This document shows, in pieces, positions 1-34,173 of a stretch of DNA of 34,173 nucleotides. The stretch lies in the NCBI GenBank assembly GCA_017416345.1, contig JAFQCR010000030.1:1-34173 (forward strand), written 5' to 3'. The notes under the pieces were generated by a model that saw only the letters and a list, made by a program, of their open reading frames with translations, ran no database searches and was not told the origin of the DNA. Origin of the DNA: Clostridia bacterium. GTDB taxonomy: Bacteria; Bacillota; Clostridia; Oscillospirales; Acutalibacteraceae. Positions within the stretch are counted from its first letter, which is position 1. Every line of letters starts with the position of its first letter. The translations under genes were made by a program, and so were the position numbers.

Positions 1-130
1 GCTAATGATGTCACTTCGTTAATGATGTATTGCTTCGCAACATTAAGGAACGCTTCGCATCATAAATGAGCGAAGCGAATTTACATCATATTGCGCAAAG
101 CGCAATGCATCACTTCGGCGTCAGCCGATA
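1..130. repeat. Hairpin-repeat array 1 (cut by left edge)
   Basis: A run of short stem-loops is separated by an AATGATGT-type spacer. AATGATGT is at 4-11 and 21-28; the opposite orientation (ACATCAT) is at 83-89. Stems seen are TTGC/GCAA around 30-40, CGCTTCGC (51-58) with GCGAAGCG (70-77), TTGCGC/GCGCAA (91-105), and TCGGC-GTCA-GCCGA (115-128). The spacer flips orientation part-way through, as in the array at 17955-18139, so both probably belong to one family. No gene is supported anywhere in 1-382; 243-337 holds only a weak ACAGT/ACTGT stem. The array may extend beyond the window. Confidence 0.7.
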
Positions 131-176
131 CTTCACTAAAAAGAGCGAGAGTTCGAATTCATACGCAAAACCATCT

Positions 177-242
177 AAATATCTTAGTAGTGGTAAATCA
201 TAATTCCGAAATGGACCATTAGGTTCGTTTCGGATTTTTTAT
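177..242. repeat. Dispersed 66-bp terminator-like repeat, copy 1
   Basis: This 66-base stretch matches 18823-18888 at 63 of 66 positions in the same orientation. It starts with the conserved ATCTTAGTAGTGG block (181-193) and ends in a hairpin, TCCGAAA/TTTCGGA with an inner GGACC/GGTTC stem, followed by a run of T. That shape is a Rho-independent terminator on the plus strand. One difference between copies changes a G-C pair to G-U in the inner stem, so pairing is kept. Upstream similarity continues loosely (GAGTTCGAA and ACGCAAAA occur before both copies, with indels). Confidence 0.75.
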
Positions 243-337
243 AGTCTGACGGGACTTGACACTTGAGAGGGCAGACGTCGTTAAGAAAAACAGTTCGGTG
301 GACTGTCATTATAACTTATTTTATGATTAATATTGAA

Positions 338-373
338 AAAGCCTGACTGAACATTTCGTTCAATCAGGCTTTA
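338..373 (-). terminator. Terminator of mntP
   Basis: Read on the minus strand, AAAGCCTGATTGAAC pairs with GTTCAGTCAGGCTTT across a five-base loop, with one G-T pair, and is followed by T residues. It lies 10 bases beyond the mntP stop codon and would end the phosphatase-mntP transcript. Confidence 0.85.
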
Positions 374-382
374 CTGTTTTAT

Positions 383-955
383 TTAAAAATTTATTACTCC
401 CAAGCCCTCAAGCAACATTTTGAGGCCTAAAAGTATCAGTATGACGCCGCCCAAGAATTCGGCTTTGGACTTGTATTTTGCTCCAAATATACTGCCGATC
501 TTTACGCCGAGCGTCGACAAAAGGAAAGTTGTCACACCGATAACCGCTATTGCAAACAGCATTTCGGTGAATGACAGCATAAAAGCAAATGTTACACCGA
601 CAGCCAATGCATCAATACTTGTTGCAATAGCCATCACGAACATTACCTTGAAGGCCAATGAGCCGCAGGTGTCGTCCTCATCCTTGGAAACGGCCTCTTT
701 GATCATATTGGCTCCAATGAGTGACAGCAGAATAAATGCGACCCAATGGTCGAACTTATTTATGTAATCGCTGAAAAGTGTGCCGAGTGAAAATCCGATA
801 AAAGGCATCAAAGCCTGGAAGAATCCAAACCAAAGACCAACCACCGAGCAACGGGTAAGGGGGGTTTTATCCATCGCAAGACCCTTGCATATCGCCACGG
901 CAAAGGCATCCATCGAAAGACCGATGCCCAAAAGTATGATTTCATAAATACTCAA
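383..955 (-). CDS. mntP: MntP-type manganese efflux pump
   Basis: This 190-residue protein consists almost entirely of hydrophobic segments, about six in two similar halves. Each half carries the acidic signature of the MntP/YtaF family: SMDAFAVAICKG near residue 14 and SIDALAVGVTF near residue 112. Family members export Mn2+ across the cytoplasmic membrane. The length matches the E. coli protein. The start is TTG at 955, chosen because GAGGTG lies six bases upstream; no ATG fits as well. It follows the phosphatase gene by 16 bases and probably shares its promoter. I looked for a yybP-ykoY manganese riboswitch ahead of the pair and did not see one. Confidence 0.9.
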   Translation of the reverse strand: MSIYEIILLGIGLSMDAFAVAICKGLAMDKTPLTRCSVVGLWFGFFQALMPFIGFSLGTLFSDYINKFDHWVAFILLSLIGANMIKEAVSKDEDDTCGSLAFKVMFVMAIATSIDALAVGVTFAFMLSFTEMLFAIAVIGVTTFLLSTLGVKIGSIFGAKYKSKAEFLGGVILILLGLKMLLEGLGVINF

Positions 956-971
956 TATCTACACCTCGTAA

Positions 972-1613
972 TCAAACATTGGCAGGGAAACCGCTTTTAT
1001 ATTCGGACAAATGAGCATCGATGCTATGCTCCAAAACCTCAAATTTACCGTTTTCATAACGTGCTACCGAGACCGAAGCGTTGGTCGACCAGGGGAGATC
1101 TTTCATTTCGGCTATGGAATTGCCGTAAGCAAAATTGAAAAAAGAACGGATAACGGTTGCGTGGGTGAAGATGGCAACCGTTTTGCCTTCATTTTCCTTG
1201 GTAATTTCGGTAATACGGCTCACAACACGCTCTGAAAGCTCCTTGACCGATTCACCGCCGTCGGGTCGGGAATTGCCGATATCGGTCAGCCAGACATTGT
1301 AGCTGTCCTTAAACTTTATCTGAAGCTCGTCAAAGGTCATACTCTCCCAGTCACCGGCATATATCTCACGAAGCTTTTGATCCTTAACGGCAGTTTTGCC
1401 GCTTAATTTAAGAAATTCGTTGCAGGTGTTATACGCTCTTAAAAGATCGCTTGAGTAAACGGTGTCGATACTAATACTATTCAGATATTTTGCGGTACAT
1501 TCTGCTTGACGGTAGCCCAAATCCGAAAGATCAAGATCGGTATGACCCAAAAATGTCTTCTTCATATTGCCAAGGCTTTGACCGTGGCGGATAAAATATA
1601 AGGTACAACTCAA
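972..1613 (-). CDS. Histidine phosphatase family protein
   Basis: The protein is about 213 residues long and begins with the branch-2,3-phosphoglycerate-mutase signature LYFIRHGQSLGN, where the RHG histidine is the residue phosphorylated in this family. A second catalytic-type histidine appears in FTHATVIRSFF. Such enzymes remove phosphate from small molecules or proteins (GpmB, CobC and PhoE are relatives); the substrate cannot be told here. I place the start at TTG 1613 because AAGGAG sits eight bases upstream; an in-frame TTG at 1634 has no ribosome-binding site. It is first in a two-gene unit with mntP. Functional coupling with manganese is possible but unproven. Confidence 0.85.
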   Translation of the reverse strand: MSCTLYFIRHGQSLGNMKKTFLGHTDLDLSDLGYRQAECTAKYLNSISIDTVYSSDLLRAYNTCNEFLKLSGKTAVKDQKLREIYAGDWESMTFDELQIKFKDSYNVWLTDIGNSRPDGGESVKELSERVVSRITEITKENEGKTVAIFTHATVIRSFFNFAYGNSIAEMKDLPWSTNASVSVARYENGKFEVLEHSIDAHLSEYKSGFPANV

Positions 1614-1637
1614 CGTTATCACTCCTTGAATCAATTT

Positions 1638-1666
1638 ATTATATTACCGACGACATATTTAGTCAA
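1638..1666 (-). promoter_or_regulatory. SigA-type promoter of the phosphatase-mntP unit
   Basis: On the minus strand TTGACT (1661-1666) is followed after 17 bases by a perfect TATAAT (1638-1643), 25 bases ahead of the TTG start. Confidence 0.8.
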
Positions 1667-1776
1667 TACCCAAATGTCAATTTGTGTTGTATGCGTTTAA
1701 TATACTAAAAAAATTTATGAAGTCACTTTTTACACTCGTTAATTGTAGATTTGTGCTGTTGGTATTATTCGTAAAA

Positions 1777-1783
1777 TGTCGAA
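1777..1783 (+). promoter_or_regulatory. Candidate Spo0A box upstream of spo0A
   Basis: TGTCGAA is an exact match to the core of the Spo0A-binding sequence established in Bacillus and clostridia. It lies about 70 bases upstream of the spo0A -35 element, which suits autoregulation. A 7-base match can occur by chance, so this is inference. Confidence 0.5.
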
Positions 1784-1850
1784 ACACGAATATGTAAATA
1801 AATTACTTAACGATACGACATATAATTACCAAAATTAACCAATTTCGCTA

Positions 1851-1879
1851 TTGATTTTGCTGTTACTACGTGGTAAAAT
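1851..1879 (+). promoter_or_regulatory. SigA-type promoter of spo0A
   Basis: TTGATT (1851-1856) and TAAAAT (1874-1879) are separated by 17 bases and lie about 34 bases ahead of the start codon. No SigH-type promoter was recognised. Confidence 0.65.
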
Positions 1880-1912
1880 ATGGCATAGTTTCAAGAAATT
1901 GGAGGTATTATA

Positions 1913-2692
1913 ATGGAAAAGAAACTAATTGTACTAATTGCTGACGACAGTACAGAGTTTGGTCAGAACTGCGCAAATGTGATCAATTCTTACGGAATGG
2001 AGGCAGCTGTTTGCCAAAAAGACGGCAGGATCTTACTTGAGTGTGCCGACAGAATACGGCCTGATGTTATTCTATCGGATATTTTTTTGCCGAATATTGA
2101 TGCGGTAGGTGTTATGAAGAAGCTTTATGCCGAAAACAGCAATATAAGGCCGATGTATTTTGTAATGTCGGGTTTTGGCAGCGCAAGGCTTGAATCCGAG
2201 GTATTATCGGCCGGTGCGGCTTACTTTTTTATCAAACCGTTTGACTTTACCGTTTTAGCTGAGCGTATTTTACAAATGTGCGGAAAGGCGCAGAAGCAGG
2301 ATGTTTTTATAAATAATAATGCACCCGTGACCGATTCCGATCTGGAGCTTATGATAACCGAGATAATCCATCAAATAGGCGTTCCCGCACACATAAAAGG
2401 GTATCATTATCTGCGTGATGCGATATTGATGTCGGTCAAAGACCCCGAATACATAAATGCAGTTACAAAATCGCTGTATCCAACCGTTGCAAAAATGCAT
2501 TCAACTACATCATCACGTGTTGAAAGGGCTATCCGTCACGCCATTGAGGTTGCCTGGGACAGAGGAGATATTGATGTGCTTAATATGTACTTCGGCTACA
2601 CCGTACACACCAGCCGAGGTAAGCCTACTAATTCGGAATTCATTGCGATGATCAGCGATAAGCTGAGATTAAGATTAAAATTGGCTTCATAA
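1913..2692 (+). CDS. spo0A: Stage 0 sporulation response regulator Spo0A
   Basis: This 259-residue protein has an N-terminal receiver domain (about 1-120) with the acidic pocket D11-D12, the phosphoacceptor D56 in LSDIFLP and the conserved lysine in FFIKPFDF. The C-terminal third is the Spo0A effector domain, recognised by [15 protein letters not shown] (DNA-recognition region), NMYFGYTV and [17 protein letters not shown]. Phosphorylated Spo0A is the master switch for entry into sporulation. The start ATG has GGAGG seven bases upstream. The gene stands alone with its own promoter and a possible self-binding box, and shares a bidirectional terminator with yetF. The more usual neighbour spoIVB is not present here. 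Confidence 0.96.
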
Positions 2693-2695
2693 AAG

Positions 2696-2733
2696 AAAAT
2701 GAGACAGCGGCAAATTTGTTACTGTCTCATTTT
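2696..2733. terminator. Bidirectional terminator between spo0A and yetF
   Basis: AAAATGAGACAG (2696-2707) pairs with CTGTCTCATTTT (2722-2733), with T-rich tails on both strands. It serves two convergent genes, and its right arm overlaps the last codons of yetF. Confidence 0.85.
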
Positions 2734-3395
2734 TCTTTTTTTACAATGCTGTAATCACCGTTTTTTGAAGCCGTCATTATAAAAACATCTTTAAGCTGAA
2801 GATTGTTTTGTTTAACTATTTTTTGCACATCTTTTTTATCAAGATAAACGCTTTTCATTGCGTTTGTCAGTATTTTTCCGTCGCTTACGATAAGGCAGGG
2901 CATACCGTCGGGTTGCGGATTGCCTTTAAGGTCGTTGACGCTTGCGGTCTGATACGGAGGCTTTAAAAGTACACTTAACTGTCCGTTGGTTTCGAGTATT
3001 GCATATGCTACCTGAGTAATGTCAAATACTTCCTGGTTTCGCAAAACCTCCATAAGATCGGGCACCGTTACCCTTAAGCGGCGAAGCATTTTCTGGTCTA
3101 TAACACCGTCCTTAATAATAATGCAGGAATTTCCGTAAAACAGCTTGCGAAACCTGATGGATTTCATGGCAAAGACCGATATTATCAGCTCGAGCACAAC
3201 GAGTGTCATTGTTGCAACAACGCCGTTGGTGATGGGCATATCAAGGTCCTGCAACGGCATAGCTGCAATTTCGGAAATGAGTATCGTAATTACCAATTCA
3301 GATGGCTGAAGGTCGCCTATCTGACGCTTTCCCATCAAGCGGATAGCGAGAATAATTATAAAATATAATATGGTCGTTCTTAAAATGATCTGCAA
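2727..3395 (-). CDS. YetF-type DUF421 membrane protein
   Basis: This protein of about 222 residues has two or three N-terminal membrane segments followed by the soluble DUF421 domain. Recognisable blocks are LAIRLMGKRQIGDLQPSELV after the first segment and the later VPDLMEVLRNQ. Biochemical function is not established; relatives in spore formers include proteins linked to spore membrane properties. A longer frame reaches 3536 but would overlap lacI and pass through its terminator with non-family sequence. I prefer TTG 3395, with TTG 3398 as alternative, because GGTGA lies seven bases upstream. That ribosome-binding site is inside the right arm of the lacI terminator hairpin. The gene therefore depends on lacI read-through or an unseen promoter. 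Confidence 0.85.
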   Translation of the reverse strand: MQIILRTTILYFIIILAIRLMGKRQIGDLQPSELVITILISEIAAMPLQDLDMPITNGVVATMTLVVLELIISVFAMKSIRFRKLFYGNSCIIIKDGVIDQKMLRRLRVTVPDLMEVLRNQEVFDITQVAYAILETNGQLSVLLKPPYQTASVNDLKGNPQPDGMPCLIVSDGKILTNAMKSVYLDKKDVQKIVKQNNLQLKDVFIMTASKNGDYSIVKKEK

Positions 3396-3397
3396 CA

Positions 3398-3459
3398 AAA
3401 AATCACCGTCACTTATTCTGCTGTGTTTTATAAACACAAAATAAGTATCGGTGATTTTT
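3398..3459 (-). terminator. Long hairpin between lacI and yetF, containing the yetF ribosome-binding site
   Basis: On the minus strand the outer arms AAAAATCACCG and CGGTGATTTTT are perfect complements (3449-3459 with 3398-3408). An inner ACTTATT/AATAAGT stem and a TGTTT/AAACA tip complete a 62-base structure ending in T residues. It begins four bases beyond the lacI stop. The GGTGAT that serves yetF is part of the distal arm, so folding would hide it. Confidence 0.8.
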
Positions 3460-3462
3460 CTT

Positions 3463-4434
3463 TTAATATTCAGCCGAGCGACGCGGAATAAAGCGATTCG
3501 CAAGTCTTCTTTTCGGCGGAATTTCCTCGCCTTCAAGAATTGCTACGACCGTATCGACCGCATCACGGCAAATTTGATCTGTAACCGTGTCAATGCTTGC
3601 AAGAGGAGGGTTGAGATATTCACATTCGGGGATGTTGTTCATGCCGATAACCGCAATATCCTCGGGTATCTTATGACCATGATCAAGGATACATCTCATT
3701 GCTCCGATCGCCATATAATCGTAAGCGCAAATAACAGCCTCGGGAACATTTCCCGACTCAAATAGTTTCTGCATTGCGTCGTAACCGCCTTCTTCAAAGC
3801 GCTTGTCGGTAACGCTTAAAAGGGATTCATCACAATTACCTTTAAGCATGGCTACGGTATCTTTAAACATTTCCGCTTTTGCCAATGTCAGTTTTTCGGA
3901 AATGAATCCTATTCTTTCGGCCTTACGGTCGATAAGGTATTTTATTGCATCAAAAAGTGCTGTTCGGCTGTCGTTATCAAAGGTAAGTGTTTTATCGGGA
4001 ATGCTTGCGGAAGATACAGGACAGATGGAAATTACAGGTATATCATATTTTCCGGTAAGATCAGCTATGCCGTTGACTATGATGACTGCATCTACGTTGG
4101 AATAATAGTTATAGTATCTGATAAGTTCGAGCTCTGTTTCTTCCGAAAAATCGGTTGTGGCAACGCAGACCTCAAAGTTATGTTTTTTAAACTGTTCCTG
4201 CAATATGGCCATAGTACGCGAGTAAAAGCGTCCTCGAAACTCGGGGCAAATGACCGCTACAACAAATTTTGGGTATTTTGCATTGTAGTATTTTTTGAAA
4301 CAGCCGTGTTCACGTGCAACGGAAAATATCAGCTCACGGGTCTGTTCGTTGACTTCGGGGCTCATGGAAAATGCCTTTGAGACCGTTGACACCGAAACGT
4401 GAGCCAGCTTTGCTATTTTAGAAAGGGTTATCAT
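3463..4434 (-). CDS. LacI-family transcriptional regulator
   Basis: This protein of about 323 residues begins with the LacI helix-turn-helix and hinge, SKIAKLAHVSVSTVSKAF, followed by a periplasmic-binding-protein-like effector domain (for example VDAVIIVNG and DYMAIGAMRCILDHG). Proteins of this family are usually sugar-responsive repressors. The start is ATG 4434 with GGTGAT just upstream; an in-frame TTG at 4446 lies within that site and is less likely. No sugar-catabolic gene is adjacent, so the regulon is unknown; yetF downstream is the only linked gene. It is divergent from the spoIIIA operon, with promoters between them. Confidence 0.9.
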   Translation of the reverse strand: MITLSKIAKLAHVSVSTVSKAFSMSPEVNEQTRELIFSVAREHGCFKKYYNAKYPKFVVAVICPEFRGRFYSRTMAILQEQFKKHNFEVCVATTDFSEETELELIRYYNYYSNVDAVIIVNGIADLTGKYDIPVISICPVSSASIPDKTLTFDNDSRTALFDAIKYLIDRKAERIGFISEKLTLAKAEMFKDTVAMLKGNCDESLLSVTDKRFEEGGYDAMQKLFESGNVPEAVICAYDYMAIGAMRCILDHGHKIPEDIAVIGMNNIPECEYLNPPLASIDTVTDQICRDAVDTVVAILEGEEIPPKRRLANRFIPRRSAEY

Positions 4435-4454
4435 AAATATCACCAACCAAGTCT

Positions 4455-4483
4455 ATTATAATGATCGTAGCTGAAAAAATCAA
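4455..4483 (-). promoter_or_regulatory. SigA-type promoter of lacI-family gene
   Basis: On the minus strand TTGATT (4478-4483), a 17-base spacer and a perfect TATAAT (4455-4460) lie 20 bases ahead of the ATG. Confidence 0.75.
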
Positions 4484-4506
4484 TGTTTCAAGTGTTATTT
4501 TGTTTG

Positions 4507-4535
4507 TTCTATTTTATTTTTTTTAGTCATACATT
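4507..4535 (+). promoter_or_regulatory. Candidate SigE-type promoter of spoIIIA operon
   Basis: CATACATT (4528-4535) resembles the -10 element of the mother-cell factor SigE, with a weak TTCTATT 14 bases upstream. SigE control of spoIIIA is established in Bacillus. The -35 match is poor, so the assignment rests mainly on the -10 and the operon identity. Confidence 0.45.
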
Positions 4536-4558
4536 TTTACAGAAAGGACGGACGTGCT

Positions 4559-5539
4559 ATGACATCGGAAAACAGATACAAAACAGTATTGAAAATTGCG
4601 GAATATTTACCCGAACCGATTTTTTTGATTATTTCGGAGCTGCCTCAAAAGATACAGAACGAGATCACGGAGATACGGCTGAGAGCCGGACGTCCGCTTG
4701 CGTTGACCGTAAACGGAGAAAATGTTTTTATTTCGCAAAAGGGGCAGGTCTGCTATCTTAATCAACACGGTCTGTACATAGTGTCTGCAAAAGAGGTCGA
4801 GCTGACATTTCAAAATATGTGTGAGCATTCGGTCTATGCTTATACCGAACAGATAAAAAGGGGATATATCGCTTTACCGTTTGGCTGCCGTGCAGGACTT
4901 GCTGCGAGTGCAGTTTATGAAAACGGCACGGTATCGGGCTTTGCGGCGGTATCTTCGGTTAATATCAGAATAGCCTCTGAATACATCGGCTGTTCTTCAA
5001 AAATCAGACAATATCTCATAGGCGGTGTTTTGGTCTTCGGACCGCCGTCATCCGGCAAAACTACACTTTTAAGAGATATTATAAGATCGGTCTCTTACGG
5101 TGAAGGAACAAGCAGACGTCGTGTTGCGGTCATTGATTCCAGAGGGGAGCTGGCTGCCTTAAACGGTTCTGTACCTTATAACGATGTAGGACCTCTGACC
5201 GATGTCATAAACTGTACCGACAGATCGGTCGGCGTTGAGATAGCGTTGAGGACACTCAACCCTGAGGTCATAGCCTTTGATGAGCTTGGCAGCACTTCAG
5301 AGGTCAACGCTGTGGAAAAATGCTTTCATTCGGGCGCCGATATTATAACAACCGTTCACGCAGGCGATGTTTTTGATCTGAAAAACAGAGAGTGTGCAAA
5401 AAAACTGCTTTCTTCCGGTGCAGTTAAATACGCTGTTCATCTAAAATCGGTCGGCGAGACTCCTTCGGTATTTAAAGTGGAACAAAATGAGGGCGAATTT
5501 GAACTTGTGCCGATATTTAAGGAGACGGTGCTTTGCTGA
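4559..5539 (+). CDS. spoIIIAA: Stage III sporulation protein AA, secretion-type ATPase
   Basis: The 326-residue protein is related to the ATPases of type II/IV secretion systems. Its Walker A motif is GPPSSGKTT (161-169), a Walker B-like region is PEVIAFDELG, and a conserved TTVHAG follows. SpoIIIAA is thought to power or assemble the SpoIIIA-SpoIIQ channel that joins mother cell and forespore. The ATG start has an AGAAAGGA site upstream. It is the first gene of a complete AA-AH operon in canonical order, and overlaps spoIIIAB by seven bases. Confidence 0.96.
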   Translation: MTSENRYKTVLKIAEYLPEPIFLIISELPQKIQNEITEIRLRAGRPLALTVNGENVFISQKGQVCYLNQHGLYIVSAKEVELTFQNMCEHSVYAYTEQIKRGYIALPFGCRAGLAASAVYENGTVSGFAAVSSVNIRIASEYIGCSSKIRQYLIGGVLVFGPPSSGKTTLLRDIIRSVSYGEGTSRRRVAVIDSRGELAALNGSVPYNDVGPLTDVINCTDRSVGVEIALRTLNPEVIAFDELGSTSEVNAVEKCFHSGADIITTVHAGDVFDLKNRECAKKLLSSGAVKYAVHLKSVGETPSVFKVEQNEGEFELVPIFKETVLC

Positions 5540-6012
5540 GGCTTATTGGTGTGATCTTGCTGTGCTGTGTGGTTTTGTGCATTGGTTATTTTAATGTTAA
5601 CAAGTACGTAAGGCGCAGGAACTATTTGTCTGAATTATGCGATTTTTCGGCAGTTTGTGCAGATATTATGCGATGTGAAAATAAAAGTGTTTATGATGTA
5701 TTTAAAGCTTTTTGTGCAAAGGAGATTTTATTTTTAAAGCAGCTTGACCGAAAGCTCCTGGCCGATGAAACTGCAGTTTACGCCTTGCTGCGTGAACACA
5801 AAATTTCAGAAACCGATATTAGGGTGATCATACCCTTTATAACAAAGCTGGGATGCGGCGATATTGCACAGCAGACTGCACATTGCAGGTATTATTCTAC
5901 AAGGTTTGGTGAATTGCTGAAATCAGCCGAGACCGAACTGAATACCAAAGGCAAAATGCAAAGATCGTTATTTATTTTTGGTTCTATAGCGTTGTTTATT
6001 ATCTTGGTTTAA
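5533..6012 (+). CDS. spoIIIAB: Stage III sporulation protein AB
   Basis: The 159-residue protein has an N-terminal membrane segment (about 2-20), a helical middle part and a C-terminal hydrophobic segment (LFIFGSIALFIILV). It resembles GspF-like platform proteins, as known for SpoIIIAB. The start is TTG at 5533, overlapping the end of spoIIIAA, with AAGGAG nine bases upstream, so translation is probably coupled. Identity rests on both sequence and position. Confidence 0.92.
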   Translation: MLRLIGVILLCCVVLCIGYFNVNKYVRRRNYLSELCDFSAVCADIMRCENKSVYDVFKAFCAKEILFLKQLDRKLLADETAVYALLREHKISETDIRVIIPFITKLGCGDIAQQTAHCRYYSTRFGELLKSAETELNTKGKMQRSLFIFGSIALFIILV

Positions 6013-6023
6013 GGAATAGGCTT

Positions 6024-6218
6024 ATGGATGTGGATTTCATATTTAAGGTTGCGGGAATTGGCATTATAGTTGCGGTTTTAAATCAGCTTTTACAGCGCTC
6101 GGGCAGGGAAGACCAGGCTATGCTGACTACGCTTGCAGGTCTTATCGTGGTGCTGATTATGGTCGTTAATGAGATCGGAAATCTGTTTGAGACCGTAAAA
6201 TCGGTTTTTGGTCTTTAA
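6024..6218 (+). CDS. spoIIIAC: Stage III sporulation protein AC
   Basis: This small membrane protein of 64 residues has two hydrophobic helices separated by the family-typical polar turn QRSGREDQA. Length and order match SpoIIIAC of other spore formers. The stop codon is one base before the spoIIIAD start, so the two are probably translationally coupled. Confidence 0.94.
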   Translation: MDVDFIFKVAGIGIIVAVLNQLLQRSGREDQAMLTTLAGLIVVLIMVVNEIGNLFETVKSVFGL

Positions 6219-6219
6219 T

Positions 6220-6603
6220 ATGTTCTTAAAAGTAATCTTAATGTGTTTAGTGGCTTCGGTCATTATTCTTTTAATAAAAAAATATTCGCCCGAAAACGCT
6301 TTAACGGTAGCTTTGGCCGCAGTTTCGGTGATATTGCTGTTCATTATCATAAGCGCATCCGATCTTTTTTCCGAAATTAGAGAGCTTTTTGATTCCTTCG
6401 GCATTGACCCCGAAATAGTAAAGATAACATTGAAGGCGTTGGGTATCTGTTATTTGACGGGCTTTGCCGCTGACGTTTGCCGAGATTTCGGACAGACCTC
6501 GTTAGCCTCAAAGGTCGAGCTGGCGGGGAAAGTGACGGTAGTTATTTTGACGTTGCCTTTTGTTAAGCAGATACTTCGTGTTGCAACGGAGCTGATGGAA
6601 TGA
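6220..6603 (+). CDS. spoIIIAD: Stage III sporulation protein AD
   Basis: The protein has about 127 residues and four hydrophobic helices, with the conserved stretch ALGICYLTGFAADVCRDFGQ. I start it at ATG 6220, one base after the spoIIIAC stop; an in-frame TTG at 6208 would overlap spoIIIAC and adds only four residues. No good ribosome-binding site is visible, which suits coupling. The end overlaps spoIIIAE by four bases (ATGA). Confidence 0.93.
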   Translation: MFLKVILMCLVASVIILLIKKYSPENALTVALAAVSVILLFIIISASDLFSEIRELFDSFGIDPEIVKITLKALGICYLTGFAADVCRDFGQTSLASKVELAGKVTVVILTLPFVKQILRVATELME

Positions 6604-7706
6604 AGCGGCTGGCATTGATCACGTTAATACTTTTTGCTGCTGTATTTCTTCCATCTGTTGCAAAAGCCGCAGAAATCGAAGAAATATACGATGAGTATTA
6701 CACTAAAGTAAACGCTGACAGCATAAAGGATGCTCTGCCGCAGGATACGGCCGATGAGCTTGAACGCCTTGGGCTTGGAGCGGAGAACTTTTCAAAAGCG
6801 GAAGGTTTTTCCTTTAAAAACATATTTTCTCATATTGCGGATATTATCAAAAGCGGCTTTAAAAGACCGCTGATATCAGCCTGTGCCGTTATCGGTATTC
6901 TATTATTTTCATCGTGTATGGGGGAGCTTTCAAAGGAAAGTAAGCTGACCTCTTATGTCGTCAGCTTAAGCATTGCCGCAGCGGTTTTGATGCCGGTGGT
7001 CTCGGTTGTCGGAGCGTGTGTTTCGGCTGTTAAGGCAGCAGGCGTTTTTATGCTGTCGTTTATCCCGGTGTATGCAGGTGTGCTGGTTGCCAAAGGAAGA
7101 TCGCTCACGGCGGCAGGGTTTTCAACCGTTATGTTAGGCGTTTCGGAGGCTGTAACGTCGATATGCTCTTTTGTTATAGTTCCGCTTACGGGAATGCAGC
7201 TGGGGTTGTCATTAAGCGGTGCCGCGGTGACCGAGATAAACCTATCCTCGGTTTCAAGGGCTGTGACCAAGGTGTCTAAATGGGTGCTTGGCTTAAGCAC
7301 AACGGTGCTACTCGGTGTATTAAGTATGCAGACCCTTATCTCTGGCTCGGCCGATTCGTTGTCCTTCAAAACAACACGGTTTCTTGTCGGAAGTGCAGTT
7401 CCGATTGTCGGTAGCGCCGTTGCCGAGGCACTTGCCACTGTAAAGGGCTGTGTTGGTCTGCTTGGGTCATCGGTCGCCGTTTACGGAATAGCGGCGGTGG
7501 CATTGTTGTTTTTACCTTTGATCGTCGAGCTGCTGATCTGGCGTGTGATGCTGATGTTTACTTCATCAATAGCCGAAATGCTGTCACAGATAAAGGCTGC
7601 AGAGCTTATAAAGACCGTTGATAACTGCATTTCGACCGTTTTAGGTGTTTTGATATTTATAGGTGTTTTGTTCGTTATTTCAATTACGGTCGTTTTTCTT
7701 GCGTGA
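6600..7706 (+). CDS. spoIIIAE: Stage III sporulation protein AE
   Basis: The 368-residue protein has an N-terminal signal-like helix (about 1-23), an extracytoplasmic stretch, then a series of membrane helices to the C terminus. It is the largest membrane component of the SpoIIIA complex. The ATG overlaps the spoIIIAD stop in an ATGA junction. Length and order agree with the family. Confidence 0.95.
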   Translation: MKRLALITLILFAAVFLPSVAKAAEIEEIYDEYYTKVNADSIKDALPQDTADELERLGLGAENFSKAEGFSFKNIFSHIADIIKSGFKRPLISACAVIGILLFSSCMGELSKESKLTSYVVSLSIAAAVLMPVVSVVGACVSAVKAAGVFMLSFIPVYAGVLVAKGRSLTAAGFSTVMLGVSEAVTSICSFVIVPLTGMQLGLSLSGAAVTEINLSSVSRAVTKVSKWVLGLSTTVLLGVLSMQTLISGSADSLSFKTTRFLVGSAVPIVGSAVAEALATVKGCVGLLGSSVAVYGIAAVALLFLPLIVELLIWRVMLMFTSSIAEMLSQIKAAELIKTVDNCISTVLGVLIFIGVLFVISITVVFLA

Positions 7707-7712
7707 GGTACT

Positions 7713-8174
7713 ATGACTACTTTTAAAAATGTTGTGACAACACTTTCGGTAACGCTTGTGTTTTTCGGGGTTATACTGATGCTGGTGCCCGAAACGAAAA
7801 TGAAAAGATCGTTTGTTTCTTTTGCTTCGGTTGTGCTTGTGACCTGTGTTATAGTATCACTTTCGATGACAGATAAAATTATTGATGATATAGATCTCGA
7901 TCTTCATACCGATCGTTCTTATTATGAAAATATTGCCGAGATCGGCATCGAAACCGAGGCAGAAGCCGCAAGGTCTGCCGTTAAAAAGGTGGTTGTGGAT
8001 GCACTTAAAAAGGAAGGTGTTGAATTTTATGAAGTTTCGGTAACCGTGGATATTTTTGATGATACAAGCATATCTATTGGTGAGGTATTGATCTTGTGCT
8101 CTGCTGAAGATAAAAATATCAGCGAAAATATTCTAAAAGACCTTGGCTTAAACGGTCGGGTAACGGTGAACTGA
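7713..8174 (+). CDS. spoIIIAF: Stage III sporulation protein AF
   Basis: The 153-residue protein has two N-terminal membrane helices (about 8-25 and 35-52) and a soluble C-terminal domain that may adopt the ring-building fold described for SpoIIIAF. Six bases separate it from spoIIIAE, and only one base separates it from spoIIIAG. Sequence similarity in this family is low, so position supports the name strongly. Confidence 0.92.
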   Translation: MTTFKNVVTTLSVTLVFFGVILMLVPETKMKRSFVSFASVVLVTCVIVSLSMTDKIIDDIDLDLHTDRSYYENIAEIGIETEAEAARSAVKKVVVDALKKEGVEFYEVSVTVDIFDDTSISIGEVLILCSAEDKNISENILKDLGLNGRVTVN

Positions 8175-8175
8175 A

Positions 8176-8745
8176 ATGAATATAAAAAATATTACCGAAA
8201 AGATCAAAGAAAAACTTCCGGTATCAAAAAGCAAATTTTTGATAGTTTTGGGAATCGTCGGACTATTGCTGATAATGATATCATCATTCGATTTTGTTGA
8301 TACGGGTCAGAAGGAAACGGATGATGATCCCGTGTCATCAAAGGTTTTTCAAACATCGGATTACATATCGGAAACCGAATCCAAGCTGCAGCGAGTTATA
8401 TCCGATATGCTCGGCGGCACAAAGGTTACGGTGATGGTGACCTTGGAAAGCGGAGCGGAGTACGTTTTTGCAGATGAGATAAAGACCGATGCCGATGTTA
8501 CCAAGGATCAGTCGGCATTAAAAACACAGCAAAGTGACAGTAATCATAAAACTTATATCGTCATCAAGGATTCCGAAGGCAACGAGCATCCGCTTATTGT
8601 TACCGAAAAAATGCCGATCGTGAGAGGAGTGGTCGTGGTTTGTGAAAACGGCGAGACACCGTCGGTCGCTTCGGCCGTGAGATTGGCTGTCAGATCCTCG
8701 CTTAACGTAGATGACGAGAAAATATGTATAATCGGCAGGCATTAA
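8176..8745 (+). CDS. spoIIIAG: Stage III sporulation protein AG
   Basis: The 189-residue protein has one membrane helix (about 22-38), a polar linker and a C-terminal domain including TKVTVMVTLESGAEYVFA and GVVVVCENG, typical of the YscJ/FliF-like ring domain of SpoIIIAG. Known homologues form a large ring in the space between mother cell and forespore. It starts one base after the spoIIIAF stop. Confidence 0.95.
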   Translation: MNIKNITEKIKEKLPVSKSKFLIVLGIVGLLLIMISSFDFVDTGQKETDDDPVSSKVFQTSDYISETESKLQRVISDMLGGTKVTVMVTLESGAEYVFADEIKTDADVTKDQSALKTQQSDSNHKTYIVIKDSEGNEHPLIVTEKMPIVRGVVVVCENGETPSVASAVRLAVRSSLNVDDEKICIIGRH

Positions 8746-8763
8746 TGAAGGGAGAATTTTTAT

Positions 8764-9306
8764 ATGAAAAAAGGAAAAATATTTTCAAAAAGGCATATTG
8801 TGACCGCAACGCTCGTTTTGTGCCTTGCGGCGGCAGTTTGGCTTAATATGCGGTATTCAAGCTTTACAGCACCGCTTACCGACAACAGCGCTTCGGGGGA
8901 TAAGGATTATTTTGACACAAGCAGTCAGCTTGGCCAGGCTGTTGAGACCGGAGGAAAGGTCGCAACCATTCAAAACACCCGAAAAGAACGAAACGAGACA
9001 AGAAGCCAAGCTATAGCAGAACTGAAGGCCACTATCGAAAAGGCCGATGTCGACGCTAAAGATAAAAGCGACGCATTGAAAAAATTGGAAGCCGAAACCA
9101 AGCGAATAACCGATGAAACAACGATAGAGACCGTTGTTAAGGCCAAGGGCTTTGAAGATGCTCTGGTCATGATATCGGACGAAAGCGTAACCGTTATCGT
9201 GCCAAAAGATCAGCTTTTGACCAGCGAAACTCTCCAGATCCAGGACGCTGTGACCTCACAAATTAAAATTGATCTGGAAAAAATTAAAATAATTACTTTA
9301 AAATAG
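8764..9306 (+). CDS. spoIIIAH: Stage III sporulation protein AH
   Basis: The 180-residue protein has a single membrane helix (about 11-27), a coiled-coil-like charged region around 75-120 and a C-terminal YscJ-like domain (KGFEDALVMISDESVTVIV). SpoIIIAH in the mother-cell membrane binds SpoIIQ on the forespore side. A GGGAG site precedes the ATG. It is the last gene of the spoIIIA operon; no strong terminator is seen before the next promoter at 9307. Confidence 0.95.
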   Translation: MKKGKIFSKRHIVTATLVLCLAAAVWLNMRYSSFTAPLTDNSASGDKDYFDTSSQLGQAVETGGKVATIQNTRKERNETRSQAIAELKATIEKADVDAKDKSDALKKLEAETKRITDETTIETVVKAKGFEDALVMISDESVTVIVPKDQLLTSETLQIQDAVTSQIKIDLEKIKIITLK

Positions 9307-9334
9307 TTGCGTGTTTGAAAAAATATGTTATAAT
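9307..9334 (+). promoter_or_regulatory. SigA-type promoter of the Asp23-family gene
   Basis: TTGCGT (9307-9312), 16 bases and TATAAT (9329-9334), with TG one base ahead of the -10 (extended form). It directly follows spoIIIAH, so the next gene is probably vegetatively expressed. Confidence 0.8.
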
Positions 9335-9389
9335 AGAGATACGGTAACTTGGAAGTTATGTATTTATAATATATTTTTGGAGGTCCAAA

Positions 9390-9752
9390 ATGGAAACAAA
9401 GAAAACAAGCGGTCTTGCCATTAACAATGAAGCGGTCATTCAGATCGCAGGAATTGCAGCTCTTGAGGTCGAGGGTGTTGCAGGTCTTGCAAAGCGTCCC
9501 GCACAGCTTCGCAACTTCAAAAGCATTATGAGCGGCTCTCGCTCACGTCATTCAAAGTCGGTCGGCTTTTCTACCGACAACGGCGCCATCGTGCTTGATG
9601 TGTTTATTACTGTTTATGACCACATTAAGGTCAAGGATGTTGCCGAGGCTGTTCAGCTCAACGTAAAAGATAAGGTCCAGAGCATGACGGGCAATGCAGT
9701 TGCAACCGTCAATGTTCATGTTGACGATCTTGTTATTGCTGAAGAAGAATAA
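9390..9752 (+). CDS. Asp23/Gls24-family protein
   Basis: The 120-residue soluble protein belongs to the Asp23 (DUF322) family; IQIAGIAALEVEGVAGLA and VTVYDH-type VFITVYDHIKVKDVAEAVQ are characteristic. Family members are linked to envelope stress and, in the YqhY subgroup, to fatty-acid synthesis control. The position right after spoIIIAH is where many clostridia carry the YqhY-like member, but the usual nusB neighbour is absent here. GGAGG lies seven bases ahead of the ATG. It has its own promoter and terminator, so it is a single-gene unit. Confidence 0.9.
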   Translation: METKKTSGLAINNEAVIQIAGIAALEVEGVAGLAKRPAQLRNFKSIMSGSRSRHSKSVGFSTDNGAIVLDVFITVYDHIKVKDVAEAVQLNVKDKVQSMTGNAVATVNVHVDDLVIAEEE

Positions 9753-9757
9753 TATTT

Positions 9758-9780
9758 ACGGCAGCCAAAAGGCTGCCGTT
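9758..9780 (+). terminator. Terminator of Asp23-family gene
   Basis: ACGGCAGCC-AAAA-GGCTGCCGT is a perfect nine-pair stem followed by a T-rich stretch. Confidence 0.85.
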
Positions 9781-9805
9781 TAAATTTACTTTTGGGAGAA
9801 TTTAA

Positions 9806-10633
9806 TTGAATACTTTATTTTCACTTTCAAATCTTGCTGATCAAACGGTTGATTTTGCAAAAAAATACGGTATCCGTTTTGGCGAAGCCGTTGCCATTTT
9901 GGTTTTGGGATGGCTTTTGATAAAGCTTGTTAAACGTATTTTAAAGAAGGCTTTTGAAAAGACCGAGCTTGATGTATCTCTTGAAAAATTTATTATCTCG
10001 GTTGTAGATATTTGCCTGAAGATACTTCTTGTCATCTGTGCTTTGTCGGCACTCGGCATTTCCACGACCGGGCTTGTTGCGGCATTTTCGGCTGCGGCCG
10101 TTGCCGTATCATTGGCTTTAAAGGATAGCTTGGGCAATCTCGCCGGCGGAATTTTAATGCTTTTGACCCGTCCTTTTAAGACCGGTGATTACATTGAGGC
10201 GGACGGTTATTCCGGCACGGTTTTGCAGATAGATATGATACATACCACTTTACGCACTCCCGACAACCGACAGGTCGTGATACCTAACGGACAGTTGGTA
10301 AATAAGACCATTGTTGATTACTCCAAGGAGTCCACACGCCGAATGGATCTGCAGTTTGGCATAAGCTATGACAACGATCCCGAGCTTGCCAAGAAAATAA
10401 TACTTGACTGTGCTTTGGCGCACGAATTTACCTTGACCGACCCCGAACCCTTTGTCCGTGTTACCGAACACGCAGACAGCGCTGTTATCATCACGATGCG
10501 TGTTTGGGTAAAGTCCGAAAACTTCTGGGCTCTGCACTTTGACCTTCTTGAAAAGGTGCGTGAGGAGTTTGATAAAAACGGAATTTCCATTCCTTACAAC
10601 CAACTTGACGTTCACGTGATAAAGAACGGTTAA
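9806..10633 (+). CDS. Small-conductance mechanosensitive channel (MscS family)
   Basis: The 275-residue protein has three membrane helices in the first 100 residues. The pore-lining helix is glycine/alanine rich (GLVAAFSAAAVAVSLALKD), then comes the MscS beta domain with DYIEADGYSGTVLQIDMIHT and IPNGQLVNKTIVDYS. Such channels open on membrane tension and release solutes during osmotic downshock. The start is TTG 9806 with GGGAGAA upstream. The length is close to E. coli MscS (286). It is a single-gene unit between two terminators. Confidence 0.93.
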   Translation: MNTLFSLSNLADQTVDFAKKYGIRFGEAVAILVLGWLLIKLVKRILKKAFEKTELDVSLEKFIISVVDICLKILLVICALSALGISTTGLVAAFSAAAVAVSLALKDSLGNLAGGILMLLTRPFKTGDYIEADGYSGTVLQIDMIHTTLRTPDNRQVVIPNGQLVNKTIVDYSKESTRRMDLQFGISYDNDPELAKKIILDCALAHEFTLTDPEPFVRVTEHADSAVIITMRVWVKSENFWALHFDLLEKVREEFDKNGISIPYNQLDVHVIKNG

Positions 10634-10647
10634 CATTTTTAAAAGAA

Positions 10648-10680
10648 AAGACACCCAAGCACTAAAAACTTGGGTGTCTT
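10648..10680. terminator. Bidirectional terminator between mscS and degV
   Basis: AAGACACCCAAG (10648-10659) pairs perfectly with CTTGGGTGTCTT (10669-10680) around a nine-base loop. It serves two convergent genes. Confidence 0.85.
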
Positions 10681-10693
10681 AAATTATATCTTT

Positions 10694-11554
10694 TTAAATT
10701 TTGTTTTCTCTGATGCCAAGGACACCGAGGGTTCCGGGGCCGCAATGGCAGGAGACCGTGCAGCCTGCACGGGTAATGAGAACCTCTTTATCGGGGTAGG
10801 CTTTAAGCACCATATCCTTCAACTCGAGCGCAATTTCATCGCAGTTGCCGGAATGAGTGATAAAAATACGCTTGCCGATAAACTTGTTTTCATCGTTCAG
10901 CTTTTCGTCAACATACTGCTTAAAGACCTCGGACATCTTGCCACGGTACTTCTTGGCAACGCCCATCTTACCGTCCTTGACTTGGATCATGGGACGAAGC
11001 TTTAAAAGGTTAGCGCCCAATGCGGCGATAGAGGAGCAACGGCCGCCCTTGTGCAGATATTCAAGTGTTTCAACAACAAACGAAGCATCGACGTAAGCGG
11101 TAAGCTCGTTTATCTCATCGTAGATCTCCTTGGCAGACTTGCCCTCATCGGCAAGGTCGCAGGCGTGAAGCACCAAAAGACCGATACCGGTGGAAAGATT
11201 ACGGCTGTCGATAACATGGACATTATCCATATCCTCGGCGGCAAGACGTGCGTTGTTGAAGGTCGTGGACATCTCGGAGCTGATGTTGAAATAAACAGCC
11301 TCTTTGCCTTCGGGAACGTTTTCGGTAATAAAATCCTCGTGCTCGGCCATATTGGTCGCTGTGGTCTTGGCCAAGGACTTGGTCTTTTTATAGTAATCGT
11401 AGACATCGTCGGGGGTCACATCAACACCGTCAAGATGCTTTTCGTCTCCGAATACCACCGTCAAAGGGCTGATCTTAATATTACGAGCTTTGACTATCTC
11501 GGCCGAAAGATCGCAGGTGCTGTCGCTCAAAATAACGGTTTTTCTTTCACCCAT
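10694..11554 (-). CDS. DegV family fatty-acid-binding protein
   Basis: The protein of about 286 residues opens with the DegV signature ILSDSTCDLSAE and contains SSEMSTTFNNAR (ligand-pocket serine region), LSTGIGLLVL and the C-terminal CHCGPGTLGV. Family members bind a fatty acid, and characterised ones (FakB) present it to the FakA kinase; no fakA is in view. The start is ATG 11554 with GGAGG seven bases upstream; a frame opening at 11575 would put the ribosome-binding site inside the gene. Monocistronic. Confidence 0.93.
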   Translation of the reverse strand: MGERKTVILSDSTCDLSAEIVKARNIKISPLTVVFGDEKHLDGVDVTPDDVYDYYKKTKSLAKTTATNMAEHEDFITENVPEGKEAVYFNISSEMSTTFNNARLAAEDMDNVHVIDSRNLSTGIGLLVLHACDLADEGKSAKEIYDEINELTAYVDASFVVETLEYLHKGGRCSSIAALGANLLKLRPMIQVKDGKMGVAKKYRGKMSEVFKQYVDEKLNDENKFIGKRIFITHSGNCDEIALELKDMVLKAYPDKEVLITRAGCTVSCHCGPGTLGVLGIRENKI

Positions 11555-11593
11555 AATTAATCCTCCAATTAACATACAAATTAACTAATATAC

Positions 11594-11622
11594 ATTGTAG
11601 CATATTTTTTTAGAATTAACAA
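11594..11622 (-). promoter_or_regulatory. SigA-type promoter of degV
   Basis: On the minus strand TTGTTA (11617-11622), 17 bases and TACAAT (11594-11599), 40 bases ahead of the ATG. The rest of 11555-11775 is AT-rich; a TATACT at 11717 with a weak -35 may serve the plus-strand gene. Confidence 0.65.
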
Positions 11623-11775
11623 CAATTTTTTTATTGTAACATCTTAATGGTTTAATTATGAAATTATTGTAACTTTTTGTTATAAATTTAGACTTTTATT
11701 TTTTGAACGATTCTGCTATACTATATATTGTCGATTAAAATCGTTATTTATGAGCTTTTTAAAGAGGGAATAGTA

Positions 11776-12756
11776 ATGAGTAAGAAAAAGAACAATAAAA
11801 TGTCGAATGCACTTTTAGTTTGCATTTCGGTGACATTGGTCGCTATAATCGCAATGATCGCTGTCGGTGCTTACGGTCTTAACAACCGAGATACCGTATC
11901 TTATGACGATGATGATATGAGTTCGTTGGTCTCCGATGTCTCTTCGACCGAACAGACCTCATCCGAGACCACTTCGACCGATGTAAGCTCGGTTTCGTCC
12001 GAAAAGGAGACAAGCAGTATTGTTTCGTCCGATACCTCGTCAACCACAACGTCATCCGACAAGGTTACCTCCAACACAAGCCTGCCGACTCCCGATGATG
12101 ACCCGTTTATCGGTGACGGACAGACGGGCGAGAGGGTCTGCTATCTGACGTTTGATGACGGACCCAGCGGAAAAAATACCGATACCGTACTAAAAACCTT
12201 GAGTGACAACAATATAAAAGCAACCTTTTTCGTTGTCGGATATTTGAGCACCAGCAAGATCAAGGATGTTTATAACGCAGGTCATACCATCGGCCTTCAC
12301 ACATATTCTCACGATCTTGATGAGCTGTATGCCGACACCGATGCTTTCTTTAATGACCTCAAAAAGATAAGCGATGTTGTTTATCAAAAGACGGGTGTGA
12401 GATCCAACCTTACACGTTTCCCCGGAGGAAGCAGTACAGCGGCCATGAAGTCACGTCTGGGTGCCGACGGTTTCGCAACCGTTAAGGAGACCTTGAAGGA
12501 ACAGGGTTACACCTATTTTGACTGGAATATCGACAGCGGTGACACGCATAAGGGCACAAGCAAGGATTATGTTATCAATCAGGTGAAAAAGGGAATAATG
12601 TCCAACGGCAAATACAAGGATAATGTTTGCATCCTTTTCCACGATATCAAAAAGGTTACCGCCGATGCTTTGCCCGAGGTCATTGAGATATTGAAGGATG
12701 CCGGTTATACCTTTAAAACACTTGATTCCAAGTGCTATAACTATGCTTTTAAATAA
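11776..12756 (+). CDS. Membrane-anchored polysaccharide deacetylase (NodB domain)
   Basis: The protein of about 326 residues has a cytoplasmic lysine-rich start, one membrane helix (about 11-34), a long Ser/Thr-rich linker (about 49-102) and a NodB domain. Motifs are TFDDGP (125-130), HTYSH (175-179) and RFPGG, giving the Asp-His-His metal site of carbohydrate esterase family 4. Members remove acetyl groups from peptidoglycan or other glycans outside the cell. ATG 11776 is preceded by GAGGGA; an in-frame ATG at 11728 has no such site. It is 9 bases ahead of dut and may share its transcript. Confidence 0.92.
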   Translation: MSKKKNNKMSNALLVCISVTLVAIIAMIAVGAYGLNNRDTVSYDDDDMSSLVSDVSSTEQTSSETTSTDVSSVSSEKETSSIVSSDTSSTTTSSDKVTSNTSLPTPDDDPFIGDGQTGERVCYLTFDDGPSGKNTDTVLKTLSDNNIKATFFVVGYLSTSKIKDVYNAGHTIGLHTYSHDLDELYADTDAFFNDLKKISDVVYQKTGVRSNLTRFPGGSSTAAMKSRLGADGFATVKETLKEQGYTYFDWNIDSGDTHKGTSKDYVINQVKKGIMSNGKYKDNVCILFHDIKKVTADALPEVIEILKDAGYTFKTLDSKCYNYAFK

Positions 12757-12765
12757 GGTGACGAT

Positions 12766-13206
12766 ATGGTTTTAAAGATAAAAAAATTAAATGAGAATGC
12801 AGTTATTCCCAAGGCGGCAACCGGCGGTAGCGCCGGTATGGATCTTTATGCCTGCCTTGACGGTGATATTACCTTAAAACCCAACGAAAGGGTGCTTATT
12901 CCTACGGGAATCGCCATTGCGCTCGAATCCAACGCTTATGTGGCCTATATTTACGCCAGAAGCGGTTTGGCTATCAAAAACGGAATAACCCTCTCTAATT
13001 GCGTCGGCGTTGTTGACAGCGATTATCGAGGCGAGGTCAAGGTGGGTCTTATCAATCTTTCCGATAAGGATTATACGATATCCAACGGTGAGCGAATTGC
13101 TCAGATGGTCATTGCACCCGTTATAATGCCGACCGTCGAAGAGGTCAACGAATTGGACGAAACCGAGAGAAATGCAGGAGGCTTCGGCTCGACCGGAAAG
13201 AGATAA
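12766..13206 (+). CDS. dut: Deoxyuridine triphosphate nucleotidohydrolase (dUTPase)
   Basis: The 146-residue protein carries the conserved motifs of trimeric dUTPases: AGMDLYA, YARSGLAIKNGI, VGVVDSDYRGEV, GERIAQMVI and the C-terminal glycine-rich RNAGGFGSTG that closes over the active site. It hydrolyses dUTP to dUMP and pyrophosphate, keeping uracil out of DNA and supplying thymidylate synthesis. AAGGTG precedes the ATG. Length is normal. Confidence 0.96.
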   Translation: MVLKIKKLNENAVIPKAATGGSAGMDLYACLDGDITLKPNERVLIPTGIAIALESNAYVAYIYARSGLAIKNGITLSNCVGVVDSDYRGEVKVGLINLSDKDYTISNGERIAQMVIAPVIMPTVEEVNELDETERNAGGFGSTGKR

Positions 13207-13209
13207 ATT

Positions 13210-13701
13210 ATGGAACATTTGAAAAAAAGAAATATTTTGATCGCCAATATTACAGCTGTTGTGTCATTTGTTGTCACCTACGTGCTTTGCGCTGTTTTCG
13301 GTTGGATCGATGTTGTCGGTTATCTTTTCAGCCCAAGCGGTGAAAATATCGGCCAGGTGTTTAAAATGCCGCCTACATACACAATTGTATGCCTTTTGTT
13401 TTTTGCTGTTTTGTGTGCGCTTGTGATTTTCGGGATCATGTTGAAAAACAAGCTGATGTGCCTGCTTGCGGCCTCATATGAGCTGATCTTCATCATCGCT
13501 TTTATACTCTGGGGCCTGTTTGCTACGGGTAACATTACCAATGAAACCGTTTTTACTGCAGTTATGTATTTTCTTACAGCGGTTTTGATCCCCGTTTACG
13601 GTATAATATGGCACATTGGCGCATTATTCTTCCTTTTGTTTATTCCGCTTGTTATTGCCAACATCGTAGGAATCGTCAAAGCGTTTAAAAAGAAGAAGTA
13701 A
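13210..13701 (+). CDS. Small hydrophobic membrane protein of unknown function
   Basis: This 163-residue protein has about four membrane helices (roughly 9-30, 58-76, 83-105 and 115-158, the last long enough for two) and a lysine-rich C-terminal tail (KAFKKKK). I do not recognise the family. It begins three bases after dut and ends just before a strong terminator, so it is probably the last gene of a deacetylase-dut-membrane protein transcript. No catalytic motif is visible. Confidence 0.75.
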   Translation: MEHLKKRNILIANITAVVSFVVTYVLCAVFGWIDVVGYLFSPSGENIGQVFKMPPTYTIVCLLFFAVLCALVIFGIMLKNKLMCLLAASYELIFIIAFILWGLFATGNITNETVFTAVMYFLTAVLIPVYGIIWHIGALFFLLFIPLVIANIVGIVKAFKKKK

Positions 13702-13711
13702 TAGAAGTTTT

Positions 13712-13748
13712 AAGAGCACTCTTCGGAACGTCCGTTTGGAGTGCTCTT
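13712..13748 (+). terminator. Terminator after the dut unit
   Basis: AAGAGCACTC (13712-13721) pairs with GAGTGCTCTT (13739-13748), with a T-rich tail. The rest of the gap to 13805 holds the AAGGTGAT site of the next gene and no recognised promoter. Confidence 0.8.
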
Positions 13749-13805
13749 TGCATTTTTGTGAACTTGTCTGCATAGATTTAAATATAACTTTTATAAGGTG
13801 ATGCT

Positions 13806-14558
13806 ATGCAAACAAAAGGTACGGCTGATATTAAGCTTCGAATACTTGTCCTGCAGACCGTGGCTGTTGGGCTGATTATCGTATTTGCTGTTGTTCTGCG
13901 GCTTTTCGGCGGTGATATTTACAGATCGGTAAGCCGTTGGTATCACAGCAGATTTGACGAGATAACAACGGCGGACGAGGTTCTGAAACCGCAAAATAAC
14001 ACTTCATCTGATGATAGTATTACTTCATCGGAAAGTTCAGAATCAGAAAAAATAAAAGAAAATTTGAACGAAGAATATGACAGTGAAATTGACGGCGATG
14101 TTTCGGGGAATCTGACTGATTTTGACGATGTGCAGCAGTCGGTCGGTGTAAGCTCGGTGAACACCTTTCAATGGCCGCTGATCGGCACGGTGACTTCACA
14201 TTACGGCTACCGTAAAAGTCCGTTTACGGGTGAAAATTCGATGCATAACGGGCTGGATATTGCAAAAGAACAGGGAAGCGGCATAATTTCAGCATATGAC
14301 GGCACGGTTTCGGCTGCAGGCTACAGCTCATCATACGGTTATTATATTAAAATTGATCACGGAAATTCGGTCGAAACGCTGTATGCGCATTGCAGTAAGC
14401 TGTTGGTGGAAAAGGGTGAGGCTGTAAGGAAGGGAGAAAAGATCGCTTTGGTCGGAAGTACGGGGCGCTCCACGGGACCGCATCTGCATTTTGAAGTGCG
14501 TGTCGGCGGTTACCGTCTGGATCCCGAATGGCTTTTGAGCGATCTTCAAGAGGTATGA
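13806..14558 (+). CDS. M23 metallopeptidase, SpoIVFA-like by context
   Basis: The 250-residue protein has one membrane helix (about 13-34), an acidic Ser-rich linker (about 50-118) and a C-terminal LytM/M23 domain. The zinc motifs are intact: H147-x3-D151 in HNGLD and H226-L-H228 in GPHLHFE, with H195 in YAHC. Its gene overlaps a SpoIVFB-type protease by four bases. In Bacillus that partner is SpoIVFA, whose LytM domain is degenerate, whereas this one looks catalytic. A SpoIIQ-like role (partner of SpoIIIAH) is the main alternative, since clostridial SpoIIQ proteins are also M23. AAGGTG precedes the ATG. Confidence 0.85.
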   Translation: MQTKGTADIKLRILVLQTVAVGLIIVFAVVLRLFGGDIYRSVSRWYHSRFDEITTADEVLKPQNNTSSDDSITSSESSESEKIKENLNEEYDSEIDGDVSGNLTDFDDVQQSVGVSSVNTFQWPLIGTVTSHYGYRKSPFTGENSMHNGLDIAKEQGSGIISAYDGTVSAAGYSSSYGYYIKIDHGNSVETLYAHCSKLLVEKGEAVRKGEKIALVGSTGRSTGPHLHFEVRVGGYRLDPEWLLSDLQEV

Positions 14559-15160
14559 TCTTTACTTTATTCAAAATAAAATTCAACATTTCTGTTCCGT
14601 TTGCCGTTATGCTTTCATTTTTGCTGATAACCGATCAAACAGGATTTATGTCGGCATCTGTGTTAGCGGTGTCAGTTCACGAGATCGGTCATCTGGTGGC
14701 AATGTATTTTACCAACGCTTTGCCCGAGAGCATAAGTTTTGGTTTTGGCGGTATTGAAATTATAAGCAGGAGCTTTACATCGTTTTCAAAAAGTCTTGCT
14801 GTGTGTATTTCGGGACCATTGGCCAATATAGTATTTTTCTTTATATTTTACGCTGTCGGCAAAACTGCAGATTCTTATCTTGTTTTTTGCTTTGCGGCGG
14901 TTCAGCTTCTTGTAGGTGCTATAAATCTTATGCCGATAAGGGGTCTTGATGGCGGCGATCTTTTGAAATATATTTTGTCTGCTACTGTTAAATGTAACCC
15001 CGAATTTGTGTTAAGATGGGTCTCGATTATATTCTCCTGCGTTGTTTTGGTACTTGGTGTTTTCGTTTCGGTGAAAAATGTTTCAAATCCATCATTGCTT
15101 TTATTGGGAATATATCTTATAATACTAAACATATTCAGATACGACACTCAAATTTGCTGA
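14555..15160 (+). CDS. spoIVFB: SpoIVFB-type M50 intramembrane metalloprotease
   Basis: This polytopic protein of about 201 residues has HEIGH (42-46), the zinc-binding HExxH of site-2 proteases, and NLMPIRGLDGGDLL near 124-137, the M50 NxxPxxxxDGG-type second motif with D132. SpoIVFB in the mother-cell membrane around the forespore cleaves pro-SigmaK. It lacks the C-terminal CBS domain of the Bacillus enzyme and is shorter. The start is ATG 14555, in an ATGA overlap with the M23 gene and preceded by AGAGG; in-frame sequence upstream to 14528 lies inside that gene. The M23-M50 pair supports a sporulation role, though the substrate is inferred. Confidence 0.86.
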   Translation: MIFTLFKIKFNISVPFAVMLSFLLITDQTGFMSASVLAVSVHEIGHLVAMYFTNALPESISFGFGGIEIISRSFTSFSKSLAVCISGPLANIVFFFIFYAVGKTADSYLVFCFAAVQLLVGAINLMPIRGLDGGDLLKYILSATVKCNPEFVLRWVSIIFSCVVLVLGVFVSVKNVSNPSLLLLGIYLIILNIFRYDTQIC

Positions 15161-15187
15161 TTTTCGCTTTGGATCAAAATATAATCT

Positions 15188-15216
15188 TTGCTTTTTGCTA
15201 TTGAATGCGTTATAAT
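15188..15216 (+). promoter_or_regulatory. SigA-type promoter of the radical SAM-DUF2344 unit
   Basis: TTGCTT (15188-15193), 17 bases and a perfect TATAAT (15211-15216). Transcription from here would start near 15223, which excludes the in-frame ATG at 15205 and supports the one at 15274. Confidence 0.8.
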
Positions 15217-15273
15217 GAAAATACTCGCAGACCTAATGTTGTTTGCATAAAAATTTACCTCGGATGTGAAAAA

Positions 15274-17118
15274 ATGACAGAAGAAAAATTGGAACAACTA
15301 TTGCTTTCGGTTCAAAAGCCCGGTCGCTATGCCGGAAATGAGCAGGGAAGCGTTATAAAGGACAAGTCGAAGGTCGACGTACGCTTTGCCTTCTGCTTTC
15401 CCGATACCTATGAGGTGGGAATGTCTCACCTTGGTATGAAGATACTTTATTCGCAGTTTAACTCAAAAGATCACATCTGGTGCGAGCGTGTGTTTGCACC
15501 TTGGGTGGATTTTGAAGAGGTTATGCGTAAAAATGATATGCCTTTGTTCGCACTTGAGAGCCACGATCCGCTTTATGAGTTTGATATCATCGGCTTTACC
15601 CTGCAGTATGAGCTTTGCTATACCAATGTTCTCAATATGCTCCGACTTGGCCGTGTGCCGCTTTTGTCCAAGGACAGAACCTCGTTGAAAAACCTTGTTG
15701 TTGCAGGAGGCCCTTGCGCCTGCAACCCAGAGCCGATTGCCGATTTTGTTGATGTTTTCTTCCTTGGTGAGGGTGAAGAGGTCGACCTTGAGCTGATCGA
15801 GCTGTACCGTGAATGCCGTGACAACGGTGTATCAAAGGAAGAATTTTTGCGCCGTGCCGCTGAGATCGAGGGCTGTTACGTTCCTGCGCTTTACGATATT
15901 TCGTATAACGAGGATAAGACCATCAAGGCAATTACCCCTAAAGACGGTGCACCTGAAAAGGTACAGAAGCGCATTATCAAAGATCTTGACAATTGCTTCT
16001 ATCCGGAAACCTTTGTTACTCCGTTTATCGAGATCATTCACGACCGTGCCGTGCAGGAGGTCTTCCGCGGCTGTATCCGCGGTTGCCGTTTCTGCCAGGC
16101 GGGATTTATCTATAGACCCGTTCGCGAAAAGTCTGCCGAAACAGTAAACAGGCAAGCAAAATGCCTTTGCGAGAACACGGGTTACGAGGAGATATCGTTA
16201 TCCTCTTTGAGCACAAGCGACTATACTCAGCTTGAAGAACTGCTCGGTGAAATGCTTGATTGGAGTGATTCCCAAAAGGTCAGCATTTCGCTGCCATCGT
16301 TGCGTGTGGACAACTTTTCACCCGAGCTGCTTGAAAAGGTCAAGAAGATCAAAAAATCCGGCCTTACCTTTGCGCCCGAAGCGGGTACTCAAAGACTTCG
16401 TGATGTTATCAACAAAAATGTCACCGAGGACGAGATAATGCGTACATGCTACACCGCCTTCAAGGGTGGTTATACTGCGGTCAAGCTGTATTTTATGCTT
16501 GGACTCCCCACCGAGACCGATGAGGATCTGGTCGGTATAACGCAGTTGGGTCAAAGAATCGTCAATATGTTCTACGAAATGCCCGAACGTCCCAAGGGCA
16601 AGGGCGTCAACGTTTCCATCAGCGTTTCGACCTTTGTTCCCAAGCCGTTTACGCCGTTCCAATATGAGCCGCAGGACGGTCTTTCAGAGGTTGAGCGCAA
16701 GCAAAAGCTCTTGGTTGAGAGCAACACCACCAAAAAGGTCACTTTAAGCTGGCACGACTCCAAAACAAGCATTTTGGAGGGCGTTTTTGCACGTGGTGAC
16801 CGCCGACTGTGTGCCGTTATTGCCGAAGCGGTGAAATTGGGCTGTAAGTTTGACGGCTGGGGTGAGCTGTTCGACTACGATAAGTGGATGCAGGCCTTCA
16901 AGAATTGCGGTGTTGACCCCGATTTTTACAATCACAGAGCAAGATCCTTTGATGAGATACTGCCGTGGAGCCATCTTGACTACTGTGTGAGCGATGAGTT
17001 CCTGCAAAGAGAAAACCGTCTCGCACATGAGGCCGCGACAACGCCAAACTGCCGTCAGAAGTGTCAGAACTGCGGCGCAAACTGCTTTAAGGAGGGTGTC
17101 TGCATTGAGAAACGTTAG
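15274..17118 (+). CDS. Radical SAM protein, TIGR03960 family
   Basis: The 614-residue protein has an N-terminal cobalamin-binding-like region (about 30-220) and a radical SAM core with C267-x3-C271-x2-C274 in GCIRGCRFC. Later blocks include SLPSLRVDNFS, TFAPEAGTQRLRDVINKN and YFMLGLPTET. It ends in a Cys-rich tail (CRQKCQNCGANC). This is the conserved uncharacterised family that travels with the DUF2344 partner encoded immediately downstream; the tight pairing suggests one pathway, probably involving RNA or cofactor modification, but no reaction is established. I start at ATG 15274, based on the promoter position. Confidence 0.9.
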   Translation: MTEEKLEQLLLSVQKPGRYAGNEQGSVIKDKSKVDVRFAFCFPDTYEVGMSHLGMKILYSQFNSKDHIWCERVFAPWVDFEEVMRKNDMPLFALESHDPLYEFDIIGFTLQYELCYTNVLNMLRLGRVPLLSKDRTSLKNLVVAGGPCACNPEPIADFVDVFFLGEGEEVDLELIELYRECRDNGVSKEEFLRRAAEIEGCYVPALYDISYNEDKTIKAITPKDGAPEKVQKRIIKDLDNCFYPETFVTPFIEIIHDRAVQEVFRGCIRGCRFCQAGFIYRPVREKSAETVNRQAKCLCENTGYEEISLSSLSTSDYTQLEELLGEMLDWSDSQKVSISLPSLRVDNFSPELLEKVKKIKKSGLTFAPEAGTQRLRDVINKNVTEDEIMRTCYTAFKGGYTAVKLYFMLGLPTETDEDLVGITQLGQRIVNMFYEMPERPKGKGVNVSISVSTFVPKPFTPFQYEPQDGLSEVERKQKLLVESNTTKKVTLSWHDSKTSILEGVFARGDRRLCAVIAEAVKLGCKFDGWGELFDYDKWMQAFKNCGVDPDFYNHRARSFDEILPWSHLDYCVSDEFLQRENRLAHEAATTPNCRQKCQNCGANCFKEGVCIEKR

Positions 17119-17761
17119 AGTTTTTTACGCCAAAAGAGGTCGAATGAAGTACGTTTCTCACCTTGATATGAACCGATATATGGTTCGTCTTTTCAAGGTG
17201 GCAGGTGTGCCTGCGTGGTATACCGAAGGCTTTAATCAGCACCTTTATCTTACCTTTGCACAGCCGTTGTCTTTGGGTATCACGACCGATTATGATGTTA
17301 TCGATCTGAAGATCACCGATGACAGCTATACCAACCAAACGGTGCTCAAGGCTTTGCAGGAAAAGGCCGCAGAGGGTATTGAGATTCTCGACGTCAGAGA
17401 GCCTTGGATGAAGACTGCCGAGCTGACATACGCTTCGTACACAATTATTTATAAAGACTCGGATAACGGCCTTTTGGAGTCGCTTGAAAAGCTGCTTAAA
17501 GGCAATGTTATCCCGGCCGAGAAAAAGGGTAAAAAGAATAAGATAACGCTCTTGAATCTTGCCGAAAAGATCAAATCTATTGAAACCGATAGGGAGGACG
17601 GAGTGCTGACCGTGAAGGTCACGCTTCCTGCAGGAAATACCGAAACGGTCAACCCAATGCTGTTTTTGCAGTCTTTCGAATCGGCAGGCAACCGCCGTCC
17701 CGAGGTGGTAATTTACAACCGTGATATGCTTTTCAATGAAAATCTTGAAAGATTTGAGTGA
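17105..17761 (+). CDS. DUF2344 radical-SAM-linked protein (TIGR03936)
   Basis: The protein of about 218 residues begins RNVRVFYAKRGRMKYVSHLD, the hallmark of TIGR03936, and contains PAWYTEGFNQHLYLTFAQPL. It accompanies the upstream TIGR03960 radical SAM protein in many Firmicutes. Function is unknown. The start is TTG 17105, nine bases after AAGGAGG and overlapping the radical SAM gene by 14 bases; a longer frame from 16994 is non-family sequence within that gene. Confidence 0.9.
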   Translation: MRNVRVFYAKRGRMKYVSHLDMNRYMVRLFKVAGVPAWYTEGFNQHLYLTFAQPLSLGITTDYDVIDLKITDDSYTNQTVLKALQEKAAEGIEILDVREPWMKTAELTYASYTIIYKDSDNGLLESLEKLLKGNVIPAEKKGKKNKITLLNLAEKIKSIETDREDGVLTVKVTLPAGNTETVNPMLFLQSFESAGNRRPEVVIYNRDMLFNENLERFE

Positions 17762-17778
17762 AATTTTGTAATTTACGG

Positions 17779-17807
17779 TTGACAAATCGGGTTTAAAGTG
17801 TTAATAT
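17779..17807 (+). promoter_or_regulatory. Promoter of tRNA-Leu
   Basis: TTGACA (17779-17784) is followed after 17 bases by TAATAT (17802-17807), with TG one base ahead. A TATAAT at 17805-17810 is an alternative with a long spacer. A 20-base near-palindrome (17811-17830, CGAGCGCTTT/AAAGCGTTCG) lies between promoter and tRNA, in the 5' leader. Confidence 0.75.
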
Positions 17808-17836
17808 AATCGAGCGCTTTAAAGCGTTCGATATTT

Positions 17837-17920
17837 GCGAGTGTGCTGGAACTGGCAGACAGGCACGTTTGAGGGGCGTGTGTCCACGACGTACGGGTTC
17901 AAGTCCCGTCACTCGCACCA
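17837..17920 (+). tRNA. tRNA-Leu (GAG), CCA encoded
   Basis: The acceptor stem GCGAGTG (17837-17843) pairs with CACTCGC (17910-17916), followed by ACCA. The anticodon stem CACGT/GCGTG encloses the loop TTGAGGG, giving anticodon GAG, which reads CTC and CTT leucine codons. A class II variable arm (TGTCCACGAC region) and a T-arm with GGTTCAAGTCC are present. Total length is 84 bases. Confidence 0.95.
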
Positions 17921-17952
17921 AAAAATCCGATGCGAAAGCATCGGATTTTTTT
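17921..17952 (+). terminator. Terminator of tRNA-Leu
   Basis: ATCCGATGC-GAAA-GCATCGGAT is a perfect stem with a GNRA-type loop, followed by seven T residues, immediately after the encoded CCA. Confidence 0.92.
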
Positions 17953-17954
17953 AT

Positions 17955-18139
17955 CCAAGCCGCAGGCTTGGCATATCATCGCCGCACGAAATGCGGTGCA
18001 TATCATCAAGGTCGGCAAGCCGACCTTGTATCTCATCACGCGTCAGCGTGTATCTACCTGCGGCTTGATGATATACAATTCTTCGCATTGATGATATACC
18101 GCAACAAGTTGCGGATGATATACACGCCTTCGGCGTGAT
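17955..18139. repeat. Hairpin-repeat array 2 with internal inversion
   Basis: About seven short stem-loops occur in 185 bases. The left part has CCAAGCC/GGCTTGG (17955-17971), CCGCA/TGCGG (17982-17996), AAGGTCGGC/GCCGACCTT (18008-18027) and CACGC-GTCA-GCGTG (18037-18050), separated by CATATCATC-type spacers. The right part has spacers in the opposite orientation (GATGATATAC at 18067, 18090 and 18114) separating an AAT/ATT stem, CGCAA/TTGCG and CACGCC-TTCG-GGCGTG-type stems. Stem sequences differ while spacers are conserved. It starts two bases after the tRNA terminator and ends before the promoter at 18154. No coding function is supported. Confidence 0.75.
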
Positions 18140-18153
18140 TTGGCGCGAAACAG

Positions 18154-18182
18154 TTGAAATCATCACGGATTTGTGGTATAAT
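18154..18182 (+). promoter_or_regulatory. Strong promoter of the orphan lipoprotein gene
   Basis: TTGAAA (18154-18159), 17 bases and TATAAT (18177-18182), with TG one base ahead of the -10. It begins 15 bases after the hairpin array, so the gene is independently transcribed. Confidence 0.85.
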
Positions 18183-18206
18183 GGAGCAAAGAAAGGCGGT
18201 GGGAAT

Positions 18207-18734
18207 ATGAGAAGAATAGTGTCGTTAACACTAATTTGTTTGATGATTTTTTCTTTATCCGCTTGTGATGGCTACCTATTTATTGGTGACGGTTGGCAGG
18301 ATACCCCCGAAAAGGCTTTGAAAATCGAAGCGGATAATCCAATGGACGGAGAAAGCCTGACACCTTCCCTATTACTTGATACGTGGTATGTCGAGGATAA
18401 AGCGTTTATGCTCTTTGTCTCGGAAGCCGGGTGGCTTACAGAAGCTGAATTTGTAACCAATGAAAAAGGACAATATCATTTTTACGGTTTTTCGGAGGGA
18501 ACCCCCGACTCCTTCATTATAGGTGAAGAAAATGAGTTTGCTTCGTATAGCCGATATGGATCATACGTTTGGGGATATACATATTCATCCGAACGAATTA
18601 CGGTAAATGGAGTAGATCCGGAAATCAAATCCTATGTATTTACGTGCGAAGGAAAAGAATGGACGATCAATCGTTTTTGGATAGATGGTATCGACGAAAC
18701 TGCGGAAATTACTATTGAATATGTGATAAAGTAA
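18207..18734 (+). CDS. Orphan lipoprotein of unknown function
   Basis: The protein of about 175 residues has a typical lipoprotein signal: MRR, a hydrophobic core and the lipobox LSAC with the modified cysteine at residue 20. The mature part is acidic and aromatic, rich in Trp, Tyr and Phe (for example LLDTWYVEDKAFMLFVSE and YVWGYTYSSERITVNG), suggesting a beta-rich extracellular domain. I do not recognise a family. A GGCGGTGGG stretch precedes ATG 18207; an in-frame ATG at 18135 lies upstream of the promoter. It sits between a hairpin array and a dispersed terminator-like repeat, behind a tRNA gene, which suggests an acquired accessory gene. Confidence 0.75.
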   Translation: MRRIVSLTLICLMIFSLSACDGYLFIGDGWQDTPEKALKIEADNPMDGESLTPSLLLDTWYVEDKAFMLFVSEAGWLTEAEFVTNEKGQYHFYGFSEGTPDSFIIGEENEFASYSRYGSYVWGYTYSSERITVNGVDPEIKSYVFTCEGKEWTINRFWIDGIDETAEITIEYVIK

Positions 18735-18822
18735 AAATAAGCAATTTTTTATTCCTTTGAAAGATAGGTATCAAATCACTGTAATTTTACGTTGGAGTTC
18801 GAAACCTTATCAAAGAACGCAA

Positions 18823-18888
18823 AAATATCTTAGTAGTGGTAAATCATAAATCCGAAATGGACCTTTAGGTTTGTTTCGGATTTTTTAT
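18823..18888. repeat. Dispersed 66-bp terminator-like repeat, copy 2
   Basis: It is identical to 177-242 at 63 of 66 bases and in the same orientation. It contains ATCTTAGTAGTGG (18827-18839) and a TCCGAAA/TTTCGGA hairpin with an inner GGACC/GGTTT stem and T tail. It lies about 90 bases beyond the lipoprotein stop and could end its transcript. The bases between (18735-18822) show no gene. Confidence 0.75.
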
Positions 18889-18917
18889 TATTTTTTCTGC
18901 GGAAAAATATAAAATTC

Positions 18918-18946
18918 TTGCTTTTATGAAACCTATAATATATAAT
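18918..18946 (+). promoter_or_regulatory. SigA-type promoter of the K+ channel-prsW unit
   Basis: TTGCTT (18918-18923), 17 bases and TATAAT (18941-18946). A second TATAAT at 18934 has a spacer of only 10 bases. Confidence 0.7.
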
Positions 18947-18980
18947 TACCTTGTCTTTATTTTTTCTTCGGCGGTGGAGT

Positions 18981-19721
18981 ATGAGAAAGAAGATCTTTGA
19001 GATGATCGAGCCCAGTAACCGTGATGGGTTGCTTGGTAGGTTTTATGATTTTATAATGATAGCGGCCATTGTTGCCAGCGTCGTGCCCTTGGCCTTTAAA
19101 ACCAGCTATCTTGGGTTTGAGATCGTTGAATACGTCTGCGTCGGCATATTCGTAATCGATTATGTTTTGAGAATGATTTGTGCGGATTTCATTTTGAAAA
19201 AAGGGAAGGCTTCTTTCTTCCTTTACCCGATCTCTCCAATGGCTGTCATTGATATTATTGCGATATTACCGTCAGTTTCCTTACTTAACGAAGGCTTTAA
19301 GCTGCTTAAAATTTTCCGTCTGCTGAGAACCTTCAAGGTATTCAGAGCGTTTAAATTTTTCCGTTATTCCAAAACCTTCGACGTTGTCTATAATGTTTTC
19401 AAAAAGCAGAAAAACATACTTATTACTGTTATGAGTATGGCTGTTGCTTACATATTCGTTTCAGCACTTATTATGTATAACGTTGAGCCCGACACCTTCA
19501 ATTCGTTCTTTGACGCAATCTATTGGTCGACCATTTCCTTGACCTCGGTCGGTTACGGCGATATCGTTCCGGTAACTGCTATGGGTAAGGTCATAACTAT
19601 GCTTTCATCCGTTTTGGGTATTGCAATAATTGCCTTACCTTCGGGTGTTATTACTGCCGGATATCTTGCCGAGATAACCAAGCTTGAGGATGAGGATGAT
19701 GACGACCATAAGTATAAATAA
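18981..19721 (+). CDS. Voltage-gated-type potassium channel
   Basis: The 246-residue protein has the six-helix plan of Kv channels. The fourth helix carries spaced positive residues (KIFRLLRTFKVFRAFKFFR, about 110-128). The pore loop has the selectivity filter TSVGYGD (188-194), followed by a last membrane helix and an acidic tail. It should form a tetrameric K+ channel in the cytoplasmic membrane. The start is ATG 18981 after GGTGGAG; an in-frame ATG at 18951 lacks a site. It lies 18 bases ahead of the PrsW-type gene, probably in the same transcript. Confidence 0.92.
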   Translation: MRKKIFEMIEPSNRDGLLGRFYDFIMIAAIVASVVPLAFKTSYLGFEIVEYVCVGIFVIDYVLRMICADFILKKGKASFFLYPISPMAVIDIIAILPSVSLLNEGFKLLKIFRLLRTFKVFRAFKFFRYSKTFDVVYNVFKKQKNILITVMSMAVAYIFVSALIMYNVEPDTFNSFFDAIYWSTISLTSVGYGDIVPVTAMGKVITMLSSVLGIAIIALPSGVITAGYLAEITKLEDEDDDDHKYK

Positions 19722-19739
19722 TTTTGAGGGGTATAGAAT

Positions 19740-20642
19740 ATGAGTTTAAATGAAATTTTGCTTGTATGTGCAGCACTTATACCTGCAATAGTGCTTTGTG
19801 TGTATGTCTTTATCAAGGACAGAGTTGAAAAAGAGCCTATTGGACTTTTACTTTTACTGTTTGGACTCGGCGTTGTAAGCTGTTTCCCTGCGGCCGAGGT
19901 TGAGGGTTGGTTGATAGGTGCTATTGATGAGTTTTTCGCAGGCTACGGCACACTTGTTGACGGTACTGTTTTGCTGCCCGATGATATTTATAAGATCTAC
20001 AATGCTGTAAAATGCGTTTTCGGAATTGCTCTTGTTGAAGAAGGCTTCAAGTTCCTTTTTATGTTCTTTGTTACAAGAAACAACAAAAACTTCAACAGCC
20101 TTTTTGACGGTATTATCTACTCGGTTTTTGTGTCACTGGGCTTTGCCGCATACGAAAACGTTATGTATGTTCTTGAATACGGCTGGCAGACCGCAATTAT
20201 GCGTGCTTTTATGTCGGTACCCGGTCATATGTTCTTTGCCGTAATAATGGGCTACTACTACAGCCTGTGGCATATGTCCTGCAAGGCACGTGACATTGAA
20301 AGAAACCTCAAGAGTAAAAACCTTATAACGAAAAATGCTCCCGAATTTTCCGGCAAGAGCTATATGGCGATGTGCCTTGTGATGCCGATAGTTGTTCACG
20401 GAATCTATGATTACTGCTGTTTTGCAGGCACTACCTTTATGACGGTCGTTCTTTATCTGTTCGTGATCTTCCTTTATATTTATTGCTTCGGAAAGATCAG
20501 AAAGTTCTCGAAAATAGATTCTTCCGACACGGCTTTTGCAAATTATATGGTTTTGAAAAAGTACCCGTTGCTTGAAGCTGCTGTTAACGATTATCTCGCA
20601 AGGACAGGTAAAGATACCGTTTCTGCGGATAATGTACTGTAA
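19740..20642 (+). CDS. PrsW family intramembrane metalloprotease
   Basis: The 300-residue polytopic protein has the PrsW (M82) motifs: E100-E101-x2-K104 in VEEGFKF, GFAAYEN (134-140) and GHMFF with H163, plus a later HGIYDY. In Bacillus, PrsW performs site-1 cleavage of the anti-sigma factor RsiW. No sigma/anti-sigma pair is in this window, so the substrate is unknown. It follows the K+ channel gene closely. No clear terminator is seen between its stop and the promoter at 20682. Confidence 0.9.
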   Translation: MSLNEILLVCAALIPAIVLCVYVFIKDRVEKEPIGLLLLLFGLGVVSCFPAAEVEGWLIGAIDEFFAGYGTLVDGTVLLPDDIYKIYNAVKCVFGIALVEEGFKFLFMFFVTRNNKNFNSLFDGIIYSVFVSLGFAAYENVMYVLEYGWQTAIMRAFMSVPGHMFFAVIMGYYYSLWHMSCKARDIERNLKSKNLITKNAPEFSGKSYMAMCLVMPIVVHGIYDYCCFAGTTFMTVVLYLFVIFLYIYCFGKIRKFSKIDSSDTAFANYMVLKKYPLLEAAVNDYLARTGKDTVSADNVL

Positions 20643-20681
20643 ACTTCGTCAAAATCCTCGCAAATATTGCATTAAATTTAT

Positions 20682-20709
20682 TGACTTTTTCGGTTTAACG
20701 TGTTAAAAT
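20682..20709 (+). promoter_or_regulatory. Promoter of the aryl-CoA/ior operon
   Basis: TTGACT (20682-20687), 16 bases and TAAAAT (20704-20709), with TG one base ahead of the -10. The spacer and -10 resemble those of the tRNA-Leu promoter (CGG(G)TTTAA-N-GTGTTAA in both). Confidence 0.75.
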
Positions 20710-20722
20710 GTCAATGTTACAT

Positions 20723-20761
20723 AAACGCTCTCTGAACGTATGTGTAGGAGAGCGTTTTCTT
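20723..20761 (+). promoter_or_regulatory. Terminator-like leader hairpin (possible attenuator)
   Basis: AAACGCTCTC (20723-20732) pairs perfectly with GAGAGCGTTT (20748-20757) around a 15-base loop, followed by T-rich sequence. It lies downstream of the promoter and about 30 bases ahead of the first gene, so it would be in the leader. No leader peptide or competing stem was identified. Confidence 0.6.
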
Positions 20762-20786
20762 ATTAAAAAACAAAGAAGGTTCAGTT

Positions 20787-22415
20787 ATGCCCATTACCGA
20801 TATTCTGCAGAAGAATGCAGAAATCTACGGCTGTGAGACCGCTTTGGTCGAGGTAAACCCCGGTGCCGATAAAAAGATGACCTGGCGTGAGTTTGCTTTG
20901 ACACAGCCCGTAGGCTCCAACTACCGCAGAGAGATTACCTGGGAGGAATTTGACGATACCGCCAACCGTTTTGCCAATCTTTTGATCGCAAACGGTGTTA
21001 AGAAGGGAACTAAGGTCGCAATTCTTCTGATGAACTGTATTGAATGGTTGCCGATCTATTTCGGAATCCTTCGTGCAGGCGCTATTGCCGTTCCGTTGAA
21101 CTTCCGCTATGCGGCGCAGGAAATTAAATATTGCCTCTCTAAAGCCGATGCCGAATATCTTGCGTTCGGACCTGAGTTTATCGGCCGTGTTGAGGAGATC
21201 GTTGATAACACACAAGGTGTTAAAATGTGGCTTTATGTTGGTGATGGATGCCCCGTTTTTGCCGAAAGCTACGACAAGATAATCAACAATTTCAGCAGTT
21301 TGAATCCCAATATCCCCATTACCGATGAGGATGACGGTGCTATCTATTTTTCGAGCGGCACCACGGGCTTCCCGAAGGCTATTTTACACGCTCACGAAAG
21401 CCTGATGCACTCCTGCCGTGTTGAGCAGAATCATCACAGTCAGACTCACGACGATGTTTTCCTTTGTATTCCGCCGCTTTATCACACGGGTGCAAAGATG
21501 CATTGGTTCGGAAGCCTTTTGGTAGGCGGTAAAGCCGTTCTTTTGAAGGGTACAACGCCCGAGCTTATCATCCGCACCGCCTCCGAGGAAAAATGTTCCA
21601 TCGTATGGCTGCTCGTTCCTTGGGCGCAGGATGTACTTGATGCTATTGAGCGAGGCGAGATCGATCTTTCCGAATATGATCTCGATCAATGGAGATTGAT
21701 GCACATCGGCGCACAGCCCGTTCCGCCTTCGCTTATAAAGCGTTGGAAAGAGGTTTTCCCCAAGCACGAATATGACACCAACTACGGTTTGTCCGAGTCT
21801 ATAGGCCCCGGATGTGTCCACTTGGGTGTTGAAAATATCGACCACGTCGGAGCTATCGGTAAAGCAGGCTTCGGCTGGCAGACAAGGATCGTTGACGAAA
21901 AGCGCAACGAGGTCAAAAAGGGTGACGTCGGTGAGCTTGCCGTCAAGGGCCCCGGTGTTATGAAGTGCTATTACAAGGATAAAAAAGCCACCGACGAGGT
22001 TCTTTATGACGGATGGCTGTTTACCGGAGATATGGCAAGGGAAGACGAGGAAGGCTTTATCTGGCTCGTTGACCGCAAGAAGGACGTTATCATCACGGGC
22101 GGTGAAAACCTTTATCCTGTGCAGATAGAGAACTTTTTGAGACAGAATCTGCCGCAGATCAAGGACGTTGCCGTTATCGGTCTTGCCGATCAGCGACTTG
22201 GTGAGATCGCCGCCGCAGTTATCGAGGTCAAGGACGGCTTTACGCTGACCGAGGATGAGGTCGTTGCTGCTTCCCAAAAACTGCCGAGATACCAGCGACC
22301 CAGAAAGATAATTTTTGCCGATATTCCGCGTAACCCCACCGGCAAAATTGAAAAGCCTACTTTGAGAAAACGCTACGGCTCAAGCAACCTTGTTGCTGAA
22401 GCCACTACCAATTAA
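20787..22415 (+). CDS. Adenylate-forming acyl/aryl-CoA ligase
   Basis: The 542-residue enzyme belongs to the ANL superfamily. The phosphate-binding loop is SSGTTGFPK (189-197). Later motifs are NYGLSES, DGWLFTGD, the hinge DRKKDVIITGGENLYP and PTGKIEK with catalytic K520. It makes an acyl-CoA from a carboxylic acid, ATP and CoA through an acyl-adenylate. Fatty acids are the default family substrate, but co-location with iorAB and a paaK-type ligase points to an aromatic or branched acid. GAAGG lies upstream of the ATG. It is the first gene of a six-gene unit and ends 18 bases before iorA. Confidence 0.9.
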   Translation: MPITDILQKNAEIYGCETALVEVNPGADKKMTWREFALTQPVGSNYRREITWEEFDDTANRFANLLIANGVKKGTKVAILLMNCIEWLPIYFGILRAGAIAVPLNFRYAAQEIKYCLSKADAEYLAFGPEFIGRVEEIVDNTQGVKMWLYVGDGCPVFAESYDKIINNFSSLNPNIPITDEDDGAIYFSSGTTGFPKAILHAHESLMHSCRVEQNHHSQTHDDVFLCIPPLYHTGAKMHWFGSLLVGGKAVLLKGTTPELIIRTASEEKCSIVWLLVPWAQDVLDAIERGEIDLSEYDLDQWRLMHIGAQPVPPSLIKRWKEVFPKHEYDTNYGLSESIGPGCVHLGVENIDHVGAIGKAGFGWQTRIVDEKRNEVKKGDVGELAVKGPGVMKCYYKDKKATDEVLYDGWLFTGDMAREDEEGFIWLVDRKKDVIITGGENLYPVQIENFLRQNLPQIKDVAVIGLADQRLGEIAAAVIEVKDGFTLTEDEVVAASQKLPRYQRPRKIIFADIPRNPTGKIEKPTLRKRYGSSNLVAEATTN

Positions 22416-22433
22416 ACGGAAAGGATCATTTAT

Positions 22434-24167
22434 ATGAAGAAGTTACTTCTCGGTAATGCCGCAGTTGCACGCGGTGCTTACGAAGCAGGCTGTAAGCTCG
22501 TTTCGTCTTACCCCGGCACTCCAAGTACCGAAATTACCGAATCGGTCACAGAATACGACAATATTTACGTTGAATGGGCACCTAACGAAAAGGTTGCCGC
22601 CGAGGTTGCTATCGGTGCATCGATAGCAGGCGGAAGAGCAATGTCCTGCATGAAGCACGTCGGTCTTAACGTTATGGCCGACCCTGTGTTTACCGTCAGC
22701 TACATAGGTGCTAACGGCGGTCTTGTTTTCTGCGTTGCAGATGACCCCGGTATGCATTCCTCGCAGAATGAGCAGGATTCCCGTCATTATGCCGAGGCCG
22801 CCAAGATCCCCATGCTTGAGCCTTCGGATTCCTCCGAGTGTAAGGAGTTCACCAAAGCCGCTTTTGCTTTGAGTGAGGAGTATGATACTCCCGTGTTCAT
22901 CCGTCTTTCGACCCGTGTTTCCCATTCACAGAGCCTTGTCGAGCTTTGTGACCCAGAGGAAGCACCCTTGAAGGATTATGAGAAGAACATCCCCAAGCAC
23001 GTTATGATGCCCGCAATGGCCAAAGGCAGACACGTTATTGTTGAACAGCGCACCGAAAAGCTTAAGGCTTTGGCCGAAAACTGTGCTTTTAATACCGTTG
23101 AAAAGAACGGCTCCAAGATCGGTGTCATTGCCGCAGGTACGACCTATGTTTATGCTAAAGAGGCCTTGGGCGATAAGGTCGACTATCTCAAGCTCGGTAT
23201 GGTATTCCCGTTGTCCGAGAAGCTTATCAAGGATTTTGCCGCCGATTACGACGAGCTGTGGGTCATTGAAGAGCTTGATCCCGTTATCGAGACCTTTGTA
23301 AAGTCTATCGGCATTGCCTGTAAGGGTAAGGAAAACTTTACACTTCTCGGCGAGTATTCGCAGAATATGATCAAAAAGGCGGTTCTCGGAATTGAGACCG
23401 AGGCTATTGCCGACCCCCAGATCCCTAACCGTCCTCCCGTGCTTTGCGTCGGATGTCCTCACAGAGGTACCTTCTATGTGCTCAAAAAGCTCGGTGTGAC
23501 CGTTTCGGGTGACATCGGTTGCTACACCTTGGGTGCGGTCGCTCCGCTTCAGAGCGTTGATACCACCATCTGTATGGGTGCTTCGGTCAGTGCCGCTCAC
23601 GGTATGGCCAAGGTAAGGGGAGAGGAGTTCAACAAAAAGCTGGTTTCGGTAATCGGAGACTCCACCTTTATCCATTCGGGTATTACCGGACTTATTGATA
23701 TTGTTTATAACAAGGGCGCAAATACCGTTATTATCCTTGATAATTCCATCACGGGTATGACGGGACATCAGGAAAACCCCACCACCGGTAAGACCATCCG
23801 TGGTGAAGCCACCAAGCAGGTCGATCTTGAGCTTTTGTGTAAGGCCGTCGGTGTTGAGCGTGTCAGAATCGAAGACCCGTTTGACCTTAAAGGCTTTGAG
23901 GCCGCTGTTAAGGAAGAGCTTGCCGCAGATGAACCCTCGGTCATCATCGCACAGCGTCCCTGCGCTCTGCTTAAGTCGGTCAAATACACCGGTCATTGTG
24001 CAGTTGATGCCGATAAGTGCAGATCCTGCAAGATGTGTATGAAGCTTGGTTGCCCTGCAATTTCGTTTAAGAACGGCAAGGCGGTTATTGATAAGTCTCA
24101 GTGTAACGGTTGCGGACTTTGTGTAAATGTTTGTCCGTTCGGTGCAATAGTTAAGGAGGAAAAGTGA
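22434..24167 (+). CDS. iorA: Indolepyruvate ferredoxin oxidoreductase, alpha subunit
   Basis: The 577-residue protein has an N-terminal pyrimidine-type domain (GNAAVARGAYEAGC, SSYPGTPSTEI), a thiamine-diphosphate-binding domain (GDIGCYTLG, VIGDSTFIHSG), and two C-terminal [4Fe-4S] motifs: C529/C532/C535/C540 and C557/C560/C563/C567. With IorB it oxidatively decarboxylates indolepyruvate, phenylpyruvate or hydroxyphenylpyruvate to the aryl-acetyl-CoA and reduced ferredoxin. Length and domain order match the family. iorB follows with a one-base overlap. Confidence 0.96.
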   Translation: MKKLLLGNAAVARGAYEAGCKLVSSYPGTPSTEITESVTEYDNIYVEWAPNEKVAAEVAIGASIAGGRAMSCMKHVGLNVMADPVFTVSYIGANGGLVFCVADDPGMHSSQNEQDSRHYAEAAKIPMLEPSDSSECKEFTKAAFALSEEYDTPVFIRLSTRVSHSQSLVELCDPEEAPLKDYEKNIPKHVMMPAMAKGRHVIVEQRTEKLKALAENCAFNTVEKNGSKIGVIAAGTTYVYAKEALGDKVDYLKLGMVFPLSEKLIKDFAADYDELWVIEELDPVIETFVKSIGIACKGKENFTLLGEYSQNMIKKAVLGIETEAIADPQIPNRPPVLCVGCPHRGTFYVLKKLGVTVSGDIGCYTLGAVAPLQSVDTTICMGASVSAAHGMAKVRGEEFNKKLVSVIGDSTFIHSGITGLIDIVYNKGANTVIILDNSITGMTGHQENPTTGKTIRGEATKQVDLELLCKAVGVERVRIEDPFDLKGFEAAVKEELAADEPSVIIAQRPCALLKSVKYTGHCAVDADKCRSCKMCMKLGCPAISFKNGKAVIDKSQCNGCGLCVNVCPFGAIVKEEK

Positions 24168-24739
24168 TGGCTGACAGTAAGAATATTATGATAGTCGGTG
24201 TCGGCGGTCAGGGAACTCTGCTTGCCAGCCGAATTTTGGGTAACGTTATCATTGATCAGGGCTTTGATGTCAAGGTTTCTGAGGTTCACGGTATGAGTCA
24301 GCGCGGCGGTAGCGTTGTTACCTATGTAAAATACGGCGAAAAGGTTGCTTCTCCTATCATTGATAAGGCCGAAGCCGACATTATTCTCGCTTTTGAACGT
24401 TTGGAGGCACTTCGTGCTCTGCCTTTCCTCAAAAAAGGCGGTAAGATGATCGTAAACGACCGTGCTATGAACCCCATGCCGGTCATTACGGGTGCTGCCG
24501 AATATCCCGAGGGTATTATTGAGACCCTCAAGCAAAACGCCGATGTAGTAAGCTTGGATGCACTTGAGCTTGCCGAAAAAGCAGGCAGCATCAAGGCCGT
24601 AAACGTTGTTTTGATCGGTGTTTTGGCCAAATCGACCGACATCCCGTATGATGCCTGGGTCGAAACAATTAAAAAGACTGTTCCCGAGAAATTCCTCGAG
24701 ATCAACCTTAAAGCATTTGAAATTGGATATAACCTTTAA
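24167..24739 (+). CDS. iorB: Indolepyruvate ferredoxin oxidoreductase, beta subunit
   Basis: The protein of about 190 residues is the gamma-type domain of 2-oxoacid:ferredoxin oxidoreductases. It begins with IVGVGGQGTLLASRILG and contains VHGMSQRGGSVVTYV, both typical of IorB. It partners IorA. I start at ATG 24167, six bases after AAGGAGGA; GTG 24164 is too close to that site. The A of the ATG is the last base of the iorA stop. Confidence 0.95.
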   Translation: MADSKNIMIVGVGGQGTLLASRILGNVIIDQGFDVKVSEVHGMSQRGGSVVTYVKYGEKVASPIIDKAEADIILAFERLEALRALPFLKKGGKMIVNDRAMNPMPVITGAAEYPEGIIETLKQNADVVSLDALELAEKAGSIKAVNVVLIGVLAKSTDIPYDAWVETIKKTVPEKFLEINLKAFEIGYNL

Positions 24740-24761
24740 TTGAAAAGAGGAATCAGTCATT

Positions 24762-26069
24762 ATGAGCAAGTATTATCAGCCCGAAATTGAAACAATGCCT
24801 TATGAGGAAATGAAAAAACTGCAGGACGAGCGCCTTGTTGCACAAGTCAAGCATGTTTGGGATAACGTTCCTTATTATCGCAAGAAAATGGAAGAAAAAG
24901 GTGTTACACCCGATGATATCAAGGGTGTTGATGACCTTCACAAGCTTCCCTTTGTCACTAAGGACGACCTTCGTGAGTGCTACCCTTACGGCCTTTTGGC
25001 CAAGCCCTTGGGCGATTGTGTAAGGATCCAGTCAACCTCGGGCACTACCGGTAAGCGTGTTGTTGCTTTCTATACTCAAAAGGATATTGAGCTTTGGGAG
25101 GATTGCTGTGCACGTGCCATTACGGCAGTTGGCGGAACAAATGAGGATGTCTGCCAGGTCAGCTACGGCTACGGACTTTTCACAGGAGGCCCCGGTCTTA
25201 ACGGCGGTTCTCACAAGGTTGGATGCCTTACTTTGCCGATGTCTTCGGGTAATACCGACCGTCAGCTTCAGTTTATGACTGACCTTGGAGCAACAATTAT
25301 TTGCTGTACTCCGTCTTACGCCGCTTATCTTGCCGAGTCTATTCACGAGCAAGGACTTCGTGATAAGATAAAGCTCAAGGCAGGTATTTTCGGTGCCGAG
25401 GCCTGGAGTGAAGAAATGCGTAAGGATATTGAGAATAAGCTCGGTATTAAGGCTTATGATATCTACGGTTTAACCGAAATTTCGGGTCCCGGTGTCAGCT
25501 TTGAATGTGAGGAGCAGACCGGTATGCACGTAAACGAGGATCACTTTATCCCCGAGATCATCGATCCCGAAACGGGGGAGGTTCTGCCCTTGGGCGAGAA
25601 GGGTGAGCTTGTATTCACCTCGATTTCAAAAGAGGCCTTCCCGTTGCTTCGTTACAGAACCAAGGATATTTGTGTTCTCTCACGTAAAAAGTGCTCCTGC
25701 GGCCGTACTCTAATAAAGATGGCTAAGCCTATGGGCAGAAGTGACGATATGCTTATCATCCGTGGAGTCAACGTATTCCCGTCGCAGATCGAGGAGGTTC
25801 TCATTGCTGTCGGCGGCGGTAACATCACTCCTAACTATCTCATTAAGATCGACCGTGTCAACAACACCGATACCTTTGATCTGGATGTTGAGATGAGCGA
25901 GGAAATGTTCTCGGATGACGTTAAGTCCATTGCCAAGGTTGAGAACGCTATCAAGGATAAGCTTCGTTCTATTTTGGGTCTCGGTGTAAACGTACACCTT
26001 GTCAACCCCAAGACCATTACACGTAGCGAAGGTAAGGCCAAGCGTGTAATCGATAACCGTAAGATTTAA
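24762..26069 (+). CDS. paaK: Phenylacetate-CoA ligase-type enzyme
   Basis: The 435-residue protein matches the PaaK family: LPFVTKDDLRECYPYGL, the phosphate loop STSGTTGK (91-98), YGLTEISGPGVSFEC and LLRYRTKDICVL, with a C-terminal domain containing RGVNVFPSQIEEVL. Family members interconvert aryl-acetate, ATP and CoA with aryl-acetyl-CoA and AMP. Next to iorAB it could reclaim energy from aryl-acetyl-CoA or activate aryl acids for reductive use; direction is not shown by the sequence. The exact aryl substrate is uncertain. Confidence 0.92.
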   Translation: MSKYYQPEIETMPYEEMKKLQDERLVAQVKHVWDNVPYYRKKMEEKGVTPDDIKGVDDLHKLPFVTKDDLRECYPYGLLAKPLGDCVRIQSTSGTTGKRVVAFYTQKDIELWEDCCARAITAVGGTNEDVCQVSYGYGLFTGGPGLNGGSHKVGCLTLPMSSGNTDRQLQFMTDLGATIICCTPSYAAYLAESIHEQGLRDKIKLKAGIFGAEAWSEEMRKDIENKLGIKAYDIYGLTEISGPGVSFECEEQTGMHVNEDHFIPEIIDPETGEVLPLGEKGELVFTSISKEAFPLLRYRTKDICVLSRKKCSCGRTLIKMAKPMGRSDDMLIIRGVNVFPSQIEEVLIAVGGGNITPNYLIKIDRVNNTDTFDLDVEMSEEMFSDDVKSIAKVENAIKDKLRSILGLGVNVHLVNPKTITRSEGKAKRVIDNRKI

Positions 26070-26085
26070 TAGGGAGGGCTTTAAA

Positions 26086-26520
26086 ATGTTAGTTAAGCAG
26101 GTTTCCGCATTTATTGAAAATAAAGCAGGCAGACTTAATGAGATCGCCGATGTTCTTGCTAATAGCAACATCGATATCAGCGCATTGACCTTGGCCGATA
26201 CAACCGATTACGGCATTGTCAGAATGATCGTATCTGACCCTGAGCAGGCAGTGTTGGCACTACGTGAATCGGGTGTTATTTGCAAAATCACCGAAACTCT
26301 CGCAGTTGCCATTGATGATGCACCGGGTGGATTTGCAAAATCTCTCAAGACCTTAACCGATAACGGTATTGAGATCAAGTATATGTACGCTTGTATCAGC
26401 CACGCAGTCGGTAAAGCATTAATGATCGTCAGCGTAGATGATCCCGAAAAGGCGCAGGAGCTTATTGCTTCAACCGATGCCGGCAAGGTTAATCCTTCCG
26501 AGATTTACCGCCATATCTGA
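26086..26520 (+). CDS. Tandem ACT-domain amino-acid-binding protein
   Basis: The 144-residue protein consists of two ACT domains: VSAFIENKAGRLNEIADVLA opens the first, and VAIDDAPGGFAKSLKTLTD the second. ACT domains bind amino acids and regulate metabolism. Genes of this kind commonly follow iorAB and paaK in anaerobes, so it probably senses an aromatic amino acid, but no enzymatic or DNA-binding domain is attached. AGGGAGG precedes the ATG, 16 bases after paaK. Confidence 0.9.
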   Translation: MLVKQVSAFIENKAGRLNEIADVLANSNIDISALTLADTTDYGIVRMIVSDPEQAVLALRESGVICKITETLAVAIDDAPGGFAKSLKTLTDNGIEIKYMYACISHAVGKALMIVSVDDPEKAQELIASTDAGKVNPSEIYRHI

Positions 26521-26535
26521 TATTGAGGTGCTTTT

Positions 26536-27339
26536 ATGAATTACCGAGAAATTTTGGATACATCCAATGAAAATCCGCTCGATACCTTAGTGACAAACGG
26601 TGGATTTTGCGGTATTTTACGCAAGGTCGGTTGTATCGGTGACAGCCTTTCTTCGGGTGAATTTGAATCGCTTGATGAAAACGGCAACAAAGGTTATCAT
26701 GATATGTATGACTATTCTTGGGGTCAGTTTATGGCACGGGAAGCAGGCCTTGATGTTTTGAACTTCTCAAGGGGCGGTATGTCGGCAAAATGGTATTGTG
26801 ACACGTTTGCAGATGAAAACGATTTTTGGAATCCTGAGAAAAGGTGCAAGGCTTATATCATTGCGCTCGGTGTAAACGATATTAGCAAATATATGTCCGA
26901 TTTGGGCGATATTTCGGACGTTGACCTTAACGATTGGCGTAACAACAAGGATACTTTTGTGGGTAACTACTGCAAAATCATTCAGCGTTATCGCGAAATT
27001 GAGCCGAAATCAAGAGTTTTTTTAATAACCATTCCACGTGGTGATAATAAAACCGAAGAACGAAATCGTGCTGAAGATCTTCATCGCGAGCTTATCTATA
27101 AAATTGCCGATTTGTTTGAGTTTACTTATGTTGTTGATTTGAGAAAATATATGCCGGTTACGGATGAATTTTACCGTAGAAACTTCAAGCTCGGCAGTCA
27201 TGAAAATGCAATGGGATATCAGCTTTTTTCACGTGTTGTCATGACCTATATCGACTATATCATCCGCAAATTCTCAGAAGATTTTTCACAGATCGGTTTT
27301 GTCGGAACAGAGTGGCATAACACCTCTGTAAAATGGTAA
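26536..27339 (+). CDS. SGNH/GDSL-family hydrolase
   Basis: The 267-residue protein has block I GCIGDSLSSGE with nucleophile S37, a block II glycine in SRGGMSA (79-84) and block III GVND (112-115). A late histidine, H222 in LGSHENAMG, may be the catalytic base. The aspartate usually three residues before it is not in that position (leucine), so a dyad or different pairing is possible. No signal peptide is seen, suggesting a cytoplasmic esterase or acyl hydrolase. It follows the ACT gene by 15 bases and ends the operon; a thioester or ester substrate related to the pathway is speculation. Confidence 0.85.
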   Translation: MNYREILDTSNENPLDTLVTNGGFCGILRKVGCIGDSLSSGEFESLDENGNKGYHDMYDYSWGQFMAREAGLDVLNFSRGGMSAKWYCDTFADENDFWNPEKRCKAYIIALGVNDISKYMSDLGDISDVDLNDWRNNKDTFVGNYCKIIQRYREIEPKSRVFLITIPRGDNKTEERNRAEDLHRELIYKIADLFEFTYVVDLRKYMPVTDEFYRRNFKLGSHENAMGYQLFSRVVMTYIDYIIRKFSEDFSQIGFVGTEWHNTSVKW

Positions 27340-27343
27340 ATTT

Positions 27344-27377
27344 AAAGCAACAGATTTTCAATATCTGTTGCTTTTTT
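27344..27377 (+). terminator. Terminator of the ior operon
   Basis: AAAGCAACAGAT (27344-27355) pairs with ATCTGTTGCTTT (27363-27374) and is followed by further T residues. Confidence 0.9.
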
Positions 27378-27425
27378 GTTGCAAATTTTATTTATATCGT
27401 GTAAACTAATTACAGAGGTGATTTT

Positions 27426-28181
27426 ATGACCATGGTTTTGCTGACAGCTTTAGGTGTTGGCGGTGCAACTCTCATTGGCTCTATAATTGGTTTTATTTTC
27501 AAAGGAATATCACATAAATTCAGCGATATTGTACTATCCTTTGCGGCTGGTGTTATGCTTGCGGCGGCAATTTTGGGCCTTATCGTTCCGTCGGTGGAAT
27601 ACGGCGGAAAATTCGGCCTTGTGTATGCTGTGACAGGCATTTTTGTGGGAGCTTTGTGCCTTAATTTGATAGATAAGCTGGTTCCGCATCTTCATAAGCT
27701 TGTCGGTGCCGATTCCGAAGAACACAAGTCTAATGCCAATATAAGCAAGGTCTTGCTGTTTGTGACGGCAATAGCTATCCATAATCTGCCTGAAGGCATT
27801 GCGGCAGGTGTTGGCTTTGGTTCGGGTAATGCGTCGGAGGCTATGGTTATAGCAGGCGGTATTGCCCTTCAAAATATACCGGAAGGTATGGTTATTATAG
27901 GCCCTATGCTGGCCGCAGGTGTCAGCCCCAAGAAAACCTTTATATGTGCGCTTATCACGGGACTTGTTGAGGTGGTAGGCTGTTTGCTCGGCTACTTTGC
28001 TGTGACGGTCGCCAATGCAATTTTACCCTTTGCGCTTGCCTTCGCCGGCGGTACGATGCTGTATGTCATAAGCGACGAAATGATTCCCGAGACCCATGCG
28101 CACGGCTCGGAACGGGGAGCGACATATTCTTTGTTAGTCGGCTTTTGTCTGATGCTCGTGTCGGATGTTTTATTGGGATAA
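27426..28181 (+). CDS. ZIP-family metal transporter
   Basis: The 251-residue protein has about eight membrane helices. The metal-site helices read HNLPEGIAAGVGFGSG and ALQNIPEGMVI, with E/N/H residues typical of bacterial ZIP (ZupT/GufA-like) proteins, and a His-containing loop (ETHAHGSERG) lies near the C terminus. Members import divalent metals such as Zn2+ or Fe2+. GAGGTGAT precedes the ATG. Monocistronic between a terminator and the 89-bp repeat. Metal specificity cannot be told. Confidence 0.9.
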   Translation: MTMVLLTALGVGGATLIGSIIGFIFKGISHKFSDIVLSFAAGVMLAAAILGLIVPSVEYGGKFGLVYAVTGIFVGALCLNLIDKLVPHLHKLVGADSEEHKSNANISKVLLFVTAIAIHNLPEGIAAGVGFGSGNASEAMVIAGGIALQNIPEGMVIIGPMLAAGVSPKKTFICALITGLVEVVGCLLGYFAVTVANAILPFALAFAGGTMLYVISDEMIPETHAHGSERGATYSLLVGFCLMLVSDVLLG

Positions 28182-28221
28182 AAGATTATATTATTTATCA
28201 TTAAAATTATATTTTAAATAT

Positions 28222-28310
28222 AAAAGATTCTTCGGCTGTAAACAGCCTCAGAATGACAAGGTTGCTGTTGCTTTTTAAAACTGTCATTCTGAGCGAAAAG
28301 CGAAGAATCT
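28222..28310. repeat. 89-bp palindromic repeat, copy 1
   Basis: The outer arms AGATTCTTCG and CGAAGAATCT and the inner arms CAGAATGACA and TGTCATTCTG are inverted, enclosing a short AT-rich centre. Copy 2 at 32084-32172 is identical at 87 of 89 positions and in the same orientation. The TGTCATTCTGAGCGAA core is a widespread MITE/REP-like motif in bacterial genomes, to my knowledge. It sits at a convergent junction and can act as a bidirectional terminator, with A/T runs on both sides. The rest of 28182-28322 holds no gene. Confidence 0.9.
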
Positions 28311-28322
28311 CTTTTTATATAC

Positions 28323-30344
28323 TCAATATTTATGTTCAGTTCGGCTGATTATGTGCTTGCGGTAGGGTTCGTCAAGCTCGATGAAATATCCGCTCCATCC
28401 CCAAACACGGACTATTAGATTTTTGTGGTTTTCGGGGTGTGCTTCGGCATCAAGCAGCACATCACGGTTGATGGAATTTAGCTGTAGCTGATGACCGCCA
28501 AGGTCGATAAATGCTTTGACAAGCTGTGCCGTCTTTTTGATACCGTCACTGTTCCTGAAAACGGTGTCGTGAACCTCCATTGTTAACGGACCGCCGTTGA
28601 TGATCTTCTTTAGATCGAATTTAGTAAATGATTGAATTACAGATAACGGGCCGTCAAGCTGTGAGTTTGGGGACGGTGAGAAGCTTGATCCGTATGGTTG
28701 ACCGTTTTTTCGGCCGTCAGCCGTGGCGCCAACACGTCTGGCGCTTAAAATGTATTCCATGGCACTGCCTGTTCCTGCACGGAAAATGCCATCACGGCTG
28801 TTAGGCTTGCCGTTGAGATAAGATGAGAAGACTTCCATAAGATCGCAGGCAATATTATCAACGTAACCGTCATTGTTACCCATTTTGGGGCAGGATAAAA
28901 GCCTGTTACGAAGCTCGCCGTAGCCTTCAAAATCGCTTTTTAACGCTTCAAGTAATTCTTCTTTTGAAACGCTTTTTTCGTCAAAAATCACCTTTTTTAT
29001 GGCCGCAAGAGAATCTGCGGCTGTTGAAATTCCTGCACCGTGAACACCGAAGTTGTTGTAATCCGCTCCCGCATCGGCTATGTCAAGACCTTTTTCGAGG
29101 CAGGAACCAACAAATAATGAAAAATAGGGAGAATATTGGAATTTTTTAGAGTTGCAATACTCGATAATTCCGTTGCATCTGTCAATAATTGCTGACTTTA
29201 CCTTTTCAAAAAAGTCCTCATAGGTATCGCTTGTTAAAAGTCCGTTGTTGACCGCGGTTTCTACTGCGGCAGGGAAGTTAAAAGACGCAATGTTTACGAT
29301 ATCGTAGGCTTTTCCGGGGATTATAAACTCCCAACAAGCCGCAACTGTGTAATTTACGGCATCCTCGGGTCTATAACCCAAACCGATAAGACCGGGAACA
29401 ACAATGTCATCGTTGCAGTATTGCGGGAAGCCAAGACCTAATTTGGTCATTTCTGTGGCAAATTCCAGGCGCTCGATCGGTGTCTTTTGGCTGACACGAA
29501 GATTTATCTTCGGGTCGATTATCTTCAATTCCATAGAAGCCTTCATACAAATTTCCGAAAGCTCGTTGAACATATCGTTTCCGTCAAGGTCATAGCCGCC
29601 CAATACCATACTCTGACCGTTATCGCCCTGCTGAACACCCACATAAATGTCGGTATCAAAATTCAAAGATATGAAAAATTCCTCGGTTATTTCAAGCAGC
29701 TCATCGTGTGTCACACCACGTTTGACGTCATTATCAAAAAACGGCTTCATATACTGATCAAATCGGCCCAATGTGACGTGATGATTACGGTTGCAACGCA
29801 TTGTGTAGATCAAAAACTTCATAAAAACGCAGGCCTCATAATAGGTTTCTGCCTTTTTATGAGGGATATGGCAAAGTGCTTTGTAAAGGTCGTCTATACC
29901 TTTGGCTTTAGCATCCTCCCGGCAACGGTCAGCGTATTCGAGCACACCGTCGATCGCTGTTAATACACCGTTATAAAACGGCCGCTTTTCTTCTTCACAA
30001 TTAGTTATCTTTTTAATAACAGTTTCTTTTATGGAATCGAAACCGTTGTTGAGCGCAAAAGCATAGTCGGGTGTTATGTTGTTGGGGCCGCTTGCATTTG
30101 CGGCTTTGCCGTTAGTGTATGTATATTTCGGATGATATATCTGCTTGCGGTTGAACCCGATTCGGTCGCCTCGGAATGCATTGAGCGATTCGCTTTCAAG
30201 CATTATTTTAAGGCTCAAAGAATCCTTTTCACCGTCGGAATACTCCTTTACAATATCGGAAATGTCTGCACAGCTTTCGGTTCGTGTTTTTTTGTATTCT
30301 CCGCTTTTTAAAATTGCCAATAAATTCTTAACTCGCTCGGTCAT
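28323..30344 (-). CDS. Glycyl radical enzyme of uncharacterised subtype
   Basis: The 673-residue enzyme has the PFL/eliminase fold signatures: LGRFDQYMKPFFDND (192-206), catalytic C337 in AACWEF with E339 (the C-x-E of dehydratases/lyases, not the Cys-Cys of pyruvate formate-lyase), GADYNNFGVHGAG, and the radical loop VRVWGWSGYF with the glycyl residue G649. It is shorter than most family members (about 760-850), and W650 replaces the usual aromatic Tyr/Phe after the glycine. The C-x-E motif suggests a C-O, C-N or C-S bond-cleaving lyase or dehydratase; the substrate is unknown. AGGAG precedes the ATG. It follows its activase by 10 bases and is probably controlled by the divergent AraC protein. 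Confidence 0.92.
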   Translation of the reverse strand: MTERVKNLLAILKSGEYKKTRTESCADISDIVKEYSDGEKDSLSLKIMLESESLNAFRGDRIGFNRKQIYHPKYTYTNGKAANASGPNNITPDYAFALNNGFDSIKETVIKKITNCEEEKRPFYNGVLTAIDGVLEYADRCREDAKAKGIDDLYKALCHIPHKKAETYYEACVFMKFLIYTMRCNRNHHVTLGRFDQYMKPFFDNDVKRGVTHDELLEITEEFFISLNFDTDIYVGVQQGDNGQSMVLGGYDLDGNDMFNELSEICMKASMELKIIDPKINLRVSQKTPIERLEFATEMTKLGLGFPQYCNDDIVVPGLIGLGYRPEDAVNYTVAACWEFIIPGKAYDIVNIASFNFPAAVETAVNNGLLTSDTYEDFFEKVKSAIIDRCNGIIEYCNSKKFQYSPYFSLFVGSCLEKGLDIADAGADYNNFGVHGAGISTAADSLAAIKKVIFDEKSVSKEELLEALKSDFEGYGELRNRLLSCPKMGNNDGYVDNIACDLMEVFSSYLNGKPNSRDGIFRAGTGSAMEYILSARRVGATADGRKNGQPYGSSFSPSPNSQLDGPLSVIQSFTKFDLKKIINGGPLTMEVHDTVFRNSDGIKKTAQLVKAFIDLGGHQLQLNSINRDVLLDAEAHPENHKNLIVRVWGWSGYFIELDEPYRKHIISRTEHKY

Positions 30345-30354
30345 GATATCACTC

Positions 30355-31206
30355 CTAAAGTATGTTTACCTTGATGTCGTATCGTTCAAATATCTCGGTA
30401 TGAGGATGCGGCGGTTTTGTTTCGTCAAACGACGGCTTGAATTCTCGCCCAACAGCCGCATATTTGCCGCCTGCGACCTTGTTGTAGGGAAGCAGGTCAA
30501 TTTCACGAATATTAAAACCGTCAAGCAGGAGCGCAATTTCGGAAAGATTTTGCACGGTATCGGTAACTGTGGGGATGAGCGGTGTGCGGATAACAAAATC
30601 CTTACCGCTTTTTACCAATGTTTCAAGGTTCTGCAATATCGATCTATTGCTTACACCCGTGTATTTTATGTGCTGTTTATCATCAACAAGCTTAATATCA
30701 AAAAGCACGTAATCGACATTTTCTAAAACCGCTTTAAAAATCTCATTACTGCAAAACCCGCTTGTCTGAATAGCTCTATTGGTCTTATTGTCAAGAAGTT
30801 TCAGAGTATCTATTAAAAATTCGGGATGGCTCAACGGCTCACCGCCCGAAAAGGTGACACCGCCGCCGCTTTTATTTAATAAGTTTATGTTTTTTGAAAG
30901 CTCGTCAACAAGCGCTTGCGGAATATAAAGCCTACCTGCAGGCCTTAACAAACGGTTAGGGCAGGCAAGGATGCTTTTTTCGGAGTAAACGTATCCCGAA
31001 TCGGTCTTTTCGGCAGATTTTAAGCATTCGCCGCAGTTGGTGCAGCCGTACTGCGTCTTAATGACCTCGTTTTCATAGCTTTGACCCTCGGGGTTGTGAC
31101 ACCATTCACATCGTAAAGGGCATCCTTTCAAGAAAACAGTCGTTCTGATGCCAGGGCCGTCAAAGGTCGAAAACTCCTCGATCGAAAAAACAAGCGCTTC
31201 TGCCAT
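30355..31206 (-). CDS. Glycyl radical enzyme-activating radical SAM protein
   Basis: The 283-residue activase begins with the family signature FSTFDGPGIRTTVFLKGCPL and the radical SAM triad C29-x3-C33-x2-C36. It has the GGEPL motif (VTFSGGEPLSHPE). A ferredoxin-like insert carries C55, C58, C61 and C82 (in CPNR), enough for one extra [4Fe-4S] cluster rather than the two seen in many eliminase activases. It uses S-adenosylmethionine to install the glycyl radical on the downstream enzyme. AGAGGTGATGG precedes the ATG. It is the first gene of the two-gene unit, which is divergent from the AraC gene. Confidence 0.94.
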   Translation of the reverse strand: MAEALVFSIEEFSTFDGPGIRTTVFLKGCPLRCEWCHNPEGQSYENEVIKTQYGCTNCGECLKSAEKTDSGYVYSEKSILACPNRLLRPAGRLYIPQALVDELSKNINLLNKSGGGVTFSGGEPLSHPEFLIDTLKLLDNKTNRAIQTSGFCSNEIFKAVLENVDYVLFDIKLVDDKQHIKYTGVSNRSILQNLETLVKSGKDFVIRTPLIPTVTDTVQNLSEIALLLDGFNIREIDLLPYNKVAGGKYAAVGREFKPSFDETKPPHPHTEIFERYDIKVNIL

Positions 31207-31240
31207 ACCATCACCTCTGATACAATGATAATACGAACAC

Positions 31241-31270
31241 TTGACATTTGCTTGCGAATTATTGTATTAT
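31241..31270 (+). promoter_or_regulatory. Promoter of the AraC gene, within the divergent control region
   Basis: TTGACA (31241-31246) with TATTAT (31265-31270) after 18 bases; a TATAAT at 31268-31273 overlaps. The 95-base gap 31207-31301 must also carry the minus-strand activase promoter, whose -10 may be TATTAT near 31227-31232. The AraC protein probably acts here, but no repeated operator was identified. Confidence 0.6.
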
Positions 31271-31301
31271 AATAGCAGAAATTTGGCTTTTGAGGTGTTA
31301 T

Positions 31302-32078
31302 ATGGTATTTCATCAACCCCATAACTCACGTGGAAATTACAACTATAACGGTGTTATCTATAAAAGCACGAATTGGCAACCGCATTTTCACAAAAACTTT
31401 GAGGTCGTTTACTGTATAGAAGGTAGCGTTGAATGCTCGGTCAACGGAAGGTCGGCTGTGCTTTACAAAAACGATTTTGCATTATTTTTGTCAAATGAGA
31501 TACATTCAATGACGCCTATCGGTGAAACAGTCTATTGGGTCGGTGTTTTTTCGGAGGATCATGTCAATTCTTTTGCGAAGGCCGTAAGCGGAAAAACAGG
31601 TAACAGCTTTGTTTTTAAATGCTCCGAAACTACTGAAAGGCTGATATGTGAAAACCTTGTCAATATAAACGGCAGAGCAGATAAATACATTATGAAGGCT
31701 TGCTTTTATGCGCTTTGCTCCGAATATCTGAAATCGGTCACTTTGATCGATAAAACACAAAAAAGCGACCTGCTTATGAGGTCGATCACCGAATATATTT
31801 CCGCTAATTTCAAAGAAGATATCAGCCTTAAAAGTATGGCTGACCGAATCGGTTATAATTATCACTATCTTTCTAAAGCGTTCAAGAGAATTTTTGAAAT
31901 GTCTTTCCCGACATTCTTGAACGCTTACCGTGCCGACCACGCTATCGGTCTTTTGACCGAGACTGATATGGATGTAGCCGAGATAGCCTTTGAAAGCGGC
32001 TTTCAAAGCGTCAGAAGCTTTAATGAGTTCTTTAAAAAATACACCAAAATGACTCCAAATGAGTTCAGAAAGAAATAA
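31302..32078 (+). CDS. AraC-family transcriptional regulator
   Basis: The 258-residue protein has an N-terminal cupin-like sensing domain (WQPHFHKNFEVVYCIEGSVE and FALFLSNEIHSM) and a C-terminal double helix-turn-helix (SLKSMADRIGYNYHYLSKAF, then VAEIAFESGFQSVRSFNEFF and the typical MTPNEFRK). The cupin His residues are usual for small-molecule sensing in this family. Divergent orientation from the activase-glycyl radical enzyme pair suggests it activates that pair in response to the substrate. The start is ATG 31302, five bases after GAGGTG; an in-frame TTG at 31248 lies upstream of the promoter -10. Confidence 0.93.
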   Translation: MVFHQPHNSRGNYNYNGVIYKSTNWQPHFHKNFEVVYCIEGSVECSVNGRSAVLYKNDFALFLSNEIHSMTPIGETVYWVGVFSEDHVNSFAKAVSGKTGNSFVFKCSETTERLICENLVNINGRADKYIMKACFYALCSEYLKSVTLIDKTQKSDLLMRSITEYISANFKEDISLKSMADRIGYNYHYLSKAFKRIFEMSFPTFLNAYRADHAIGLLTETDMDVAEIAFESGFQSVRSFNEFFKKYTKMTPNEFRKK

Positions 32079-32083
32079 ACAAA

Positions 32084-32172
32084 AAAAGATTCTTCGGCTG
32101 TGAACAGCCTCAGAATGACAATGTTGCTGTTGCTTTTTAAAACTGTCATTCTGAGCGAAAAGCGAAGAATCT
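32084..32172. repeat. 89-bp palindromic repeat, copy 2
   Basis: It differs from 28222-28310 at only two positions, neither in the outer arms. It begins five bases after the araC stop and sits at the convergent junction with the deacetylase/peptide unit, where it can terminate both. Copies 1 and 2 bracket the glycyl radical enzyme module exactly at the 3' ends of its outermost genes. Confidence 0.9.
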
Positions 32173-32201
32173 TTTTTTATTTTTGTTAATTTAATTTAAA
32201 G

Positions 32202-32336
32202 TCAATCCCAATAATCTCCGCCGAAGCCGGGGATACTTAACTCAAATCCTGCGGCGATAGGAGTTGATTGTGTTACGGATATTACCTTAACCTCGGGTTT
32301 TTGATATTCCTTAATATTACTTATCTCTGTACTCAT
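32202..32336 (-). CDS. 44-residue peptide, unknown function
   Basis: A short gene on the minus strand encodes 44 residues. It starts at ATG 32336, inside the last codons of the deacetylase gene (20-base overlap), with GGAGAGG six bases upstream, a strong site. The N-terminal half is charged and contains EYQKPEVKVISV; the C-terminal half is Gly- and aromatic-rich and acidic (AAGFELSIPGFGGDYWD). There is no cysteine and no membrane helix. The leader-then-core look resembles ribosomally made modified-peptide precursors, but no modifying enzyme is in view. It could also be a small secreted or regulatory peptide. Translation is probably coupled to the deacetylase; the 89-bp repeat would terminate the transcript. 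Confidence 0.65.
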   Translation of the reverse strand: MSTEISNIKEYQKPEVKVISVTQSTPIAAGFELSIPGFGGDYWD

Positions 32337-34173
32337 AAACTGCCTCTCCGTTTTCAACGTAAACTCTCTTGATGTGGCCATCGGTGGGTATATCCTCGTA
32401 ATCGATACCCTGAAGCTCGAACAACTGCGTCAGAGTGCAGAAGCGGTATCCCTTCTCATAAAGAATAGGCAAGACCTGCTCGAGAGCATCGGGAGTGACA
32501 CCGCTGGCTTTGGTCGAATGATTCAAAATAACCGAGCCGTGGGGTATTTCGTCAGATGTCAGGTTGTTGACAATGTCTTCAACCGTAGAAGAGCCGTTTG
32601 AAAAATCGGCGTGAGAATAGTTGCCCGATGTTGCCGGCATACCGATCTGCGTCAGATATTCCCACAGATATTCATTAGATGAATGTCCCGAACCTCTGAA
32701 CCACTTGCAGGTATAATCAAGGTTTTCCTTATACCAATCATTGACCTTCTTGACCTCATCAATAGTTGCTTGTCTTTCGGTTATTACGGTTTTCAAGTTC
32801 TGGTGAGAGTAAGAGTGATTGGCAAGCTCATGACCCTTTGACAAAGCATATTTAGGGATAGTAGTTCCGTATTTTGTAAGTCCCGTACCCGTAAAGTAGA
32901 AGGTCGCGGCACCGTTATAATTGCCGAACAGATCGATCAATCTTGTAACCGTATTGTCACCAACCTCGTCTACGACAGGGCCGTCATCAAAGGTGAAGGC
33001 GACAAGCTTGTAATCCTCGGGGTGGAGGAACCATTGGTCCTCGTTATAATATTTCAAAACAACATCACTTGTCCTATAAATAGCTCTGGGCAGATTAGCG
33101 TTAATATAGCGGTCTTCACTATAGCTCTTTGAAATATCGATCTGCGTGGGATCGGTAACCTTAAGCTTATACTCAAACAGCTCAGAAACCGTGACAAAGC
33201 GGTATCCGTCAGCGTAAAGAGTTGCACAAATGTCATCAAGTATCTCGGCTGTCTGTGCGCTTGTTCCGTGCATTATAACAACCTTGCCGTCGTAAGCGGT
33301 GCTGACCACCTTTTCGTAGATGGATTCGGGTGTTGTGTCAGCAGCGTAATCCGAGATATAAACGGCGTTTCCGTCAATATCAACGTTTCCTCGTACCAAA
33401 GGCATTTGCGCCTGAATTGCAGCCTCTAAAACAGGGTCAGAGATAGCTCCTTCAGCAGCACGCAAATATTTAATATCGTAATTCATTTCCTGCTTAATGA
33501 GATCATTAAGAGGTTTGATCTCTTCATCGATATAATTCTGTGCGGTGTAGTCGGGATTTGCTTCAAGAAATGCAGAACCGATCTTTTTATGGTTCATGGT
33601 GTGGCTTGCGATCTCAAAGCCGTGCTCAACAGCATACTGGAGCTGTCCGACACCGTATTTAGTTACCTTTTTTCCGATGATAAACATTGTGCCTGCACCG
33701 GCGTATTTGTTGAGTGTGTTGATGATCTTGTTTTGATTATTGCCAAGATCCGAGCCGTCGACCGAGGTGGGACCGTCGTCAAAGGTGAAAGCGATCAGCT
33801 TATAATCCTGCGGATGGCTTTTCCATTCATCGCTGATCTTTACAAGTCCTGCACCGTTGGAGGGCGCATCAAAGTCAATGTTCATTACCTTATAGGTAGC
33901 GGCAACCTGGTTAAAGGAGGTTTCACCCAAGGCATAGTAAGTATAAGTATCGCCGGTCTTTACATATAAAACAGCACTAAAGCGCCTTGTGTAAGCCGTA
34001 TTACCGTCCTCGGTAGAAAGACCGGTGAGTATCATCTGATATGCGGTCTGATTGGTGCCCTGCTCATAAACGATGTCGGTAACATCCTTTTTATAGCAAA
34101 CACCCTGCTTAACGATAGTGTTAAGTCCGTTTTCAAGCTTATACCAATCACTGTCGGCTCTGACAGCAGAGGA
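32317..34173 (-). CDS. Tandem polysaccharide deacetylase, N terminus beyond window
   Basis: The frame is open to the right edge, so the start is outside the window; at least 618 residues are present. After an N-terminal region with a WYKLENG-type repeat, two NodB domains follow. The first has AFTFDDGP and SHTMNH, the second AFTFDDGP and NHSYSH, so both keep the Asp and two His metal ligands of carbohydrate esterase family 4. The protein is probably extracellular and acts on glycans. The first ATG visible in frame is at 34035, but continuous sequence of the same character precedes it. It overlaps the 44-residue peptide gene at its 3' end. Confidence 0.9.
   Translation of the reverse strand, partial: SSAVRADSDWYKLENGLNTIVKQGVCYKKDVTDIVYEQGTNQTAYQMILTGLSTEDGNTAYTRRFSAVLYVKTGDTYTYYALGETSFNQVAATYKVMNIDFDAPSNGAGLVKISDEWKSHPQDYKLIAFTFDDGPTSVDGSDLGNNQNKIINTLNKYAGAGTMFIIGKKVTKYGVGQLQYAVEHGFEIASHTMNHKKIGSAFLEANPDYTAQNYIDEEIKPLNDLIKQEMNYDIKYLRAAEGAISDPVLEAAIQAQMPLVRGNVDIDGNAVYISDYAADTTPESIYEKVVSTAYDGKVVIMHGTSAQTAEILDDICATLYADGYRFVTVSELFEYKLKVTDPTQIDISKSYSEDRYINANLPRAIYRTSDVVLKYYNEDQWFLHPEDYKLVAFTFDDGPVVDEVGDNTVTRLIDLFGNYNGAATFYFTGTGLTKYGTTIPKYALSKGHELANHSYSHQNLKTVITERQATIDEVKKVNDWYKENLDYTCKWFRGSGHSSNEYLWEYLTQIGMPATSGNYSHADFSNGSSTVEDIVNNLTSDEIPHGSVILNHSTKASGVTPDALEQVLPILYEKGYRFCTLTQLFELQGIDYEDIPTDGHIKRVYVENGEAVYEYRDK

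Follow-up and report, generated by a model that had tools for sequence, protein, structure and literature searches.

The gene at positions 28323–30344 of the window—the whole 34,173-nucleotide stretch of DNA analyzed here, which is all of one contig of a 38-contig, 2.47-Mb assembly—encodes a product that is, by PF02901 and PF01228, a glycyl radical enzyme (GRE), a type of radical enzyme that is sensitive to oxygen, and together with its relatives this product forms what is apparently an undescribed GRE subfamily, recognizable by the motif pair ACWE and RVWGWS. With a probability of about 0.45, the enzyme would be eliminase (dehydratase)-like, and its likeliest substrate would be a carbohydrate or polyol released as glycans are degraded. 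A recent review states that many abundant gut GREs are without known function (PMC11574389).

The Locus and Its Gene Models

The window encodes the GRE together with its own activase and regulator (Table 1), as an earlier note on this DNA had claimed: the match of the activase to TIGR02494 reaches 248 bits (cut-off 174), and the AraC-type regulator is transcribed divergently from the activase–GRE pair. An activase motif was also found, by a heuristic motif test, in 80 of 97 gene runs of the family. The start of the regulator is most likely the ATG at 31302 and not the TTG at 31248, because a GAGGTG site lies 5′ of this ATG and relatives begin there. The divergent intergenic region, read by eye and not with a promoter scan, contains TTGACA and TATAAT-like elements and GAGGTG ribosome-binding sites. 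Six GRE-like places occur in the source genome, the window's GRE counted.

The same note had called the enzyme unusually short, and this is confirmed. An AGGAG ribosome-binding site stands just 5′ of the ATG of the open reading frame, and the start position is common to several relatives, for example, those beginning MTDRI (L008) and MTERV (L009); the shortness therefore does not come from a mis-called start. Among the 102 aligned family rows the median length is 677 residues (range 572–764 as called), and short size is thus a trait of the family.

Table 1. Features of the GRE locus in the window.
Feature	Position	Strand	Basis or remark
GRE gene, 673 aa, WGW/ACWE subfamily	28323..30344	minus	ORF, translation, Pfam, family alignments, tree
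Radical-SAM GRE activase, 283 aa, CX3CX2C present	30355..31206	minus	10 bp upstream of GRE; ORF list, NCBIfam, Pfam
AraC-type regulator, AraC-binding/cupin-like sensor domain	31302..32078	plus	re-annotated start; Pfam
Divergent promoter region, activase/regulator intergenic	31207..31301		read by eye
Cys337 codon (predicted thiyl radical site), in AACWEF	29334..29336	minus	pairs with glycerol dehydratase C433, HypD C434
Gly649 codon (predicted glycyl radical site), in RVWGWSGYF	28398..28400	minus	pairs with glycerol dehydratase G763
Asn89 codon, strand beta-1 pocket site	30078..30080	minus	alignment: His164 in glycerol dehydratase, Asp in CutC
Asn351 codon	29292..29294	minus	alignment: Asp447 in glycerol dehydratase
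Palindromic repeat copy 1, directly downstream of GRE	28215..28318	minus	repeat search
Palindromic repeat copy 2, directly downstream of regulator	32084..32180	minus	same orientation as copy 1

Superfamily Membership and Distance from Characterized Groups

The window's GRE matches PF02901 with 344 bits (2e-102, cut-off 24.3) and PF01228 with 68 bits (1e-18, cut-off 22.2). The GRE fingerprint published in PMC11528403, RVXG[FWY], is present as RVWGW, a mid-protein Cys is present as C337, and the radical-SAM activase expected of the superfamily is encoded at the same locus.

All 12 of its NCBIfam matches lie below cut-off, the best being that to TIGR01774 (345 versus 678 bits), with HypD at 281 of 1100 bits, HpsG at 265 of 1000, CutC at 257 of 1050, indoleacetate decarboxylase at 218 of 1100, hydroxyphenylacetate decarboxylase at 198 of 1150, and pyruvate formate-lyase (PFL) at 90 of 994; none of the equivalog cut-offs for HypD, CutC, HpsG, HpfG, HPAD, IAD, PflD-type enzymes, or PFL is reached. 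Five further family members likewise stay below every NCBIfam cut-off among the models listed for them (eight each, E up to 1e-40). In BLASTP comparisons with five solved GREs, whose rows lacked N-termini, identity was 30.1% to glycerol dehydratase, 32.3% to HypD, 29.8% to PflD, 28.5% to 8id0, and 28.8% to CutC, and the best solved-structure matches were glycerol dehydratase (1r8w), PflD (8yjo), and diol dehydratase (5i2a). The 27 family rows included in a 40-row maximum-likelihood tree group in a single clade supported at 100/100, whose branch measures 1.01 changes per column; the nearest sister of this clade is unsure because the tree is midpoint-rooted and has several other long branches. 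The PflD/TIGR01774 (PFL2/glycerol dehydratase) subfamily supplies the best NCBIfam match and yet falls outside the family's clade. As far as tested, then, the window's GRE appears to stand outside the characterized groups, and the earlier note, which saw no match to the active-site signatures of several such groups, is borne out on this point by the model scores, the identities, and the branch of its own. Keyword searches of an open-access library showed no description of the family among the entries listed, and a query with the loop motif brought up a single, unrelated paper.

One published group of unusual GRE relatives offers a further comparison. Aminoacyl radical enzymes, as described in PMC11528403, come mostly from human-gut metagenome-assembled genomes (MAGs), are nearest to eliminases, and have the radical Gly replaced by Ala, Ser, or Thr. 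Unlike these proteins, the family studied here keeps the Gly, G649 being present in 102 of 102 rows.

Distribution and Sampling of the Family

Judged from the searches, the window's GRE belongs to a real and widespread GRE subfamily, which has members in Clostridia, Spirochaetota, Verrucomicrobiota, Lentisphaerota, and Bacteroidota and whose cultured hosts include Hungatella hathewayi DSM 13479 and Massiliimalia massiliensis. Its distribution is patchy. A whole-protein search (E up to 1e-100) found relatives in 15 of 200 genomes from the source organism's taxonomic family, the source genome counted, and none at that threshold in two further genomes of the same genus among those listed. With a profile search (E up to 1e-180), relatives turned up in 20 of 391 genomes from the class and 2 of 398 from the phylum (own genome counted), as well as in 3 of 30 from the order to which G568 belongs and 7 of 70 from the family that contains G519 (the central genome counted in each). 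A pattern scan of named genomes yielded at least 568 loci that encode a relative at a tblastn E of up to 1e-3, of which the best 80 (L021–L100) were kept; most of these 80 are from MAGs, many of them ruminant-gut by their titles. No relative was found in a scan of viral contigs, and all 141 matches in plasmid records were below 60% identity, with 27.6–31.6% among the 20 listed.

Of the 102 aligned rows, one is the window's protein, 100 are loci, and one is an additional copy from L030. Duplicates of other rows are among them (L070 and L139 at least), and the fragments L020, L125, and L126 were left out. They include L052, L055, and L090 (AACWE) and L151 (GACWE), which an AACWE filter had missed and which were added back, so that no fetched locus was lost for want of AACWE. 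Alignment A2 holds 61 of 94 rows, namely the 80 pattern-scan loci and 14 in alignment A1. Because L021–L100 were selected by peptide patterns, one of which contains WGW, this motif is partly selected among these loci; it is present in all 13 complete relatives from the whole-protein search, which were not pattern-selected.

Active Site and Conserved Residues

Residues A336, C337, W338, E339, N351, W648, G649, W650, S651, and F654 are each invariant in 102 of 102 rows, and the motifs that contain them are therefore not chance occurrences; R646 is likewise present in all rows, and N89 in 100 (one gap and one His). The placement of Cys337 in ACWEF and of Gly649 in RVWGWSGYF, which the earlier note had proposed, agrees with both translation and alignment. 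Its description of the radical loop as atypical holds in part: since RVXG[FWY] allows Trp after the Gly, W650 is within the GRE norm, and it is the Trp before the Gly that is unusual. On these alignments, the Trp before Gly649 and the ACW of the Cys loop are the distinctive marks of the family.

The C-x-E had also been called atypical, a claim that falls, the motif being kept as in eliminases. By alignment, the counterparts of C337 and E339 are C433 and E435 in glycerol dehydratase and C434 and E436 in HypD, and C337-W338-E339 is found in all 102 rows; Cys-x-Glu is described as conserved among GRE eliminases in PMC7077986 and PMC8473560. An adjacent Cys-Cys pair is absent from every row (A336-C337-W338 in 102 of 102), and pyruvate-formate-lyase chemistry is therefore unlikely. 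The Cys-x-Glu motif is not exclusive to eliminases, however, as arylacetate decarboxylases, including hydroxyphenylacetate decarboxylase, carry it as well, and its Glu plays a different role in HypD. The reaction is therefore not settled by this motif on its own.

The B12-independent glycerol dehydratase (1r8w) shares with the family the GRE domains recognized by sequence, Cys-x-Glu, and the radical Gly loop. It is larger (787 versus 673 residues), and at the sites compared its H164 is replaced by Asn89, its D447 by Asn351, GCVE by ACWE, and RVAGY by RVWGW. Its pocket residues, which we take to be numbered H164, H281, and D447, agree with the alignment in residue type. The positions of H164 and D447 are Asn in the family, and membership among the glycerol/propanediol dehydratases therefore fails; a His near H281 is kept. 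This is H189, present in 98 of 102 rows and located on the strand of H281, although phmmer pairs H281 with H188 while the profile alignment places it in the H189 column. At the beta-1 site, PMC8473560 gives Gln193 for IslA, Asp216 for CutC, and His160 for HypD. HypD shares the Cys-x-Glu of eliminases and the Gly and Cys loops with the window's GRE, at 32% identity over 570 aligned positions and at a model score far below cut-off; its residues D278, S334, Y450, and T645 align with H188, N242, S354, and A528.

These comparisons bear on the nearest conventional explanation, namely that the enzyme is a variant glycerol or 1,2-propanediol dehydratase that acts on a small diol. Both 1r8w and 5i2a are among its top three solved matches, Cys-x-Glu is kept, L169 and L073/L168 (a single contig) have an aldehyde dehydrogenase (ALDH) gene two genes upstream, ahead of the activase and GRE, and the L140 run has an iron-type alcohol dehydrogenase (Fe-ADH). 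However, identity to glycerol dehydratase is only 30%, TIGR01774 is matched at 345 against 678 bits, Asn occupies the H164 position in 100 and the D447 position in all of the 102 rows, and no microcompartment shell family is among the 25 most frequent neighbor families, which together make this explanation quite improbable. Dehydratase-like chemistry may nevertheless be carried out despite the loss of H164 and D447. Residues D241, N242, K279, N281, Q308, R522, G526, and E590 are found in 102 of 102 rows and are mostly unlike those of the known enzymes compared; judged by sequence alignment, on which all inferences about the pocket are based, the polar invariants D241, N242, K279, N281, Q308, N351, R522, and E590 would suit a polyhydroxylated ligand.

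Gene Neighborhoods

The 102 distinct loci were split by regulator into 38 AraC-type loci, in which a relative of the window's regulator (at least 30% identity) is encoded on the other strand and no more than two genes from the GRE, and 64 other loci, some of which may lack the regulator merely through a contig end. This split is not a split of clades: L100 and L133 are AraC-type, but in the tree they fall together with L135, L140, and L147. The AraC-type loci, the window's own class, are not enriched in sugar genes, matches to a sugar-gene BLAST panel being found for 2 of 155 near and 3 of 213 far genes. Outside this class, the GRE and activase often lie within longer gene runs, and the panel matches 42 of 242 near versus 15 of 235 far genes, with an odds ratio of 3.1 (panel genes and twins more than 90% identical excluded) and a p of 2e-4 that is only a guide, because the panel was chosen after the loci had been seen and many loci are related. 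When the panel genes are counted in, the figures are 64 of 261 near and 17 of 237 far (odds ratio 4.2), with a far match in 12 of 54 loci. About half of the other loci (29 of 64) have a near match, while the remaining 35 have none within three genes. The suggestion in the earlier note that homologous loci be searched for transporter or catabolic genes is thus borne out for loci without the AraC-type regulator and not for those with it.

The Pfam families of 109 operon neighbors (of 141 eligible) were compared with those of 109 control genes (of 332) located more than 5 kb away, with the 25 most frequent families taken per set. The neighbors include GH43 (6), GH127 (5), raffinose-synthase/GH36 (4), GH2 (3), LacI (6), Peripla_BP_4 (9, overlapping LacI sensor domains), and sugar MFS (3), each of which occurs at most once among the controls; these also hold sugar-type genes, namely BPD_transp_1 (4), SBP_bac_1 (2), and GH141 (2). 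A similar LacI regulator (at least 43% identity) recurs in GRE runs of Bacillota and Spirochaetota, and the glycoside hydrolase types differ from locus to locus.

Individual loci illustrate this variety. An isomerase, a class II aldolase, and a sugar kinase lie beside the GRE in L083 and L095, the isomerase of L083 being weakly similar to sulfoquinovose isomerase (SftI; 110 bits versus a cut-off of 700) and having a relative in L095. In L080, AraA, an FGGY kinase, and AraD are divergent from the GRE, and the L147 run holds an FGGY kinase, a DeoC/LacD-family aldolase, a zinc ADH, an SMP-30/lactonase-like protein, GH43, and a second GRE. The neighbors also include an Rbs-type ABC transporter in L167, a raffinose-synthase/GH36-like protein in L171, and, by Pfam, a rhamnosidase in L172 and a HAD phosphatase in L170; L169, L170, L173, and L174 have no panel match.

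The occurrence of sugar genes near the GRE in about half of the non-AraC loci favors a radical dehydratase of sugars or polyols. The same neighbors could, however, mirror the glycan-degrading lifestyle of the hosts, in which case the enzyme might be an eliminase of a non-carbohydrate compound that has sugar genes nearby for that reason only. The AraC-type loci, which stand apart from sugar genes, the 35 of 64 other loci without a nearby panel match, and the varying neighbor types are all consistent with such an enzyme, but it is unlikely given that genes farther off in the same loci show less enrichment (15 of 235 versus 42 of 242) and that the LacI regulator recurs in two phyla. A radical carbohydrate enzyme other than a dehydratase—an epimerase, or one cleaving a C–O ether or a C–C bond—would agree with the sugar neighborhood, with the distinctive pocket residues, and with the second, Cys-Cys GRE of the L147 run. 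This too is rather unlikely, since the family lacks a Cys-Cys pair and carries the Cys-x-Glu that PMC7077986 and PMC8473560 report as conserved among, though not exclusive to, GRE eliminases.

Proposed Reaction

For dehydration of a carbohydrate or polyol, the steps would be those of the radical elimination scheme described for GRE eliminases (PMC7077986, PMC8473560). The adjacent radical-SAM activase would place a radical on Gly649, which would take a hydrogen from Cys337; the resulting thiyl radical would then abstract the C–H hydrogen next to a hydroxyl of the substrate, with Glu339 accepting the hydroxyl proton and the neighboring C–OH departing as water. Regain of a hydrogen from Cys337 by the product radical would yield a deoxygenated aldehyde or deoxy-sugar, and the AraC regulator, or LacI in other loci, would switch the enzyme on when the substrate sugar is present. 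The residues that would pass a radical from Gly to Cys are invariant, as is the Cys-x-Glu motif; we infer the radical steps and the dehydration from sequence comparison, and the sugar or polyol substrate would follow from it less firmly than the dehydration chemistry. That the window's enzyme shares this substrate is suggested only by the shared active site, the AraC-type loci adding no independent support.

More specifically, the enzyme might be a B12-free radical sugar dehydratase that deoxygenates a free sugar or sugar alcohol in the glycan breakdown of anaerobes, a proposal that we regard as somewhat doubtful. One form of it would convert a pentitol to a 2-deoxypentose—the glycerol dehydratase reaction on longer polyols—after which the phosphorylated product would undergo a DeoC-type cleavage; L147 is the only GRE run in which a DeoC/LacD-family gene is seen. 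The reaction of the enzyme may, as the earlier note suggested, be an undescribed one. If sugar dehydration proves true, it would add a new substrate class to the GREs and a route for the anaerobic fermentation of glycan sugars.

Other Genes and Repeats in the Window

A row of plus-strand genes at 20787–26520 encodes an acyl-CoA ligase-like protein, indolepyruvate:ferredoxin oxidoreductase (IOR)-like alpha and beta subunits, a PaaK-like ligase, and an ACT-like protein. The PaaK-like ligase scores 513 bits against TIGR02155, below the cut-off of 646, and the IOR, first-ligase, and ACT names were given by eye or from weak matches. Since this cluster ends 1.8 kb from the GRE, and hydroxyphenylacetate decarboxylase also carries Cys-x-Glu, one might suppose that the GRE is an arylacetate decarboxylase tied to these indolepyruvate oxidoreductase and phenylacetate-CoA ligase genes. 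However, the cluster lies on the opposite strand and is separated from the GRE by GDSL and ZIP genes and a repeat; the indoleacetate decarboxylase model reaches 218 bits (cut-off 1100) and that of hydroxyphenylacetate decarboxylase 198 (cut-off 1150); and, across the window plus 80 loci, AMP-ligase relatives form clusters in three sets, the IorA cluster falling below the listed clusters of two loci. This supposition is hardly credible, and a functional tie of the GRE to the IOR/PaaK cluster was rejected on the strand, the model scores, and the neighbor counts. The ZIP, GDSL, and IOR/PaaK genes of the window are all on the strand opposite to the GRE. On the minus strand at 32317–34173, an open frame that runs to the contig end encodes a protein with two polysaccharide-deacetylase stretches (PF01522).

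The two palindromic repeat copies are direct, are 97% identical over 97 bp, and bracket the GRE–activase–regulator cassette. The repeat is strongly folding (z −6.6) and has 25 full or partial matches in the source genome. Flanking repeats occur in 1 of 34 AraC-type relatives tested and were accordingly rejected as a general trait of the family.

Other Proteins near Family Members

Four loci (L149:7062–8915, L150:2976–4859, L172:1308–3203, and L174:2411–4291) encode a protein of 617–631 residues at a distance of one or two genes from the GRE, and the L149 copy, which was the one tested, has no Pfam match. The second GRE of L147 (11892–13898, minus strand; 668 residues) adjoins an activase of its own and carries SACCTF, with a Cys-Cys pair and no CxE, and RMYGFSEYF. 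Another short GRE type, with GGCTE and RVGGYSEYF, is encoded in the window's own genome, on contig C35 (L003:1198–3138; 646 residues, below the NCBIfam cut-offs listed) and in L142 (11996–13975; 659 residues), where it lies two genes from the WGW GRE.
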